From Thermoanaerobaculum sp. (lineage in GTDB: Bacteria > Acidobacteriota > Thermoanaerobaculia > Multivoradales > UBA5704), in the NCBI GenBank assembly GCA_021154885.1, contig JAJKHS010000077.1:62001-126000 (forward strand): a DNA stretch of 64,000 nucleotides, given 5' to 3'. The notes beneath the pieces are model-generated. The model worked only from the letters and a program-made list of their open reading frames with translations, ran no database searches and had not been told where the DNA came from. Numbering within the stretch: the first letter of the stretch is position 1; each line of letters opens with the position of its first letter. Shown here piece by piece: positions 1 through 64,000 of this stretch. A program made the position numbers and the translations under genes.

Positions 1-209
1 TGGTGCCCCACCTCTACGCCTGGAAGAGCGCCAAGTGGGCGAACGGCGTCGAGCTCCTCTCCGCGGACCAGCGCGGCTTCTGGGAGGAGAACGGCTACCA
101 CACCTACGGCGATCCCTGGCAGGAGGAGCGCTTCAGCTCGCAGGAGACCCGCGAAGCCTACCAGGTGCGCCGGCGGGCGAAGGAGTTGGGGATCGTGCCG
201 GAAGAGTAG
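1..209 (+). CDS. Sulfite-oxidase-like molybdopterin oxidoreductase, C-terminal fragment
   Basis: Only the last 68 codons are in the window; the gene enters from the left in frame and stops at 207-209. The visible tail has the pattern [11 protein letters not shown], then [15 protein letters not shown], which I recognise from the C-terminus of YedY/YuiH-type (COG2041) sulfite-oxidase-like enzymes that carry a mononuclear molybdopterin cofactor. In that family the WKSAKW and GYHxYGDPW stretches close the catalytic domain. Substrate and location cannot be told from this piece. A palindromic repeat follows directly, and the next gene is convergent. Confidence 0.8.
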
Positions 210-221
210 GGGGCTACGAAA

Positions 222-366
222 GTCGAAGCCAGGGAAAACAGGGACGCCAGGGACAGCAGGGACGATAAGATTCCGGTCTCGGTATACTCTTCGTGTCCCT
301 GCTGTCCTTGCAGTCCCTGGAGTCCCTGTTTTCCTGCACCGAAGCTGCCTATGGCGCAGGCCCTAG
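222..366. repeat. Interspersed palindromic element, GTCCC family, copy 1
   Basis: The left arm (about 230-264) carries GGGAC steps about every 9 bases; the right arm (about 292-335) carries the reverse-complement GTCCCTGnn steps, with a 27-base centre. GAAAACAGGGAC on the left pairs with GTCCCTGTTTTC on the right. It lies between two convergent genes, so the transcript could fold into a long hairpin and act as a two-way terminator. Its right border reads ..GCGCAGGCCCTAGG, like copy 2. Confidence 0.75.
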
Positions 367-1190
367 GATACGGGGATCACCAGCGAGGCCACGATGGCCG
401 CCACCGTGGCCAGGATGCAGACGATGGCGCCCATCAGGTGGTTGCCGGTCTCGGGCTGGCGCGGGTCCAGCACGTAGCCGGCGAGGAAGCCCCCGGCGAA
501 GCCGCCGATGTGGGCTGCGTTGTCCACCCCCCGCCTGAGGAAACCGAAGACGATCATGTAAATGGCATAGCTCCACGCCGTCCTCCCCACCACGCCGCTG
601 CCGGTGCGCCGGCTGTAGGCCACCATGGCGCCGAGGAGGCCCAGGATCGGTGCCGAGGCTCCCACCGTCAGCAGGCCTCCCAGGTGGAGGAGCTGCGCCG
701 CGCTGCTCGCCGCGAAGCCGCAGACTGAGGAGACCGTGTACAGGGTCACCATGCGGCCGGGGCCGTAGAGCTCGGCCGTCTCCGGCGCGAGGATGCGGAT
801 CCAGTAGAGATTGAACCCGATGTGGAGCAACCCGGCGTGGAGCCAGCCGGCGGAGAGCACCGTCCACCAGCGGCCGAGGCCGAAGACCGGCAGCGCGCCG
901 CTGGCCCCGAAGCGGAGCAGGCTGGCCTGACTCGGGCCGCCCAGCGAGAACAGGCCGCCCATCTGGATGTGCTGGGGGTCGACGGCCAGCATGGCGAGAT
1001 AGAGGAAGGCATTCCCCGCGATCACCAACTGGACGAACCCCGCGTCCCGGCCGAGGTTGCGGACGACCGAGGTGAGCCCCCACATCCCGGGTCTCTTCCG
1101 CCCGCAGTTCAGGCAGACCTCGTCGTTGACCCCCACCAGCTTGCCGCAGGACGGGCAGAGCGTGGAGCCGGTGCGCCGGCGGCTGAGCAT
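363..1190 (-). CDS. Rhomboid-family intramembrane serine protease with N-terminal zinc ribbon
   Basis: 275 aa. Residues 12-29 hold two Cys pairs (CPSC at 12/15, CLNC at 26/29), a small zinc ribbon on the cytoplasmic side. From about residue 50 the protein is a multi-pass membrane protein with rhomboid signatures: HAGLLHIGFN around 118-127, the catalytic Ser179 in GASAPILG, and the catalytic His227 in DNAAHIGGF. Rhomboids cut membrane proteins within or next to a transmembrane helix; the substrate here is unknown. The gene is convergent with the oxidoreductase and ends inside the flanking palindrome. Zinc-ribbon rhomboids are common in Acidobacteriota and related phyla. Confidence 0.93.
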   Translation of the reverse strand: MLSRRRTGSTLCPSCGKLVGVNDEVCLNCGRKRPGMWGLTSVVRNLGRDAGFVQLVIAGNAFLYLAMLAVDPQHIQMGGLFSLGGPSQASLLRFGASGALPVFGLGRWWTVLSAGWLHAGLLHIGFNLYWIRILAPETAELYGPGRMVTLYTVSSVCGFAASSAAQLLHLGGLLTVGASAPILGLLGAMVAYSRRTGSGVVGRTAWSYAIYMIVFGFLRRGVDNAAHIGGFAGGFLAGYVLDPRQPETGNHLMGAIVCILATVAAIVASLVIPVS

Positions 1191-1235
1191 GGCCGGTACT
1201 CTATCCCGAACGTCCCAGCCCTTGCTCCTGGTGAT

Positions 1236-1463
1236 CTACACTGAATCGACCTGGCGGGCGGGCTCCTTCGTGTCCGGATCGCGGCGGACCGGCTCGTCCT
1301 CTCCGGGAGACTCGTCGGGATCCTCGGCGGGCGGCTGGTCGCGCGGCGATTCGTCCGGATCGTTCCAGGGCTCGTCCCGCTTGGGATGATCGACCGGCTC
1401 CCGGGGGTCGCGGTCGCGGCGGGGGTCTTGAGGGTCCCAGGGGCTGACGGTGGGTTCGGGCAA
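1236..1463 (-). CDS. Small acidic, proline-rich, probably disordered protein
   Basis: 75 aa if it starts at the TTG at 1461-1463, which has a strong GAGGAGG site eight bases upstream on the minus strand. The sequence is almost only D, E, P, R, K, S and Q, with repeated steps such as DPRRDRDPREP and DPDESP, and no hydrophobic core. It is probably an intrinsically disordered soluble protein. I do not recognise a family. The clear ribosome site is the main reason to call it; composition alone could arise from GC-rich repeats. Confidence 0.45.
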   Translation of the reverse strand: MPEPTVSPWDPQDPRRDRDPREPVDHPKRDEPWNDPDESPRDQPPAEDPDESPGEDEPVRRDPDTKEPARQVDSV

Positions 1464-1532
1464 GGCTGAATCCTCCTCGCGGGGAGGGACAGCAAGGATC
1501 GGGCCGGCCCCCTTCTTGCAGCACGGCCCCCC

Positions 1533-1946
1533 ATGAGCCCGCCCGACTCCTCCCAATGGGTCCTCCAGATCGTCTGGCTGTTCGTGCTGGCAGTGCCCAT
1601 CGCCTGCGTGGCGTGGACGGTGACGCACGAGGAGATCTTCAAGGAGCCGCGGGATTACTGTGCGGACCGCTCGCAGCACGCCCGCAGCCTCACCGTCCGC
1701 AAGTTCTTCTATCTGTTCACCTGCGAGTATTGCTTCAGCCACTACGTGACGGTCTTCTTCCTGATCCTCACCCGCTACCGGCTGCTGCTGGACGACTGGC
1801 GGGGATACCTCGTCGCCTTCTTCGGCTTGGTGGCCATCGCCAATGTCTACATGAGCGCCTTCGGCCGGCTGCGCCAGGAGGTGAAGACGCAGAAGCTGGA
1901 TGCGACGATCAAAGAGGAGACGTTGAAGGACGTCCAGTCGTCCTGA
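1533..1946 (+). CDS. Conserved hypothetical membrane protein
   Basis: 137 aa. A hydrophobic helix at about residues 9-28, a central hydrophobic stretch containing CEYCFSHYVTVFF, and another helix near 95-110, followed by a charged C-terminal tail (about 112-137). The CxxC pair within the hydrophobic centre resembles small DUF1360-like membrane proteins, but I cannot assign the family. Codon use and GC match the core genome. It is divergent from the acidic small protein and convergent with the DUF2007 gene. Confidence 0.7.
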   Translation: MSPPDSSQWVLQIVWLFVLAVPIACVAWTVTHEEIFKEPRDYCADRSQHARSLTVRKFFYLFTCEYCFSHYVTVFFLILTRYRLLLDDWRGYLVAFFGLVAIANVYMSAFGRLRQEVKTQKLDATIKEETLKDVQSS

Positions 1947-1955
1947 GGGGCCGGT

Positions 1956-2510
1956 CTAGATTCCTTCCTCTTCTTCGACGTCCATCTCCTCGACCTCGGC
2001 CAGGACGGCGAGGGCCCGCTCGGCGTCGGCGGGGTGGACCTCGACGCGGTTCAGGGCGAGGGGGGTGTTGGTGAGCAGGCTGACCGGCGGCAGGCGCTCC
2101 TCCAGGACACAGGCGTCGATCCCCTCGGATTCCAGCAGGGTGCGGGCCAGGTGGGCCTCCCAGGGGGTGGCGAAACGGCCCACGGTGACCAGGCTCTCGG
2201 GCTCCTCGGGCTCCGGCGGCAGCCCCGAGCGCAGGTCTTCGTCGGTCACCAGGTAGATCTCCGGGATGGGCTGGCGGCTGCGCAGCAGGTCGGACGCCCG
2301 CTCGGCTTCGTCGGGGCGGACCTGGAGCTTGACTCCGCCCAGGGTGCCGGAGAGGGCTCCGTAGAGCCGGAAGAAGTGCTCGTCGGCGATCACGGCATGG
2401 ATGCCCTCGGCCTCCAGGCAGGCGCGGGCGAGCTGGGCCTGCCAGGGGGACGAGAAGGTCTCGATGGTGACCAGCCGCTCGAGGTCGAATTCGATTTCAG
2501 AGTCGGACAT
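1956..2510 (-). CDS. Protein with two DUF2007 (putative signal transducing) domains
   Basis: 184 aa made of two copies of one ~65-residue domain. Copy 1 (about 12-78) has LVTIETFSSPWQAQLARACLE and ends EAERASDLLRS; copy 2 (about 107-172) has LVTVGRFATPWEAHLARTLLE and ends DAERALAVLAE. This beta-alpha-alpha-beta pattern with 'fxxxxeAxlarxxLeaeGI' is DUF2007, called putative signal transducing protein, function unknown. The acidic tail (DVEEEEGI) is unusual. It ends the run of minus-strand genes that begins with the peptidase at 6182. Confidence 0.85.
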   Translation of the reverse strand: MSDSEIEFDLERLVTIETFSSPWQAQLARACLEAEGIHAVIADEHFFRLYGALSGTLGGVKLQVRPDEAERASDLLRSRQPIPEIYLVTDEDLRSGLPPEPEEPESLVTVGRFATPWEAHLARTLLESEGIDACVLEERLPPVSLLTNTPLALNRVEVHPADAERALAVLAEVEEMDVEEEEGI

Positions 2511-2520
2511 CCCGGCAATT

Positions 2521-2727
2521 CTAGTGGACGAGGCCGGCGGTGCGCATCAGGGCCAGCACCACCGCCAGCAGGACGGCGAAGAATACGGCCGTGGCCACGG
2601 CACCGGTGATCGCCGCACGGCGCCCGCGCAGCGCGTTGAGGGCCAGGTAGGCGCCCAGGACGCTGAGCAGGGCGAAGAAGACGAACAGGGCGAGGGGAAA
2701 CCAGAGATCGGACGATTCGGGGGACAT
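2521..2727 (-). CDS. Small two-helix membrane protein
   Basis: 68 aa with two clear transmembrane segments (about 10-32 and 42-63) joined by a basic loop NALRGRRAA. No known family. It lies 10 bases upstream of the DUF2007 gene and 6 bases downstream of the metallo-beta-lactamase gene, so it is probably co-transcribed with both. Confidence 0.7.
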   Translation of the reverse strand: MSPESSDLWFPLALFVFFALLSVLGAYLALNALRGRRAAITGAVATAVFFAVLLAVVLALMRTAGLVH

Positions 2728-2733
2728 GGCCGG

Positions 2734-4251
2734 TCACGTCTTCCGGTGTGGCCGGCGCACCCGGGGAGCGGGCTCGGCGATCGTGATCTCGACGTAGTCC
2801 GGAGTGACGGCGCACTTCTTCTCGAAGCCCTGCCACTCCGCCGCGCCGACGCTGGCGGGCTGCGGGGGGGCGCCCAAATCGGCGCGCAGCACCCGCCCTT
2901 TCGCCTTCTCCTGGAGGCGCTGGAGCAGCGGCGAGAAGGGCATGTCCCAACCCTTGGGATTCCCCCCCTTGGGCTTGTGGGCCATGGCCTCGTCCACCGG
3001 GATCATGGCCACCAGCTCCGGGTCGGTCATCAGCTCCAGTCCCCTGGCCTGAAGGGTGGCATTGTGGCTGGCGTGGTGCCCCACCTTGTAGAGGACGGTG
3101 CGGCGCAGGAGGTCCGAGACGGTGACCGGATTGCCGGGCTCCCCCTCCCGCGGCCACTGGAGGTCGAACCAGGAGAGCCAGTTGCCCACCTGGGCGTCGG
3201 CGGCGAAGAGGAGCACCTTGCCGCTCCCCACCAGCTCGATGGCCAGGGCCAGGCTGGTGTTGTTGGTGTCGCTGTCGAGCTGCAGCCCGAGCTGGCCCGC
3301 CGAGCCCAGCCAGTCGGTGTCGATCCGCCTCCAGGCCAGGTCCTTCTCGCCAGGCTGACCGGCGACGCCGAAGTAGCTCTCCTGATAGAACGAGTCCTGG
3401 CGGGCCGTCTCCACGGGGACCCGGAAGGTCTTGTCGAACGGGAAGCTCAGCTTCTTGAGCTCCTCCTCCTCCGGCGCCAGGGCGGGGCCGGCCTTCGCGG
3501 CCTCCGCGGCGGCCAACGCCGCCACGAAGAAGGAGGTCTCCGGAGCGAGGGCCATCCGCTGCTCGTAGACCTCGCCCGCGCTCGTGGGGTTCGAACGCCG
3601 CAGCAGGGTCTCGTCCCGCGGCGGACCGAGGACGTAGACGCGGACGCCGTCCACTCCGGGCAGCTCCGGCCGGTCGCCAGGGTGCCAGTAGCGCGGCGGG
3701 TTCCCCCGTCCGAGAACGTACGCCATCGCCTGCTGAATGGCCGACGGGCGGCCGTCCGCCCCCAGCTCGCCGAAGAACCCGAGGACCGCTTCGAGGTTTC
3801 CGGCGCCGTCCTCGTCGCCGCCCAGCCGCAGCCCCTGCGCCGCCGCGTGGAGAGCGCGCACCGCACCCTCCCGCCGGGCTCGCAGGCGGTTGGCCGTGGC
3901 GTCGTTCGGGTCCTCCGTCCAGGCCACCCAGACCTGGCCGATCTCGATCTGATCGAAGATCTCCTTCGCCTGCTGGAATCCCGACAGGTGGTCCCAGTGC
4001 TGATGGGTGGCCACCAGCACGTCGATCCGCCCGCCGGTGGCGTCGCGGAGGCTCGCCGCCACCTTCTTCATCTTCGTTGCCGCGTCCTCGGTGCCCAGCA
4101 GGACCCCGCAGTCGATGAGCACGTAGCACGGCCGCTGGCCGGGGCGGGAGGGAAAAGCCAGCAGGAAGCAGTCGCCCAGCCCCTGCCGGTACATGCGCAC
4201 CTTGACGCCCACCGCCGGCGCGGTCATCGGCGCAGTCACGGGATCGGTCAT
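2734..4251 (-). CDS. Metallo-beta-lactamase-fold hydrolase
   Basis: 505 aa. The N-terminal stretch YRQGLGDCFLLAF then YVLIDCG is the opening of ComEC-like MBL proteins. The metal-binding motif THQHWDH follows, with His83, His85, Asp87 and His88. A distal histidine pair is seen in VGHHASHNAT. There is no signal peptide, so it should be cytoplasmic. The ATG at 4249-4251 overlaps the stop of the upstream peptidase gene as ATGA, so translation is probably coupled. MBL proteins of this kind occur in many conflict and processing operons; substrate unknown. It could be a nuclease, phosphodiesterase or peptide-related hydrolase. Confidence 0.85.
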   Translation of the reverse strand: MTDPVTAPMTAPAVGVKVRMYRQGLGDCFLLAFPSRPGQRPCYVLIDCGVLLGTEDAATKMKKVAASLRDATGGRIDVLVATHQHWDHLSGFQQAKEIFDQIEIGQVWVAWTEDPNDATANRLRARREGAVRALHAAAQGLRLGGDEDGAGNLEAVLGFFGELGADGRPSAIQQAMAYVLGRGNPPRYWHPGDRPELPGVDGVRVYVLGPPRDETLLRRSNPTSAGEVYEQRMALAPETSFFVAALAAAEAAKAGPALAPEEEELKKLSFPFDKTFRVPVETARQDSFYQESYFGVAGQPGEKDLAWRRIDTDWLGSAGQLGLQLDSDTNNTSLALAIELVGSGKVLLFAADAQVGNWLSWFDLQWPREGEPGNPVTVSDLLRRTVLYKVGHHASHNATLQARGLELMTDPELVAMIPVDEAMAHKPKGGNPKGWDMPFSPLLQRLQEKAKGRVLRADLGAPPQPASVGAAEWQGFEKKCAVTPDYVEITIAEPAPRVRRPHRKT

Positions 4252-6182
4252 GGCGTCTCCTCCACGGGGCGATGGAGCATGGCGAAGGGCTCGGCCGGGG
4301 CTTGCCGGCGCGGGTCGCCGAAGTAGGTGGCATGCAGCGAGCCGTCCGCCGGTCCGCCGAGGAAGGTCCGCTGGGCCTCCAGCCGGGCCGGGCTCTCGAT
4401 TCCCTTGCCGATGCAGTAGCGCACCTCGCGGCTCTCCAGGTCCACCAGCAGCGTGCAGCCGCCCCGGAACCAGAAGTCCTCCGGCGGTGGCGAATCCATG
4501 GGCTCCGTGTCGACCCTCTGCTGGAAGCCGGCGTCCAGGTAGCCGCGCCGCTTCTGGGTGACCTCGATGACGAGATCGGAGAGCGTCTGGCCGTCCGGCC
4601 CCTGCCGCCGGGCGGGCCGCACCGAGTGGACCTCGAACTTCGGCAGGCCGTTCTTCGGGCTGCGCTCGATGGAGAAGGGTGCCGTCGGCTCGATCGCCAG
4701 CCCCACCAGTCTGCCCATCGACCGGCCGTTGTCCGACAGCAGCCAGTCGTGGACCGCCCTGGCGCTCGTCTCCATGTTCTGCTGGATCTTCTGGCGATCG
4801 CTGGAGACGGACCAGTCGGGGGGGAGCCGGCGCAGGTCCTCGACGCCCGGCAGCAGCTTCCGCAGCTCGTTCACGTCGGCGTCCAGCGGCCCCGACCAGC
4901 AGAGGTTGTCCGTCGACAGGCTGCGCACCCCCTGGGGATAGATGCCGCGGCGGCGGAAGGCCTCGACGATGGCGATGCGGTAGCCGCGGTCGTCGTCGGG
5001 CACCAGGTCGCGGTCGGCGGTGACCAGGGCCCGCAGGTAGTCGCCGAAGCCGACGTCCACCGGCGGACAGTAGTCGAGGGCGCGGATGCACATGTTGAGC
5101 ACGTGGGCGGCGGTGGCCGACGCCTCCCGCGCCAGCCGGTCCACGAGGTCGGGGTGGAGGTCCCCCTGGGGGAGCACGCCGGTGCCGGAGGTCGCGATGC
5201 GCAGCAGGTCGGCAATGCGCGACTTGTAGATGGAGAGAAAGGCGTCGAACACCGCTGCCACCAGGATGGCGCCGCGGGCGTGGGGCTCGCGGGTGGCGGC
5301 GAGGTCCGCCGGCTTGGGCTCCTTCGGCCGCCACTGCTTCGTCACTTTGTCCACCTCGCCCAGGGCATCGCGCAGGGCGCCGTACTGGCCGATGGCCTCG
5401 CCGAACTGCTGGGCGAGCTGTCCCAGCAGGTTCTGGCCCGCCAGGTCGCCCCGCGTCTTGCGGATCTGGTCGCGCAGGGCCGCTGGGAAGGAGAAATGCT
5501 GGAACAATGCCACGATATCCGCGAACCCCTCATGGAGGGCCAGGCTGTCGACGTTGGTGGGCTCCACGAACCGGCGGTGCAGGCCATCGAGCAGGGCGTG
5601 GGTGGTCTCGTGCGCGACCACGTCGTGCGACAGGCAGGTGAAGACGGTGCCGCCGGGCAGGTTCCGCCCTTCGGCCGTGGCCGGGAAGTAGCCGAAGAGC
5701 AGGGCCTTCTTGCACGGGCTGTAGTAGGCGTTGGCCTCGCGCATGGCATGGGGATAGATGCGCAGCCGCCGCACGAACTGGTAGCCCTGGGCCTCCTCCG
5801 CCTGCGACCAGAGGACGCGCCGCCCCAGGGCGCGCTCGAAGTTGCGTATGGTGGTCATGGCCACGGCGTAGACCATCTGCTGATGGAACTGGGGGTCCCC
5901 CTCGGCGGGATCGAGCCCGCCCTGAGCGAGCAGGAAGCGGTCCTCCAGGTCGACCGGCGCATAGCAGCAGCCGCTGGCCGGATCGACGTCCACCACCTCC
6001 AGGTACTCCCCCACCGGTCCCGGCGTCAGGTCCTCCCAAGGCACTTGGAGGGTCATCTGGTTGATGACCGCCGTGTCGATCTGCCAGTTCAGGCTGGGAT
6101 CGAAGGCGTAGACGCGGAGGTTGCGAAACGGCGGCCGCCGCTTGGGCGGCGGCTGAATCCTGGGAGGACTGGCGTCGGGCAT
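4248..6182 (-). CDS. HExxH (gluzincin-like) zinc metallopeptidase
   Basis: 644 aa from the ATG at 6182, chosen for the CGGAGAT site upstream. The motif HETTH is at His191-Glu192-His195, and a second conserved acidic motif LHEGFAD offers Glu218 as third zinc ligand and Asp222 nearby. This arrangement is that of thermolysin-type gluzincins, although the rest is not a classical M4 enzyme. There is no signal peptide and the N-terminus is proline and arginine rich, so it is probably cytoplasmic, unlike secreted M4 proteases. The C-terminal ~150 residues look like a separate beta-rich domain. It is coupled by an ATGA overlap to the MBL gene, which suggests the two hydrolases act together. Confidence 0.8.
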   Translation of the reverse strand: MPDASPPRIQPPPKRRPPFRNLRVYAFDPSLNWQIDTAVINQMTLQVPWEDLTPGPVGEYLEVVDVDPASGCCYAPVDLEDRFLLAQGGLDPAEGDPQFHQQMVYAVAMTTIRNFERALGRRVLWSQAEEAQGYQFVRRLRIYPHAMREANAYYSPCKKALLFGYFPATAEGRNLPGGTVFTCLSHDVVAHETTHALLDGLHRRFVEPTNVDSLALHEGFADIVALFQHFSFPAALRDQIRKTRGDLAGQNLLGQLAQQFGEAIGQYGALRDALGEVDKVTKQWRPKEPKPADLAATREPHARGAILVAAVFDAFLSIYKSRIADLLRIATSGTGVLPQGDLHPDLVDRLAREASATAAHVLNMCIRALDYCPPVDVGFGDYLRALVTADRDLVPDDDRGYRIAIVEAFRRRGIYPQGVRSLSTDNLCWSGPLDADVNELRKLLPGVEDLRRLPPDWSVSSDRQKIQQNMETSARAVHDWLLSDNGRSMGRLVGLAIEPTAPFSIERSPKNGLPKFEVHSVRPARRQGPDGQTLSDLVIEVTQKRRGYLDAGFQQRVDTEPMDSPPPEDFWFRGGCTLLVDLESREVRYCIGKGIESPARLEAQRTFLGGPADGSLHATYFGDPRRQAPAEPFAMLHRPVEETP

Positions 6183-6260
6183 CGGGGGATCTCCGGGCAA
6201 CCTTACTAAGTTGCCACAACAGGGGAAAGAAAGACAGCCCCCGGAGGGAGGCGAGAGAGG

Positions 6261-6430
6261 CCTAGGAGCCCTGCGCGGCAGAAACAAGAAGCAGGGACGT
6301 AAAGGATATCAGGGACGACAAGGACCTCAAAGACACGAAGAACGATGCCAAGTCCAGTATTTTATTGTCCCTGCTGTCCTTGCAGTCCTTGATGTCCTTG
6401 CTTCTTGTTTCTGCCGCGCAGGCTCCTAGG
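6261..6430. repeat. Interspersed palindromic element, GTCCC family, copy 2
   Basis: The best-defined copy. The outer arms 6261-6293 and 6399-6430 are inverted repeats of about 32 bases (CCTAGGAGCC..GCGGCAGAAACAAGAAGCA) with one bulged base. Inside are GGGAC steps on the left and GTCCCTG/GTCCTTG steps about every 9 bases on the right, around a centre rich in A and T. The size (170 bp), palindromic ends and lack of an ORF fit a non-autonomous, MITE- or REP-like element. Confidence 0.8.
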
Positions 6431-6435
6431 TGGCG

Positions 6436-6515
6436 TTGCGGCCTGAAAGGCCGCGAGAGCCCGGCTCGACAACGCGTGGGATGTGGAAAGCTCTCGCGGG
6501 CCTTTCAGGCCGCAA
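6436..6515. repeat. Palindromic hairpin repeat upstream of hicBA
   Basis: Arms 6436-6460 and 6490-6515 are inverted repeats (TTGCGGCCTGAAAGGC.. and its complement) with one base missing on the left. The next ~180 bases hold two further short palindromes (CCCAGGG..CCCTGGG near 6536-6569 and CGGCCCGTTGGGCCG near 6579-6593). It looks like a cluster of REP-type hairpins. No gene is visible from 6431 to the hicB promoter. Confidence 0.65.
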
Positions 6516-6726
6516 GGCTTTTGTCATCTCTCCACCCAGGGCATCCGGCCTGCGGCCTCAGCCCTGGGCTCCGTTCTCCCGGCCCGTTGGGCCGAACGGG
6601 GCCCCGGGTGCCAAGGCTCCGGCTGGATCATTCTCCCGGCGCGCTAGCGTCCCCCTCTACCACCCACACAGTCTTAGGACACCACCCCCCAGAGGAGACG
6701 AGAGACGCGTAGCAGGATGGAGCCTG

Positions 6727-6732
6727 TATAAT
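6727..6732 (+). promoter_or_regulatory. Probable -10 box of the hicBA operon
   Basis: A perfect TATAAT 37 bases upstream of the proposed hicB start. No good -35 box is visible at the usual distance, so the promoter may be weak or regulated. Confidence 0.4.
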
Positions 6733-6768
6733 GCGGTCTCATGGATTCCGAAGCGAGAGGAGCCGGAT

Positions 6769-7125
6769 GTGCATGATACCGTTGAGCTTTCCGTCTATCT
6801 GATCTGCACGGTCAAACCCGAGGCCGGGGACAGGTGGGTGACTGGCTGCCCCGCGCTGGACCTTTTTTCTCAGGGCGAGACCGAGGAGGAGGCCAAGCGG
6901 TGCCTGGAAGAGGCCATCGGACTCTGGATCGAGGATTGCCTCGAGCGCGGCACGCTCGACGAGGCCTTGCAGGAGGTTGGATTTCACCGGGTCCATGCGG
7001 CAACCATCCGCTCCGGAGACGAGCACGTCAGCGCCTCTCTCCCGCGGGAGACCCCCGATACGTTCTCGGTTCATCTGACGATTCCTGCCTATCAGGCCGC
7101 GGCCCTGCTGCCGGCCCAAGCCTAG
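6769..7125 (+). CDS. hicB: HicB-family antitoxin
   Basis: 118 aa from the GTG at 6769, which has an AGAGGAG site upstream. Residues about 5-65 fit the HicB RNase-H-like partial fold: a beta strand with YLICTV, GDRWVTGCPALDLFSQGET, then an EEAKRCLEEAIGLWIE helix. HicB neutralises the HicA mRNA interferase and usually autoregulates the operon. The gene order here is hicB then hicA, the reverse of the more common order. GC is lower than in flanking core genes, consistent with acquisition. Confidence 0.8.
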   Translation: MHDTVELSVYLICTVKPEAGDRWVTGCPALDLFSQGETEEEAKRCLEEAIGLWIEDCLERGTLDEALQEVGFHRVHAATIRSGDEHVSASLPRETPDTFSVHLTIPAYQAAALLPAQA

Positions 7126-7130
7126 GTGGC

Positions 7131-7147
7131 AGACGCTTGAAGCGTCT
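7131..7147. promoter_or_regulatory. Hairpin over the hicA start codon
   Basis: AGACGCTT-G-AAGCGTCT is a perfect 8-bp inverted repeat with one central base that includes the TTG start of hicA. It could hide the start in mRNA or serve as an operator. Confidence 0.4.
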
Positions 7148-7373
7148 AAGTTGGCAGGAATTGCGGGACGTCGCCGTTCTCGCCGGCTATTCCAATCCAC
7201 GGGTCAAGGGCGACCACCTCATCATGTCCCGCCCCGGGAGTCCCCGGCCTGTCGTAATCAAGATGGACCGCGACCTTGGCGAGGACATCCTTCAAAGCAA
7301 TAAGAGAACCATGGGACTGAGCACGGACCAGTTTGAGGATCTTCTCAAGAAGGTCCGCGGTGAGAAGAAGTAG
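7137..7373 (+). CDS. hicA: HicA-family toxin (mRNA interferase)
   Basis: 78 aa from the TTG at 7137 (AGGTGG upstream). The short dsRBD-like fold is recognisable: LSWQELRDVAVLAGY, then VKGDHLIMSRPG with the catalytic-type His in the GDH/GSH position, then VVIKMDRDLGEDIL and a C-terminal helix. HicA cleaves mRNA in a ribosome-independent way. It lies 11 bases after hicB. Only the exact start is doubtful. Confidence 0.75.
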   Translation: MKRLSWQELRDVAVLAGYSNPRVKGDHLIMSRPGSPRPVVIKMDRDLGEDILQSNKRTMGLSTDQFEDLLKKVRGEKK

Positions 7374-7394
7374 GCCGAATCGACCGGCTGTGCC

Positions 7395-7447
7395 CTAGCC
7401 CTTGTAGAACCTCTCCCCCCGCCGAGCCATCTCCCGCAGCAGGCAGG
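7395..7447 (-). pseudogene. Relic of a fadB-like 3' end
   Basis: About 50 bases on the minus strand encode LLREMARRGERFYKG and stop. This matches the last residues of the complete fadB-like gene at 9682 (LLREMARKGERFYK). Upstream the similarity ends abruptly. The fragment sits between hicA and the TumE-like gene, so the TA genes lie between a relic and the full copy of the same gene end. Confidence 0.7.
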
Positions 7448-7500
7448 ATCGGATCCAGCTCGAGCCTGGCTCCGGCGAGCCGTCGTTGCGCGAGTGAGCG

Positions 7501-7713
7501 TTGGAGTGGTTGACAACGCTGCCTGGTGTTGGTACCCTCTCCAATGTGAAAGCCGTTCTGCTTGTTCGCTTGCGTATAGCTTTCACAGGCAAGGGCGATC
7601 ATAGGCACTTCGACGGCGACGAAAGTGCCTATCGGTTTACAACACCAGAACAGTTGATCGCCGATTTCCAGGGTGACATTGCGAGGTGGAACGATGAAAA
7701 CGGTGATTCTTGA
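7501..7713 (+). pseudogene. TumE-like (DUF6516) toxin, probably N-terminally truncated
   Basis: 70 aa. Only the C-terminal half matches the family: GKGDHRHFDGDESAYRF, then TPEQLIADFQGDI. TumE/DUF6516 toxins are usually around 110 aa with a conserved N-terminal beta region, which is missing here. The upstream bases do not encode it in another frame that I can see. The next gene overlaps its end, as in tumE-tumA pairs. It is either a decayed toxin or a natural short variant. Confidence 0.5.
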
Positions 7714-8041
7714 TGTCCGTACGCCCTCCGAATCGATGGATGACTTTCTCGACTCTTGGAAGACGGGCAAACCGCAGAAGGCGGCCCGCATCAGCTTCGC
7801 CACCCCAGAGTTGCTTTGGCAAGTACTGACTGCCAAGCGTTGGCAGTTGCTCAAGGCTTTGTGCGGAGCCGGTCCCGTGTCGATCCGCGAGGCCGCTCGG
7901 CGCGTCCATCGTGACGTCAAGGCCGTGCATGGCGATGTGACCGCGTTGCTCAACGCTGGCGTTCTCGATCGCGCGGAAGGCGGCGGTATCGTCTTTCCGT
8001 TCGATGCGGTGAAGGTTGAGTTTCTTTTGAAGGCGGCCTAG
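7694..8041 (+). CDS. Winged-helix antitoxin/regulator (TumA or HVO_A0114 type)
   Basis: 115 aa from the ATG at 7694, with GAGGTGG upstream. Residues about 35-110 form a winged helix: ISFATPELLWQVLTAKRWQLLKAL, SIREAARRVHRDVKAVHGDVTAL as recognition region, and LLNAGVLDRAEGGGIVFPF as wing. Proteins like this partner DUF6516 toxins. It overlaps the toxin remnant by 20 bases. The toxin seems damaged but this gene is intact, a common end state of decaying TA loci. Confidence 0.75.
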   Translation: MKTVILDVRTPSESMDDFLDSWKTGKPQKAARISFATPELLWQVLTAKRWQLLKALCGAGPVSIREAARRVHRDVKAVHGDVTALLNAGVLDRAEGGGIVFPFDAVKVEFLLKAA

Positions 8042-8462
8042 AGACCAAGAGGCGATCTGTGAAAACTTTGGGCTGGATGCGAGGCTGATCGGGCTTAATC
8101 TGCGACTTGGCTAAGCAATCGCCAGCTCGGTCCAAACGGGCGCCCCGGCCGGCCGTTCACGATGACCTTCAGGCTACGTCGACGGCGGGACGTCTCAGCA
8201 GCGGCCACGGCCTCCCGAACGACGATGACCTCTGACGGGGCGATGCCGCCTCTCGGCACCCCTTGGTTCCTCAAACGCTGGGTCCCGAATCTCCCCGCCA
8301 TGGATTGGGATTGATCCGGTCGGGGCTCCCGCCCCGGAGACGTCCCGCCGTCGTTGGCCTGCGGCGGGTGTCGTGAACGGGCTGGGAGCGTCTCTACCCC
8401 CTCCGTCCAGCATCTCTGGCGCGCAGACTCCTGGAACTCACACGGCGACGCGTAAAGCACGC
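8042..8462. other. Gene-free stretch
   Basis: About 420 bases between the TA zone and the membrane/XRE pair. Open frames exist on the minus strand but have no ribosome site, family pattern or matching composition. I see no repeat or structured RNA in it. It may be the eroded edge of an insertion. Confidence 0.4.
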
Positions 8463-8491
8463 TTGACATTTTGTCCGCATCGCTTTACTCT
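8463..8491 (+). promoter_or_regulatory. Probable sigma-70 promoter of the membrane/XRE pair
   Basis: TTGACA at 8463-8468 and TACTCT at 8486-8491 with a 17-base spacer. The expected start lies just before the ATG codons at 8498 and 8531. Confidence 0.5.
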
Positions 8492-8530
8492 CAAGCCATG
8501 GACAACCTTCCTTCCTCAGAGGTGCACACA

Positions 8531-8944
8531 ATGACGCCATCGTCTTCGCCCTCGACCCTCGACTGCCGGCCCAAGTCCGCTCCGCGGCTGTTGGCGGCAT
8601 CTCTCGTCCTCGCGGTCACCTATGTCGCCGCGACCCTGATGCAGAAGGTCCTGACCCTGGGCCCGGTGTCCGGCCTCGCGGTGGCGTTGCTGCCGGTGGC
8701 CGGCTGCGTCTACTTCCTCCTCGAAGAGGTCCGGGTGATGCGCCGCCTCGACGAGCTCCAGCAGAGGATCCAGCTCGAAGCGCTGGCCATCGGGTTCCCG
8801 ACCGCCGGGGTGCTCCTGATCCTGCTCGGATTCCTGCAGCGCGGGGGGTTTCTGCCGGAGCAGGTGGACCTGCGCAACCTGTGGGAAATGCTGCCCTTCT
8901 GCTATCTCTTCGGCCTGGTGATCGCACGGAAGCGGTATCAGTGA
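8531..8944 (+). CDS. Four-helix membrane protein paired with an XRE regulator
   Basis: 137 aa from the ATG at 8531 (CAGAGGTG site; an ATG at 8498 is possible). Four hydrophobic helices at about 20-38, 43-60, 80-98 and 113-130. A charged segment RVMRRLDELQQRIQLEA between helices 2 and 3 is typical of small membrane proteins encoded beside short XRE regulators. The function of these pairs is not settled. It overlaps the regulator by GTGA. Confidence 0.7.
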   Translation: MTPSSSPSTLDCRPKSAPRLLAASLVLAVTYVAATLMQKVLTLGPVSGLAVALLPVAGCVYFLLEEVRVMRRLDELQQRIQLEALAIGFPTAGVLLILLGFLQRGGFLPEQVDLRNLWEMLPFCYLFGLVIARKRYQ

Positions 8945-9144
8945 AGAACCGCCTGCGGGTGCTGCGGGCGGAGCAGGACTGGTCTCAGGCCGAGCTCGCC
9001 GGGCGGCTGGGTGTATCGCGGCAGACGATCAACGCCCTGGAGGGGGAGAAGTACGATCCCAGCCTCCCTCTCGCCTTCAAGATCGCCCGGCTGTTCGGCC
9101 GGCCCGTCGAGGAGATCTTCGAGCCGGACGGCGACCTCCGGTAG
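8941..9144 (+). CDS. Short XRE-family HTH regulator
   Basis: 67 aa from the GTG at 8941, overlapping the upstream stop. Nearly the whole protein is a Cro/C1-type HTH: LRVLRAEQDWSQAELAGRLGVSRQTINALE, then YDPSLPLAFKIARLFGRPVEEIF. This is the YgzD-like minimal class (about 65-70 aa). It probably regulates its own operon. The 21-bp dyad array begins 11 bases after its stop. Confidence 0.92.
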   Translation: MKNRLRVLRAEQDWSQAELAGRLGVSRQTINALEGEKYDPSLPLAFKIARLFGRPVEEIFEPDGDLR

Positions 9145-9154
9145 GTCAACGGCT

Positions 9155-9631
9155 CGTTGTACGGGGACGATGCTCCGTTGTACGTGGACGACGTTCCATC
9201 GTAAGCGGATAATGTTCCGTTGTACGCGGCGCATTTCCATCGTACGCATACGACGTTCCGTTGTACGCGGACGACGCTCCATCGTAAGCGTACGATGCTC
9301 CGTTGTACGCGGCGCATTTCCATCACACGCATACGATGTTCCGTTGTACGCATACGATGCTCCATCGTAAGCGGACGACGCTCCGTTGTACGCGGCGCAT
9401 TTCCATCGTACGCATACGACGTTCCGTTGTACGCGGACGACGCTCCGTCGTAAGCGTACGATGCTCCGTTGTACGCGGCGCATTTCCGTCGTACGCATAC
9501 GATGCTCCGTTGTACGCGGACGATGCTCCGTCGTAAGCGGACAATGCTCCGTTGTACGCGGCGCATTTCCATCGTACGCGTACGATGCTCCGTTGTACGC
9601 GTACAATTTTTCATCGCACGCGGTCGACAAC
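9155..9631. repeat. Minisatellite of ~23 dyad units (21 bp) in an 83-bp higher-order repeat
   Basis: Units of 21 bp start at 9155, 9176 and 9197. From 9218 the pattern is a four-unit block of 20+21+21+21 = 83 bp, and its lead unit CGTTGTACGCGGCGC recurs at 9218, 9301, 9384, 9467 and 9550, exactly 83 apart. Most units contain a dyad with a 6-base spacer, such as CATCGT-AAGCGT-ACGATG. It ends about 50 bases before the fadB-like stop. All frames stay largely open because 21 is a multiple of 3, but the predicted peptides are low-complexity and have no ribosome site. I read it as non-coding. Confidence 0.9.
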
Positions 9632-9681
9632 GGACAGCCGGCAGCAGAAGAAGATCGCTCTCCGGGTGGAAAATTGCTTCG

Positions 9682-11892
9682 CTACGACTCCTGCGTCTTG
9701 TAGAAGCGCTCGCCCTTGCGCGCCATCTCCCGCAGCAGATCCGCCGGGCGCAGGCGCTCGCCGTAGCAGCCGGCGTAGCCTTCGAGCTTGTCCACCACCC
9801 AAGGCAGCCCCTGACGATCCGCTTCGCGCAGCAGGCCGCCGCGGAAGGGGGGGAAGCCGAAGCCGAAGATGACGCCGACGTCGACGTCCGCCGGGTTGGT
9901 GATGATTCCCTCCTCCATGCAGCGGGCGGTCTCGTTGAGCATCTGGAGCCAGCAGCGCTCCACGATCTCCTCGTCGCCGATGGGCGCCTCCCGCCAGCCG
10001 AGCAGGGGGTAGACGGCCTCGTCCACCGGCCGGGTTCCCTTCTTCCCCTTCCCTTCCTCTATATAGAGGTAGAAGCCGCGCTTCGCCTTGCGGCCCAGCC
10101 GGCGGTCGTCGAGCATGCGCTGGAAGACGGGCGGCGGCGCCACCCGCTCGCCGAGCGCCTCGCGCATGATCTCGCCCACATGGGCGCCGACGTCGAGCCC
10201 CACCTCGTCCATCAGGGCGAAGGGACCCACCGGCCAGCCCCAGCGGGTCATGGCCCGATCCACCTGGTCGATGCGCGCGCCGCCGGCCAGCATCCAGGCG
10301 GCCTCGTTGAGCATCGTGCCCAGCACCCGGCTGGTGAAGAAGCCCGGACCGTCGCCCACCACGATCACGGTCTTGCCCATGGTCCGCCCCAGCTCCACCG
10401 TGGTAGCCAGGGTCTCCTCCGACGTTCCAGGGTGGCGGATGACCTCCAGCAGCGGCATCTTCGCCACCGGGCTGAAGAAGTGCATGCCCACCACGTTCTC
10501 CGGCCGGCGGCTCGCCGTCGCCAGCCTGCCGATGGGGATCGACGAAGTATTGGAGGCGAAGATCAGCCCCGGCGGAGCCACGGCCTCGGCCTCGCGGATC
10601 ACCGCCCGCTTGACCTCCAGGTCCTCGAACACGGCCTCGACCACGAGGTCGACCCGCCGCAACGCGTCGTAGTCGGCCGTGGGGAGGATGCGCCCCATGG
10701 CCGCTTTGGCCTCCGCCTCGGTCGAGCGGCGGCGCTTCACGCGCTCGCGGAGCTGCTGCTGGCAGAAGGCGTAGCCGCGGCCCACCGCCGCCAGGTCGCG
10801 GTCCTTGAGGACGATGCGCACCCCCTTCTGAGCCAGCACCTGGGCGATGCCCGCGCCCATGAAGCCGGCGCCGAGGACGCCCACGGTGGCCCCTGGCAGG
10901 GTCGGCCGCGCCTTGCGGCCGAGCTTCGCCGCCCGCGCCTCGACGTCGTTCTTGGTGAAGAAGATGGAAATGAGGTTCTTGGCCGTCTCCGACACCACCA
11001 GCTCGGAGAAGGCGCCGGCCTCGAGGTCGAGCGCCCGGCGCAGGGGGAGCTTCAGCCCCTCGCGGACGACGTCGATGGCCACCAGCGGCGCCGGGTAGTG
11101 GCCGCCGGTCTTGGCCATCACCCCGGCGCGCGCCTTGTCCCAGACGAATTTGCCGCCCAGCGGCGTGCGGGCCAGGAGGTCCCCCGCCCGCGAGGCCAGG
11201 GGCCGCGGCTTCCCCTGCTTCGGCGCGCCCTCCCGCACCAGCCGCTCCGCCGCCGTGCGCAGGTCCGCCGGATGGCAGGTGTCGTCCACCAGCCCCAGGC
11301 GCCGGGCCTTGCGGGCGTCCACCTGTTTGCTGGTGAGGATCAGGTCGAGGGCGTCCGGCACGCCGATCCGGCGGGGGAGCCGCTGGGTGCCGCCGAGGCC
11401 GGGGATCAACCCGAGCTGAACCTCGGGGAAACCCAGTTTCGTCTTGGGATGCTCGGTCGCCACCCGCAGGCGGCAGGCGAGGGCCAGCTCCAGGCCGCCC
11501 CCCAGGCAGACGCCATGGATCGCCGCCACGGTGGGGAACGGCAGCCCGGCCAGGCGCTCCATCAGCTCGTGGCCGCGCTGCAGCAGGGCGATCACCGACT
11601 CCGGGTCCTGGAGGGCCAGCAGCTCTTCCAGGTCGGCGCCGGCGACGAAGGTCTCGGGCTTGCCGGAGTAGATCACCAGCCCCTGGGGCCGCTCGCCTGC
11701 CAGCGCACCCAGCGCACCGATCTGCTCCTCGAACCAGGTCATCAGCCGGCTCGAGAGCGTGTTGACTCGCTTGCCGGGATCGTCCAGGCGCAGCCAGGCG
11801 ATCCCCTCCTCGACGGCCAGGGCGCCCGGAGGCGGGCCGGTCTGAATGATCTGGGCGGTCTTCGCGCGGGTGTCGGCTTCGATGAGGGTCAT
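9682..11892 (-). CDS. fadB: Fatty-acid oxidation complex alpha subunit (enoyl-CoA hydratase / 3-hydroxyacyl-CoA dehydrogenase)
   Basis: 736 aa. The N-terminal ~190 residues are a crotonase domain with FVAGADLEEL and the oxyanion-type stretch IHGVCLGGGLELALACR. The middle has the Rossmann motif GVLGAGFMGAGIA and the dehydrogenase signature HFFSPVAKMPLLEV; the C-terminal repeat domain has GWPVGPFALMDEVGLDVG and KRGFYLY. It catalyses hydration and NAD-dependent oxidation of trans-enoyl-CoA to 3-ketoacyl-CoA. FadB and FadJ cannot be told apart here. I prefer the ATG at 11892 over 11901 (GATGGGG upstream). No thiolase gene is adjacent. Confidence 0.92.
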   Translation of the reverse strand: MTLIEADTRAKTAQIIQTGPPPGALAVEEGIAWLRLDDPGKRVNTLSSRLMTWFEEQIGALGALAGERPQGLVIYSGKPETFVAGADLEELLALQDPESVIALLQRGHELMERLAGLPFPTVAAIHGVCLGGGLELALACRLRVATEHPKTKLGFPEVQLGLIPGLGGTQRLPRRIGVPDALDLILTSKQVDARKARRLGLVDDTCHPADLRTAAERLVREGAPKQGKPRPLASRAGDLLARTPLGGKFVWDKARAGVMAKTGGHYPAPLVAIDVVREGLKLPLRRALDLEAGAFSELVVSETAKNLISIFFTKNDVEARAAKLGRKARPTLPGATVGVLGAGFMGAGIAQVLAQKGVRIVLKDRDLAAVGRGYAFCQQQLRERVKRRRSTEAEAKAAMGRILPTADYDALRRVDLVVEAVFEDLEVKRAVIREAEAVAPPGLIFASNTSSIPIGRLATASRRPENVVGMHFFSPVAKMPLLEVIRHPGTSEETLATTVELGRTMGKTVIVVGDGPGFFTSRVLGTMLNEAAWMLAGGARIDQVDRAMTRWGWPVGPFALMDEVGLDVGAHVGEIMREALGERVAPPPVFQRMLDDRRLGRKAKRGFYLYIEEGKGKKGTRPVDEAVYPLLGWREAPIGDEEIVERCWLQMLNETARCMEEGIITNPADVDVGVIFGFGFPPFRGGLLREADRQGLPWVVDKLEGYAGCYGERLRPADLLREMARKGERFYKTQES

Positions 11893-12032
11893 GGGCCCCA
11901 TCGTAGGGACCGATGCCGCAGTGTGTCAAGAATGGCCGGCCTGCGGCGAAGCTGGCTCGTCGCCTCATCCGGCGCAACGTTTTCGCCGTCCCGGCCATCT
12001 CTTGCAGGGCATTCACCGGTCCGCCGTTTCTA

Positions 12033-12045
12033 TGCTACGATAGCA
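12033..12045. promoter_or_regulatory. Short dyad upstream of the propeller gene cluster
   Basis: TGCTA-CGA-TAGCA, about 30 bases before the first propeller gene. It could be an operator. Weak evidence because it is short. Confidence 0.25.
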
Positions 12046-12073
12046 TCATCACTTCAGTGTCGGAGGCTTCGCC

Positions 12074-14068
12074 ATGGTCGCAGGCTCTCTCCGCAGGACT
12101 TCGAAGACTCTCCTCGCCCTCGTGCTGGGCGCGACCTTCGCCTTGCCGGCGCGGGCCGCTCTCACCTGGCAGCCGCAAGGCCCGGCCTTCCAGGTCAACA
12201 CCTACGCCCTCTCCGATCAGCTCCATCCCGCGGTGGCCACCGACGCCGACGGCAACTTCGTGGCGCTCTGGATCGACAAGCTGCGCGGCCTCTTCCTCCG
12301 CCGCTTCGACGCCGCGGGCACTCCCCTCACCCCAGAGATCCGGGTCGACGATCCGCCCATACCCGCGGCCTGGCTTGCACGGCAGGACCTGCCGCGGATC
12401 GCCATGGATGGCAAGAGCGGCGGCTTCGCGATCGTCTATTCCTCCTCCGACGGCATCTGGATCCGCCGCTTCAACGCCATCGCCCAGCCGCTGGACCGGA
12501 TCGGCCTGCCCTACAACGCGACCGGCGAGCTCCTCCTCGAGCCCGACGCCGTCTACGACGAAGCGGGCAGCCTCCAGGTGGTCTGGCGGGCCACCACGCC
12601 GACGCGCACCTTCATCCTGTTTCAGCGGCTCGACCCCCAGGGCCGGGCCGTGGGCGGCGCGTCCCCGGCCAACGAGGTGATCGCCGGGGCGCGGCGCCGG
12701 CCGCGGCTGGCCCTCGACCCGTGGTCCGGCGACGTCCTCGTCACCTGGGTGGACGAGCGGGAGACGGGCAATCCCGACGTCTGGGCCCGGCGCCTCGACG
12801 CCAGCGGCCAGCCCCGGGGCCCCGAGTTTCACGTCGACACCGACAACCACGGCAACGGCGAGGCCCAGAGCGCCCAACCCCTGGCCCACGGCGACGGCGG
12901 CTTCTCCGTAGTGTGGAGCAATTTCCTCCCGGCCAGCCCCATCGGCGCCACGGTGGAGGTGCGGGCCCAGCGCTACGACGCCCTGGGCACCCGCTTCGGC
13001 CCCGAGACCCTCGTCACCGGCGAAGGGGCGGACACGAACCCGGCGGCGGCGGTGCTCGATTCCCACGGCGACGTCCTGGTGCTCTGGCCGGGGACCGACC
13101 GCCACAGCCCGGACTCCGCCGTGTTCGGCCGGCTGTTCGACTCCTCCTGGCAGCCGCTGACCGAGGCCTTTGAGGTCAACTCCCGCTTCCCCCGCGACCA
13201 GACCCAGCCGGCCGTGACGGTGGACTCCCAGGACCGCTTCGTCGCCCTCTGGGCCGGCGGCGAGGGCGAGGTCCCGGCTCCCGGCACGCCGACTCCGGAG
13301 ATCGGGTCCCTCGGCGTCTTCGGCCAGCGCTTCACCTTCGGCGGCTGCCGGCCCGACGACACCCGCCTGTGCCTGAACGGCGACCGTTTCCAGGTGGAGG
13401 TGGCGTGGAAGAATCCCTCCAACGGCCAGACCGGCAGCGGTCACCCCGTGCCCCTGACGGACGACACCGGCGCCCTCTGGTTCTTCGGTCCGGCCAACCT
13501 GGAGCTGCTGGTGAAGGTGCTCGACGGCCGCGCCGTCAACGGCAATTTCTGGTTCTACTCCGGCGCCCTCTCCAACGTCGAGTACACGATCACGGTCACC
13601 GACACCGTCGCCGGACGGGTGCGGACGTATCACAACGCACCGGGCCAATTCACCAGTCTGGCGGACGTCTCCGCCTTCCCGGATACCGCGCCGAAGGTCG
13701 CCTCCTCCGTGCTGCCGCCGTTCGAGACGGCCGGCGTCTGCGCCGCGGACGCCCTCTGCCTGGCCGGCGGGCGGTTCCGGGTGGAGGTGGACTTCATCGA
13801 TCCCCGCACCGGCGGCGCAGGACGCGGGCAGGCCCACGGCCTCACCGCGGACACCGGCGCCTTCTGGTTCTTCGGTCCGGCCAACCTGGAGCTGATGGTC
13901 AAGGTGCTCGACGGCCGGATCGTCAACGGCAGGTTCTGGGTCTTCTTCGGCGCCCTCTCGGACGTCGCCTACACCCTGACGGTGACCGACACGGAGACCG
14001 GGAAGCAGAAGACCTATCGCAACGACCCGGGGACGCTCGCCAGCCGGGCGGACACCTCGGCTTTCTGA
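12074..14068 (+). CDS. Secreted beta-propeller-like protein with two C-terminal modules, paralogue 1
   Basis: 664 aa, ATG with GGAGG upstream. Signal peptide about 1-28, ending ALPARA. Residues about 35-425 contain roughly six repeats of 50-60 aa with the pattern 'dGdfvvvWxdxxxGvxaRRfdaxGxPlG', which suggests a beta-propeller. The C-terminal part holds two copies (about 430-535 and 556-664) of one module: FRVEVxFxDPRTG, then TGAFWFFGPANLELMVKVLDG, NGRFWVFFGALSD and YTLTVTDTETG..KTYxN. I do not know this module. It is first of four tandem paralogues, all with good ribosome sites. No anchor or sorting signal is visible; secretion to periplasm or outside is inferred. Confidence 0.85.
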   Translation: MVAGSLRRTSKTLLALVLGATFALPARAALTWQPQGPAFQVNTYALSDQLHPAVATDADGNFVALWIDKLRGLFLRRFDAAGTPLTPEIRVDDPPIPAAWLARQDLPRIAMDGKSGGFAIVYSSSDGIWIRRFNAIAQPLDRIGLPYNATGELLLEPDAVYDEAGSLQVVWRATTPTRTFILFQRLDPQGRAVGGASPANEVIAGARRRPRLALDPWSGDVLVTWVDERETGNPDVWARRLDASGQPRGPEFHVDTDNHGNGEAQSAQPLAHGDGGFSVVWSNFLPASPIGATVEVRAQRYDALGTRFGPETLVTGEGADTNPAAAVLDSHGDVLVLWPGTDRHSPDSAVFGRLFDSSWQPLTEAFEVNSRFPRDQTQPAVTVDSQDRFVALWAGGEGEVPAPGTPTPEIGSLGVFGQRFTFGGCRPDDTRLCLNGDRFQVEVAWKNPSNGQTGSGHPVPLTDDTGALWFFGPANLELLVKVLDGRAVNGNFWFYSGALSNVEYTITVTDTVAGRVRTYHNAPGQFTSLADVSAFPDTAPKVASSVLPPFETAGVCAADALCLAGGRFRVEVDFIDPRTGGAGRGQAHGLTADTGAFWFFGPANLELMVKVLDGRIVNGRFWVFFGALSDVAYTLTVTDTETGKQKTYRNDPGTLASRADTSAF

Positions 14069-14091
14069 TCCGATTCTTGGGAGGAGCTCGA

Positions 14092-16044
14092 ATGTACCGC
14101 AAACACTTCGCCGCCGCCCTGGTCCTCGCCGGAGCTCTCGCCGTCCCCACCATGGGACAGCCGCTGCCGGACGTGAAACCCGAATTCGTGGTGAACACCT
14201 TCACCGGAGGTAATCAGACCCTCCCGGCGGTGGCAGCCAGCCCAGATGGCACTCTGTGGATCTCCTGGTTCGAGGCCGGCCAGCCGCCTTTCGGGATCAA
14301 GGCCCGGCGTTTCGCCCCGTCCGGCTCGCCGCTGGGGCCGGAGCTGTGGGTGCACGCCGGCCTCAGTACCCCGATCTTCTCCGGCACCTTCCCCGGCCCG
14401 CGGATCGGTGCCACCAGCGACGGCGGCTTCGTGGTCGTCTGGGCGGACTCGCCGGACGTCTGGGCCCGCCGCTTCGACCGCGAGGGAGCCCCCCTGAGTG
14501 GCGAGCTGAGAGTCGACCCGTCGCTGAGCTTCGCTTCCATCTACTTCCCTGACATCGCCATGGCCCCCGACGGCTCGTTCGCCGTGGCCTGGGTGCGGTC
14601 GGACGTGCTCGGCGACGCCGTCCTCGCCCGGCGCTTCGACCCGCAGGGCAGGCCGCTCGGACTCGCCCAGACCGTGGTTTCCGGGCCGCCGAAAATGCTG
14701 GCCGCCGTGCGTCTGGCCGGGGCCGCGGACGGCGGCTTCCTGGCCGTGTGGCAGGACGTGCAGACGGGCGGCGTCTTCGCCCGGCGCTACGACGGCCCGA
14801 GCGGCACCTGGTCCGCCGCGGCGCGGGTCGACGGTCCCCTGTCGATCTTTGATTCCGAACCCTCAGCGGTGGTGGCGAGCGACGGCAGCGCCACCGTGGT
14901 CTGGATCGCCAGCAACGCGGTCCTCGGCCGGCGTCTGAGCCCCGTGGGGACGCCCGCCGGCCCCGAGATCAGGATCGGAGAGACTCCGTTCTTCGTTTCC
15001 CCGCCGGCCATTGCCGCCGACGCGGACGGCAACGTCTTCGTGGTCTGGGGCGACCAGACCCTGATGCTGCACGGGCGGCTCCTGAGGAGCGACTTGACGC
15101 CAGCGGGCCCTGCATTCCCGGTGGCCGACCCGGCCTTCCCCGCGACCGCCCCCAGCGTGGCGACGACCCCTGCGGGCGGTTTCGCCGTGGCCTGGAGCAG
15201 CGGCTACGACTTCAGCGCCCCGTTCGAATTCCTGCCCCCCCCGCCGATCCCGGGTCGGGACGGGAGCGCTCAGGGGGTCGCCGCCCGCCTCTTCGGACCC
15301 GCCCGCTGCGCCGGCTCCGACGTCCTCTGCCTGGGCCCCAACGACCGCTTCGAGGCGCGAGTGGCCTGGAAGAACCCGTTCAACGGCGACGCCGGCATTG
15401 GCCACGCCCTGCCGCTGACCGCCGACACCGGCGCTTTCTGGTTCTTCGGCGACCAGAACCTGGAGCTGATGGTCAAGGTGCTCGACGGCACGGCCGTCAA
15501 CGGCCATTTCTGGATCTACGCCGGCTCCCTCTCGAACGTCGAGTACACCCTGACGGTGACGGACACCGCCACTGGCGTCGTGCGCACCTATCACAACCCG
15601 CCCTTCCAGTTCGCCAGCCTGGCCGACGTCCAAGCCTTCCCGGCGGCAGCCGCCGGAGCCGAGACAGCGTCCGTGGCCGCGCCGGATCTTCCGATTGCGC
15701 CGGCCGCGCTCGCCGCCGGCTCCTCCGCGTCTCTCTCCCTCGCCGGCCACTTCACAGTCGGCGTCCAGTTCACGGATCCGCGCACCGGCGCCACCGGCCA
15801 GGCCACGGCCCTGCCCCTCACCGCGGACACCGGCGCCTTCTGGTTCTTCGACGCCGCCAACCTGGAGCTGATGGTCAAGGTGCTCGACGGCCGGACCGTC
15901 AACGGCAAATTCTGGGTCTTCTTCGGCGCCCTCTCGGACGTCGACTACACGATCACCGTCACCGACACGGCGACCGGCGCGGTCAAGACCTACCACAACC
16001 CCAAGGGCACCCTCGCCAGCCGGGCGGATACCCAGGCGTTCTGA
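14092..16044 (+). CDS. Secreted beta-propeller-like protein with two C-terminal modules, paralogue 2
   Basis: 650 aa from the ATG at 14092, with GGGAGGAG upstream, 23 bases after paralogue 1. Signal peptide about 1-23 (ALAVPTMGQ). Propeller repeats about 35-395 with RRFAPSGSPLGPELWV, RRFDREGAPLSGELRV and RRFDPQGRPLGLAQTV. Modules at about 404-517 and 546-650; the first carries GHALPLTADTGAFWFFGDQN, the second TGQATALPLTADTGAFWFF. Most similar to paralogue 3, including nearly identical repeat wording, so the pair probably arose by recent duplication. An Ala/Pro-rich linker (about 518-545) separates the modules. Confidence 0.85.
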   Translation: MYRKHFAAALVLAGALAVPTMGQPLPDVKPEFVVNTFTGGNQTLPAVAASPDGTLWISWFEAGQPPFGIKARRFAPSGSPLGPELWVHAGLSTPIFSGTFPGPRIGATSDGGFVVVWADSPDVWARRFDREGAPLSGELRVDPSLSFASIYFPDIAMAPDGSFAVAWVRSDVLGDAVLARRFDPQGRPLGLAQTVVSGPPKMLAAVRLAGAADGGFLAVWQDVQTGGVFARRYDGPSGTWSAAARVDGPLSIFDSEPSAVVASDGSATVVWIASNAVLGRRLSPVGTPAGPEIRIGETPFFVSPPAIAADADGNVFVVWGDQTLMLHGRLLRSDLTPAGPAFPVADPAFPATAPSVATTPAGGFAVAWSSGYDFSAPFEFLPPPPIPGRDGSAQGVAARLFGPARCAGSDVLCLGPNDRFEARVAWKNPFNGDAGIGHALPLTADTGAFWFFGDQNLELMVKVLDGTAVNGHFWIYAGSLSNVEYTLTVTDTATGVVRTYHNPPFQFASLADVQAFPAAAAGAETASVAAPDLPIAPAALAAGSSASLSLAGHFTVGVQFTDPRTGATGQATALPLTADTGAFWFFDAANLELMVKVLDGRTVNGKFWVFFGALSDVDYTITVTDTATGAVKTYHNPKGTLASRADTQAF

Positions 16045-16064
16045 TCCGATTTGGAGGGAGCTCG

Positions 16065-18017
16065 ATGCGCAGCCAACACCTTGCCGCCGCCCTGGTCCTC
16101 GCCGGGGCTCTCGCCGCCTCGCCCTCGCCGGGGCAGATCCCGCTCCCGGACGTGCGGGCCGAGTTCCTCGTCAACACGTTCACCAGCGGCAGCCAGGGCT
16201 TTCCGGCCATGGCCGTCAGCGCCTCCGGCGTTCTCTGGGTGACGTGGGAGGAGAGCGGGGAGCCGCCCTTTGGCATCAAGGCCCGGCGCTTCGATCCGTC
16301 CGGCGCTTCCCTGGGGCCCGAGTTGTGGCTGAACCCGGTCCCTGAAACCTTCGACAGGCCGCGGATCGCCGCCACTGCCGGCGGCGGCCTCGTGCTGGTC
16401 TGGTCGACCGGCTCGAACCTCTGTGCCCGCCGCTTCAACGGCGCGGGCGCGCCGCTGGGCGACAAGATACGGGTCAGCGCCCCGGAGCCCTTCGGTTTTC
16501 TCGCCTCGCCGGACGTGGCCGTCTTCCGCGATGGCTCGTTCGCCGTGGCCTGGCTGCGATCCAACCCGCAGGGCGACACCGTTCTCGTCCAACGTTTCGA
16601 CCTTCAGGATCGGAGTCTCGGCAGCGTCCAAGAGGTGACCGCGAGCTCCCGGCAGACCCTTCGCGGTGTCCGGCTGGCGGCTGCGGCCGATGGCGGCTTC
16701 CTGGTCGTCTGGCAGGAGATTTTCCAGGGCGGAGTCGACGCCCGGCGCTACGACGGCCCGACCGGCGCCTGGTCCGGCGTGACGCGGGTCGACGGTCCGC
16801 GAGCGAGCTTCGATACCAACCCCGCGGCCGCGCTCGCGAGCGACGGCACCGCGACCGTGGTCTGGACCTCGCCGGACGAGGTCCTGGCGCGGCGCCTGTC
16901 CGCGGCGGGTGCGCCCGTCGGCCCCGAGGTTGCGGTCGCGCCAAACCGGATCGACGGCAACGTGCCCGCCGTCGCGATCGATGCCGAGGGCAGGAACCTG
17001 GTGGTCTGGACCGACTGGACCATCCAGGCAAGAATCCTCGGTCCCGACCTGGCGCCCTCCGCGGGGCCCTTCATGATTTCCGATCCGGCCTTCCCGGCGA
17101 CCGATCCGGTCGTGGTAACGACGGCTACGGGCGGCTTTGCCGTGGCCTGGAACAGCGGCTTTGAATTCCACACCCCGTTCGAGAACCCGCCGCCGATCCC
17201 GGGCCGGGATGGCAGCGCCCTGGGCATCGCCGCCCGCATCTTCGGCCCCGCCCGCTGCGCCGCCGGCTCCGACGTCCTCTGCCTCGGCCCCGGCGGCCGG
17301 TTCCAGGCCCGGGTCGACTGGAAGAACCCCTTCAACGGCGACGCCGGCACCGGTCACCCCCGGCCGCTGACCGCGGATACCGGCGCCTTCTGGTTCTTCG
17401 GCGACCAGAACCTGGAGCTGATGGTCAAGGTGCTCGACGGCACCGCCGTCAACGGCCACTTCTGGGTCTACGCCGGCTCCCTCTCCAACGTCGAGTACAC
17501 CCTGACGGTGACCGATACCCTCACCGGCGCCGAGCGCAGCTATCACAATCCGCCGTTCCAGTTCGCCAGCCGGGCCGACGTGGACGCCTTCCCCGCGGCG
17601 CCCCCCGCGGACACGGCGGACACGGCGACGTCGGCGGCGTCCCTCGCGGCCACGGCACCCCTCGTCGGCTGCCTGCCCGTCGCCGCCGGGCCGCCGACCA
17701 CCCTCTGCCTCGCCTCCGGTCACTTCACGGTCAGCGTCGATTTCACCGACCCCCGCTCGGGTCTCGCCGGGCAGGCCACGGCCGTGCCCCTCACCTCGGA
17801 CACCGGCGCCTTCTGGTTCTTCAATGACTCCAACCTGGAGCTGATGGTCAAGGTGCTGGACGGCCGCGCGGTCAACGGCAGGTTCTGGGTCTTCTTCGGC
17901 GCCCTCTCCGACGTCGACTACACGATCACCGTCACCCGCCCGGAGACGGGCGAGGTCAAGACGTACCACAATCCCAAGGGGACCCTCGCCAGCCGGGCCG
18001 ACACCCAGGCGTTCTGA
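16065..18017 (+). CDS. Secreted beta-propeller-like protein with two C-terminal modules, paralogue 3
   Basis: 650 aa, start ATG with GGAGGGAG upstream, 20 bases after paralogue 2. Signal peptide about 1-25. Same design: propeller repeats, first module about 402-510 (CAAGSDVLCLGPGGRFQARV..), Ala/Thr-rich linker, second module about 546-650 ending ASRADTQAF. The second module here keeps a short Cys-containing lead (PTTLCLASGHFTV) that paralogues 2 and 4 have lost. It ends with the same nine residues as paralogues 2 and 4. Confidence 0.85.
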   Translation: MRSQHLAAALVLAGALAASPSPGQIPLPDVRAEFLVNTFTSGSQGFPAMAVSASGVLWVTWEESGEPPFGIKARRFDPSGASLGPELWLNPVPETFDRPRIAATAGGGLVLVWSTGSNLCARRFNGAGAPLGDKIRVSAPEPFGFLASPDVAVFRDGSFAVAWLRSNPQGDTVLVQRFDLQDRSLGSVQEVTASSRQTLRGVRLAAAADGGFLVVWQEIFQGGVDARRYDGPTGAWSGVTRVDGPRASFDTNPAAALASDGTATVVWTSPDEVLARRLSAAGAPVGPEVAVAPNRIDGNVPAVAIDAEGRNLVVWTDWTIQARILGPDLAPSAGPFMISDPAFPATDPVVVTTATGGFAVAWNSGFEFHTPFENPPPIPGRDGSALGIAARIFGPARCAAGSDVLCLGPGGRFQARVDWKNPFNGDAGTGHPRPLTADTGAFWFFGDQNLELMVKVLDGTAVNGHFWVYAGSLSNVEYTLTVTDTLTGAERSYHNPPFQFASRADVDAFPAAPPADTADTATSAASLAATAPLVGCLPVAAGPPTTLCLASGHFTVSVDFTDPRSGLAGQATAVPLTSDTGAFWFFNDSNLELMVKVLDGRAVNGRFWVFFGALSDVDYTITVTRPETGEVKTYHNPKGTLASRADTQAF

Positions 18018-18043
18018 AACGTATGCATGGAGGAAGGAATCCG

Positions 18044-18094
18044 ATGCATCCCCGCGGGACTGCCGCCAGCCGGGCGGACCCCCGGACGTTCTGA
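18044..18094 (+). pseudogene. Collapsed fifth propeller paralogue (16-codon micro-ORF)
   Basis: Between paralogues 3 and 4 a GAGGAAGG site precedes ATG at 18044 and the peptide MHPRGTAASRADPRTF, then stop. The peptide joins an N-terminal start like that of paralogue 4 (MHRR..) to a C-terminus like the family ending PRGTLASRADTQAF. This is what remains if almost the whole gene was deleted in frame between start and tail. A new ribosome site (GGGGAGGAGG) for paralogue 4 follows. Confidence 0.6.
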
Positions 18095-18120
18095 ACCAGA
18101 CCCTGAGGGGAGGAGGCTCC

Positions 18121-20034
18121 ATGCACCGCAGACACTTCGCCGTCGTCCTGCTTCTGGCCGGGCTTCTCGGTACCGCTCCTTTGCGGAGTCAGGCAGTGCC
18201 GCCGCTGGCGCCCCAGATCAGGGTCAACCAGACGACGCCGGGAACACAGAGCTCGCCGGCCGCGGCCTTTTCGGGAGGTCACTACCTGGCCGTCTGGACG
18301 GGTCCGGACCACGATCAGCACGTCCAGGTGATCGGCCGGCTCCTGAACCCTCCGGGGACGGTCCTGGACAGCGAATTCTTCATCAGCTCCGGCGTCGCTC
18401 GCGCGGACCAGCCGCGGGTGGCGACCGGCGGCGACGGCTTCGCGGTGGCCTGGCTCTCTCAAGGGGTCCAGTTCCGTCTCCTCGACAATGCGGGCCGGCC
18501 GCGGGGAGATACCCTCCGCCTGGATACCTCCGGCTTCGAGGTCGAGAGCTGCGACGTCGCCGTCAATGGCGCCGGCGACGTCCTCGTGGTCTGGTCCACG
18601 GCGGGGTTCGGCGGGCGCGTGCTGGCCCGGCGGGTGAGCCCGGCGGGCGTGGCCGGAGACGTGCTGGAAGTGGCCCGGAGCAGTCAGCTCTTCCAGGCCA
18701 CCCCGCGGGTGGCCGCGGCCCCGGACGGCGGTTTCCTGATCGTATGGAAGGACATCGCCGGCTTCTTTCCCGGCGCGATCCGGGCCCGGCGCCTCGACGC
18801 CGGGGGGACCTGGGGAGATCCCTTCCAGGTGAACGAGAGCGCCGACACCGTGCTGGCGGCCGACGCGCGCCCGCTCTTCCGGCCCGACAGCTCGTTCTCC
18901 ATCCTCTGGCGAAACGGCGGCGTCGCGGTGCCCCCCAGCTTCATCTTCACCGTCGTCAAGGCCCGGAGCTGGGGGGCGGCCGGCAACCCGCTCACGGACG
19001 AGATCACGCTCGACTTCAACGTCGCCGCCCCCTTCGATGCCGTGCGCGCTCCCGGCGGTGACACCCTGGTGCTGACCGCGGAGAACAACTCCGGGGTTCA
19101 CGGCCGCCTGTTCGACCCCGCCTGGCACGCCCTGACGGGGGACCTCGTCTTCAAGCCGCCGCTGCCGGTGCCCCAGTCCGAGCCCGCGGTGGCGGTGGAT
19201 GCGGCGGGCGACTTCCTCGCCCTCTGGACGCTCGGTCCCGAGGTCATCCGTTTCTATGGTGACGGCAGCTCCACCACCGTCCTCGGCCGGCCGCTCGGCG
19301 CCATTCCCTGTATTACAAGCTCCGACGTCCTCTGCCTCGGCCCCGGCAGCCGGTTCCAGGCCCGCGTCGCCTGGACCAACCCGTTCAACGGCCAGACCGG
19401 CACCGGCCACGCCCTGCCCCTGACCGCCGACACCGGCACCTTCTGGTTCTTCGGCGATCAGAACCTTGAGCTGATGGTCAAGGTGCTCGACGGCACGGCC
19501 GTCAACGGCCACTTCTGGGTCTACGCCGGCTCCCTCTCCAACGTCGAGTACACCCTGACGGTGACCGACACTGTCACCGGCGCCGAGCGCAGCTATCACA
19601 ATCCGCCGTTCCAGTTCGCCAGCCTGGCGGACGTGGACGCCTTCCCCGCCGCCACGCCCGGCGCCGGCGCCGATACCGCGGCCGTCGATCCCCTCCCCCT
19701 CGCCGCCGGGTCCGCCACGACCCTCTCCCTCGCCGGCCACTTCACGGTCGGCGTGGATTTCGTCGACCCGCGCACCGGCGCTACCGGGCACGCCACGGCC
19801 GTGCCCCTCACCACGGACACCGGCGCCTTCTGGTTCTTCGACGCCGCCAACCTGGAGCTGATGGTCAAGGTGCTGGACGGCCGGCCGGTTAACGGCAGGT
19901 TCTGGGTCTTCTTCGGGGCCCTCTCCGACGTCGACTACACGATTACCGTCATCAACGTCGAAACGGGAGCAGTCAAGACGTACCACAATCCGCGGGGGAC
20001 CCTGGCCAGCCGGGCGGACACCCAGGCGTTCTGA
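18121..20034 (+). CDS. Secreted beta-propeller-like protein with two C-terminal modules, paralogue 4
   Basis: 637 aa, ATG with GGGGAGGAGG upstream. Signal peptide about 1-25 (LLGTAPLRSQA). The N-terminal repeats are more divergent than in paralogues 2 and 3 (QIRVNQTTPGTQSSPAAAF, then repeats with WLSQGVQFRLLDNAGRPRGD). Modules at about 400-510 and 533-637 are nearly the same as in paralogues 2 and 3, so the C-terminal half is conserved or gene-converted while the propeller varies. That suggests a shared surface or polymer interaction through the modules and differing ligands through the propeller. Confidence 0.85.
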   Translation: MHRRHFAVVLLLAGLLGTAPLRSQAVPPLAPQIRVNQTTPGTQSSPAAAFSGGHYLAVWTGPDHDQHVQVIGRLLNPPGTVLDSEFFISSGVARADQPRVATGGDGFAVAWLSQGVQFRLLDNAGRPRGDTLRLDTSGFEVESCDVAVNGAGDVLVVWSTAGFGGRVLARRVSPAGVAGDVLEVARSSQLFQATPRVAAAPDGGFLIVWKDIAGFFPGAIRARRLDAGGTWGDPFQVNESADTVLAADARPLFRPDSSFSILWRNGGVAVPPSFIFTVVKARSWGAAGNPLTDEITLDFNVAAPFDAVRAPGGDTLVLTAENNSGVHGRLFDPAWHALTGDLVFKPPLPVPQSEPAVAVDAAGDFLALWTLGPEVIRFYGDGSSTTVLGRPLGAIPCITSSDVLCLGPGSRFQARVAWTNPFNGQTGTGHALPLTADTGTFWFFGDQNLELMVKVLDGTAVNGHFWVYAGSLSNVEYTLTVTDTVTGAERSYHNPPFQFASLADVDAFPAATPGAGADTAAVDPLPLAAGSATTLSLAGHFTVGVDFVDPRTGATGHATAVPLTTDTGAFWFFDAANLELMVKVLDGRPVNGRFWVFFGALSDVDYTITVINVETGAVKTYHNPRGTLASRADTQAF

Positions 20035-20058
20035 TGCGGCCTCTGGGCTGAGAGCGGC

Positions 20059-20087
20059 TTGACTCCTGGCCATGCCGGCGTTACACT
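20059..20087 (+). promoter_or_regulatory. Promoter of the restriction-modification operon
   Basis: TTGACT at 20059-20064 and TACACT at 20082-20087, spacer 17. Downstream, GCGTA occurs twice 12 bases apart (20091 and 20103), a possible small operator. Confidence 0.6.
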
Positions 20088-20213
20088 CAGGCGTAAAAAG
20101 AGCGTAACACCATGAGATCTCAGCTAAACCTCTTCACCGGCGAGCCTCCGAGTCGCGTGGTACCATCTCGGGCGGTTTCGGGTGAGTTTTTGCTGAGAGT
20201 GGGAGAGGAGCCG

Positions 20214-21089
20214 ATGAAGACGCATCGCGAAAAAACCATCCAGGAAGATACACCGTCGAGCGGTCTCTCCGAGCCCTGCCTGACCACGACTCACGGCATC
20301 CTCTATCAAGCGGATTGTCTCGATCTCCTCGCGGCAATTCGCTCTGAATCGATCGACACGGTCTTTGCGGATCCCCCCTTCAATCTACAGAAGGAATACA
20401 AAAACGGTTTTCAAGACCAGTGGCAGAACGTGGATTACCTGGAGTGGTCTTTCCGCTGGATCGACGACTGCTGCCGCGTTCTCGTGCCGGGAGGAGCGCT
20501 CTTCATCTACGTCCTCCCTCGCTGGGCCTACCATTTTGCGGCTCACCTGGATGGACCGATGGAGTTTCGGCACTGGATCGCGCTGTCGATGAAGGGAACG
20601 TTTCCTCGTGGCCAGAAGCTCTATCCTGCGCACTATGCACTGCTCTATTTCACGAAAGGCAAGCCGCGGGTCTTCAACCGGGTCCGGGTTCCGGTTCCCG
20701 CCTGCCGGCACTGTGGTGGTGATCTCAAGGATTATGGCGGCCACCGGAAATATCTCAATCCAGAAGGCCTCAACCTGACAGATTTCTGGGAGGACACCTC
20801 GCCCAATCGGCACCGCAACTCGAAAGCCCGCCCGGGTGTGAACGAGTTGAAACCGATGATCCCGTCCCGGGCGATCGAGATCTCCTCCGGGCCTGAGGAC
20901 GTCATCCTGGATCCCTTCGGCGGCGGCGGGAGCACCTTCCAGGAGGCCCAGCGCCTCGGCCGCTATTGGATCGGCAGTGAAATCGGCCATTGCGATGCCA
21001 TCGAGCAACGGTTTCGCACGTTCTCTCCCACGACGATGGGACGGAAGCCGCCCCGCAAGGTCCTCTCCGTGTTCTCGACTCAGTCATAG
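20214..21089 (+). CDS. Type II DNA methyltransferase (N4-cytosine or N6-adenine, beta class)
   Basis: 291 aa from the ATG at 20214 (GAGAGGAG upstream); an ATG at 20112 would add 34 residues but has no ribosome site. The catalytic motif DPPF is at 53-56 (ADPPFNLQKEY) and the SAM-binding motif DPFGGGGS at 233-240; this order, with the specificity region between, is the beta class. Within the specificity region is a CxxC pair (C164, C167; CRHCGGDLKDYGG), a likely zinc knuckle. It modifies the site protected from the next gene's endonuclease. GC is lower than in the propeller genes, consistent with horizontal gain. Confidence 0.88.
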   Translation: MKTHREKTIQEDTPSSGLSEPCLTTTHGILYQADCLDLLAAIRSESIDTVFADPPFNLQKEYKNGFQDQWQNVDYLEWSFRWIDDCCRVLVPGGALFIYVLPRWAYHFAAHLDGPMEFRHWIALSMKGTFPRGQKLYPAHYALLYFTKGKPRVFNRVRVPVPACRHCGGDLKDYGGHRKYLNPEGLNLTDFWEDTSPNRHRNSKARPGVNELKPMIPSRAIEISSGPEDVILDPFGGGGSTFQEAQRLGRYWIGSEIGHCDAIEQRFRTFSPTTMGRKPPRKVLSVFSTQS

Positions 21090-21644
21090 ATGCCCAAGAT
21101 CACCGAGCGCTTCTCCTTCGATGGAGCCGACCCGCGAGTTGCGAGGCTGGGCCTGAGCTCCTTGTGGGCAGAGCTTGAAGATATCCTTACAGGCTTTGAG
21201 CTGCTCATCGAAGAAAAACGCGACGCGAATGGCGCTGCCGAGGTCCGGTCCATCCTTGACGAGCGCTTTCGAAGCGCCCAAGGCTGGACTATGAAGAGCT
21301 CCGGTGGAGTGGACTGGACCAAATGCGAAGCGATCAATGGGGCCAACGTGTGTCTCGGTGTCGAGGTTCAGATCTCAGGTCGCAGTGACTTGTTGATCGT
21401 CGACGTCGTTCACCTCCGCGATGATCTGATTGCCGGTAGTATCGATGTGGGTGTGATCGTCGTCCCTTCCGACCGTTTTGCATTCTTTCTTACCGATCGG
21501 GTGGCACGTTTTTCAGACGCGGTCAAGGCGGTCGAACGAGCCCGCGCCGAAGACCTCCCACTGGCCGTTCTTGGAGTGGAGCACGACGGTCCTGGCGCAC
21601 CGCTGAAGAAGCGCCAGACGCGGCAAGGTCGTGGGGATGGCTAA
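21090..21644 (+). CDS. BglII-family type II restriction endonuclease
   Basis: 184 aa, starting right after the methyltransferase stop. The GVEVQISGRSDLLIVDVVHL stretch, with Glu92-Val-Gln94, matches the E-x-Q active-site arrangement of BglII rather than the usual ExK, and Asp75 (GVDW) is a candidate upstream metal ligand. The following DVGVIVVPSDRF resembles the BglII strand order. BglII cuts AGATCT; BstYI, a relative, cuts RGATCY. Specificity here cannot be read from sequence, though a GATC-centred site is the natural guess. BglII has about 220 aa, so this is somewhat short. Confidence 0.75.
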   Translation: MPKITERFSFDGADPRVARLGLSSLWAELEDILTGFELLIEEKRDANGAAEVRSILDERFRSAQGWTMKSSGGVDWTKCEAINGANVCLGVEVQISGRSDLLIVDVVHLRDDLIAGSIDVGVIVVPSDRFAFFLTDRVARFSDAVKAVERARAEDLPLAVLGVEHDGPGAPLKKRQTRQGRGDG

Positions 21645-21885
21645 GCTGGACGACCTGCTCGCCAAAACCGCGGCTCGAATCCGTCGCGTTGGCGACCCCA
21701 CCCAGGAGCCGGTCGAAGCCGACGGCGGCGCTCCGTCCGGCGGCCGTGCCACGCAACCGCAGGATCGTCATGTCTTCCCGGTTCCGGGCGACCGTCGCCG
21801 CCGGAACGCCCGCGCGGTCTTGCGGTTGACGTTCACGGCGATCTGCGGGCGGAGGCGGGAGAGCCACCAGAGGAGACGGGCGTAG
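21637..21885 (+). CDS. Third ORF of the R-M operon, probably truncated
   Basis: The ATG at 21637 overlaps the endonuclease stop (ATGGCTAA), as in a coupled operon gene. The first ~35 residues (MAKLDDLLAKTAARIRRVGD..) look protein-like, but from about 21745 the frame runs into the antisense of the SDR remnant, and the rest is Arg-rich and unconvincing. I read it as a gene whose 3' part was lost at the insertion border. Family unknown. Confidence 0.4.
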   Translation: MAKLDDLLAKTAARIRRVGDPTQEPVEADGGAPSGGRATQPQDRHVFPVPGDRRRRNARAVLRLTFTAICGRRRESHQRRRA

Positions 21886-22110
21886 AAGGGGAAGACGATG
21901 ACCGGCTGGTTGCGCTCCACGCCGCGCAGAAGCTTCCGGACCGCGACGTCGACGTCCAGGAATTTGAAGGGGATGAGGGCGAGCATGCCCTCCCGCGTGG
22001 CGTCGACGTAGGTGCCGTTGTCGAAGATGGCGGTCGCACAGCGCCTTGCCGATGCCGGAGGCCCCGCCCGTCACCACGGCCACCGAGTCCTGAAACGGCC
22101 CGTTCGCCAT
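21768..22110 (-). pseudogene. Short-chain dehydrogenase/reductase with an internal deletion
   Basis: The minus-strand start encodes MANGPFQDSVAVVTGGASGIGKALC, the classic NAD(P)-binding opening of an SDR. Directly after, in a shifted frame, come ATAIFDNGTYVDATREGM and LLRGVERNQPVIVFPFYARL, typical of the last third of an SDR. The central ~120-150 residues with the Tyr-x-x-x-Lys site are missing. The deletion junction is near 22030-22040. The gene is inactive. Confidence 0.8.
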
Positions 22111-22152
22111 CGCTGATCCTCCCTGGGAGACCGGGAGGATCTTACCGCGGTT

Positions 22153-22671
22153 TCACGGGTTGCCAGGCGTCGCCGCCGGCACCACGCTCGGACCTGCCGG
22201 AATGGTGAAGGGGCCGTCCTGTGTGGAGACGAAGCCGAGGGGCGTCGCCAGGGTGACGACGACCGGCTTGTGGACGGTGGCGGTGCCGCTGATCTGGCCG
22301 ACGACCTGGATCGGGACGGAGAAGGCGACGGTGGAGAACTGTCCCACAGGCACGGAGCGCTGGGGCGGGCTGAAGACGAGGGTGCTGCCCTGGAAGGTAA
22401 CGCCCGCGACGGCGGCTTCGGAACCGGGTTTCGGACGCACGGGGCCGGTGAAGCGGAGCCCCTGAAACGCGAGGGTCACCGCCGTCGTGGGGGTGACGTT
22501 GAAGAGCTGGACCGTGAGCGTCTCACCGGTCATCATCGTCTTCGATTGGGCCGGAGTGGCCTGCTGGGCGGTCTGGGATGTCTGGGATGTCTGGGATGTC
22601 TGGGCCAGGGCCGGCGAGACGAGGAGAGCGGCGCCGAGCGCGAGACGGAAGAGCCACGAGAATCGATCCAT
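22153..22671 (-). CDS. Secreted hypothetical protein
   Basis: 172 aa from the ATG at 22671 (AAGGAGG upstream). Signal peptide about 1-24 (ALLVSPALAQ). The mature start is a run of QTS triplets encoded by three exact 9-bp repeats (22572-22600), then a beta-rich domain (TLTVQLFNVTPTTAVTLAFQG..). The middle VxLxFxVPIxVVGQISGTATV looks like an immunoglobulin-like or cohesin-like fold. Function unknown. The variable-looking triplet run could change length by slippage. Confidence 0.7.
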   Translation of the reverse strand: MDRFSWLFRLALGAALLVSPALAQTSQTSQTSQTAQQATPAQSKTMMTGETLTVQLFNVTPTTAVTLAFQGLRFTGPVRPKPGSEAAVAGVTFQGSTLVFSPPQRSVPVGQFSTVAFSVPIQVVGQISGTATVHKPVVVTLATPLGFVSTQDGPFTIPAGPSVVPAATPGNP

Positions 22672-22796
22672 GAAATCCTCCTTCCCCGGAGAGCGGGGCC
22701 TGGGGCGAGTATAGATCGGCATTCTCCTAACCCGTTCCCCCCTCCCGCCGTGTCTACTCTTCGAGAAGGGGCTCGTGTCGCCCGCTGGGAGAAGGG

Positions 22797-23438
22797 ATGC
22801 CGACGGAGTACAGCGATCTGCGGGAGCTGCTGGACGAGATTCTGGAGACGGTGCCGGATTCGCGCTCCGTGTGGTGCACGGCGTCGATCCATTTCGAGAC
22901 GACGGTCGCCCGGCGCCGGGGCGTGCTGCTGGGCGGCGCCTGGGCGCCGCAACTGCTGGGTGAGACGGAGGATCTGTGGCCGGTCCCCTGGACCATGACG
23001 CTCCTCCAGCCGCGGGTGCTGGCGGTCGAGAGGCTCGCTTCGCCGTTCTGGAAGTGGCTGCCGCTCCTGGAGGGGGTGGCCAAGGCCGACGAATCGATGG
23101 TCGTGGCCACGGAGGAGATCGGCGACGATTTCCTGCGCACGCTGGTCGCCAACCTGGCCCGCCGGACGATCAAGGCGTCCGCCGTGCGGTCCGGGACCGG
23201 CGTCTCCCTCCTGGGCCGAAGCTGCGCCTGTCCGCCCGGCGATCACCGCGCCCTCCCCCGGGTGAAGGAGGCTTGGATCCGCAAGGGCGCCTCCGTGGTC
23301 TTCCCCTGGGCCGACGCCGACTGGCCGTCCGCACCGGAGATCGCCGTCGTCGAGGTCGGCGGCGAGGACTGCGAAGACCAGCGCGCCCGCCTGCGTTTCC
23401 TCGCGGAGGCGATCCGGGAGGCGGACCGGCGCGGATAA
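22797..23438 (+). CDS. Stand-alone GroEL-apical-domain-like protein
   Basis: 213 aa, ATG with GAGAAGGG upstream. No family name comes directly, but residues about 78-132 align well by eye with the GroEL apical domain: WLPLLEGVAKADESMVVATE matches the GroEL pattern LPxLEAVAKAGKPLLIIAE, and FLRTLVANLARRTIKASAV matches ALATLVVNxxRGxxKVAAV. The tail (PEIAVVEV.. EDQRARLRFLAEAIREAD) also parallels the GroEL strand and helix 'VVINKD..IQGRVAQIRQQIEEA'. There is no equatorial ATPase domain. If right, it is a natural mini-chaperone-like protein that cannot form a normal ring. Homology is my inference; function unknown. Confidence 0.6.
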   Translation: MPTEYSDLRELLDEILETVPDSRSVWCTASIHFETTVARRRGVLLGGAWAPQLLGETEDLWPVPWTMTLLQPRVLAVERLASPFWKWLPLLEGVAKADESMVVATEEIGDDFLRTLVANLARRTIKASAVRSGTGVSLLGRSCACPPGDHRALPRVKEAWIRKGASVVFPWADADWPSAPEIAVVEVGGEDCEDQRARLRFLAEAIREADRRG

Positions 23439-23496
23439 GCCCAGAAGACTTCAGCCGCCGTGTCGACGAGCCTCGGCTTCCGACATGGGAGCGCGT

Positions 23497-24369
23497 TCAG
23501 AACCCCAACAGCTCCCGCAATCCCTCCGCCACGTTCGCATTCGCGGAAAGCGTCGCCTCCCGGAAATCCGAGACCAGCGGCGCGTCGTGGCGGGTCAGGA
23601 AGACGCCTCCCGCTTCTTCGAGGATCGGCTTGAGGGCGGCCACGTCGTGCAGGGCGACCTCGCCCTCCACCATGGCGTCGCAGCGACCTTCGGCGACCAG
23701 GATGTGGCCCCACCAGTCGCCGAAGCCGCGGGTGCGGGCGGTGCGGGCGACCAAGTCGGAGAAGGCGGGCCAGAGGCCGCGGCGCTGAAAGATCTTCAGG
23801 CCGCCGTGGCCCACGAAGGCGCGCTCCACTTCGGAGACGTCGCTCACCCGCAGCCGCCGCTGGCGGATGGTGGCGAGGGTGGTCCCTGTCCCACCCCACG
23901 CGCCCTGTCCCCGCGCCGCCCACCAGGTCTCGCCGAGGGCGGCTGGATCGCCATCCTCCTGCGCGGCGAAGAAGCCCGAGCCCGGGCCGAGCACCGGCGC
24001 GTGGACGACGCCCATCACCAACTCGCCGCCCAGCTCCAGGCCGATCAGGGTGGCGAAGAAGGGGAGCCCGGCCACGAAGTTCTTGGTGGCGTCGATGGGG
24101 TCGATGATCCAGCGATCGGTCTCGCTCCCCTCCTGCCCGAATTCTTCGCCCAGCAATCCCAGCTCCGGTGTGGCCCGGTGGAGCGTCTCCCGGATCGCCT
24201 CCTCGGAGGCCCGGTCCGCCACCGTAACGGGCGAGGCGTCCTGCTTCAGCTCGACCTGGAGGTGGACGGAGCGGAAGTGCGCGCGGTGAATCTCGCCCGC
24301 ACCGCGGCAGGCAGCGAGCGCTGCCACGAGGTAGCGCTCGCTGTCGGGGATACGAAGACCGTTGTCCAT
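23497..24369 (-). CDS. Inositol-monophosphatase-family phosphatase, HisN-like
   Basis: 290 aa. Metal and substrate motifs of the IMPase fold are in order: LLGEEFG (about 71-77), WIIDPIDATKNF (DPxDxT motif, about 87-98) and HDVAALKPILEEAGG near residue 240. Mg-dependent phosphatases of this family include histidinol-phosphatase (HisN), inositol-1-phosphatase and CysQ; the HDVAA wording and overall length favour HisN-type. No other his gene is nearby. The Gly/Trp-rich stretch around residue 150 is slightly longer than usual. Confidence 0.85.
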   Translation of the reverse strand: MDNGLRIPDSERYLVAALAACRGAGEIHRAHFRSVHLQVELKQDASPVTVADRASEEAIRETLHRATPELGLLGEEFGQEGSETDRWIIDPIDATKNFVAGLPFFATLIGLELGGELVMGVVHAPVLGPGSGFFAAQEDGDPAALGETWWAARGQGAWGGTGTTLATIRQRRLRVSDVSEVERAFVGHGGLKIFQRRGLWPAFSDLVARTARTRGFGDWWGHILVAEGRCDAMVEGEVALHDVAALKPILEEAGGVFLTRHDAPLVSDFREATLSANANVAEGLRELLGF

Positions 24370-24406
24370 GGCCCGGGAAGTCTATCCGAGCCGCAAAGCC
24401 GGTTCA

Positions 24407-26023
24407 CTACGGATCGGCAGCACCGAAGCGGCGCTCATACTCCTTCGCCTCGGCTTGCACGTCCTGCGGCGGCTCGGTGCAGCCCTTGCCATGGAGCATC
24501 ACGGCGACGAAGCCTCGCAGCAGGCCGGCCGCGTGCGCCTTGCGGAGGGCGTCCGCCTGGGACGGCGCGGCGAGGAGGGCGCGCTCCAGCGTGAGGCGTT
24601 CCCAGCCGGTCCGCCCGATCTCTTCGCAGAGAGCCTTCACCTCCGCGTCGGAGAGTTTGGGCGGCATCTCCTCGAAGACGTCGTAGCTGTAATAAGCGGA
24701 CGCCTCTTCCGGGGCCGCGGGTCCGGGCACACCGCCGACGACCCCCTGGGGATCGCGGTCCGTGGGGATCTTCGCCAACTCGGCCTGGGTGACCGTGGCG
24801 CCCGTGCTGATCCGCCGCTCGTAGTGGAGGGGCGGCTCGGCCGAAACCGTGATGACGTCCTCGACCGCCTCGGGCTGCACTGCGGCCGTATCCCGCGGCG
24901 GGTTGACCGGCACCACCCGGGTGATCGGCTGGAGACCCGCGGGCGCCGTGGCCTGATCGTCGACCGCCACCAGGCTCGTATAGACCGTCACCAGGTGATG
25001 CCGCAGGCCGAGCTCGGTGATTCCCCGCCGGACCTCGCTCGGGCTGCCTCCCTCCGTCAGGCTGGCCGTCAGCGCTTCGATCTTCTTGCGCGCCCAGAGC
25101 TTGTCGATCCCCGCGCCCTTGACGTCGGCGGCCGCGGCGAACGAGTCCGTCCAGGCGTTGCCGCCGGGCGGCATCACCATGAGCAGCGAGTAGCGCTCGC
25201 CATCCACCTCTTCGGAGTAGTAGACGGCCCGCGGCTCGCGCCCCACGGCCGGCGTCCACTCCAGGACGAGGTCCGCGTCGGCCGGCGCGACGCCCTTCTC
25301 CAGATCGACGGCGTAGCGGAATTGCTTTCCCTTTGCCACCGTGATCGCGTGACTCGGGCTCTCCACCGCCGCCAGCGGAAAGCCGGGGTTGAGGTCGGCG
25401 TGGAAGGCGAAAGGGTTGATGGGCGCGGAGCCCCGCCGCAGAACGGGCGGCAGCCGGAGGCGCCGGCCTCCGGGCACCGTCCCCGCCTCCGGATGCGGGG
25501 CCACGACCATGGGCAACCGCAGGCCGAAACGGCCGTGCTCCCAGCGCACCACCTGCTGGAGCTCGACGGCGACCTCCACCGTCTCCCCCGGGCCGATGTG
25601 GGCCACGGCGGTGGTGAAGACGTCCGGCCGCTGCTGCTCGACGAGACTCGCCTTCACCCCCTGCTGCTTCGCGGCTTCATAGGTCTGCCGCGCCTCCTCC
25701 TTCTCCAGGATGGAGCCCAGGATCGTGCGGTTCCCCACCTTCATGCGCAGGGTGTCGACCGCCGCGTCCGCCGGCAGGGGAAAGATATAGATTCCCTCCA
25801 CCCATTCTCTGGAAACGTTTTTGAAGATCTGGGTGATCTTAGTGCGGGCGATGATGCCCGTCACCTTCAGCTCGACGGTGGCGCCGAGAACGGGCGCGGG
25901 CACCGCGCCGTCCTTGCCGTTGAGGAACAATCCCTGCCGGCTGTCCGCTCCCCACGCGAGGCCACTGCCGATGCCGGCGAAGAACAAACAAAGCGTTGCC
26001 TTTCGAACGAAAATCGATCGCAT
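24407..26023 (-). CDS. VIT-domain protein lacking the VWA core, with a TonB-plug-like segment
   Basis: 538 aa from the ATG at 26023 (GGGAGG upstream). Signal peptide about 1-25. The VIT domain covers about 30-165: VTGIIARTKITQIFKN, EGIYIFPLPADAAVD, GNRTILGSILEKEEARQTYE. In related proteins a VWA domain follows; here RYSLLMVMPP goes almost directly to LWARKKIEAL and LGLRHHLVTVYTSLVAVD, the region that normally comes after VWA. Near residue 385 is ITVSAEPPLHYERRISTGAT and LAKIPTDRDP, which reads like the plug of an acidobacterial TonB-dependent receptor. Function unknown; periplasmic or surface location inferred. Confidence 0.8.
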   Translation of the reverse strand: MRSIFVRKATLCLFFAGIGSGLAWGADSRQGLFLNGKDGAVPAPVLGATVELKVTGIIARTKITQIFKNVSREWVEGIYIFPLPADAAVDTLRMKVGNRTILGSILEKEEARQTYEAAKQQGVKASLVEQQRPDVFTTAVAHIGPGETVEVAVELQQVVRWEHGRFGLRLPMVVAPHPEAGTVPGGRRLRLPPVLRRGSAPINPFAFHADLNPGFPLAAVESPSHAITVAKGKQFRYAVDLEKGVAPADADLVLEWTPAVGREPRAVYYSEEVDGERYSLLMVMPPGGNAWTDSFAAAADVKGAGIDKLWARKKIEALTASLTEGGSPSEVRRGITELGLRHHLVTVYTSLVAVDDQATAPAGLQPITRVVPVNPPRDTAAVQPEAVEDVITVSAEPPLHYERRISTGATVTQAELAKIPTDRDPQGVVGGVPGPAAPEEASAYYSYDVFEEMPPKLSDAEVKALCEEIGRTGWERLTLERALLAAPSQADALRKAHAAGLLRGFVAVMLHGKGCTEPPQDVQAEAKEYERRFGAADP

Positions 26024-26282
26024 TGCAAACCTCCCAAAAATTGGGGCCGTCCTCAAGCGGCGACGGACCCGTAAAGCGTTGCGTCCCTAAAACGCAAGGC
26101 GGATGCCAGGCCGGCTGGGATTTGACAAATCCTTTACAAATAGGGGGTTGAGAGAACCGAGGAGAGATCGCCGCAGCGACGGATTCAAACAGGTGAATCG
26201 CGGAAATTCAATTTTATGCCGCGGAGTGCGGAGGAATCCAGAAAAGAATACTTTCCGTCCTGAGGAGAGGACGGGGTGCTCG

Positions 26283-27569
26283 TTACCCCCGCGCCCCCCG
26301 AATCATCGCCTCCAGATTGTCCAATCCCCGTCGCACCTCCTCCATCGAGGGTCCGAACGACAGGCGGACGTGCTGGTGGAAGCGCGAGAGGCGCTGGGAG
26401 CGGCGGTGGCCGGGGTTGACGTCGAAGAAGAGGCCGGGGACGCAGATCACCTTGTGATCCAGCGCGGCGCGGAAGAAGGCCATGCCGTCCGAGAGCGGCT
26501 CGGGCAGGTCGCGCACCGAGACGAAGGCGTAGAAGGTGCCGGCGGGCTCGGGGTAGATCCGCATCCCCATCTCGTGCGCCCGGCGCAGCAGCAGCTCACG
26601 CTTGGGCAGGAAGGTCTCGCGGATCGCCCGCGCCTCGGCCAACACCTTCTCCGGTTCCATCAGCGCGACCGCCGCCCGCTGCTGCGGCCGCGAGCCGCCG
26701 CCGTCGAGAAACGAGCCGGCGCTTTCGATGGTCTCGATGACCGAACGCGGCCCGAGCGTCCAGGTCACCCGCCAGCCGGGATAGCGCCAGTTCTTGGTGA
26801 GGCCGTCGACGATCACCACCGGATCGCGGTCCACGTCCTCGACATAGCGCGCGGCGCTCACCATGGGGCCGGGCTCGCCGTCGCCGAAGCTCCAGACGTA
26901 GTGGGAGTAGAACTCGTCGATCAGCAGCGTGCAGTCGAGGTCGCGCCCCACGGCCACCCAGCCCGCCAGCTCGCCGCCCGAGACGACCTTGCCCATGGGG
27001 TTGCACGGGTTCGAGAAGAGGATCACCGCGAGCCCGCGGCCCAGCACCTCGCGGCGGAGGTCCTCGACGCCGAAGCTGTACCCCTGCTCGCGGCGCAGCA
27101 GGATGGGGGTGGGCGAGACCAGCCGGAAGATGTCCAGCAGCTCTTCGTAGGCCGTGTAGTCCGGCAGGAAGTGACCAAGGTTCACCCGGTCTAGAGTGGC
27201 CACGGCGCGGGTGAGGGCCGCCCGGCCGCCGCCGGAGATCGCCACGTTCTCCGCCGTGTACTGGGAGGGCATCCCCTTGCGATAGAGCCGGTTGTAAAGC
27301 GACGCCACGGCCTCCCTCAGCTCCCAGACACCGGCCACGGGCGCGTAGTAGTGGTCCGCGGGATCGATGTCGATGGCCGTCACCCGCGGCGGCGCCCCGG
27401 GCAGCGGTCCCGTCTCCGGCTGACCCTGGCCGAGGTTCGACCACTCCGGGTCCCCCGTCCTGTAGCCGCGGGCTGTGGCCTCCTGCGTGACGTAGACCAC
27501 GCCCGTCCGGGGGACGGACCGGAAAGCCTGGAGGGTCGAGGGGGTGGAGGGGGAGCTGGGCGTGGTCAT
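26283..27569 (-). CDS. PLP-dependent aminotransferase, class I/II
   Basis: 428 aa. Fold-type I residues are visible: Asp218 and Tyr221 in LLIDEFYSHY (pyridine nitrogen and ring oxygen contacts), and the Schiff-base Lys259 in VDGLTKNWRYPGWRVTW. The N-terminal HYYAPVAGVWELREAVA and the FSNPCNPMGKVVSG stretch are typical of aspartate/aromatic aminotransferases. Substrate not certain. The gene is divergent from mntA, with about 65 bases between. Confidence 0.88.
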   Translation of the reverse strand: MTTPSSPSTPSTLQAFRSVPRTGVVYVTQEATARGYRTGDPEWSNLGQGQPETGPLPGAPPRVTAIDIDPADHYYAPVAGVWELREAVASLYNRLYRKGMPSQYTAENVAISGGGRAALTRAVATLDRVNLGHFLPDYTAYEELLDIFRLVSPTPILLRREQGYSFGVEDLRREVLGRGLAVILFSNPCNPMGKVVSGGELAGWVAVGRDLDCTLLIDEFYSHYVWSFGDGEPGPMVSAARYVEDVDRDPVVIVDGLTKNWRYPGWRVTWTLGPRSVIETIESAGSFLDGGGSRPQQRAAVALMEPEKVLAEARAIRETFLPKRELLLRRAHEMGMRIYPEPAGTFYAFVSVRDLPEPLSDGMAFFRAALDHKVICVPGLFFDVNPGHRRSQRLSRFHQHVRLSFGPSMEEVRRGLDNLEAMIRGARG

Positions 27570-27621
27570 GGGGGCGGAAGGGTAGCATGGAGGGCCGCAG
27601 ACAAGCTCCCCCGAGGGGCTC

Positions 27622-27627
27622 TATAAT
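27622..27627 (+). promoter_or_regulatory. -10 box of the mntA-hepT operon
   Basis: A perfect TATAAT that would place the transcript start at or next to the mntA ATG (27634). No ribosome site is seen between, so the mRNA may be leaderless. Confidence 0.45.
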
Positions 27628-27633
27628 CGAGCC

Positions 27634-27933
27634 ATGAAAGAAAGGCCGGTCGACCGTTACATCCATACGCTACGCCAGCTCCTTCCGGAGCTCGCCCAGA
27701 AGTATCACGTCAGCTCCCTGGAGGTTTTCGGCTCGTTCGTGCGAGACGAGCAAACCTCGGAGAGCGACCTCGACGTGCTGGTGACGTTCTCGAAGACACC
27801 CGGCTTGTTGCGGTTCATCAGCCTCGAAAACTTTCTCGGCGACCTGCTGGGCGTCAAAGTGGACTTGGTGATGAAGACCGCGTTGAGGCCTCACATCGGT
27901 CAGAGAATTCTGAGCGAGGCCGTTCCTGTATGA
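27634..27933 (+). CDS. mntA: MntA-type minimal nucleotidyltransferase antitoxin
   Basis: 99 aa. The nucleotidyltransferase signature GSX10DXD is complete: Gly33-Ser34, Asp45, Asp47 (VFGSFVRDEQ..SDLDVLV). In characterised MntA/HepT pairs MntA adds AMP units to a tyrosine of the HEPN toxin and silences it. The gene overlaps hepT by ATGA. Lower GC than its neighbours suggests acquisition. Confidence 0.88.
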   Translation: MKERPVDRYIHTLRQLLPELAQKYHVSSLEVFGSFVRDEQTSESDLDVLVTFSKTPGLLRFISLENFLGDLLGVKVDLVMKTALRPHIGQRILSEAVPV

Positions 27934-28286
27934 GTGATCGCACCTATCTCGATTTCCTTCAGGACATCCTGTACTGTCTCCAGAAGGCGCAGAGTTTCAT
28001 TGCAGGAATGACTTTTGAGGAGTTCTCGACAGACGAGAAAACTCACTTTGCTGTCGTCCGAGCTTTCGAAATTGTTGGAGAAGCTGTCAAGCGGCTTCCA
28101 CCGGGCTTGAAGAACCAATACCCAGCTCTACCCTGGCGTGAGATGGCCGGTATGCGAGACAAGCTGATCCATGATTATTTCGGCGTGAATCTCCAAGTGG
28201 TCTGGGAGACGGCTCTCGACGAGGCTCCCGTGCTGGAGTCTGCGATGCGTTTGCTTCTCGCGAACGAGAACCCGGATCAGGGATAG
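27930..28286 (+). CDS. hepT: HepT-type HEPN RNase toxin (DUF86)
   Basis: 118 aa. The HEPN active-site motif RX4HXY is intact at Arg76, His81, Tyr83 (MRDKLIHDYFG). The rest is the four-helix bundle of DUF86 proteins, with IVGEAVKRLP in helix 3. HepT is an RNase restrained by MntA-mediated AMPylation of the motif tyrosine. It ends 10 bases inside the convergent pseudouridine synthase gene, so the TA pair was inserted very close to that gene's end. Confidence 0.88.
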   Translation: MSDRTYLDFLQDILYCLQKAQSFIAGMTFEEFSTDEKTHFAVVRAFEIVGEAVKRLPPGLKNQYPALPWREMAGMRDKLIHDYFGVNLQVVWETALDEAPVLESAMRLLLANENPDQG

Positions 28287-28942
28287 CACCCCATCCCCAT
28301 CTCCCGCAACGCCCCCGCCAGATCCTCCGGCGCCGGCGCCACGATCCGCAGCCGCTCGCCCGTCGCGGGGTGATCGAATTCCAGCGACAGGGCGTGGAGG
28401 GCCAGGCGGTGGAGGCCAAAGCGCTCGCGGAAGAGGCGGTTGTGCTCTCCCTTGCCGTAGCGGACGTCGCCGATCAGGGGGTGGCTGATGTGTTTGAAGT
28501 GGCGGCGGATCTGGTGGAGCCTCCCCGTCAGCGGCCGCGCCTCCATCAGGGCGTAGCGCTCGAAGACGGCGAGGCGGCGGTATTCGGTGATCGCCGGCAC
28601 CCGCGGCCCGCCCGGCGAGCGCGGGACGGGTGAGTCGATCACCCCCGCCTCCGGCGGAATGCCCCGCACCAAGGCCAGATAGCGCTTCTCCACCCCGCCG
28701 GACTCCCACTGTTCCTGCAGCCGCCGCGCCGTGCCGGAGTCCAGAGCCAGCAGCAGCGCGCCGCTCGTGGCGCGATCCAGCCGGTGGACCGGGTAGACGT
28801 GCCGTCCCAGGAGAGTGCGGACAAGCTGAAGGACGACGACCTTCTCCCGCGACATCCCCCGGTGCACGGCGAGGCCGGAGGGCTTGCCGGCGACCACCAG
28901 CAGGTCGTCCCGATAGAGCAGCGGGATCTCCGGGAGGCTCAC
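28277..28942 (-). CDS. RluA-family RNA pseudouridine synthase (TruC-like)
   Basis: 221 aa from the GTG at 28942, overlapping the upstream kinase stop as GTGA. Catalytic motif HRLDRATSGALLLA with the active Asp; TGRLHQIRRHFKHISHPLIGD is the second RluA signature. There is no S4 domain and the protein is short, like TruC (tRNA U65) or single-domain RluA. It isomerises uridine to pseudouridine in tRNA or rRNA. Confidence 0.9.
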   Translation of the reverse strand: MSLPEIPLLYRDDLLVVAGKPSGLAVHRGMSREKVVVLQLVRTLLGRHVYPVHRLDRATSGALLLALDSGTARRLQEQWESGGVEKRYLALVRGIPPEAGVIDSPVPRSPGGPRVPAITEYRRLAVFERYALMEARPLTGRLHQIRRHFKHISHPLIGDVRYGKGEHNRLFRERFGLHRLALHALSLEFDHPATGERLRIVAPAPEDLAGALREMGMGCYP

Positions 28943-30348
28943 AGCCGGAAACGCAGCCGCCGGCGCTCCGGCGAGATCGTCTCCTCGAAGCTCCGCCTGA
29001 CCTGGCCCGGCCACTCGCAGGTGAACTGGTGCTTTCCCGGGTCGAGGCTCTGGGTCAGCGGCGTGAAGCCGGCGTGACGGCCGTCGATGGTGACGTGACA
29101 GCTCCCCGGCTCGCTGGTGATCTCCACCTCGACGGGCTTGGCTCCGGTGCTCCTGTCCGCCGGCTGCGGCGCGGGCGTGGGAGCTGGGAGAGCATCCTGC
29201 GGCGTTCCCGCAGGCGCCACAGGCGAAGGCGCCGGCGTGGCCGAGACCTGGGGAGTGGGGGAGACTCTCTGCGCTCCCCGCCCGCCAAAGAGAAGAAGGG
29301 CGCCCACCACCAGGAGCCCTGCCAGACCGGCCCACCCCAGTACCCAGGGCAGAGCCCGGCGCCGCGTCGCCACCTGCGGCATGGCCTGAGGTGGCAGAGA
29401 GTCCTTTACAGGCCCTGCCGTCCCTGCTGTCCCTGCCGTCCCTTCGCCCACCGCCACCGCCAGCTCCCGGGCCAGCTCGCCGCAGGTCGCATAGCGGTCC
29501 GCGGGCTCCTTGGCCAGCGCCTGGGCCAGCACCCGGTCCACGGCCGGCGAGAGCGCGGCATTGATCGCCCCCGGCCGTTCGGGCTCGGCCTGGAGGACCT
29601 TGTAGAGCATCGAGTGGGCGTTGGCGCCATCGAAGGGGAGCCGGCCGGTGAGCATCTGGTAGAGCAGGACGCCGAGCGAGAACTGGTCCGAGCGGCCGTC
29701 GAGCGTCTTGCCCTGGATCTGCTCCGGCGACATGTAGGCCGGCGTACCGAGGGCGATCCCGGTCTGCGTCACGTCGAGAGAGACGAGCTTGGCGATGCCG
29801 AAGTCGGTGATCTTCACGATCGTCTCGCGCCCCTCTTCGGCGAGGAGGACGTTGCCCGGCTTGACGTCGCGGTGCACGATGCCGCGCCGGTGGGCGTAGT
29901 CGAGGCCCGCGGCGATCTGGCGCCCGAGCTCGGCGACCTCGGCGGGAGCGAGCGGCGGCCCGGTCTTCAGCCGCTCGTCCAGGCTGATGCCCGGCACGTA
30001 CTCCAGGGCGATGCAGTAGGAGTCGCCGGTCTCGAAGGCGTCGTAGACGGTGGCGATGTTGGGGTGGGAGAGCCGGCCTGCAGCCCGCAGCTCCACCTCG
30101 AAGCGCAACCGGGTCTCCGCCCGTGCCGCCTCGCTCACCCCGGGCTCGATGCGAATCTCCTTGATCGCCACCTGCCGGCCGATGACCCGGTCCTCGGCCA
30201 GGTAGACCGATCCCATGCCGCCGCGGCCGAGGAGACGGACGGTCTCGAAGCGGCCGAGCCGCCGCGGGGCTGCAACTCCGGATCGATCGCCGGCGCGGTC
30301 GGTACGGGTGGTGTCTTCGGAATCGCGGCTCATGGCCCACGCGCCCAT
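28939..30348 (-). CDS. Membrane Ser/Thr protein kinase with PEGA-like C-terminus
   Basis: 469 aa (an ATG at 30333 would remove five residues). Kinase domain about 34-300: glycine loop GRGGMGSV at 41-48, Lys63 in AIKE, HRDVKPGN at 159-166, DFG at 182-184, and APE-equivalent SPEQ. A run GTAGTAGTAG follows at about 315, encoded by the same 9-bp GTCCCTGCC step as the intergenic palindromes. One transmembrane helix at about 341-360, then a Pro-rich stretch and a PEGA-like beta domain (VEVEITSEPGSCHVTIDGRHAGFTPL). It is translationally coupled to the pseudouridine synthase. Confidence 0.9.
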   Translation of the reverse strand: MGAWAMSRDSEDTTRTDRAGDRSGVAAPRRLGRFETVRLLGRGGMGSVYLAEDRVIGRQVAIKEIRIEPGVSEAARAETRLRFEVELRAAGRLSHPNIATVYDAFETGDSYCIALEYVPGISLDERLKTGPPLAPAEVAELGRQIAAGLDYAHRRGIVHRDVKPGNVLLAEEGRETIVKITDFGIAKLVSLDVTQTGIALGTPAYMSPEQIQGKTLDGRSDQFSLGVLLYQMLTGRLPFDGANAHSMLYKVLQAEPERPGAINAALSPAVDRVLAQALAKEPADRYATCGELARELAVAVGEGTAGTAGTAGPVKDSLPPQAMPQVATRRRALPWVLGWAGLAGLLVVGALLLFGGRGAQRVSPTPQVSATPAPSPVAPAGTPQDALPAPTPAPQPADRSTGAKPVEVEITSEPGSCHVTIDGRHAGFTPLTQSLDPGKHQFTCEWPGQVRRSFEETISPERRRLRFRL

Positions 30349-30465
30349 GCGGATCGGTCCGGAGCACTCCGGATCCAGTCCCGAAGCAGTCTAGCGCACA
30401 CCCCCGAAGACACTGAGCACCACGGATGCTGAGATTCCAGGGTTCCGCGGTTACAATCGGCGCAG

Positions 30466-32079
30466 ATGACGCAGACACGCACCGACGCCTCGACGGCTGG
30501 GCTGTCGGGAACTTTCGACTCGCGAAGCTGGCTGAAGGATGCCCGGTCCCCCGGGAAGGTCCTCGCTCTGACCCTCCTGTTTCATCCCGACTCCCGGCGC
30601 GTCGGCGAGTGGACCGCCCTGAGCGAGATCCTCCTGGGCCGGGAGGCCCTCGTCTCCCGCAACTATCCCGAGCTCATCTCCCCCGACGGGCTGCCGGGGG
30701 GGCCGCTCGCCGACCGCTACATCAGCCGCCGGCCGATCCAGCTCCAGCCGGGTCCCGAGCAGAGCGTCGTGCTCTCCCTGGGCGAGAGCCGGACGCGGGT
30801 TGACGCCGACGGCACCCCCGTCCTCGCCTCCCGCGAGCTCGCGGCGGCCGAGTTGGAGCGGGGCGTGGTCATCGAGCTGGCCGGCCGGGTCGTGATGCTG
30901 CTCCACTGGCTGTCCCAGAGCCCGCTCACCGAGCCCGCCGGCCGCCTGGGCCTGGTGGGCGAGAGCGACCGGATCGCCCGGGTGCGCGGCGACGTCCGCC
31001 GCGTCGCCGACCTGGACGTGCCGGTGATGCTGCGCGGCGAGACCGGGACGGGCAAGGAGCTGGTGGCCCGGGCGATCCACGACGCCAGCCCTCGCCGCTC
31101 CGGCCCCTTCATCGCCATCAACCTGGGCGCGATCCAGACCTCGCTGGTGGCCTCGGAGCTGTTCGGCGCGGTCAAGGGCGCCTTCACCGGCTCCGTCCAG
31201 AACCAGGAGGGCTACTTCCGCCGCGCCCACGGCGGCACCCTGTTCCTGGACGAGGTGGGGGAGGCCCCGCCTGAGGTCCAGGTGATGCTGCTCCGGGCTC
31301 TGGAGACGCGGGAGATCCATCCGGTGGGCAGCCAGGCGCCGCAGCGCGTCGACGTGCGCGTCCTGGCCGCCACCGACACCGACCTGGAGGCGAGCGTCGA
31401 GGCCGGCGACTTCCGGGCTCCTCTCCTTCATCGCCTTTCCGGCTACGAGATCTGGCTGCCCCCTCTGCGCGAGCGCCGAGAGGACCTCGGCCGCCTCCTC
31501 GTCCACTTCCTGCGCCAGGAGCTGGCGGCCACCGGCGAGGCCCAGCGCCTCGACGCCGAGACCTGGCTCCCCGCCCACCTCGTCTCCCGCCTCGCCGGCT
31601 ACCCCTGGCCGGGCAACGTGCGGCAGCTTCGCAACCTGGTGCGGCAGATCGTCATCGGCAGCCGCGGCCTGGCGCGCCTGGAGGCCGGTCCGGTCGTCGA
31701 GCGGCTGCTCCAGACCGACGGCGGCGGCGAGGATCCCCGCGGCTCCCTCTCCATGCCCATGCCTACTCCCACGCCGGCCGAGCCCCTGCAGCCGGACCGG
31801 CGCAAGCCGGCCGACATCTCCGAAGCGGAGCTGATCGCCGCCCTGCGGGCCCACCGCTGGGACCTCCAGGCCACGGCCGCCGGCCTTCACATCTCTCGTC
31901 CCTCGCTTTACGCTCTCATTGAAAGCTCACCCGGAGTCCGCAAGGCAGGGGACCTCGGCGCCGAGGAGATTGCTCGCTGCTGGGAGGAGTGCGGCGGCGA
32001 TCTGGACGCCATGGTCGACCGCCTGGAGGTGTCGCGCAAGGCCCTGGCCCGCAGGCTCCGGGAGATGAAGCTCGCTTAA
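30466..32079 (+). CDS. FHA-like sigma-54-dependent transcriptional activator
   Basis: 537 aa. The N-terminal ~145 residues look FHA-like (LLGREALVSRNYPE, DRYISRRPIQL), a domain that binds phosphothreonine. The AAA+ domain follows from about 161: Walker A GETGTGKE at 191-198, sigma-54-contact loop GAFTGS at 238-243, Walker B GGTLFLDE at 256-263, and PWPGNVRQLRNLV. The C-terminus has two Fis-like helix-turn-helix stretches. The canonical loop is GAFTGA; the last Ala is Ser here, and the core Phe-Thr-Gly is kept. Placed between two Ser/Thr kinases, it is a plausible phospho-dependent output of them. Confidence 0.88.
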   Translation: MTQTRTDASTAGLSGTFDSRSWLKDARSPGKVLALTLLFHPDSRRVGEWTALSEILLGREALVSRNYPELISPDGLPGGPLADRYISRRPIQLQPGPEQSVVLSLGESRTRVDADGTPVLASRELAAAELERGVVIELAGRVVMLLHWLSQSPLTEPAGRLGLVGESDRIARVRGDVRRVADLDVPVMLRGETGTGKELVARAIHDASPRRSGPFIAINLGAIQTSLVASELFGAVKGAFTGSVQNQEGYFRRAHGGTLFLDEVGEAPPEVQVMLLRALETREIHPVGSQAPQRVDVRVLAATDTDLEASVEAGDFRAPLLHRLSGYEIWLPPLRERREDLGRLLVHFLRQELAATGEAQRLDAETWLPAHLVSRLAGYPWPGNVRQLRNLVRQIVIGSRGLARLEAGPVVERLLQTDGGGEDPRGSLSMPMPTPTPAEPLQPDRRKPADISEAELIAALRAHRWDLQATAAGLHISRPSLYALIESSPGVRKAGDLGAEEIARCWEECGGDLDAMVDRLEVSRKALARRLREMKLA

Positions 32080-32092
32080 GCTCGGAGGACGC

Positions 32093-34723
32093 GTGTCCGA
32101 CCTCCCCGCGATGATCGGTCCCTACCAGGTGCTGAAGCCGCTCGGCGCCGGCGGCATGGGCGAGGTGTTCCTCGCCTACGACGAGCGCCTGGACCGCAGG
32201 GTGGCCATCAAGCGGGTCCGCTCCGGCGCGGGCTCGACCCCCGAGCGCCGCGAGCGCTTCCGCCGCGAGGCGCGGCTGGCGGCGAAGCTCAACCACCCGG
32301 CCATCGTCCAGATCTATGACGTCCTCACCGAGGGAGACGAGAGCTACATCGTCATGGAGCTCGTGGAGGGGACGAACCTGCGGCGGCTCTCCGACGACGG
32401 CCCGCTGCCGGTCGAGGAGGTCGTCGCCCTCGCCCGCGACGTCGCCGAAGGGCTCGCCGAAGCCCACCGCCAGGGGATCGTCCACCGCGACCTCAAGAGC
32501 GAGAACGTCCTCGTCACTCCGGAAGGGCGGGCCAAGATCGCCGACTTCGGCATCGCCAAGCGGGTCCTGGCCGGGACCGAAGACTCCCTCACCGCGGACG
32601 GCCGCGTGCTCGGCACCTTCCGCACCATGTCGCCCGAGCAGGCGCGGGGGGAGGCGGTGGATTTCCGCTCCGACCTGTTCTCGCTCGGCGTCCTCCTCTA
32701 CGAAGCCCTGGCCGGCCAATCTCCCTTCGCGGCGGAGAACGAGCTGGCGGTGCTCAGCCGCATCGTCCGCGACCGGCAGGCCCCCCTGCGGCAGGTGAGG
32801 CCCGAGGTTCCCGAGGAGCTGTCCATCCTGGTCGACCACCTCCTGGAGAAGGACCCGCTGCGACGGCCGCGCAGCGCGCGCGAGGTGGCCCAGGCACTGG
32901 CCGGGCGGACGCTCCATTCCCAGGCAGGGACCGGATCGCGAACCGTGATCGAGCCCGTCTCCTGGCTGCCGCCGCCGGGCTCCGCGGCCCCCGCGGCCCC
33001 TGCGGCCGGCATCCCGGCGCCGGCGCCCCATGACTCGGCGCTGACCTCCTCGGGCCGGCGATTCGGCGTCCTGACCTGGGCCGCAGTGGCGCTGCTCCTC
33101 GTGGCGGCCGCGGCGGCGGCCTGGATCTCCCTGCGCCCGGCCCGGCACCCCCTGTACGTCGCGGTGCTCCGTCCCGCGATCGCCGCCCGCTCCCAGGCTC
33201 CCGAGGAGTCCGAGCTGCTCGCCTCGGCCGTGCGCCTCGCCCTGCTACAGGGGGTCCTCTCGCTGGAGGACCTGTCGCCGCGCCCCTTCGACGAGGTCGA
33301 CAAGGCGGCGGGTCCGCCCACGGCGGTCGCCCGCGCGGTGTCAGTCGACGAGCTTGTCAGCGCGAAGCTGGAGTGCCGGCCCGAGCTCTGCCGGATCGTC
33401 CTCAACCGCCTGTCCGGTCAGGACGGCAGCATCCTCTGGGCCTCCACCTTCGAAGCGCCCACGGACAACCTGTCGGTCCTCGCCAACGCCGCCAGCCGGC
33501 AGCTCCGGCTGGGGTACGCCGACCACCGCGCGCGCAAGGGCGCCCAGGACCTCGCGGTCACCGATCAGGACCTGCGGGAATTCCTTCAGATCCGTCGCCG
33601 CTTCGACTCCCGGCAGGAGCCCTCCCTGGCCACGCTCGAAGGGCGGCTCGCCGCCATCCGGGGCCGCTCCCCCCGCTTCCTGGACGCCTATCTCCTCGCC
33701 GCCGACGTCGCGCGCCACCGGTTCTGGACGTCCCGCAGCCCGGAGGACCTCCAGCGCGGATTCCGCCTGATCGCCGAGGCGCACGATCTGGCGCCCGACG
33801 ATCCGCAGCCCCTGTTCGCACGGATCGACCTCGCCCTCGCGGGCCAGGACGTGGGTCTCGCCGAGAAGACCCTCGCGGAGCTGCGCCCGCTGATCCCCGG
33901 CGACGTCGCCCTCCTCGAACGCAGCTCCCGCATCCTCGACGCCCAGGGGAAGTCCCAGGAAGCCCTGGCGCAGCTCCGCACGGCGACCCGCCTGCAGCCT
34001 TCGAGCAAGCGGCTCCACAACCTCGCGCAACTGGAGCTCAAGCTGGGCCACGTCGCGGCGGCGAAAAGCGCTCTCAACCTGCTGCTCCAGCGCTCGCCCG
34101 GCGACTTCGACGGCACGTCGATGCTGGCCACCATCGAGCTCCTGAACGGCGACGTCAACCGGGCGATCCAGCTCTACCGGCAGCTCGTCAGCCGCTCCCC
34201 GGGCACCGGCGAGCTGTCCAATCTCAGCGTGGCGTATCTCTTCGCGAAGCGTTATGCGGAAGCCGCCGACACCGCCAGGACCATCCTCGCCCGCGAGCCC
34301 GGCAACCCTCTGTACGTCCTGGGCCTCGGCGACGCCTACCTGCTGATGGGCCGCCGCCAGGAGGCGGAGGAGCAGTACCGCAGGATCCTGGAGCTCACCA
34401 GCTCCGGCCCCTCCAGGACCGACCCCCAGTTCCTCACCGTCAAGGCGCAGGCCCTGGCCCACCTCGGCCAGGGCCGGCAGGCGGTCGCGGCCGTCCAGGA
34501 GGCCCTGCGGCTGGCTCCGGACAACGGCTCGACCGCTTATGAAGCCTCGCTCGTCTACGCCCTCCTCGGCGAGGACGACTCGGCCCTGGTGAACGCCGAG
34601 AAAGCCGTCAAGTCGGGATTCGGACCCCGCTGGTTCTCCTTCCCCTGGTTCGACTCCCTGCGGCGGCGGCCGGAGTTTCAGACCATGACCGGCTCCGCCG
34701 TCACCGGCGCCTCATCGGGCTGA
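32093..34723 (+). CDS. Membrane Ser/Thr protein kinase with TPR sensor region
   Basis: 876 aa from the GTG at 32093 (CTCGGAGGAC upstream), 13 bases after the sigma-54 activator. Kinase domain about 8-275: GAGGMGEVF at 18-26, Lys40, HRDLKSEN at 131-138, DFG at 151-153. A Pro/Ala linker, one transmembrane helix at about 325-345, then an outside region with a domain for about 200 residues and TPR repeats from about 560 to 860 (pattern A..yyeAleldPxn). This architecture is common in Acidobacteriota. It is very probably in an operon with the activator. Confidence 0.9.
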   Translation: MSDLPAMIGPYQVLKPLGAGGMGEVFLAYDERLDRRVAIKRVRSGAGSTPERRERFRREARLAAKLNHPAIVQIYDVLTEGDESYIVMELVEGTNLRRLSDDGPLPVEEVVALARDVAEGLAEAHRQGIVHRDLKSENVLVTPEGRAKIADFGIAKRVLAGTEDSLTADGRVLGTFRTMSPEQARGEAVDFRSDLFSLGVLLYEALAGQSPFAAENELAVLSRIVRDRQAPLRQVRPEVPEELSILVDHLLEKDPLRRPRSAREVAQALAGRTLHSQAGTGSRTVIEPVSWLPPPGSAAPAAPAAGIPAPAPHDSALTSSGRRFGVLTWAAVALLLVAAAAAAWISLRPARHPLYVAVLRPAIAARSQAPEESELLASAVRLALLQGVLSLEDLSPRPFDEVDKAAGPPTAVARAVSVDELVSAKLECRPELCRIVLNRLSGQDGSILWASTFEAPTDNLSVLANAASRQLRLGYADHRARKGAQDLAVTDQDLREFLQIRRRFDSRQEPSLATLEGRLAAIRGRSPRFLDAYLLAADVARHRFWTSRSPEDLQRGFRLIAEAHDLAPDDPQPLFARIDLALAGQDVGLAEKTLAELRPLIPGDVALLERSSRILDAQGKSQEALAQLRTATRLQPSSKRLHNLAQLELKLGHVAAAKSALNLLLQRSPGDFDGTSMLATIELLNGDVNRAIQLYRQLVSRSPGTGELSNLSVAYLFAKRYAEAADTARTILAREPGNPLYVLGLGDAYLLMGRRQEAEEQYRRILELTSSGPSRTDPQFLTVKAQALAHLGQGRQAVAAVQEALRLAPDNGSTAYEASLVYALLGEDDSALVNAEKAVKSGFGPRWFSFPWFDSLRRRPEFQTMTGSAVTGASSG

Positions 34724-35112
34724 GTCATCGTCGAGGGCGGATTGAAAACGATCGTGGGATCATGGAACAGGGGTGTTGTTCCACCCACGCGGGTAAGCTG
34801 CAACTCGGTCGGGAAGGAATAACCCTCATACAGCGGCAAGTAGGTACAGGTCAGGACGAGATCGCTGGCGACCGACGTTATCGAGCCTCCCCCAAACGCG
34901 GCAGAGGGGGTGGTGAGACCGTCCAGACTGACGATACCGGCGCCCGGGGTAAACGTGAGCTGGATGGTCGACTCGTCGACGGTGAACCCGAGACGGAGCC
35001 TGGTGCCGGAGCCGCTTCCGGTGACCAGAACGATGCTGGTGTCACTGGACTGGTACTGCAAGCTCCCGCTGGCGTCGAGGCTGACGGTGATGGTTGCGCT
35101 GAGCATGTTCAT
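34678..35112 (-). CDS. Hypothetical beta-rich protein, DPTIVxNPPS family, copy 1
   Basis: 144 aa. No signal peptide; almost all Ser, Thr, Val, Gly and Leu with alternating hydrophobic residues, so beta-sheet. Ends with LFHDPTIVFNPPS then an acidic tail. The start (MLSATITVSLDASGS) follows GGAGATGAAC. Its 3' end overlaps the kinase gene by 46 bases on the opposite strand. Family not recognised. It is a paralogue of the next minus-strand gene. Confidence 0.65.
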   Translation of the reverse strand: MNMLSATITVSLDASGSLQYQSSDTSIVLVTGSGSGTRLRLGFTVDESTIQLTFTPGAGIVSLDGLTTPSAAFGGGSITSVASDLVLTCTYLPLYEGYSFPTELQLTRVGGTTPLFHDPTIVFNPPSTMTQPDEAPVTAEPVMV

Positions 35113-35141
35113 CTCCTTGCTTTGGTTTGGACGATCGCGCT

Positions 35142-35584
35142 TCAGCAGGCCCTGACCTCTGCCGCCGCCACCGGCGCGTCCACGATCAGACCCTCCCCGA
35201 CACCCGAGGGCGGATTGTAAACGATCGTGGGATCCTCGCTGACGTCTTCGAAAGTCTGCTTGGTATAAACAGCGTGAAGCTGATCGTCGGCGCCGGTGTC
35301 TGAAAACTATTGTACGAACAAGTCGCGGTCACGACGCCGCCCGACGACTGAGTGGAAATGCTGACGGCAGTGCTGGAGATGCTGGTGACCGAGATCCCGT
35401 TCACGGAGCGCACGCCGCTTCCCGGCTGAAACCTGAGCTGGAATTGATTGTCCGCGGCCGTCTGCGGCAAGAGAGAGACGTCCTTCACCGACACCCCCAC
35501 CGTGTCGGCGGGATCGTCGCTGACCAGGCTCAAAAACATGCTGGTGCCATAATTCACGGCGATGGTGGCACTCGAAGTCGCCAT
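35142..35584 (-). pseudogene. Hypothetical beta-rich protein, DPTIVxNPPS family, copy 2, frameshifted
   Basis: Start ATG at 35584 with GGAGGAGG upstream. The first ~100 residues run in one frame (MATSSATIAVNYGTSMFLS..) to about 35285. From there the original frame gives Arg/Ser-rich nonsense ending at 35186, while a shift by one base gives TKQTFEDVSEDPTIVYNPPS and ends at 35142, matching the C-terminus of copy 1. So one base was lost near 35285, either in the genome or in the sequence data. Confidence 0.7.
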
Positions 35585-35804
35585 ATCCTCCTCCTTTCGA
35601 AGTCCTGCAAAGTTGTTTTCGTCTTCGACCGCAGGAGGATAGCAAGAGGCGTACCAGGCGCGCAACGTCCAGCCCCTGGGATTGCCGGGCTGCCTTCCCG
35701 CCGTCTGACATGTCGCTGACACGTCAGCTGCGGCAACTGACGTGTCAGCCCCCGGCGCGCTTACGCGCGCCGGGAGCTGTTCAGCAGACTATAATTAGAA
35801 AGGA

Positions 35805-37385
35805 TTACCGGCGGAACCGGTTGAAGCGGCTGGGGGCGAAGGCCGAGAGGATCTGACCCACCCGCTCCTCGGGGGGCTTGGTGGTGGGGTCGACCACCTG
35901 TGGCCGGGCCTCGACGGGACGGTGCAGCGGCTCATTGCGACGCCCCTGCCCCTTCTTCTGCTGGTGCCGCGGCTGGTGCGACGGCATCTCGCCGGGACGA
36001 TGGCCCCGCGGTTGCTGCCGCGACGCCCCCTCGCCGGGCCGCTGCTGGCGCGGCGGCTGGCCGGGATTTCCCGGATGCCCCGGCCGGGCGGCCGCCCTCG
36101 GCTGCTGCGGCTGAGAGCCACCGCGGCCCTTCTCCTCGGTCTCGCGCTGCGCCTTCTTCTCCGCCTTGGCCTTGGCCCGTGCCCGCTCCTCGGCCTTGCG
36201 GGCCCGGATGGCGGCGATGCGCTCGGCGATGGGGATCTCGAAACGCTCCGCGGGCTTCGACTGATAGTCGAACCCGGCCAGCGTCAGCCGGTTCAGCCGC
36301 TGTCCCACGGCCCGTTCGATGGCGTGCAGCTCGCCGATCTCCTGGTCCGAGACGAAGGTGAAGGCATCGCCGACCATCTCCGCGCGGGCCGTCCGGCCGA
36401 CGCGGTGGATATAGTCCTCCGGCACGTTGGGCACGTCGAAGTTGATGACGTGCGACAGGGCCTCGACGTCGATGCCCCGCGCCGCGATGTCCGTCGCCAC
36501 CAGCACCTGCAGGGTGCCATTCTTGAAGCGGGCCAGGGCGTCCGTGCGCTGGGCTTGGCTGCGGTTGCCGTGGATACGGTCGCAGGCCACGCCGTGACGC
36601 TCCAGGAACTCCGCCAGCCGGTTCGCCCGGTGCTTGGTGCGGGTGAAGACGAGCACGTTCTTGATCTCCCCCCGCCGCAGCAGCTCCACCAGCAGGAACG
36701 GCTTCAGCTCCTCGCGCACCGGATAGACGGCCTGGGTGACCCCCTTGGCCGGCTCCGACTTGCGCTCCACGTTGAGGCTCGCCGGGTTGTGCAGCATCTC
36801 CCGGGAGAGCGCCACGATGGGCGGCGGCAGAGTGGCCGAGAAGAATAAGGTCTGCTCCGCCTTCGGCAGATGCCTCAGCACCCGGCGGATGTCGGGCAGG
36901 AAGCCCATGTCGAGCATGCGGTCCGCCTCGTCGAGCACCAGGACCTCGAGGCCCGCGAGCTTCGCGTAGTCGTACTGGAAGTGGTCGAGCAGGCGGCCGG
37001 GGGTGGCGACCAGTACGTCGACGCCCTGGCGGAACGCCCGCTCCTGTGGCCCGATGGCGACGCCGCCGAAGACGGCCGCGCCCCGCATGTTGGTGAACTT
37101 TGCCATGGCCTCCATGTGCTCGAGGATCTGGGCCGCGAGCTCGCGGGTGGGGGCCAGGATGAGGGCGCGGGTGGTGCCGCGGGGCTTGTCCATCAACCGG
37201 TGGAGGATGGGCAGGATGAAGGCGGCGGTCTTGCCGCTCCCGGTCATGGCGCAGGCGAGCACGTCGCGGCCGGCCATGGCGGGGGGGATGGCGTCCGTTT
37301 GGATCGGTGTCGGCTGGGTGAAGCCCAGAGTCTCGACGCCACGAAGGAGATCAGGGTGGAGGCCGAAATCAGAGAAGTTGCTCAA
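35805..37385 (-). CDS. rhlE: DEAD-box RNA helicase, RhlE type
   Basis: 526 aa from the TTG at 37385; an in-frame ATG at 37511 would add 42 residues not seen in the family. Core motifs: Q motif FTQPTPIQ, AMTGSGKT (I), PTRELAAQI (Ia), VLDEADRMLDMGF (II), SATLP (III), VFTRTKHRANRL (IV), HRVGRTAR (VI). The C-terminal ~130 residues are a basic Arg/Gln/Pro-rich tail typical of RhlE and suited to RNA binding. It unwinds short RNA duplexes in ribosome assembly or RNA decay. Confidence 0.92.
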   Translation of the reverse strand: MSNFSDFGLHPDLLRGVETLGFTQPTPIQTDAIPPAMAGRDVLACAMTGSGKTAAFILPILHRLMDKPRGTTRALILAPTRELAAQILEHMEAMAKFTNMRGAAVFGGVAIGPQERAFRQGVDVLVATPGRLLDHFQYDYAKLAGLEVLVLDEADRMLDMGFLPDIRRVLRHLPKAEQTLFFSATLPPPIVALSREMLHNPASLNVERKSEPAKGVTQAVYPVREELKPFLLVELLRRGEIKNVLVFTRTKHRANRLAEFLERHGVACDRIHGNRSQAQRTDALARFKNGTLQVLVATDIAARGIDVEALSHVINFDVPNVPEDYIHRVGRTARAEMVGDAFTFVSDQEIGELHAIERAVGQRLNRLTLAGFDYQSKPAERFEIPIAERIAAIRARKAEERARAKAKAEKKAQRETEEKGRGGSQPQQPRAAARPGHPGNPGQPPRQQRPGEGASRQQPRGHRPGEMPSHQPRHQQKKGQGRRNEPLHRPVEARPQVVDPTTKPPEERVGQILSAFAPSRFNRFRR

Positions 37386-37640
37386 GCGTTTTCGTAGTCC
37401 TTCCGAGGGCGTGCGGACCTCCAGCCCAAGGGCCAGGCGCTCGCGCCACTCGATATTTCCGGCAGAAAAGGAAAGAAGAACGGGGACTATGCCGGCGAGG
37501 CCCGCGCTCATGGGCTCAGGAGTTGAGCCACTTCACACACTGAACAGCACTCGCCGGGGCGAGCGGCCATAGGGTGTCACATCTGGACGAATTTGCCAAG
37601 CCTGCCGGGATGGACTCTCCATGGTCATCCTGGTCAACGC

Positions 37641-38306
37641 TCACTTCACGCCGGAAATTCCCGCGGCCGGGGAGCGCCGGGAGCGCGCCTTCCAGAGCTC
37701 CCAGATCGCCGGCAGCAGCGACAGGAAGATGATGAGCAGCTCCACCACGAAGAAGTGGTCCTGCACGAACTGGTTGCGATAGAGGCCGTACCCCGCCAGT
37801 GTGCAGAGCAGCACCCAGGCCGCGCCGCCGACCACGTTGTAGCTCATGAACCGGCCATAGCTCATCTCCCCCAGGCCGGCGACGAACGGCGCCACGGTAC
37901 GGACGATGGGGACGAAGCGGGCGAGGATGATGGTCTTGCCGCCGTACTTCTCGAAGAACTCGTGGGTATAGGCCAGGTGCTCGGGCTTGATGAGCCGGCG
38001 CTTGGAGGCGAGCATGCGGTGCCCCAGGAAATGGCCCACCCAGTAGTTGACCGTGTCCCCCAGAATCGCGGCGGCCATCAGCGTCCCGAGCAGCGCCACG
38101 AGAGAGAGCGAGCCGCGGCCGGCGAAGACCCCCGCCAGGAACAGCAGCGAGTCGCCCGGCAGGAACGGGGTCACCACCAGCCCCGTCTCGCAGAAGATGA
38201 CGGCGAAGAGGATGAGGTACGTCCAGACTCCATACTCCTGGATGATGGGGCCCAGGTGCTTGTCCAGGTGGAGGACGAGATCGATCAGGTGCTTGACGAT
38301 TTCCAC
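37641..38306 (-). CDS. DedA-family membrane protein
   Basis: 221 aa. Five to six hydrophobic helices. The DedA signature is clear: FCETGLVVTPFLPGDSLLF near residues 38-56 and FVPIVRTVAPFVAG near 130-143, with Glu40 and Arg136 at the conserved functional positions. DedA proteins act as lipid flippases or scramblases for undecaprenyl phosphate or phospholipids. Monocistronic here. Confidence 0.92.
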   Translation of the reverse strand: MEIVKHLIDLVLHLDKHLGPIIQEYGVWTYLILFAVIFCETGLVVTPFLPGDSLLFLAGVFAGRGSLSLVALLGTLMAAAILGDTVNYWVGHFLGHRMLASKRRLIKPEHLAYTHEFFEKYGGKTIILARFVPIVRTVAPFVAGLGEMSYGRFMSYNVVGGAAWVLLCTLAGYGLYRNQFVQDHFFVVELLIIFLSLLPAIWELWKARSRRSPAAGISGVK

Positions 38307-38428
38307 GGCTCCCTCGCTCGGTCGGCGCCCGGCCCGGGCAGTTCAGGCGCGGTGGGCGCGGTGAGAGTAAGGGCTCGCGCGGCGGATGTCCAGCATCACC
38401 CCGGCCCTGATTCCGCTTGCAATCCCCT

Positions 38429-38472
38429 CTGTAGAGACGCCCCGTGGGGAACCCCGCGGGGCGTCTCTACAG
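38429..38472. repeat. Perfect 16-bp hairpin
   Basis: Arms 38429-38444 and 38457-38472 (CTGTAGAGACGCCCCG and its exact complement), 12-base loop. No T-run follows on either side, so it is an REP-type palindrome more than a terminator. It lies upstream of dedA and downstream of the next minus-strand gene. Confidence 0.75.
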
Positions 38473-38502
38473 TGGGGGGGAACCCCTTTCGAGACACGCC
38501 CC

Positions 38503-38793
38503 TCAGGAAACACCGCCCCGGTCCGCGCTCTCGACGATCGGCGTGCGGGGCGCCGTCTGGTAGGCGTGGAACATCAGCGCCAGCCCGATGAGCAAGGGGA
38601 TCACCCCGACCGACCATACCGCCTCGTGCGGCACCAGCAGCGCCAGCATCACGCTCAACCCGAGGCCGACCACGGCGACGATCAGGCCGGCCAGCTTCAG
38701 CCCTTCGCGGCGCCGCCGCTCCACGGAGATGAACGAGAATACGGCAATTACCGATACGATCGGTATCGTGAAGATGAACATGTTCTGGATCAT
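38503..38793 (-). CDS. Small membrane protein
   Basis: 96 aa from the ATG at 38793 with AGGAGGG upstream. Three hydrophobic helices at about 3-22, 31-51 and 58-77, with the basic loop VERRRREGLK between the first two. Ends in a hydrophilic tail. This short layout is common in Acidobacteriota; function unknown. Confidence 0.7.
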   Translation of the reverse strand: MIQNMFIFTIPIVSVIAVFSFISVERRRREGLKLAGLIVAVVGLGLSVMLALLVPHEAVWSVGVIPLLIGLALMFHAYQTAPRTPIVESADRGGVS

Positions 38794-38809
38794 TGGCGTC
38801 CCTCCTTGA

Positions 38810-39148
38810 GACCTCATCGACGTCATCGGCCCCGCCGCCCCTGCCCTTCCCGTGGTGCCGATTCCTCCTCGGGCTCTCCTCCGTGTTCGTGCTGGCCGGC
38901 CTCTGCGGGTGGATGCTCGCCTCTTTGCCCGTGACAGAAGCGCTGCAAGCCGGGTTCGCCAGCGCTCTCGCGGCCCTCGCGGAGGCCGCACGTCTCCCTG
39001 GCGCTGGGCGCGCCTCTCGTCTCGCTCGGCGGAACCTACCTGCTGGTCCGGCTGATCCTCGGCTTCACGGGAGCGCGCCGCTGGAGTCCGAGGCCACCTG
39101 TTTCGCGGCAGTCACAGAGCGCCGGCCTATCACCTGCTCTTGCATGAG
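38810..39148 (+). pseudogene. Possible frameshifted two-helix membrane protein
   Basis: In one frame residues FLLGLSSVFVLAGLCGWMLA and the following helix run to about 38980; in another frame GAPLVSLGGTYLLVRLILGF continues to about 39148. Each looks like a true membrane helix, so one gene seems split by a frameshift near 38985. No good start codon or ribosome site is visible. Weak call. Confidence 0.3.
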
Positions 39149-39580
39149 AAGGTGAAGGCCCAGGTGAAAGACCAGGATCGCGGCAACCAGCGCCAGAGCC
39201 CGCACCGGCTGGCGCCGATAGACCCGGCCGAGCCAGAGGGCGAGCAGTCCGTGATAGAGGCATGCTGTCGCGACCACCACGAGCCAGAGACCGAGCAAAC
39301 CGAAATCGTGCGCGAGATAGCCCCACAGCGGCGACGTGAGATCGACGACAAGATGGATTGGAGCAGCGATCATCGTGGTCATGAGAGCGGCGCTCCATCC
39401 GATCATGCCAGCGTCGGGGCCGAAGCTGAGCTCTGAAGGCAGGAATGCCACGATCCCGATCGTGGCTCCGTACAGCCACACAACGCTCTCTCGCGGCCGG
39501 CCGGACGACCGCACGGCATGGAGGGCTGCCGCGCCGAGCAGGAGAATGACCACATCCCAGAACAGGTAATCGATTTTCAT
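39065..39580 (-). CDS. Multi-pass membrane protein, unknown
   Basis: 171 aa. Five hydrophobic segments at about 7-22, 33-50, 57-78, 87-115 and 128-147. The start ATG at 39580 follows GGGAAC. No family recognised. It sits in the lower-GC accessory run that continues to 42.9 kb and is probably co-transcribed with the next two upstream genes. Confidence 0.6.
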   Translation of the reverse strand: MKIDYLFWDVVILLLGAAALHAVRSSGRPRESVVWLYGATIGIVAFLPSELSFGPDAGMIGWSAALMTTMIAAPIHLVVDLTSPLWGYLAHDFGLLGLWLVVVATACLYHGLLALWLGRVYRRQPVRALALVAAILVFHLGLHLLMQEQVIGRRSVTAAKQVASDSSGALP

Positions 39581-39592
39581 GGGTAACGTTCC

Positions 39593-39796
39593 CTATTTCA
39601 CAGCGAAGAACCATATCGCAGCCGCCAGGAAGCCTACAACCCCCACCCAGAGAGCAGCCGCCTCAACCTTCCCGGCAGGACCCAAGACATCTGCGAGCGC
39701 TTTCGCGCTCTGGAGGCCCCAGATCCCGAGCCTCGCGCCTGTGTAGAGAGCCAAGCCGCAGGCGGAAGAAAGAGACGCTATTGCTTGCAAGCTCAC
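39593..39796 (-). CDS. Small membrane protein
   Basis: 67 aa from the GTG at 39796 with a strong GGAGGTGA upstream. A C-terminal hydrophobic helix at about 46-65 (LWVGVVGFLAAAIWFF) and a weaker N-terminal one. It lies four bases after the nitrilase-family gene, whose tail holds its ribosome site. Confidence 0.6.
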   Translation of the reverse strand: MSLQAIASLSSACGLALYTGARLGIWGLQSAKALADVLGPAGKVEAAALWVGVVGFLAAAIWFFAVK

Positions 39797-39800
39797 TCGG

Positions 39801-40610
39801 TCACCTCCGGGTTGGCTCTTGATAACGCTCCGGTGCGTATCGCGAGGCGAGCAAACCCGTGGCGGCCTCCCTGTCGATGGCCTGCACCAGCACGCCTTCC
39901 TGCCCATAGGGTAGATACGCCAGGCACTCACCGGACGGGGCGATGAGACAGGTCGCCGATTCCTGATAGCGAAACGCATAGTTGACACTGGCGAAATAGA
40001 TCGTGTTCTCCAAACCTCGACACATCATCGCCTTCTCGTAATAGGGCCCGGCGGCCTCTCCCCATTGCGTCCGAGGGGCCCCTGCCTTATCGCTCCCCGT
40101 GCAGTGCGGGTGAAAGACGATTTGGGCGCCCCGCGCCGCCGCCCATCTCACCGTCTCGGGATAACGAAACCCCTCATGGCAAATCACCACTCCAAACTTG
40201 AGGCCATTAATCTCGAAGAGCTGCCGGGTGTGTCCGGGCACATACAACGGATCTTCGGTAGGGTCGAGTTGGTTCTTGGTTTGGTATCCCTGAATCTCGC
40301 CCGTGGCGTCCAGGACGACGGCGGCGATCTGCCGGCCCTCGTTCGCGAGCCATTCCATGCCGAGGATGGTGGCCACCTTGTACGTTCGCGCCAACTGCGC
40401 CACAGCGCGGAGAGCCCGTTCCTGCTGGGTCTGATCAAAGGGTGGTACTTCAAAATCCAGTCCCCGCAGGCCCGGGAGGTAGGCTTCCGGGAAGCACACG
40501 ATCTCCGCGCCTCGGGCCGCGGCTTCAGACAGGGACTGCTTGATCTTGTCCAAGCCCTCCTCAACGGAGGAGGCGATGCCAAGGCGATGATCATGGGTCA
40601 GCTCCGACAA
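39801..40610 (-). CDS. Carbon-nitrogen hydrolase (nitrilase superfamily)
   Basis: 269 aa. The catalytic triad is complete: Glu42 in CFPEAYLPG, Lys112 in YQTKNQLDP, Cys144 in VVICHEGFRYPE. These enzymes cleave C-N bonds in amides, carbamoyl compounds or nitriles. The first beta strand usually written as 'kiAlaQ' is only partly present (HRLGIASSVEEGL), so the protein starts a little short; a start further upstream is blocked by a stop. Cytoplasmic. Substrate unknown. Confidence 0.85.
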   Translation of the reverse strand: MSELTHDHRLGIASSVEEGLDKIKQSLSEAAARGAEIVCFPEAYLPGLRGLDFEVPPFDQTQQERALRAVAQLARTYKVATILGMEWLANEGRQIAAVVLDATGEIQGYQTKNQLDPTEDPLYVPGHTRQLFEINGLKFGVVICHEGFRYPETVRWAAARGAQIVFHPHCTGSDKAGAPRTQWGEAAGPYYEKAMMCRGLENTIYFASVNYAFRYQESATCLIAPSGECLAYLPYGQEGVLVQAIDREAATGLLASRYAPERYQEPTRR

Positions 40611-40635
40611 CCGTTGATAGACCGAGGGTCAGGCG

Positions 40636-41109
40636 TTATCGTTGCGCGTTCGCCTCGACGAACCTCGCGAGGTTCCCGAGTGCCATGCGCCAGCCGGTTT
40701 CGTTGTCGACTGGCGAAAGACCAGGCGGCAGGTTGTCATGTACGGCCAGCACGTCTGTGCCGCCGTCCGCATCCATGAGCGTATACGTGACGGTCATCTC
40801 GCCGCGCATCTCAGGATCGGCGGTTTCGAACTCCAGGACTTCGATCACCTGCTCATTCGGAACGAGCTGGGTGAAGCGCCCGTGGTACGTATCAGTGTTC
40901 GCACTCGTCTTGCCGGTCTCCGTGGGTGCGTCGTAGGTTAGAGAGATGCGGAAGGCACCCCCTTCGCGAGCGTCGAACGCATGGACGAGGCTTGTCATGC
41001 CACTCGGCACCATCCAAGTCGCGACAGCGCGTGGATCGAGAAGCGCACGATAGACGTCCGACCGTGGCGCGTTCACGTGCTGCCTTATGCGGGTGGATGT
41101 CGTGGCCAA
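40636..41109 (-). CDS. SRPBCC (AHSA1-like) domain protein
   Basis: 157 aa, a single START-like fold: INAPRSDVYRALLDPRAVATWMVP-type opening, a central beta stretch with GRFTQLVPNEQVIEVLEFET, and the closing helix ETGWRMALGNLARFVEA. Such proteins bind small hydrophobic ligands; many are linked to stress or ArsR regulators. None is adjacent. Located 25 bases from the nitrilase gene on the same strand. Confidence 0.88.
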   Translation of the reverse strand: MATTSTRIRQHVNAPRSDVYRALLDPRAVATWMVPSGMTSLVHAFDAREGGAFRISLTYDAPTETGKTSANTDTYHGRFTQLVPNEQVIEVLEFETADPEMRGEMTVTYTLMDADGGTDVLAVHDNLPPGLSPVDNETGWRMALGNLARFVEANAQR

Positions 41110-41199
41110 AGCCGAAACTCCCTGAAGCGGATGGCGATTCTTGCGATGGCCAGCTCACCGACACGCACAGCGTGGGCAGTGGAGCGCGGCGAACATCTC

Positions 41200-41487
41200 T
41201 TAGCCAGCTTTCCGCAGCGGCGGAATCGCTTTACTGGGACGGTTCATCGCCAAATCATGGTTCGTCTGAAGACTGATCCAGAACTCCGGAGTAGTATCGA
41301 AAGCTTGGGCCAGAAGCCAAGCAGTTTGAGGGGTAACCCCGCGCTTGCCGCGAACGATCTCGTTGATCCGCTGTACCGGGACCCCAAGGTGCTCTGAGAG
41401 TGCAACCTGGGTGAGTCCCAGAGGCTCAAGGAACTGCTCTTGGAGGATCTCTCCTGGATGGCTTGGAATGCGGTTCTCGGGTAGCAT
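41200..41487 (-). CDS. higA: HigA-family antitoxin
   Basis: 95 aa from the ATG at 41487 (GAGAGG upstream). HPGEILQEQFLEPLGLTQVALSEHLGVPVQRINEIVRGKRGVTP.. is the classic HigA/VapI HTH. It binds its operator and neutralises HigB. Here the upstream toxin frame is broken, so it survives as an orphan antitoxin. Confidence 0.9.
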   Translation of the reverse strand: MLPENRIPSHPGEILQEQFLEPLGLTQVALSEHLGVPVQRINEIVRGKRGVTPQTAWLLAQAFDTTPEFWISLQTNHDLAMNRPSKAIPPLRKAG

Positions 41488-41500
41488 ACTTTTGCCTCTC

Positions 41501-41770
41501 TTAGCCGCGATGGTAATCCACGATCCGAACTTCGTGAGCTTCCGCCCCCTGCCACTGAAAGACGAGGCGCCAACGCTCATTGATTCGCACGACCATAACA
41601 TAGCCAGCATCCGCTCTTTGAGATCCAAACTCCAATCTGACTCAAGAGAGTCAAGCAAGCGCCGAGTAGATTCGACTCTGTCCACTATTGCAATGTCTCC
41701 CAGCCGCAGAACCTCAATGTGAGCTTGTGCGTACCACCCAAGAATGCATATCGTCGTTCGCTGTTCGCAA
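41501..41770 (-). pseudogene. HigB toxin remnant
   Basis: Ending at 41501, just before higA, the frame reads VMVVRINERWRLVFQWQGAE and EVRIVDYHRG, the signature C-terminus of HigB/RelE-type toxins. Reading back, this frame hits a TGA at about 41640, while a neighbouring frame (RVESTRRLLDSLESDWSLDLKE) carries on toward the N-terminus. So the toxin gene is frameshifted or chimeric. The remaining 5' part is not a clean HigB start. Confidence 0.65.
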
Positions 41771-41799
41771 GTCCAATTCGAGCCCCCAAGTATGAGAAA

Positions 41800-42110
41800 T
41801 GGGCGTAGGATGCGTCCCACCCGGCGACGAACGCGGCGACCGAGGCTCGGTCGGCCAAGTCGAGCCGGGCGACGTGAACGTCCTGATTCCCGGTGGTGGC
41901 GGTGATGTCGGCGGCGACCTGCGCTCCGGCGTCGATGTTCCGCACGGCGAGCGTGACCTCGGCGCCGGTCCGAGCCAAGGCGCGCGCGGTCTCCACGCCG
42001 ATCCCTGAGGCCGCGCCGGTGACGATCACCCGCTTGCCGGAAAGATCGATTCCCTCAGCCACTTCGGCGGCGGTGGACTGGAATCCGAACGGCGTGGTAA
42101 TGCGTGTCAT
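41800..42110 (-). pseudogene. Short-chain dehydrogenase truncated after ~100 residues
   Basis: From the ATG at 42110: LSGKRVIVTGAASGIGVETARALARTGAEVTLAVR is an SDR opening and VARLDLADRASVAAFVAGWD the next element. Such SDRs have about 320 residues. After about residue 103 the sequence turns into the higBA region, so the catalytic part was replaced. This is the second broken SDR in the window. Confidence 0.75.
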
Positions 42111-42146
42111 GGTGTGCAGCTCGGGAATCGTCTGACAAGGTAAGAA

Positions 42147-42581
42147 CTATAGGCGGGAGCGATCCCGCACCGGGAAGCCTTCACGCTGGGCGGCAGTCAC
42201 GAGCCGGTCATCGAGGGTGACGAGCTCGAGCGTCGAGGGCCTCCCTTCGGATGCGAGAAAGGCAGCAGCGAGTTGGAGGGAGTCGGCAGCGCGGAGAGGA
42301 TGGACCCGCAGGAAGCGACGGGCGGTCTCGAGAACGGCCTCCACCGGCTCGATCCGATGCCAGTGCCGGGCGAGGGCATCCAGGCGTTCGAGGGCTTCGG
42401 TTGCCGCTTGAGGAGAGAGGCGACCCTCCCGTTCGAGACGAGAAACGGCCGAGGTGCACTCGACGGGCGTACCCCACCAAGCGATCACTCCCGGCTCGCC
42501 GAGGAAGAGATCCCGGATCGGAACCGTGGTCTCCTCTTCCACCAGCAATGGTATCAAGGCCGAGCTGTCCCAGAACTTCAC
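42147..42581 (-). CDS. vapC: VapC-type PIN-domain toxin
   Basis: 144 aa. PIN-fold acidic residues at Asp5 (FWDSSALIPLL), Glu41 (VECTSAVSR), Asp100 (RAADSLQLAAA) and Asp124 (TLDDRL). PIN toxins are Mg-dependent RNases that often cut tRNA. It overlaps the antitoxin gene by ATGA. Confidence 0.9.
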   Translation of the reverse strand: MKFWDSSALIPLLVEEETTVPIRDLFLGEPGVIAWWGTPVECTSAVSRLEREGRLSPQAATEALERLDALARHWHRIEPVEAVLETARRFLRVHPLRAADSLQLAAAFLASEGRPSTLELVTLDDRLVTAAQREGFPVRDRSRL

Positions 42582-42874
42582 CGGCCGTTCTCGCGCTCGT
42601 CGAGGAGGGCTTCGAGAGCGCTCGCGCCTGCGGACGGCTGCGGTGGTTTCGCCATCAGGATCTCCCGCGGGAGCGGAGCAGAGGCCCGGCGTAGAAGTCC
42701 CTGGCGCTCCAGACGGGCAAGCCGACCCTCGGGATCGTCCCCATCCCCCAACACGGATTCCAGGCGAGCCACGGGGCGCCCCCGGTCGAGGATGAGGATC
42801 GTTTCGCCGTGCTGCACCTGGTCCACGAGTGCGCTCAGGTTGTTCTTGGTATCGGTCAGAGTGGCTCTCTTCAT
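42578..42874 (-). CDS. vapB: Phd/YefM-type antitoxin of the PIN toxin
   Basis: 98 aa. N-terminal Phd/YefM fold: TDTKNNLSALVDQVQHGETILILDRGRPVARLE. The C-terminal ~45 residues are flexible and probably cover the PIN active site. It overlaps vapC and is the first gene of the pair. A GTCCC-family half element lies 55 bases upstream. Confidence 0.88.
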   Translation of the reverse strand: MKRATLTDTKNNLSALVDQVQHGETILILDRGRPVARLESVLGDGDDPEGRLARLERQGLLRRASAPLPREILMAKPPQPSAGASALEALLDERENGR

Positions 42875-42928
42875 ATGGCTAGAATAGCCAGTTCGCTCTT
42901 AGAGCTCAAGCGGTGCAAGCGGTGCGAG

Positions 42929-42980
42929 AGCGCGGCAGGAGGGACTTCAAGGACGACAGGGACAGCAGGGACGAAGAAGC
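42929..42980. repeat. GTCCC-family element, half copy (copy 3)
   Basis: GCGCGGCAGGAGGGAC followed by GGAC/GGGAC steps every 9 bases (AAGGACGACAGGGACAGCAGGGACG), matching only the left arm of copies 2 and 4. The right arm is absent. It lies between vapB and the mnmA stop. Confidence 0.6.
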
Positions 42981-42985
42981 TCCCC

Positions 42986-44098
42986 CTACAACCGCCCCTC
43001 AATCCAGCACCCCCCAAGCACCCTCGTCCCCTGATAGAAGACCGCCGCCTGCCCGGGGGTGACGCCGCGCTGCGGCTCGGCGAAGTCGATCTCGACCCGG
43101 CCCTCTCCCAGCGGCCGGATTCTCGCGGCGACGCCGGGGTGGCGGGAGCGGATCTTCACCTTGGCCTCGACATCCCCCTCCGGGGCCGGGCCGATCCAGT
43201 GCAGGCGCTCGCCGCGGAGGCCGGGGGCCATCAGATCCTGATCGCCCCCCACCACGACGCGGTTCTGCTCGGGCTCGATCTGGAGGACATAGAGGGGGCT
43301 CGGCGCGGCGAGGCCCAAGCCCCGGCGCTGGCCCACGGTGTAGCGGTAGTAGGGCTGGCCCTCGCCCAAGGCCTCGCCGTGGGTGTCCACCAGGATGGCC
43401 GGCTCGGCGCCGGCCGGAGCGTTGAAGCGGTCCGGGTCCGCCGCCACCTGGGACTCCACGAACTCGCGGATGCCGCCGGCGACGAAGCAGACCTCCATGC
43501 TCTCCCCCTTCTCCGCCACCACCAGGCCGGCCTCGCGGGCGAGCTGACGCACCTGCGGCTTGGTCATGCCGCCGAGCGGGAAGAGGGAGGCGGCGAGCTG
43601 CTCGCGGGTGAGCTCGAAGAGGTAGTAGCTCTGGTCCTTCCCGGCGTCGAGCGCGGTGTGCAGCTCGGGGCCGTCCGGACCCTCCAGGATGCGGGCGTAA
43701 TGGCCGGTCGCCACTCGGCTCGCCCCGAGGCGCCGCGCGCGGTCGAGCAGGAGGTCGAACTTGATCCAGGTGTTGCAGCGCACGCAGGGGCTGGGGGTGC
43801 GACCGGCGAGGTAGTCGGCCACGAAGGGGTCCACCACCTTCTCCCGGAACTCCTCGTCCAGGCGCAGGGTGTAGTGGGGGATGCCCGCCTGCTGGGCCAC
43901 GCGCCTGGCGTCTCCGAGGTCGAGGGCGCCGCAGCAGCGGCCATGGGCCTCCACGCCGGAGTGGTCCCAAAGGAGCATGGAGAGGCCGACCACAGGCCGT
44001 CCCTCCCTGGCCAGCAGCCAGGCGGTGACCGAGGAGTCCAGGCCGCCGCTCATGGCGACGGCGGTGAGGGAGGTGCTCGGCGTGTCGGAGATTTCCAT
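42986..44098 (-). CDS. mnmA: tRNA-specific 2-thiouridylase MnmA
   Basis: 370 aa. PP-loop SGGLDSSV at 17-24 for ATP; the catalytic Cys pair at Cys105 (TPSPCVRCN) and Cys204 (SMEVCFVAGG), equivalent to Cys102/Cys199 of E. coli; YRYTVGQRRGLG in the C-terminal part. It adenylates U34 of Lys, Glu and Gln tRNAs and replaces the 2-oxygen by sulfur. The sulfur donor is probably the cysteine desulfurase encoded about 280 bases upstream on the same strand. Confidence 0.95.
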   Translation of the reverse strand: MEISDTPSTSLTAVAMSGGLDSSVTAWLLAREGRPVVGLSMLLWDHSGVEAHGRCCGALDLGDARRVAQQAGIPHYTLRLDEEFREKVVDPFVADYLAGRTPSPCVRCNTWIKFDLLLDRARRLGASRVATGHYARILEGPDGPELHTALDAGKDQSYYLFELTREQLAASLFPLGGMTKPQVRQLAREAGLVVAEKGESMEVCFVAGGIREFVESQVAADPDRFNAPAGAEPAILVDTHGEALGEGQPYYRYTVGQRRGLGLAAPSPLYVLQIEPEQNRVVVGGDQDLMAPGLRGERLHWIGPAPEGDVEAKVKIRSRHPGVAARIRPLGEGRVEIDFAEPQRGVTPGQAAVFYQGTRVLGGCWIEGRL

Positions 44099-44221
44099 GA
44101 CTAAACCTTCTTCTGCTTCGTCAGCGTAGCACGGAGGAGTAAGATACCTGGGAGGGTCCTTTTTCTTCGAGGTCGCTTCGCCCGAGGAGGTAAAGGGCCG
44201 CTTTCACGAGGAGGTGTATGT

Positions 44222-44360
44222 GACGCGACTAGAGGTCTGCGCGGCAGAAGTCGAAGACAAGGACATCAAGGACATCAAGGACGAGGAAAGCTCTAGTCGC
44301 GGCGATATTCTTCGTGTCCCTGATGTCCTTGTTGTCCCGGCTGCGCATCCTGCCAGCCCA
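44222..44360. repeat. Interspersed palindromic element, GTCCC family, copy 4
   Basis: Left side: CTGCGCGGCAGAAGTCGAAG, then GGACATCAA steps; right side: TTCGTGTCCCTGATGTCC, GTTGTCCCGG and GCTGCGCATCCTGCC. An extra inverted repeat GCGACTAGAG / CTCTAGTCGC (44225-44234, 44291-44300) is embedded. It lies between mnmA and the desulfurase gene. Confidence 0.7.
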
Positions 44361-44377
44361 ATTGAAGGTTGACAATC

Positions 44378-45535
44378 TCAGGGCTGTACCACCGCCACCG
44401 GCGACACCCGCCGTAGCGCTCCCACCTCGCGCTCCAGAGCGTCCAGGAAAGCATCCACCTCCTCTTGTGTATTGAAAAGGCCGAAGCTGATGCGCAGGGA
44501 GGAGAGGGCCTCTTCCGGGGAGAGGCCGATGGCGAGGAGGGTCTTGCTGGGCTCGACGGCGCCGGAGGAGCAGGCCGAGCCGGTGGAGACGGCGAAGCCG
44601 GCGAGGTCGAGGCGGATGAGCAGCGACTCCCCCTCGGCGCCGGGGAAGGCCACGTGCGAGGTGTTGGGCAGGCGCGGCGCGGCCTGGCAGTGGAAGATCG
44701 CGTCCGGCAGGCGGCGGGCGAGCTCGGCCTCGAAGCGGTCGCGCAGGGCGACGAGGTGCGCGCCGCGCGCGGTCAGCTCCTCCCGGGCCACGGCCGCGGC
44801 CTCGCCCAAGCCCACGATCGCCGGCACGTTCTCGGTGCCCGCCCGGCGCCGCCGCTCCTGGCTGCCGCCCACGAGGTGGCCGGTCAGCTCCACGCCCTTG
44901 TGTACCCAGAGAGCGGCCGCGCCCAGGGGGCCGTAGAACTTGTGGGCGCCGAGCACCAGGTAGTCGACCCCGAGAGCGGGGGCGTCGACGGGGATCTTGC
45001 CCACGGCCTGCACGGCGTCGCAGAGCACGGGCACGCCGCGCTCGCGACAGGCGGCGGCCACCTCGACCACGGGCTGGAGGGTGCCCAACTCGTTGTTGGC
45101 GAGCATGAGGGCGACCAGGAGCGTGTCCGGCCGCAGGGCGCGGACGACCTCCGCGGCAGGCACCACGCCGTCCCCGGCAGGGGACACCCGTGTCACCTCC
45201 ACGCCCTCTCTCTCCAGCCGTGCCGCGGCCTCGCGGATGGACGGATGCTCGAAGGCCGAGATCACCAAGTGACCCTGACCACCTCGCGCCCGATGAAAGA
45301 GGACGGCGTTGTTGGCCTCCGTGCCCGAGGCGGTGAACACCAGCTCCGGCGGCCGCACGCCCAGCAGCGCCGCCACCTTCTCCCGCGCTTCCTCGACGGC
45401 GTTGCGCGCCGCCTGTCCGAAACCATGGAGCGACGAGGGGTTGCCGTACCGCTCGCCCATCCAGGGGAGCATGGCCTCGCGTACCCTGGGGTGGAGGGGG
45501 GTGGTGGCGTTGTTGTCGAAGTAGACCGGGTGCAT
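44378..45535 (-). CDS. Cysteine desulfurase (NifS/IscS class)
   Basis: 385 aa from the ATG at 45535. PLP-binding Lys199 in LGAHKFYGPLG, His97 in AFEHPSI stacking on the ring, and the persulfide-forming Cys322 in STGSACSSGAVEPS. The short active-site loop marks group I. It removes sulfur from cysteine as an enzyme persulfide for Fe-S clusters and thiolated tRNA. Next to mnmA, a role in tRNA thiolation is likely. The TCTAC.. GTCC region upstream holds no other gene. Confidence 0.93.
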   Translation of the reverse strand: MHPVYFDNNATTPLHPRVREAMLPWMGERYGNPSSLHGFGQAARNAVEEAREKVAALLGVRPPELVFTASGTEANNAVLFHRARGGQGHLVISAFEHPSIREAAARLEREGVEVTRVSPAGDGVVPAAEVVRALRPDTLLVALMLANNELGTLQPVVEVAAACRERGVPVLCDAVQAVGKIPVDAPALGVDYLVLGAHKFYGPLGAAALWVHKGVELTGHLVGGSQERRRRAGTENVPAIVGLGEAAAVAREELTARGAHLVALRDRFEAELARRLPDAIFHCQAAPRLPNTSHVAFPGAEGESLLIRLDLAGFAVSTGSACSSGAVEPSKTLLAIGLSPEEALSSLRISFGLFNTQEEVDAFLDALEREVGALRRVSPVAVVQP

Positions 45536-45641
45536 GAGGTAAATTAGTGTACGCCCTGGAGGGACGGTCCGGGCACAATTGTTGAATCCCTCCGGCTCGC
45601 CCAGGGGCTCCCCGTCTCTGGTTTCTTTGGAAGGTGAACGA

Positions 45642-48191
45642 ATGCGTCGACTGCGCCCGCTGATCGTCCTGCCCCTCCTTCTCCTCTCGCTCTGCGCCCT
45701 GTTCCCCGCCGCGTCCAGCGCGGCCGAGAAGCTGAGCCGGGCCGACCGCAAGGCCCAGAGGGAGGCCATCCAGAAGCTGCCCGAGAAATATCGGCAGTGG
45801 CTGAAGGTGGTGGACCTGCTGATCTCCGAAGACGAGCTGAGAACCTTCCTGGCCCTCGACAAGGACTACCAGCGCGACGCCTTCATCCAGCGCTTCTGGG
45901 AGGCTCGCAATCCTTACAAGTCGAGCGCCCGCAACCAGTTCCAGGAGCAATGGGAGGCGCGGGTGGAGCAGGCTCTCACCGAGTTCGGCAGCCTGGATGA
46001 CGAGCGCACCCGCGTCCTGCTGCTCAACGGCCCACCCAACGGCCGCGTCGAGAGCCACTGCTCGAACGTGATCTGGCCCGTGGAGGTCTGGTTCTACGAA
46101 CACGCCGAACGGATCCGCTCGGAAATCATCGTGGTGTTCTATCGCCGCTGGGGCGCCGGGCCGTACCGCCTCTGGAGCGGACTCGACGGCTTGGCAGCCC
46201 TGTTCTCCGGAGGCGCGGGCGACTCCGGAGAGCGGACCCTGAGCACCATCGCCAACAGTTGCCGCAACGGTGACCAGATCGCCGGCGGCATCGGCTGGGT
46301 GCTCAACCAGGGGATGGGGTACGACATGCTCCAGCAGCGGATGACGGCCAAGTCCGAGGAGCGCGCCGCCGAGTGGGTCACCTCGTTCAACTCCTATTCC
46401 ACCGACGTGGCGCCGGGGGCCAAGCTGCTGCCGGCGAAGCTGGCGCTGGAGTATCCCGGTCACTGGCAGGGACGCACGGCGGTGGAGGGCGTGATCACGG
46501 TGCCGGCCTCCGGCGCCGGGCAGTCGGCGCTGGGCGGCGCTCACACGTTCAACATGATCCTCAACGGCGAGGTGCTGCAGAACGGCAGGCTGTTCGAGAA
46601 CTTCCGCTATAAATTCGACTTCCCGGCCGCGACCGCCCCCATGCCCGCGGACTCGCTGCCCGTGGTCTTTCAGCGCTATCTCCGCCCGGGCGACTACCTG
46701 CTGGTGGTGAAGCTGGAGGACCTCAACTCGGGCAAGGTCTTCCGCGACGAGCGCACCATCACGGTGCCGTCCTCGGACAAGGCGGCGCCCGCACCCCTGG
46801 CGGCGGACGCCGACGAGGCCAGCGCCCGCCTGCTGGAGGAGGCCAACCGCGCCATCGCCAACGGCGAGACGACCCTGAAACTGATCCGCCCCTTCGGCGA
46901 GCTGCAGGCGGGCATGCAGCGCTTCGACACCCTGACCACCGGCAAGGACATCGACAAGGTGACCTTCGCTCTCGACGGCAAGGCGCTGCTCACCAAGAGG
47001 AAACCGCCGTTCAGCGTCGAGCTGGACCTGGGGAACCTCCCCCGCCCCCGCACCCTCTCCGCCAAGGCCTACAGCGCCACCGGCGCCGAGCTGGCCTCGG
47101 ACGAGCTGGTGGTCAACTCGGCCCCCAACCGCTTCCAGGTGAAGCTGGTGGAGCCGAAGCGGGGCAAGCGCTACAGCTCCAGCCTGCTGGCCAAGGCCGA
47201 GCCTCAGGCGCCGGATGGCGGGGCGGTGGAGCGGGTGGAGTTCTTCCTCAACGAGACCCGCGTCGCGACCCTCTACCAGCCGCCCTGGGAGCAGGTCATC
47301 GTGCTGCCCAAGGCCGAGACCCTCGGCTACGTGCGCGCCGTGGCCTACCTGCCGGACGGCAACTCGACGGAGAGCCTGGTCTTCGTCAACGCGCCCGAGG
47401 ACATGGCCGAGGTGAACATCAACTTCGTCGAGCTCTACACCTCGGTGCTCGACCACCAGAAGCGGCCGGTGGAGGGGCTGGAGCAGAAGGACTTCGCGGT
47501 GACGGAGGACGGCACCAAGCAGGAGATCTCCCGGTTCGAGCGGGTGACCAACCTGCCGATCCACGCCGCCGTGGCCCTCGACGTCTCGGCCTCCATGGAG
47601 AAGAGTCTGGACAAGGCCCGGCAGGCCGCCCTGGAGTTCTTCCAGCGGACGATCCGGCCCAAGGACCGGGCGTCGGTGATCACCTTCAACGACCACCCCA
47701 ACCTGACGGTGAAGTTCACCAACGACGTCCCCGCCCTGGCCGCGGGCCTCTCCGGCCTCAAGGCCGAGCGCGGCACGGCCCTCTACGACAGCGTCATCTT
47801 CACCCTCTACTACTTCACCGGCATCAAGGGGCAGCGGGCCTTGGTGCTGATCTCCGACGGCAAGGACGAAGGGAGCCGCTTCACCTGGGAGGACGCCCTC
47901 GATTACGCCCGGCGGGCCGGAGTCACCATCTACAGCATCGGTCTTGGGGAGGACGTGGACAAGCGCAAGCTCTCGCGCCTGGCCGAGGAGACGGGAGGGC
48001 GCGCCTTCTTCCTCAAGAACGTGGACGAGCTGGCGGGGATCTACGCCAGCGTCGAGCAGGAGCTGCGCTCGCAGTACCTCATCGGCTATCAATCGACGAA
48101 CACCAGCGGCGGGAACAACTTCCGGAGCGTCGAGCTGAAGGTCGGCAAGCCCGGCCTCGAAGCCAAGACGATCCGGGGGTATTACCCGTGA
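45642..48191 (+). CDS. Secreted GWxTD/VWFA-related protein, paralogue 1
   Basis: 849 aa from the ATG at 45642 (GGAAGGTGA upstream). Signal peptide about 1-28. The N-terminal GWxTD-type domain (about 40-160) has FWEARNPYKSSARNQF and RTRVLLLNGPPNGRVES. The middle holds beta domains with VTFALDGKALLTKRKPPFSVEL and PDGGAVERVEFFLN. The C-terminal VWFA-related acidobacterial domain (about 600-849) has the MIDAS DVSASM, AERGTALYDSVIFTLYYF and LISDGKDEG, ending GLEAKTIRGYYP. Metal-dependent adhesion-type function is inferred. First of three tandem paralogues. Confidence 0.9.
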   Translation: MRRLRPLIVLPLLLLSLCALFPAASSAAEKLSRADRKAQREAIQKLPEKYRQWLKVVDLLISEDELRTFLALDKDYQRDAFIQRFWEARNPYKSSARNQFQEQWEARVEQALTEFGSLDDERTRVLLLNGPPNGRVESHCSNVIWPVEVWFYEHAERIRSEIIVVFYRRWGAGPYRLWSGLDGLAALFSGGAGDSGERTLSTIANSCRNGDQIAGGIGWVLNQGMGYDMLQQRMTAKSEERAAEWVTSFNSYSTDVAPGAKLLPAKLALEYPGHWQGRTAVEGVITVPASGAGQSALGGAHTFNMILNGEVLQNGRLFENFRYKFDFPAATAPMPADSLPVVFQRYLRPGDYLLVVKLEDLNSGKVFRDERTITVPSSDKAAPAPLAADADEASARLLEEANRAIANGETTLKLIRPFGELQAGMQRFDTLTTGKDIDKVTFALDGKALLTKRKPPFSVELDLGNLPRPRTLSAKAYSATGAELASDELVVNSAPNRFQVKLVEPKRGKRYSSSLLAKAEPQAPDGGAVERVEFFLNETRVATLYQPPWEQVIVLPKAETLGYVRAVAYLPDGNSTESLVFVNAPEDMAEVNINFVELYTSVLDHQKRPVEGLEQKDFAVTEDGTKQEISRFERVTNLPIHAAVALDVSASMEKSLDKARQAALEFFQRTIRPKDRASVITFNDHPNLTVKFTNDVPALAAGLSGLKAERGTALYDSVIFTLYYFTGIKGQRALVLISDGKDEGSRFTWEDALDYARRAGVTIYSIGLGEDVDKRKLSRLAEETGGRAFFLKNVDELAGIYASVEQELRSQYLIGYQSTNTSGGNNFRSVELKVGKPGLEAKTIRGYYP

Positions 48192-50923
48192 ATTTTCCTC
48201 TTGCCTGGGACCGCCGGCGTCCCGCCGGCCCTCTAACTCCTGTTTTAGAAAAGAAGCGGAGTAAGCTGCCGGCGGGACGCCGGCGGTCCCAGGCAAGGGT
48301 GATCCTCACCCTCTTTCTCCTCCTCCCCCTCCCGGCCGCCGCCTACCATCCCTACGACCGCAAGGTCTCCCAGCAGGAGCGCGAGACGGTCGCCAAGCTG
48401 GCGGAGAAGTACCAGACCTGGCTGCAGGAGGTCGACGTCCTCCTCACGGAGGAGGAGCGGACGACCTTCCTGGCCCTGGAGAAGGACTATCAGCGCGACT
48501 CCTTCATCGAGAAGTTCTGGCAGGTGCGCGACCCTGTCCACCGCACGGCCTACAACGGCTTCAAGGAGCGCTGGGAGGCCAACGTCAGGCAGGCGCGCGA
48601 GCTCTTCGGCGACATCACGGACGGACGGTCCCGCGTCATGCTCCTGAACGGCGTCCCCGACGAGCGGATCGAGTCCAACTGCTCGCTGATCCTGTGGCCC
48701 GTGGAGGTCTGGTTCTACCCTCCGAACGACAAGATCTGGGAGCCGTTTGCCATCGTCCTCTACCGCAAATGGGGGGCCGGCCCGTTCCGGGTCTGGAACC
48801 CCGGCGAGGGGACGGACGTCCTTTTCGCCTTCAGCGTTCTGGAGAAGGCCGCCACGGTCGGCAGCGGTCTGGGCCCAGGGGTGGCCCGGAAGGGGCAGGA
48901 GCCCGGCAGGGGGGATGGGAGCGATGGGGGAGGAGGCGGCGGGCACAGCCTCGGGGAGATCATGAGCTTCAGCGGCGGCTGCGGCGACTACGACCACGCG
49001 CGCAAGATCCTGGCCGGCATCTCCTGGGTGGGCGGGCAGGGGATGCACTGGGACCTCCTGGAGGCGCGGCTGGTGGGCCGGCAACCGGGCCCCGGCCACG
49101 AATGGGTCTCGACCTTCAACTCCTACTCGACAGACGTGCCCGCGGACGCGCTCCCCCTGCCGGCGAAGGTGGAGGTGAGCTTCCCCGGCCGCTGGCAGGG
49201 ACGCACGATGTTGCAGGGGATGGTCACCGTGCCGGCCAGCGCCGCCGGCCAGGCCGCTCTCGGCGAGGCCCGTTCCTACAATCTCCTGCTGATCGGCGAG
49301 GTGCTGCACGACGGCCGCCTGTTCGACAGCTTCCGCTACAAGTTCGATCTCCCGGCCTCCGCGGCCACCGCGACGCTCCCCCTCGCCTTCGAGCGCCCCC
49401 TGCGGCCGGGCGACTACACGCTGATCGTCAAGGTGGAGGACGTCAACTCCGGCAAGCTCTTCCGCGACGAGCGCGCCCTCGTGGTGCCGGCGACCGAGAC
49501 CCTGGCGCCGGCCGTGGCCGCCGCGGCCGCCACCCCCGAGGCCGTCGAGGTGAACCGCATTCTGGCCGAGGCCGACGCCGCCCTGCGCAGCGGTGAGACG
49601 ACGATCAAGCTCACGCCGCCCCTGGGCCAGCTCCAGACCGGCATGCAGCGCTTCGACACCCTGACCACCGGCAAGAACATCGCCCGCGTCACCTTTCTCC
49701 TCGACGGCAAGCCGGTGCTGACCAAGCAGGCGCCGCCCTACAGTGTGGAGTTGGACCTCGGCAAGGTGCCCCGCACCCACCTGCTCTCCGTCACCGCCTT
49801 CGACGCGGCCGGCGCGGTCCTGTCCGCGGATGAAATTCAGCTCAACTCCGCCGGCAATCGCTTCCGCGTCCACCTCGCCGAGCCGCAGAAGGGGAAGCGC
49901 TACGAGTCCAGCCTTCTCGCCCGGGCCGAGGTCGAGGCCCCCGAGGGCGAGGGGGTCGAGCGGGTGGAGCTCTACCTCAACGAGTCGAAGATCGCCACCC
50001 TCTACCAGCCGCCCTACGTCCACCCCGTGGCCCTCCCCCACGGCGAGCCTATCGCCTATGTGCGGGCCGTGGCCTATCTCGCCGACGGCAGCTCCACCGA
50101 GAACGTGGTCTTCGTCAATGCCCCCGAGAACCTGGAGGAGATGAACGTCGACCTGGTGGAGCTCTACACCACGGTGCTCGACAAGGACGGCCACCCGGTG
50201 ACCTCGGGGCTGGCGGCCAGGGACTTCGGGGTGACCGAGGACGGCGCCCGCCAGCAGATCGTCCGCTGTGACCGCGTCACCGACATGCCGATCCACGCCG
50301 CGGTGGCGATCGACATCTCGGCCTCCATGCAGTCGAGCCTGCCGAAGGCCCAGGAGGCGGCGCTGCGCTTTCTGGAAGGCACGGTCAAGCCGAGAGACCG
50401 GGCGGCCATCATCACCTTCAACGACCACCCGAACCTGGCGGTGAAGTTCACCCGCGACCTCAGGGACCTCGCCGGCGGGCTGGCGGGGCTCAAGGCGGAG
50501 CGCGGCACCGCCCTCTACGACAGCCTGGTCTACTCCTTCTACACCTTCAACGGCCTCAAGGGCCGGCGGGCCCTCCTCCTGCTCTCGGATGGCCGGGACG
50601 AGGGGAGCCGCTTCACCTGGGAAGAATCCCTTGAGTTCGCCCGCCGGGCCGGCGTCACCGTCTATGCCATCGGCCTGGGGGACGACGTGGAAAAGAAGAA
50701 GCTCTCCCGCCTCTCCGAGGAGACCGGCGGCCGGGCCTTCTTCCCCAAGGCGGCCGGCGAGCTGCCCGCCATCTACGCCGCCATCGAGGAGGAGCTGCGC
50801 AGCCAGTACCTCATTGCCTACCAGTCCGCCACCGCCCGCAAGGACCCCGGTTTCCGCAGCGTCGACCTGAAGGTGAGCCGGCCGGGGCTGGAGGCGAAGA
50901 CGATCCGGGGGTATTACCCGTGA
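48188..50923 (+). CDS. Secreted GWxTD/VWFA-related protein, paralogue 2
   Basis: 911 aa if read from the GTG at 48188, which overlaps the previous stop as GTGA. The first 37 codons consist of a palindromic repeat; an alternative GTG at 48299 would start directly at the hydrophobic core VILTLFLLLPLPAAA, but with no basic n-region. The longer form supplies KKRSKLPAGRRRSQAR before that core. Then GWxTD-type domain (FWQVRDPVHRTAYNGF), a Gly-rich insertion (about 238-256, GRGDGSDGGGGGG) not seen in the sisters, and a VWFA-related domain with MIDAS DISASM. Same ending GLEAKTIRGYYP. Confidence 0.85.
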   Translation: MNFPLAWDRRRPAGPLTPVLEKKRSKLPAGRRRSQARVILTLFLLLPLPAAAYHPYDRKVSQQERETVAKLAEKYQTWLQEVDVLLTEEERTTFLALEKDYQRDSFIEKFWQVRDPVHRTAYNGFKERWEANVRQARELFGDITDGRSRVMLLNGVPDERIESNCSLILWPVEVWFYPPNDKIWEPFAIVLYRKWGAGPFRVWNPGEGTDVLFAFSVLEKAATVGSGLGPGVARKGQEPGRGDGSDGGGGGGHSLGEIMSFSGGCGDYDHARKILAGISWVGGQGMHWDLLEARLVGRQPGPGHEWVSTFNSYSTDVPADALPLPAKVEVSFPGRWQGRTMLQGMVTVPASAAGQAALGEARSYNLLLIGEVLHDGRLFDSFRYKFDLPASAATATLPLAFERPLRPGDYTLIVKVEDVNSGKLFRDERALVVPATETLAPAVAAAAATPEAVEVNRILAEADAALRSGETTIKLTPPLGQLQTGMQRFDTLTTGKNIARVTFLLDGKPVLTKQAPPYSVELDLGKVPRTHLLSVTAFDAAGAVLSADEIQLNSAGNRFRVHLAEPQKGKRYESSLLARAEVEAPEGEGVERVELYLNESKIATLYQPPYVHPVALPHGEPIAYVRAVAYLADGSSTENVVFVNAPENLEEMNVDLVELYTTVLDKDGHPVTSGLAARDFGVTEDGARQQIVRCDRVTDMPIHAAVAIDISASMQSSLPKAQEAALRFLEGTVKPRDRAAIITFNDHPNLAVKFTRDLRDLAGGLAGLKAERGTALYDSLVYSFYTFNGLKGRRALLLLSDGRDEGSRFTWEESLEFARRAGVTVYAIGLGDDVEKKKLSRLSEETGGRAFFPKAAGELPAIYAAIEEELRSQYLIAYQSATARKDPGFRSVDLKVSRPGLEAKTIRGYYP
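48200..48297. repeat. 30-bp inverted repeat inside the N-terminus of GWxTD/VWFA paralogue 2
   Basis: Arms 48200-48229 and 48268-48297 are exact reverse complements (CTTGCCTGGGACCGCCGG.. ), with a 38-base spacer. The same unit, half only, is found at 62139-62164. It resembles REP-type palindromes. It lies in frame between the upstream stop and the signal-peptide core. Confidence 0.85.
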
Positions 50924-50948
50924 GGGCCCCTCATCACCCACCGCATTC

Positions 50949-51050
50949 CCAGGGACTTCAGGGACTGCAGGGACTTCAGGGACGCAAGAGTCCGGGTCGT
51001 TCTGGCTTTCGCGTCCCTGTTGTCCCTGAGGTCCCTGAAGTCCCTGTTGT
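50949..51050. repeat. Interspersed palindromic element, GTCCC family, copy 5
   Basis: Left arm: four GGGAC steps at 9-base spacing (AGGGACTTCAGGGACTGCAGG..). Right arm: GCGTCCCTGTTGTCCCTGAG and further GTCCCTG steps. ACAGGGACTTCAGGGAC-type strings pair across the centre. It fills the gap between VWFA paralogues 2 and 3, both on the plus strand, so it is not limited to gene ends that converge. Confidence 0.75.
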
Positions 51051-51067
51051 AAGGTAGGATCGCCTCG

Positions 51068-53635
51068 ATGTTCCGCCGATCGCTCCGGCCGCACCTCCTC
51101 GCCCTCTCCCTGCTGTTCGCCGCCGCGGCCGCCACCGCCCAGGCCCCGCCTGCGGACCTCCCGCCGCGGTATCAGAAGTGGCTGGAGGACGTGGCGCTGC
51201 TCATCAGCCCCAAGGAGAAGGCGGTGTTCGTCGGCCTGGGGAAGGACTATCAGCGCGACGCCTTCATCCGCAAGTTCTGGCAGGTGCGGGACCCCTTTCC
51301 CCAGACGCCCCAGAACGAGTTCCAGGAGCGCTGGGAGAAGCGGGTGGAGATCGCCCGCGCGCGCTTCGGCGGCGTGGCGGACGACCGCGCCCGCATGCTG
51401 CTCTTCAACGGCGAGCCCGCCGAGGTCCTCCCCGTCCGCTGCGAAGTGCTGATGCCGCTGGAGATCTGGACCTATTCGAGCACCGAGCGCATCCGCGGCG
51501 GCTTCACCCTGGTGTTCATCGCCTACGGCGCTTCCCGCTACCAGCTCTGGTATCCGAACGACGGCCTTTCGCCCCTGCTCTCCGCCGGCCTGCGGGTGCC
51601 GGTCGACAGTCCGGCCCGGGGCTATCAGGCCATCGGCGAGCTGTGCCCGCGGGGGGAGGACATCGCCTCCCGTCTCGCCGAGGCACTGGACTGGAAACGG
51701 GTGGAGTCCTCCCAGAAGCTCGTCCCCAAGCCGGGCGAGGAGTGGCTCGCCACCTTCTCCTCCTTCTCGACGGACGTCCCCGCGGGGGCCACGACCTTCC
51801 CGGCCCAGGTCGACCTCTCCTTCCCTGGCCGCTCCGGCAGCCGCACGGTGGTGCAGGCCCTGGTGAGCGTGCCGCGGGATGCGATCCAGCCGGAACGCAT
51901 CGAGGGGAGCCCCACGGCTACCTACGTCTTCACCGTCGACGGCGAGGTGCTCCACAAGGAGGAGCTGTTCGAGCATTTCCGCTACCGCTTCGCCCTCCCG
52001 GAGTCCGAGGTGACGGCGGCGAAGATCCCCCTCGTCTTCCAGCGCTTCCTGCGGCCGGGGAGCTACTCGCTGGTGCTGAAGATCGAGGACACGGCGGGCC
52101 GGCACTACTTCCGCGAGGAGCGGGAGCTGGAGGTGCCGGTCGTGACGGCCGCGGAGCCCGCGCCCGTGGCCGCGGCGCCGGCGGCCCCCACACCCGCCAA
52201 CCCGGCTCCGGCAGCCTCCACCCCGGCGGCGGCCTTGGCCGAGGCCAACGCCACCCTGGCCACCACGGCGAATACCGGCGCGGACGAGCAGTCGATCCGC
52301 ATCCTGCCGCCGCCGGCGGGGCTGATCACGGGCAAGGCCCGGGTGGAGGCCATCGCGGCCGGCTCCAGCATCGCCAAGGTGACCTTCGAGCTGGACGGCA
52401 AGCCCGTGCTCACCAAGGGCCGGCCGCCCTACAGTGTCGAGCTGAACCTCGGCGCCCAGCCCCGACTCCACATCCTGCGCGCCCTCGCCCTGGATGGCAC
52501 CGGAAAAAGGCTGGCGGAGGACCAGGTCGAGCTCAACGCCGGTCCCCACCGCTTCGCCATACGGCTCGTCGAGCCGCAGCCCGGCAAGACCTACAACGCG
52601 AGCCTGAGCGCCCAGGCCCAGGTCGACGTGCCGGAGGGGGAGAAGCTGGACCGCGTGGAGCTCTTCCTCAACGACAACCGGGTGGCGACCCTCTACCAGC
52701 CCCCCTTCACCCAGCCGATCCTCCTGCCGCAGAAGAAGGACGTCACCTGGGTGCGCGCCGTGGCCTACCTCGACGACGGCAACTCGACGGAGAGCACGGT
52801 GCTGGTCAACGCGCCGGGCGCGACCGGCCACGTGGACGTCCAGTTCGTGGAGCTCTTCACCTCCGTGGTGGACGGCCGCGGCCATCCCGTCGAGGGCTTG
52901 AAGAAAGAGGACTTCACCGTCGTCGAGGATGGCGCGCCGCAGCAGGTCCGGCGCTTCGAGCTGGTGAAGGACGTGCCCATCTACGCCGGCATCCTCCTCG
53001 ACACCTCGGCCTCCATGAGCGAGGCCGGGAAGCTCGACGAGGCGGTGAAGGGGGCTCTGCGCTTCTTCCAGAAGGTGATCACCCCCAAGGACCGCGCGTC
53101 GGTCATCACCTTCAGCGACCAGCCGAACCTCGCCGTCCGCTTCACCAACGACGAGTCGGTGCTGGCCGGCGGTCTCGCCGGCCTCAAGGCCGACGGCAAC
53201 ACCACCCTCTACGACAGCATCATCTACTCCCTCTACTACTTCGGCGGCATCAAGGGGAAGCGGGCGATCATCCTCCTCTCCGACGGCAAGGACGAGGGGA
53301 GCCACTACAGCTTCAACGACGCCCTGGAGTACGCCCGGCGCAGCGGCGTCTCGATCTACACGGTGGGAATCGAGCTCTCCACCCAGGAGGCGGACGTCCG
53401 CCTCAAGCTCTCCCGCCTGGCGGACGAGACGGGCGGCCGCGTCTTTTTCATCTCGAAGGCCAGCGAGGTCGAGCGGATCTACGACGTCATCCAGAACGAG
53501 CTGCGGTCGCAGTACCTCCTCGCCTACCAGTCCAGCAAGGAGAAGGAGCCGGGCCCGGAGAAGTTCCGCACCGTCGAGGTCAAACTGTCGCGGCCCGGGC
53601 TCGAAGCCAAGACTCTGCGGGGCTACTACCCCTGA
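51068..53635 (+). CDS. Secreted GWxTD/VWFA-related protein, paralogue 3
   Basis: 855 aa, ATG after AGGTAGGATC. Signal peptide about 1-26 (LLFAAAAATAQA). GWxTD-type domain with FWQVRDPFPQTPQNEFQERW and RARMLLFNGEPAEV. Ala/Pro-rich linker about 365-395. Middle beta domains with VTFELDGKPVLTKGRPPYSV. VWFA-related domain about 600-855 with MIDAS DTSASM, TLYDSIIYSLYYFGG and LLSDGKDEGSHY. This copy has LSTQEADVRLKLSRL where the others have a two-residue-shorter loop. Ends GLEAKTLRGYYP. Confidence 0.9.
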   Translation: MFRRSLRPHLLALSLLFAAAAATAQAPPADLPPRYQKWLEDVALLISPKEKAVFVGLGKDYQRDAFIRKFWQVRDPFPQTPQNEFQERWEKRVEIARARFGGVADDRARMLLFNGEPAEVLPVRCEVLMPLEIWTYSSTERIRGGFTLVFIAYGASRYQLWYPNDGLSPLLSAGLRVPVDSPARGYQAIGELCPRGEDIASRLAEALDWKRVESSQKLVPKPGEEWLATFSSFSTDVPAGATTFPAQVDLSFPGRSGSRTVVQALVSVPRDAIQPERIEGSPTATYVFTVDGEVLHKEELFEHFRYRFALPESEVTAAKIPLVFQRFLRPGSYSLVLKIEDTAGRHYFREERELEVPVVTAAEPAPVAAAPAAPTPANPAPAASTPAAALAEANATLATTANTGADEQSIRILPPPAGLITGKARVEAIAAGSSIAKVTFELDGKPVLTKGRPPYSVELNLGAQPRLHILRALALDGTGKRLAEDQVELNAGPHRFAIRLVEPQPGKTYNASLSAQAQVDVPEGEKLDRVELFLNDNRVATLYQPPFTQPILLPQKKDVTWVRAVAYLDDGNSTESTVLVNAPGATGHVDVQFVELFTSVVDGRGHPVEGLKKEDFTVVEDGAPQQVRRFELVKDVPIYAGILLDTSASMSEAGKLDEAVKGALRFFQKVITPKDRASVITFSDQPNLAVRFTNDESVLAGGLAGLKADGNTTLYDSIIYSLYYFGGIKGKRAIILLSDGKDEGSHYSFNDALEYARRSGVSIYTVGIELSTQEADVRLKLSRLADETGGRVFFISKASEVERIYDVIQNELRSQYLLAYQSSKEKEPGPEKFRTVEVKLSRPGLEAKTLRGYYP

Positions 53636-54219
53636 GCGCGCTCCCAGCCTTCATCCTCGCCTCGGGCTCCCCCCGCCGCCGCGAGCTGCTCGCCGGCCTT
53701 GGGCTTCGCTTCACCGTCCGCGCCGTGGACCTCGACGAGACCCCCGGAGCGGGCGAGCCGCCGGAGGAGACCGTCCTCCGTCTCGCCCGCGAGAAGGCCG
53801 CGGCCCGGGCCGAGCCTGGGGAGCTGGTGCTGGGGGCGGACACGGTGGTGGTCGTCGACGGCGAGCTGCTGGGCAAGCCCCGGGACCCGGCCGACGCCCG
53901 GCGCATGCTGGCCCGCATCGCCGGCCGCGAGCACACCGTCCTCACGGGAGTGGCCCTCGAAGAGCCCGGCCGGGATCGCCGCGTATCCGCCCTGGAGCGG
54001 TCGCGGGTGCGCATGGCCGCTCTCACTCCCGAGGAGATCGAGTGGTACGTCTCTACCGGTGAGCCCCTGGACAAGGCCGGCTCCTACGCCGTCCAGGGGA
54101 TCGGCGCCCTGTTCGTGGAAGAGGTCCACGGCAACTACACCAACGTGGTGGGGCTGCCGCTGCCGCTCACCCGCCGGTTGTTCCGGGAGCTGGGGTGGGA
54201 GCTGCTGGGGTTTCGGTAG
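53632..54219 (+). CDS. maf: Maf-family nucleotide pyrophosphatase
   Basis: 195 aa. Motifs: FILASGSPRRRELL at the start, VLGADTVVVVDGELLGKPRD in the middle, and [25 protein letters not shown] near the end. Maf/YhdE enzymes hydrolyse dTTP, UTP or modified NTPs to monophosphates. No ATG, GTG or TTG is in frame before the SGSPRR motif; the likely start is the CTG at 53632, which overlaps the previous stop as CTGA in place of the usual ATGA. The last 285 bases are repeated at 56300-56585. Confidence 0.88.
   Translation: MSALPAFILASGSPRRRELLAGLGLRFTVRAVDLDETPGAGEPPEETVLRLAREKAAARAEPGELVLGADTVVVVDGELLGKPRDPADARRMLARIAGREHTVLTGVALEEPGRDRRVSALERSRVRMAALTPEEIEWYVSTGEPLDKAGSYAVQGIGALFVEEVHGNYTNVVGLPLPLTRRLFRELGWELLGFR
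53935..54219 (+). repeat. Direct repeat, left copy (maf 3' end)
   Basis: Bases 53935-54219 match 56300-56585 with scattered differences and one indel. The final ~110 bases, from GAGCCCCTGGACAAGGC on, are nearly identical in both. The two copies flank the low-GC GHKL-ATPase gene like the ends of an inserted element. Confidence 0.9.
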
Positions 54220-54272
54220 GTTCGTCTCCGGGCAATTATTTCGTCTACTCCAGAGACGATTAAATCTTCCGC

Positions 54273-54302
54273 TTGATTTCTGCCCACGGGGTAGGGCAGA
54301 AT
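54273..54302 (+). promoter_or_regulatory. Probable promoter of the GHKL-ATPase gene
   Basis: TTGATT at 54273-54278 and CAGAAT at 54297-54302, spacer 18. A small inverted repeat TGCCC..GGGCA (54281-54298) lies inside the spacer and could bind a repressor. The start would fall at about 54309, next to the ATG, with no ribosome site. Confidence 0.45.
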
Positions 54303-54309
54303 ACCTCGC

Positions 54310-56292
54310 ATGCCCATGAACTTCAACCTTCCACATCACGTGAGGAACATCACCCTTACTAAGAGTAACGCCCTCCTTCCTCTGTATGAGGCGGTGGTTA
54401 ATTCGTTCCACGCTATCTCGGAACGGCCGGGTGCTGGACGAATTGAAGTAGTTGTGGATCGAGATCGCTCCCAGGCCACCCTTGCACCAACTGGCCCAGA
54501 GCCAATAGAACGTTTCGAGGTTATAGATGATGGTATCGGCTTCACGGAAGAGCATTTGGAGTCTTTTAAGACTGCGAGTTCTTCCAAGAAGGCGCCAGTT
54601 GGAGGAAAGGGTGTAGGTCGTTTCTTGTGGCTCAAGGCCTTCGATCGCGTTAACGTGATCAGCGTCTACCAGGATAAGGACCTATTTTTTGAACGCCGGT
54701 TTACGTTTGAAGCAGATGACCAAGGCGTCCATGCAGAACCACCTGCGCCTACGGACCAATCTGCTCACCGTACGGTGGTCATTCTACAAGGCTTCAAAAA
54801 CCCATATCGGGATAGCGCACGGCACACCTTAGACATTCTCGCGCGCAAAATACTGGGGCATTGCCTAATCTACTTCATGGCGCCGCGTTGTCCGACCGTC
54901 GTCGTACGAGATGAGGCTGATTCAATCAGCCTAAACGATATATTCAACCAAGAAGTGAAATCGCGGTCGAAGCGGCGTCCCTTTTCGGTCAAAGATCACA
55001 CCTTTGAGGTGTCAAATTTTAGTGTTTACAGCAGCGGAGAGCACCTCATTCATCTTTGCGCCGATGAACGCGAGGTGAATTATGTAAAGCTCGTCGAAGC
55101 AATGCCCGAGCTTGCAACCGGAAGATTGCGCGACAACCAAGGTCGGCTGTTCCATATCGCATCATACGTGACTGGCTCCTATCTCGATGACAACGTAAGT
55201 AAAGACAGGACAGATTTCGGCTTTGAGGAGGAGGCTCCACTTTGGGAAAGCCTTCAGAAAAGTGAACTGACCGGTGCGGTCGCGAGGGTCGTTCGCGACG
55301 ACTTCGGCGAAGAGATTGACCACGTCGCCCAAGAGAACATGGCTGGCCTTCGTTCCTTTATTGAGGATAACCCAGAGTTTCGAATTCTAAATTCCCACCC
55401 GGAAGAACTTCGAGGCATTCCAAGTGGCGGCTCCAAAGAGAAGCTGCGCCTAGAACTCTATAAGGCCAAGAATCGTGTCCGTGAAAGCATCAGAGCTCTG
55501 GGGAATGAGTTGCTCGAAAGACAGCCCGATACACTCGATGAGTCTCATGAGTATGAAAGCAGGTTCGTTAGCTTCGTGAGCGAACTCAACGAATTGGGTA
55601 AGTCAGAGCTGGCGAATTACGTCATTCATCGCCGGGTAGTCCTTGATCTGCTTCGGAAAGCTGTACGGCGGACACCAACAGGAAAGTATCAGCTTGAGGA
55701 GGCGGTCCATCGTCTTGTATTCCCTCTTCGGGCTACGTCTGATAGCGTCGAGTTTGAACAGCAGAATTTATGGATTTTGGACGAGCGCTTGGCCTTTCAT
55801 CGCTATCTTGCCTCAGATAAACCACTGAAATCTGTAGAGAACGGAGAATTTGATAGTCTAAAGCGTCCAGATCTCCTGATCTTCAATAAGCCGCATGCAT
55901 TCGCTGAGGATCTTTATCCCATCCAGTCAGTCGTCATGGTCGAGTTCAAGCGCCCGATGCGGAATGATTACAGCGAAGATGAGAATCCCGTTTCACAGGT
56001 TTATGGCTACATACGTGATATCCGCGCCGGCAAAGTAGTCACCTATGACGGGCGGCCAATAGACGTTAAGGAAAGTACTCCATTTCACGTATGGGTGGTG
56101 TGCGACCTGACAAAACGTGCGAGAGATATGGCGGAAGAGTATGGATTTCGAGATACACCAGACGGTGTTGGAATGTTTCATCTTCACCCAAACTTCAATG
56201 CCTACATTGAATTGATTCCGTTCGAGAAGATGGTGGACGATGCCGAGAAACGGAACCGCATTCTCTTTGAGACGCTGAATCTCCCATCATGA
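54310..56292 (+). CDS. GHKL-ATPase fused to a PD-(D/E)XK nuclease domain, candidate defence gene
   Basis: 660 aa. N-terminal GHKL (Hsp90/MutL-type) ATPase: N box with Glu27 and Asn31 ([12 protein letters not shown]), G1 box DDGIGF at 73-78, G2 box GGKGVGRF at 98-105. The middle (about 200-450) is helical with [20 protein letters not shown]. The C-terminal ~130 residues have a PD-(D/E)XK layout: Asp521 in RPDLLIF, Glu545-x-Lys547 in VVMVEFKRP, then [11 protein letters not shown] is about 50 %, far below its neighbours. MORC/MutL-like GHKL ATPases with nuclease domains are known from restriction-type contexts. No partner gene is present, so it may act alone. Confidence 0.8.
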
Positions 56293-56299
56293 GCTGCAG

Positions 56300-56585
56300 A
56301 CCGTCCTCACCGGCGTGGCCCCTCGAAGAGCCCGGCCGGAACCGGCGCACCGCCGCCCTGGAGCGGTCGCGGGTGCGCATGGCCGCGCTGACCGCCGAAG
56401 AGATCGACTGGTACGTCTCTACCGGCGAGCCCCTGGACAAGGCCGGCTCCTACGCCGTCCAGGGGATCGGCGCCCTGTTCGTGGAGGAGGTCCATGGCAA
56501 CTACACCAACGTGGTGGGCCTGCCGCTGCCGCTCACCCGCCGGCTGTTCCGGGAGCTGGGGTGGGAGCTGCTGGGGTTTCGGTAG
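56300..56585 (+). pseudogene. Duplicated maf 3' end, right copy
   Basis: 286 bases matching the last 285 of maf, with one extra C near 56330 that breaks the frame. From there the maf reading frame gives [20 protein letters not shown] to the end ELLGFR and stop. The differences from the left copy are mostly third-position changes (for example GAGGAG/GAAGAG), so the copies diverged under selection in two genomes or over a long time. The start of Maf is missing. Confidence 0.85.
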
Positions 56586-56627
56586 GACGCCCGAGGTCTG
56601 ACCCGCGCAATCAGGGCGTAATTGGGC

Positions 56628-56656
56628 TTGACATGCGGGAGGGTGTCACGTAAGCA
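56628..56656 (+). promoter_or_regulatory. Promoter of the candidate small RNA
   Basis: TTGACA at 56628-56633, 17-base spacer, TAAGCA at 56651-56656. The -35 is perfect and the -10 weak. Expected transcript start about 56663. Confidence 0.5.
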
Positions 56657-56738
56657 TTGCGACCAATGCGGTTCGCCGCAGGTGGATAGCCCCAACGGGC
56701 TAGCGGTGATCGGGCTCCCTTAGGGAGCCCTTTCATTT
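56655..56738 (+). ncRNA. Candidate structured small RNA
   Basis: Between the promoter and a terminator lie consecutive hairpins: GCATTG-CGAC-CAATGC, GCGG-TTCG-CCGC (a stable UUCG tetraloop), AGCCC-CAAC-GGGCT, then the terminator stem. There is no ORF with a ribosome site. If transcription starts near 56663 the first hairpin is only partly included and the RNA is about 75 nt. It does not match any riboswitch or known RNA I recall. It directly follows the right maf copy, so it may be the last part of the inserted element or the start of the old chromosome. Confidence 0.45.
56712..56738 (+). terminator. Rho-independent terminator
   Basis: Stem GGGCTCCC-TTA-GGGAGCCC followed by TTTCATTT. Eight perfect GC-rich pairs and a short loop; a clear intrinsic terminator on the plus strand. 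Confidence 0.8.
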
Positions 56739-56774
56739 CCCCGCGATGCGACGTTTCGGTAGGGGGCCCGAGAC

Positions 56775-57055
56775 CTGCCGCAGGCCTCACGAGATCTCGT
56801 AACGGCCTTGCCAGGCCCGTGCCGGGCATCGAGAATCCCGGAACGGGCTGGCGAAGCCCGTTGCGGGGCCTCACGAAATCTCGTAACGGCCTCGCCAAGC
56901 CCGTTGCGGGCATGGCGAAACCCGAACAGGCTTCGCTAGGCCCAGAGCGGGTTTCGGGAAACACGGACCGGGCTTCGAGAAGCCTGAGGCGGGCATCGAG
57001 AAGCGCGGACCGGGCTTCGCGACGCCCCGAGCAGGCTTCGCGAAGCCTGGACCAG
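56775..57055. repeat. Array of ~13 palindromic 21-bp units
   Basis: Imperfect repeats spaced 21 bases apart, with the core GGCTTCGCGAAGCC (perfect palindrome at about 57032) and variants such as GGCTTCGAGAAGCC and GGTTTCGGGAAACA. The units vary in a few bases each, so the array is old or changing. It lies between the small RNA and the stop of the orphan antitoxin gene. Frames are open because of the period but there is no start or ribosome site. Confidence 0.8.
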
Positions 57056-57061
57056 GACCGT

Positions 57062-57238
57062 TCACCCGCTGGCTTTTTCTGGAGATTCCGGAAGAGCGGT
57101 TGGATTGTCGGCGTTGCGCTTGGAGCTGGTCCATTTGGCGAGGAGCTCGGCCATCTCCTCATCGCTGGCGAAGTCCCCCGAGTCCGCCTCCCGAAGCCCG
57201 GCCTCAATCTGGCGGATCTGCCAATCCTGAAGGTCCAT
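57062..57238 (-). CDS. Orphan ParD/CopG-like antitoxin
   Basis: 58 aa from the ATG at 57238. WQIRQIEAGLREADSGDFASDEEMAELLAKW is the recurring C-terminal helix of ParD-like and related antitoxins, which wraps the toxin. The N-terminal ribbon is missing. No ParE/RelE gene is next to it; the downstream side holds the 21-bp array. It starts two bases after the upstream gene's stop and may be translated with it. Confidence 0.65.
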   Translation of the reverse strand: MDLQDWQIRQIEAGLREADSGDFASDEEMAELLAKWTSSKRNADNPTALPESPEKASG

Positions 57239-57240
57239 CT

Positions 57241-57879
57241 CTACTTCCGCAGCAGCTTGAAAGCGTGGTTCCAGGTCCCGGTGCGAATCCCGTAGCCCAC
57301 CCACAGGATGCACAGCGGTTCCAGGAGCCGGGCGCCCTCGATGCCGCCGACGTCGATCGCGGGCCAGCCGAAGTCCTTGAGGATGCCGGTGACGGTCTTC
57401 TTCGCCTCGTCGTCGTTGCCGCAGATGAACATGTCCGGGGGACCGCCGGGGAAATCGGGGTGCACCATGTGGGCGTGGCCCACGGTGTTGAAGGCCTTGA
57501 CCACCCGGGCCGCGGGAAGCCAGCGCTGCACCTGCTCGCCGCCCGAGTCGGTGTTGCCGAGGGCGAGCCTGGGACCGCCGGGCTGGTCGAAGAGGAGCGG
57601 ATTGGTGGCGTCGATTACGACCTTGCCCGCGAAGTTTTCCGGCCCCGCTAGTTGGATCGCATGCTTCGTACCGCTCCAAAGGGTCGCCAGCACGACGACC
57701 TCCCCGAATTCGGCGACCTCCGCGAACGTCCCGGCTGACGTCTTGGGGCCGGTCTTCTCCACCCAGTCGTTCAGCTTCCCGGGATCCCGGGAGCCGATCT
57801 TCACCTCATGCCCGAGGCCGGCGAACCCTGCCCCGAGAGTCTTGCCCACGTCGCCTGAACCGAGAATCCCGACTTTCAT
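57241..57879 (-). CDS. NAD(P)-binding F420-reductase-like oxidoreductase
   Basis: 212 aa. Rossmann motif GILGSGDVGKTLG at 4-16, GSRDPGKLNDWV for NADP-ribose phosphate contact, VVIDATNPLLF and VVKAFNTVGHAHMV, all as in the Fno/NADPH-F420 oxidoreductase-like family (COG2085). Many members use NADPH with unknown partners; F420 use cannot be claimed. It is the gene before the orphan antitoxin. Confidence 0.85.
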   Translation of the reverse strand: MKVGILGSGDVGKTLGAGFAGLGHEVKIGSRDPGKLNDWVEKTGPKTSAGTFAEVAEFGEVVVLATLWSGTKHAIQLAGPENFAGKVVIDATNPLLFDQPGGPRLALGNTDSGGEQVQRWLPAARVVKAFNTVGHAHMVHPDFPGGPPDMFICGNDDEAKKTVTGILKDFGWPAIDVGGIEGARLLEPLCILWVGYGIRTGTWNHAFKLLRK

Positions 57880-57904
57880 GAGTACATCCCCCTGACTAGA
57901 AAGA

Positions 57905-60286
57905 CTACCGCGCCTGCTTCGTCGCCAGAATCACCTCCCGCCCCGCCAGGTAGAGCAGCACGGCGAGGACGAGGAAGGGGATCAGCGCCAGGACGTCCGC
58001 CCGGCTCCCGTCGTAGAAGGGGTTGGCGGCCTTCATGATCTGGGTCATCCGGTTGTCGAAGTTGGTCAGCACGCCCTGCGAGAAGGCCACGAGGATGCCG
58101 GCGATGGCGCCGCCCGCGATGTAGCCCGAGGCCATGAGCACGCCGGGACTCTTGTCGCCTTCGGCCGTCAGCTCGTCCTCGGTCAGGTTCTTGCCCGCGA
58201 ACTTCTTGCGCGCCAGCCAGCGGTCCACCAGCCAGCGCACGATGCCGCCGATGAAGATCGGGCTGGACGAGGACAGCGGCAGATACACACCCACCGCGAA
58301 AGCCAGCGACGGGATGCCCGACATCTCGAGCACGATGGCGATCATCACGCCCAGGAGCACCAGTCCCCAGGGGAGCTGGCGATTGAGGATGCCCTTGATG
58401 ATGTAGGACATCAGCGTCGCCTTGGGAGCGTCGAACTTGTTGACCCGCGAGCCGTCCGGCCGGTCGGGGTGGGTGCCGTTGATCCCCGGGTCGACCAGGT
58501 AGACGGGCACGCCGGCGTCGTTGACCAGGTACCGCCCGGCCGGGCCGCCCACCGCGTCCGTCTTCTGCCAGACCCGGTAGGTCGCGGTATCGGACGCCGA
58601 CTGCGGACCTTGGAGCTTCTCGGTGCGGGTCGCCGTCAGGGAGTCGGCGGGGGCGTGCAGGTCCGGCGCGTAGCCCTGGGCGATGATCCGCCCGCTGGCC
58701 CTGTCGGCGAGCGGCACGTAGACCGTGGCCGAGTCGTTGAGCTTCAGCAGGATGGGGCCGAGCACCAGGGCCGAGGCGAGAGCGCCGAACAGGATGGCGA
58801 CCTGCTGATGACGCGGGGTCGCACCCACCAGGAAGCCGGTCTTCAGGTCCTGGGACGTGGTGCCGCCGTTCGAAGCGGCGATGCAGACGATGGCGCCGAT
58901 CGACAGCGCCGTCACGTAGTTGGTGGGGCCCGTCCAGCCGATCGCCAGGAAGATCAGGCAGGTCAGCAGCAGGGTTGCCACCGTCATGCCCGAGATGGGG
59001 TTCGACGAGGAGCCGATCTCGCCCGTCAGGCGGGAGGAGACGGTGACGAAGAGGAAGCCGAAGACGATGATCAGCAGCGCCCCCAGGAGATTCCATCGCA
59101 GATTGAGCTGGGGCATCACCATGATGATGGCGATGAGGGCGATGATGCCGCCGACGACGAGCTTGAGCGACAGGTCCTGGTCGGTGCGGAGGGTCGTCGC
59201 CGTGCCGGCCCCGTTCGCCCCGCGGCTGCGGAAGTCGGCGAGGCCCCCCTTGAGGCCGTGCCAGATGGTGGGCAGCGAGCGGAACAGGCTGATGATGCCG
59301 CCCGCGGCCACGGCCCCGGCGCCGATGTAGAGCACGTAGGCGCCGCGGATGGCGTTGGGGCTCATCTGCGAAATGGGCACCGTGCCCGGCGGGATGACGA
59401 TCGGCGAGACGCCGCCGAAGAACTTGATGGCGGGGATCAGCACCAGGTAGGCGAGCACGCCGCCGGCGCACATGATGGAGGCGATGCGCGGGCCGATGAT
59501 GTAGCCCACCCCCAGCAGCGTGGGATTGATCTCCGCCGAGATCGAGCCGGACTCGAAGGGCTTGCGGAAGACCTTCTCCGGGGTGTCCTTCCACAGCTTG
59601 AACACCTCCATCGCCGTGTAGTAGGCGAAGCCGATGCCGAAGCCGGTGAAGATGGTCTTGGCGCCGGAGTAGGTCGCCGCCGCCGCGGGAGCGTCGCCGG
59701 CGCCTGCGGCCGCCCGGGCGGCGATGGCCCGCTCCTCGTCCGTGGCGCCGGCCTTGAGCACCTCGGCGCAGGCCGTCCCCTCGGGGTACTTGAGGAGGCC
59801 GTGCTGCTGCACGATGAGCGCCCGGCGCAGCGGGATCATCATCAGGATGCCCAGGAGGCCTCCCAACACCGCCACCAGCATCACCCGCGTGATCTCCAGG
59901 TCGAAGCCCAGGATCATGATCGCCGGCATGGTGACGCCGACGCCGAAGGCGATGGACTCGCCCGCGGACCCGGCCGTCTGCACGATGTTGTTCTCCAGGA
60001 TGCTCGCGCCGCGGCCCCCCAGCTTCTGCATCAGCCGGAAGAAGGTCAGGGAGATGACCGCCACGGGGATCGAGGCGCTCACCGTCAGGCCGACCTTGAG
60101 CACCAGGTAGAGCGACGAGGCGCCGAAGATGATGCCCAGGACCGTGCCGACGATCAGCGGCAGGGCCGTGAGCTCCGGCAGCCGCACGTCGGCCGGGATG
60201 AACGGCCGGAAAGCGGGGACGTGCTCGACCGACGCCAGCTCGACGATGTCGGGGTACTCTTGCGGGGGGAGTTCAGGAATTGCCAT
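57905..60286 (-). CDS. OPT-family oligopeptide/metal-chelate transporter
   Basis: 793 aa from the ATG at 60286. About 15 hydrophobic helices. Family signatures include [33 protein letters not shown] and [22 protein letters not shown] long soluble loop (about 560-650) with [16 protein letters not shown] lies between helices, longer than in typical members. OPT proteins import oligopeptides or siderophore-metal complexes by proton symport. Inner membrane. Confidence 0.92.
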
Positions 60287-60472
60287 CAGGGGGCCCTTTC
60301 CTTGCGCAGAGGACGTGGGTTTTCGGCTCCGTACCCTACCATAACGCCCTTCTCGCGACGGAGGCCTACTTCGTCCCAAGCAAAAAAAGGACCAGTGGGG
60401 CTCCACTCGGCAGCCTCCCGGATTCAAAAGGGCGGCGTCCTCTTCCAAGGACGCCGCCGACCAGGTTACCGC

Positions 60473-60916
60473 CTAGCCGCAATTTCTGAGGGGAGGGCAG
60501 TAGCCATGGGTGTGCCCGTCGCAGGTGACCGACCGGAGCGTCGAGTCGCACGACGACCACCCCACGCAACTGAAGCTCGAGCCATCGCAGCACTCGGCCG
60601 TCTCCGAGCAGACCGGGCAGGTGGTCGTATTGCCGTCGCAAGTCACCCAGGTGGGTCCCGCGCTGCAGTTGCCGTTCGGACTGGTGCAGGAGATGTGGTA
60701 GGCACCGACGTCGCAGGTCAGGTTCACGGTGCAGGTGGACTTGGTCTGGATCGGTTTCCTCCCATGAGGCGCCCGCGACGAGGAGGCGGCCATGGGAACC
60801 GGCGTGCCCAGAGAGGCCAGGAACTGCGCCTTGTCCATCGGGACGGGTGTCTGGGCCCAAGCGGCGGCAGTACAGAAGCACAGCGTCAGGACGATGAATA
60901 GACCGGTCCGTTTCAT
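60473..60916 (-). CDS. Secreted cysteine-rich protein
   Basis: 147 aa from the ATG at 60916 with AGGAGG upstream. Signal peptide about 1-22 (CFCTAAAWAQ). The mature part (from about 60) has 14 cysteines in short spacings: CTVNLTC, CPVCSETAECC, CVGWSSC, CPPLRNC. They probably form disulfides in the periplasm or outside, or bind metal. A repeat of the form 'VTCDGxTxxC' occurs twice. No known family; a gene-for-gene secreted peptide or envelope protein is possible. Confidence 0.75.
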   Translation of the reverse strand: MKRTGLFIVLTLCFCTAAAWAQTPVPMDKAQFLASLGTPVPMAASSSRAPHGRKPIQTKSTCTVNLTCDVGAYHISCTSPNGNCSAGPTWVTCDGNTTTCPVCSETAECCDGSSFSCVGWSSCDSTLRSVTCDGHTHGYCPPLRNCG

Positions 60917-60993
60917 TTTTACGTCCTCCTGGTGTTGGTAGGAATACATCTTCCTCCATCTAAGGATATGCGTTGATTGCCGGACAAAAGACG

Positions 60994-62130
60994 TCAGACT
61001 CGGGTCGCGGCCGCTCTCTGTCCCGCCTGGATCTGGTCGAACGTGCACGCTCGCGGCTTCTTGTCGGGGCGCCAGCGCAGGAACTTGGTGCCGTGGCGGA
61101 AGCGGCCACCGGAGACGTGGTCGTAGCGGACCTCGCAGACCAGGACCGGACGCAGGGGCTCCCACTCGGTGGAGCGACCCTGGCTCCAGCGGCTGGGGCC
61201 GCCTGGCGCCTTGCCGGTGAAGCCCGGGGGCTCGATCAGGGGAACGAGGATGGGCTCCAGCTCGCGGCGCTCCTCGGCCGTGAAGCTGGAGGAGAAGCCC
61301 ACGTGGTCGAGCCGGCCCGCCTCGTCGTAGAGCCCGAGGAGGAGGGAGCCCACCTTGTCGCCGGACTGGGCCCAGCGAAAGCCGCCCACCACGCAGTCGG
61401 CGGTGCGCAGGCGCTTGACCTTCACCATGGCGCTACGGTCGCCGGAGAGGTAGGGGGAGCCCGCCTGTTTGGCGATGACCCCGTCGAGCTCGCCACCCGG
61501 GTTGCGCAGCCACCCTTCGGCGACCTTGCGGTCGAGCGTGGCGGGCGAGAGGACGACGGCCCCTTCCTCCGGCAGGTCCGCGAGCAGACGGTCCAGCAGC
61601 TCCCGCCGCTCGCTCAAGGGGAGGTCCGCCACCTTCTTCCCCTTCTCGTCGATCAGCAGGTCGAAGGCCTGGAAGCTCGCCGGCGTCTCGCGGGCGAGCC
61701 GGGCGATGCGGCTGGCGGCCGGGTGGATGCGCTGGAGGAGGGCGTCGAAGTCCAGGGTCTTCTCCCGGCGCCCGCGGCGGATGACGATCTCGCCGTCGAG
61801 GACGAAGGTCTTGAAGGGGAGGGCGCGGAACGCCTCGGCCAGATCGGGGAAGTAGCGGTCCAGGGGTTGGCCGTGCTTGGATTGCAGGGTCACCGTCCTC
61901 CCCTTGCGGAATGCCAGGCAGCGGAAGCCGTCCCACTTCGGCTCGTAGAGCCATCCCTTCCCCGTGGGCAGCCGGCTCGCGGACCGCGCCTCCATGGGCG
62001 GGTACGGCGGCCGGATCGGCAGCGCGATCTCCGGGAACGACCCCGCCAGCTCTTCAGCGGGAACGGCGGCGGCTCGGACGCGGTCGCGGGTGGCGGCCAT
62101 GCCCCAGGAAACAAGCAATGGCCGAGCCAT
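60994..62130 (-). CDS. ATP-dependent DNA ligase (LigC/LigD-ligase type)
   Basis: 378 aa. The nucleotidyl-lysine motif I is EPKWDGFR with Lys65. Motif III FQAFDLLIDEKG, motif IV DGVIAKQ, motif V VKVKRLRTADCVVGGF are in order. The OB domain follows, with VRYDHVSGGRFRHGTKFLRWRPDK at the end. There is no polymerase or phosphoesterase domain and no Ku gene nearby, so it is a stand-alone ligase used in repair. An ATG at 62100 is possible; the first has GGGGGGTG upstream. Confidence 0.92.
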   Translation of the reverse strand: MARPLLVSWGMAATRDRVRAAAVPAEELAGSFPEIALPIRPPYPPMEARSASRLPTGKGWLYEPKWDGFRCLAFRKGRTVTLQSKHGQPLDRYFPDLAEAFRALPFKTFVLDGEIVIRRGRREKTLDFDALLQRIHPAASRIARLARETPASFQAFDLLIDEKGKKVADLPLSERRELLDRLLADLPEEGAVVLSPATLDRKVAEGWLRNPGGELDGVIAKQAGSPYLSGDRSAMVKVKRLRTADCVVGGFRWAQSGDKVGSLLLGLYDEAGRLDHVGFSSSFTAEERRELEPILVPLIEPPGFTGKAPGGPSRWSQGRSTEWEPLRPVLVCEVRYDHVSGGRFRHGTKFLRWRPDKKPRACTFDQIQAGQRAAATRV

Positions 62131-62138
62131 GCACCCCC

Positions 62139-62164
62139 CTGGGACCGCTGGCGTCCCGCCGGCC
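62139..62164. repeat. GGGACCGC palindrome family, half copy
   Basis: CTGGGACCGCTGGCGTCCCG followed by CCGGCC, the left arm of the 30-bp inverted repeat at 48200. It lies between the ligase start and the apaG stop, next to a pyrimidine tract (CTTCTTACTTCTTC..). Confidence 0.6.
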
Positions 62165-62188
62165 TTCTTACTTCTTCTTTCTTCTTTT

Positions 62189-62572
62189 TCAATTCACCGC
62201 ATGCGGAACCGCCAGCGAGAACGGCGCGATCTCCGCGTCGAAGCTGTCGCCGTTCTGGAGGACCATGCGGTAGGTGCCCTGCATGGCGCCCACCGGGGTG
62301 GTGAGGGGGCAGAAGCTCGTGTACTCGAACTCCTCGCCCGGGGCGAGCACCGGCTTTTCGCCCACCACCCCCGGTCCCTGCACCCGCTGGGTGTCGCCAT
62401 TGCCGTCGGTGATGTACCACTCGCGGCTGACGAGCTGGGCGGTCTCGCGGCCGACGTTTGAAATCCGCACGTGGTAGGAGAAGAAGTAGTAGTTCTCCTG
62501 GGGAGAGCTGCGCTCTTCGTCGTAGAAGGTCTCCACCTGGACCCGGATGCCACGGGTCGTCGTATCGCTCAT
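62189..62572 (-). CDS. apaG: ApaG domain protein
   Basis: 127 aa from the ATG at 62572. YYFFSYHVRISNVGRETAQLVSREWYITDGNG, VVGEKPVLAPGEEFEYTSFCPL and GAMQGTYRM are the standard ApaG fibronectin-III-like signature. ApaG is linked to Co2+/Mg2+ resistance, function not resolved. Divergent from terC. Confidence 0.94.
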   Translation of the reverse strand: MSDTTTRGIRVQVETFYDEERSSPQENYYFFSYHVRISNVGRETAQLVSREWYITDGNGDTQRVQGPGVVGEKPVLAPGEEFEYTSFCPLTTPVGAMQGTYRMVLQNGDSFDAEIAPFSLAVPHAVN

Positions 62573-62603
62573 GGCGCGAAAGTATGTCATGGGCCGCCCG
62601 GGT

Positions 62604-62609
62604 TACAAT
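62604..62609 (+). promoter_or_regulatory. Probable -10 box of terC
   Basis: TACAAT 38 bases before the terC ATG. No clear -35. Confidence 0.3.
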
Positions 62610-62646
62610 CCGCCCGCTTGGGACGGCCGGCGAGGAAGGAGGGGAA

Positions 62647-63384
62647 ATGGACTGGATGACCAGCCCCGAGAGCTGGGTCGCGCTGCTGACCCTGACGGTG
62701 CTCGAGATCGTCCTCGGCATCGACAACGTCATCTTCATCTCCATCCTGGTGGGGAAGCTCGCGAAGGCGCAGCAGCCGAAGGCGCGGCGGCTGGGGCTCG
62801 GGCTCGCCATGTTCCTGCGCATCGGCCTGCTGGCCTCCCTGGCTTGGATGGCCCGGCTGACGGCGCCGCTGTTCTCGGTGCTCGGCAAAGACATCTCGGG
62901 GCGCGACCTGATCCTCCTGGCGGGTGGCCTCTTCCTTCTCACCAAGGCCACCCGCGAGATCCACGAGAAGCTGGAGGGGGAGGAGGGGGAGGCGAGCTCG
63001 CGGGTGGCCGCCTCGTTCGGGGCCGTCATCGCCCAGATCCTGGTGCTCGACATCGTCTTCTCCCTCGACTCGGTGATCACCGCCGTGGGCATGGCCAACC
63101 ACCTGCCGGTGATGATCGCCGCCGTGGTGATCGCCGTGGGCGTGATGATGTTCGCCGCCGGGCCCATCGGCGACTTCGTGGCCCGCCACCCGACGGTCAA
63201 GATGCTGGCCCTGGCCTTCCTCATCCTCATCGGCATGTCGCTGCTCGCCGAGGGGCTCGGCCAGCACATCCCCAAGGGCTACGTCTACTTCGCCATGGCT
63301 TTCTCGGTATTCGTGGAATTCCTGAACCTGCGGATGCGGAAGAAGCAGGGCCAGGCGGTGAAGCTTCATGAGCCGTACGTTTAG
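62647..63384 (+). CDS. TerC-family integral membrane protein
   Basis: 245 aa from the ATG at 62647 (GGAAGGAGGGG upstream). Seven or so helices. TerC signatures in two repeats: LEIVLGIDNVIFI and LDIVFSLDSVITAVGM, with the conserved Asp residues for metal handling. Members export Mn2+ or contribute to tellurite resistance and load secreted metalloenzymes. The YkoY/YgdQ-like branch fits the length. Confidence 0.9.
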   Translation: MDWMTSPESWVALLTLTVLEIVLGIDNVIFISILVGKLAKAQQPKARRLGLGLAMFLRIGLLASLAWMARLTAPLFSVLGKDISGRDLILLAGGLFLLTKATREIHEKLEGEEGEASSRVAASFGAVIAQILVLDIVFSLDSVITAVGMANHLPVMIAAVVIAVGVMMFAAGPIGDFVARHPTVKMLALAFLILIGMSLLAEGLGQHIPKGYVYFAMAFSVFVEFLNLRMRKKQGQAVKLHEPYV

Positions 63385-63538
63385 CAGGGGCCGGGCCGGC
63401 CGCTCAATCTTCGTCGGGGAATTCCATCCTCCCCCCGCCTGTTGCTCCCCGTGGTCGGCCAGGAGCCTTGTCAGGAGAGCCGGAATCGGCTAGGCTTTCG
63501 GGTTCTTGGAGCCCCAGTCAGAGAAAAGGATCACGATC

Positions 63539-63754
63539 GTGAAGAAAGACATTCATCCCCAGCTCAACATGGTGACCGTCACCTGCGCGTGCGGCAACAC
63601 CTTCGAGACCCACTCGACGAAGGACGAGGTGCGCCTGGAGATCTGCAGCGCCTGCCATCCGTTCTTCTCCGGCAAGCAGAAGCTGATCGACACGGCGGGC
63701 CGCGTCGAGCGCTTCCAGCGCCGGTACAACCGCCCGGCGGCGCCGGCCAGCTAG
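63539..63754 (+). CDS. rpmE: 50S ribosomal protein L31, zinc-binding form
   Basis: 71 aa from the GTG at 63539. [26 protein letters not shown] is the L31 start; Cys16, Cys18, Cys36, Cys39 form the zinc site of the type A protein. The C-terminal VERFQRRY matches. It precedes the DUF1385 gene, a conserved neighbourhood with prfA. Confidence 0.96.
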
Positions 63755-63816
63755 CGCCACTCCGACCGGCCATCCTCGCAGTCGATGGCCGGGCCGGGGC
63801 GGCTCGAGATCCCATC

Positions 63817-64000
63817 ATGCAGTCGAGCGCCAGTCCAGAGAACGAGCTGCTGGTCGGCGGCCAGGCCCTGATCGAGGGAGTGATGATGCGCTCCCCGGGA
63901 GCCTACGGCGTCGCCGTGCGCCGGCCGGACGGCTCGCTCGCGTTCCAGCGCGGCAAGGTGAACAGCCTCGCCAAGCGCTTCCCCATCCTCAAGCTGCCGG
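63817..64000 (+). CDS. DUF1385 protein (YqhQ-like), 5' part
   Basis: 61 codons in the window, running off the right end. ELLVGGQALIEGVMMRSPG is the DUF1385 opening. These are membrane proteins, usually encoded between rpmE and prfA; function unknown. Confidence 0.9.
   Translation, partial: MQSSASPENELLVGGQALIEGVMMRSPGAYGVAVRRPDGSLAFQRGKVNSLAKRFPILKLP

Follow-up and report, generated by a model that had tools for sequence, protein, structure and literature searches.

How did a single gene of low GC content come to lie between the maf gene and a second copy of maf's own 3' end, and what does that gene do? We examined this arrangement in a draft genome of Thermoanaerobaculum sp., within a window (the whole stretch of DNA that was analysed) of 64,000 nucleotides. 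The gene order around the site is a VWFA-type gene, maf, a gene of 660 amino acids, a second maf tail, intergenic DNA and, on the minus strand, an F420-reductase-like gene. The last of these was considered as a conserved downstream anchor for the native tail and rejected, as it does not lie beside maf in the loci of relatives. On the upstream side, two tandem paralogous large VWFA-type proteins are encoded (48188-50923 and 51068-53635), and the second is kept beside maf in most relatives examined; the VWFA-maf neighbourhood as such recurs in nearly all of those relatives. The features of the locus, in window positions, are these:

53632-54219, + strand: maf, of the nucleotide pyrophosphatase / septum-formation family; complete, though its start codon is uncertain (Pfam PF02545 Maf, E 1.1e-61)
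53931-54219, + strand: left maf tail, read in the maf frame; this is the tail in use (branch 0.048 in the tail tree)
54310-56292, + strand: inserted gene, 660 aa, predicted GHKL+S5 ATPase and PD-(D/E)XK nuclease (motifs in 35 homologues, AlphaFold models, PDB comparisons)
56289-56292, + strand: ATGA overlap of the inserted gene's stop with the start of a 98-aa ORF (from the ORF list)
56296-56585, + strand: right, displaced copy of the maf tail, carrying near 56319 one base that maf lacks
56625-56738, + strand: putative small RNA with a TTGACA-like box at 56629, hairpins and a Rho-independent-terminator-like stem at 56712-56730 (similarity, fold and alignment)
56753-56777, + strand: third, partial copy (25 bp) of the maf end with the bases that follow it (GTTTCGGTAGG..GCCCGAG..CTG), 21/25 identical

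The repeated maf end and the block behind it

The duplicated maf tail around one low-GC gene is real and far beyond chance. As the preliminary description of this DNA had claimed, the terminal 289 bp of maf recur at 56296-56585 with 93% identity, and the two copies flank exactly one gene, an intact one that is the only long ORF between them. They differ by 21 substitutions and one inserted base over 290 columns, which agrees with the earlier statement that they are too different for a fresh target duplication. GC content falls from about 0.70-0.76 around the insert to 0.47-0.52 inside it (near 0.51 in the gene) and rises again at the right tail. The inserted base, a C in a run ending near 56319, breaks the maf frame of the right copy as had been described, yet the last 87 maf codons are there in frame with the ATG of the ATGA overlap, and the resulting 98-aa ORF (56289-56585), which contains the last 87 Maf residues, is open. 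This linkage may be coincidental, since one frameshift in three would give such a frame.

The 25-bp partial copy lies 177 bp after the right tail, and none of 3000 first-order Markov simulations of this region gave such a match. Ahead of it is the putative small RNA, which is 92% and 82% identical over 64-75 bp to DNA of the genomes G001 and G003, shares 16 identical bases (GCCGCAGGTGGATAGC) with both, and has a fold z of -3.1. Its counterparts lie at about 1456-1580 of locus L047 and about 1455-1575 of locus L048, and it was found in 3 of 99 genomes. An Rfam search returned no family, and we regard it as a putative, uncatalogued small structured RNA with a terminator. In G001 and G003 it converges on a DUF3800 gene (identified by profile in G001 and by eye, from its matching end, in G003); no such gene lies beside it in the window, and the genome has two elsewhere. 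The block between the right tail and the 25-bp copy suggests that this end of maf was the site of another insertion. Farther on, at 56783-57060, there is an array of imperfect palindromic repeats with a 21-bp period (GGGCTTCGCGAAGCC type), to which this genome has about two dozen further matches, and the congener G002 has a different 21-bp palindromic array upstream of maf (locus L003, about 860-1140).

A member of a known GHKL-nuclease family

The inserted gene is a member of the paraMORC3 / GHKL-Shedu (VcSduA-like) family, which is already known. paraMORC3 was named by Iyer, Abhiman and Aravind in 2008 for proteins with GHKL, S5 and a C-terminal RE-fold nuclease, a subset of which are stand-alone (PMC2292703). 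VcSduA from Vibrio cholerae, a GHKL-Shedu of type I-D published in 2025, has the same architecture and protects against Drexlerviridae; its E27A and K557A substitutions abolish protection, and about 1.2% of genomes encode a homologue (PMC12137116).

In the inserted protein, a GHKL+S5 ATPase module (residues ~1-342) is followed by a helical linker and a PD-(D/E)XK nuclease domain (~452-660), in line with the initial proposal of a GHKL ATPase joined to a nuclease. Pfam gave weak HATPase_c matches, below its cut-off. In an alignment of 35 homologues, the GHKL residues E27, N31, D73, G75, G77 and G98/G101/G103 (motifs DxGxG and GxxGxGR) and the E-D-ExK nuclease signature (E463, D521, E545, K547) were all invariant; E27 has the same number as in VcSduA, and the ExK motif is at 545-547. 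The N-terminal GHKL motifs with S5 and the C-terminal restriction-endonuclease fold with E-D-ExK of paraMORC3 / GHKL-Shedu are both present. The AlphaFold model of the whole protein had a mean pLDDT of 87, and residues 1-342 matched Hsp90, MORC, GyrB and MutL structures with Z of 17-18.6. When the C-terminal domain was predicted separately (pLDDT 82), its structural matches were mostly PD-(D/E)XK enzymes, with EndoMS, BspD6I and two Shedu structures (8ti9, Z 7.5, 140 residues, rmsd 4.3; 8ps4, Z 7.3) tied in the top rows at Z 7.3-8.1, close to the level that unrelated models also reach, so the nuclease fold call rests on the motif as well. A comparison with SduA C-terminal domains by hhalign gave E 4e-5 and a probability of 69%. 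Pfam SduA_C did not match the nuclease domain, the PADLOC 2023 and NCBIfam models gave no useful match to the gene, and a PDB sequence search with the protein returned no relative.

Homologues are widespread but sparse. They were found in 3 of 98 order- and class-level relatives, on 59 plasmids, in one phage record and on 40 viral contigs; an alignment-based scan of species-representative genomes recovered 452 stretches with homologues, and a single-protein query in the same kind of genome-contig scan found nothing. These relatives of the gene were seen within prophages, on plasmids and in the neighbourhood of defence genes. Plasmid neighbours include type I RM and Shedu genes (L035), type I RM genes (L042, L043), SIR2, SAVED and RM genes (L036), CBASS-like genes (L037) and HEPN and helicase genes (L040), and the commonest PADLOC neighbours in genome loci, among the matches listed, were type I RM subunits. 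Such surroundings agree with a defence role and bear out the defence context proposed earlier. By homology to VcSduA, we predict the gene product to be an anti-phage, stand-alone nuclease, in which ATP binding and N-terminal dimerisation would probably gate the C-terminal nuclease and so lead to cutting of invading DNA, judging from VcSduA and the family fold. The GHKL-nuclease family, proven anti-phage in Vibrio, extends to lineages far from Vibrio.

We also looked at whether repeats accompany the family elsewhere. A Pontiellaceae MAG (L100) carries a 108-bp hsdS tail (6780-6887) that is repeated at 93.5% identity (10139-10246) after an FRG-domain gene and a GHKL-nuclease gene, with the same shape as at maf. 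On a viral contig (L174), a lone homologue lies between identical 33-bp direct repeats (1246-1278 and 3367-3399), each a terminator-like hairpin. A Lutibacter homologue (L120, 8001-10019) is part of a gene array with ~130-bp repeats between genes that is integron-cassette-like by appearance, and a partial homologue in L034 (G033:C272) adjoins a frameshifted integrase that is integron-integrase-like by eye. The first three of these were suggestive of tail or repeat duplication as a habit of the family, an idea that was rejected, as the rate equals that of control genes: strong direct repeats on both sides within 1.3 kb were found for 3 of 97 family members versus 11 of 351 control genes from the same loci. 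The repeat structure at maf is a property of this one event and not of the family.

Route of entry at maf

The same-genus genomes G001 and G002 each have one maf and lack the inserted gene, so close relatives do not always carry the gene with two tails; this absence and the low GC uphold the idea of horizontal arrival. The preliminary description had gone on to propose that the maf 3' end serves as a landing site for a single-gene defence cassette, and had suggested looking in related genomes for other cargo between maf and a second tail. The comparison gave no support for a landing site in repeated use. In the 58 order-level relatives searched, maf has no second tail. Of 338 genomes of the phylum in which a maf tail was detected, only this one has a second tail beside maf, and none has other cargo at the maf end. 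Two maf-tail matches were found only here and in G362, where they look like separate Maf paralogues because they are on two contigs, at 39-42% identity and in longer open frames. A lone double tail among 338 genomes argues that maf 3' ends are not a common landing site. The insert, with its single long ORF between the tails, contains no integrase, transposase or other recombinase gene and shows no attachment-like arms, and flanking repeats are no commoner around the family than around control genes; a cassette with its own mobility is likewise unsupported.

The divergence of the two tails bears on where each came from. Fifteen of the 21 substitutions are at third codon positions, and over 87 codons dN and dS were 0.032 and 0.19 (NG86) or 0.023 and 0.40 (YN00). 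When the right copy was simulated as free of selection throughout, 9.5 amino-acid changes were expected for an equal number of substitutions versus 5 seen (P=0.02), and in the tail tree the right branch (0.027) is shorter than the left (0.048); both tests draw on some 20 substitutions spread over 261-290 bp. The phylogeny suggested at the outset for the two tails was partly informative: the copies come out as sisters, with no excess length on the right branch, but the support for the fork that unites them is low (80/39). As a guide to which tail is native, polarisation against G001 divided the sites 9 versus 11, with about 5 nonsynonymous and 4 synonymous changes on the right side, and other outgroups gave mixed results. 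Some of the changes may have arisen later, as the right copy decayed. Taken together, the mostly synonymous changes, the simulation and the shorter right branch indicate that the right copy probably spent most of its separate history in a working maf, which makes a tail from a close relative more likely than an in-situ duplication. The left copy, in frame, differs from the right as one allele from another, consistent with the earlier suggestion that maf was restored by a different tail.

Our best explanation, which we put at a probability of roughly 55%, is that the GHKL-Shedu defence gene came on DNA of a close relative, beside a maf tail, and entered by homologous pairing at maf, leaving the old tail behind. 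The gene would have sat next to a maf tail in that relative, and homologous recombination would have paired the arriving DNA with the maf already present. At the other end of that DNA, a join without homology would have formed inside maf, as in homology-facilitated illegitimate recombination; alternatively, the DNA may have been circular and entered by a single crossover within the tail. Either way, maf would be left with an exchanged, working tail, and the displaced tail would persist to the right of the insert as a scar; one homologous anchor with one non-homologous join, or a single crossover of a circle, gives exactly the observed order. The right junction has only 3-4 shared bases (GAGC), which is consistent with, and not diagnostic of, illegitimate joining. 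A donor genome with both a maf tail and the inserted gene was not found, and we hold the route with moderate confidence. An event of this kind would be a clear example of a stand-alone defence gene entering a chromosome without transposase or integrase, with a readable scar and the host gene intact. Scars of this type around other defence genes, if found, would account for the spread of single-gene systems that lack mobility functions.

Insertion with a long target duplication is an unlikely alternative, in which the gene jumped into the maf 3' end, about 290 bp of target were doubled and the copies diverged later. It would produce the same shape, a defence gene between long direct repeats of its target, as is also seen at the Pontiellaceae hsdS locus, and the maf tail is single in relatives without the insert (the 58 order-level relatives, G001 and G002). 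Such a pattern is often linked with RM genes and has been proposed for RM genes in Helicobacter, according to PMC1643837 and PMC3031569, which describe the work of Nobusato et al. 2000. However, copies made in this way would be expected to be identical at first, with constraint then lost on the right one, whereas the divergence seen is allele-like, mostly synonymous and without a longer right branch; the lack of enrichment of flanking repeats around the family also speaks against it.

It is rather doubtful that a site-specific element or satellite recombined at the maf 3' end and brought a replacement tail, its integrase being lost or acting in trans. Phage 21 and e14 integrate in icd in this manner, bringing a diverged replacement 3' tail, and the diverged, mostly synonymous tails at maf would fit, as would the homologues that adjoin integrase-like genes or sit in cassette-like arrays. 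What keeps this reading alive is the second mark at the maf end, the one such fact: the gene and the small-RNA block both follow the GTTTCGGTAGG sequence, apparently as two events at one maf end. Against it stand the missing integrase and attachment-like arms, the same site being unoccupied in the other genomes with a maf tail, and a right border that is the stop codon itself. Moreover, the phage, plasmid and viral sets searched for maf tails held only distant ones (<60% identity).

An assembly artefact, a chimeric join of the maf loci of two strains, is improbable: the assembly is a draft of 161 contigs and strain mixing would yield two allele-like tails, but both junctions would have to be chimeric, one of them exactly at the stop codon, on a 198 kb contig with contamination of 1.67%. 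Very improbable is a minimal mobile unit that lacks a recombinase of its own and carries a defence gene together with a replacement for the tail of its target, sparing the host gene; it would have hit the maf end twice, with the nuclease gene and, before or after it, the small-RNA block.

Comparison with known systems

The inserted gene and the insertion scar are both of known kinds. Homology-facilitated illegitimate recombination, one of the two routes that we favour, has been proposed for the T6SS immunity-gene arrays of Vibrio cholerae (PMC5361080). Those arrays would share with the maf locus one homologous anchor, one non-homologous join and an old 3' part downstream of new cargo; they differ in that at maf the tail belongs to a housekeeping gene and there is a single cargo gene with a single displaced fragment. 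The RM insertions with long target duplication are alike in that long direct repeats of the end of a chromosomal gene enclose a defence-type gene, but the repeats at maf differ like separate alleles and not like a decayed duplicate. With phage 21 and e14 at icd, the likeness is that a protein-coding gene receives a diverged replacement 3' tail, whereas at maf there is no integrase, no prophage and one gene only. VcSduA and paraMORC3 resemble the inserted gene in the N-terminal GHKL+S5, the C-terminal PD-(D/E)XK with E-D-ExK, the stand-alone state or defence surroundings and the sporadic distribution; a point of difference is that the nuclease here is missed by Pfam SduA_C, and the likeness to VcSduA drawn here is one of architecture and residue numbers.
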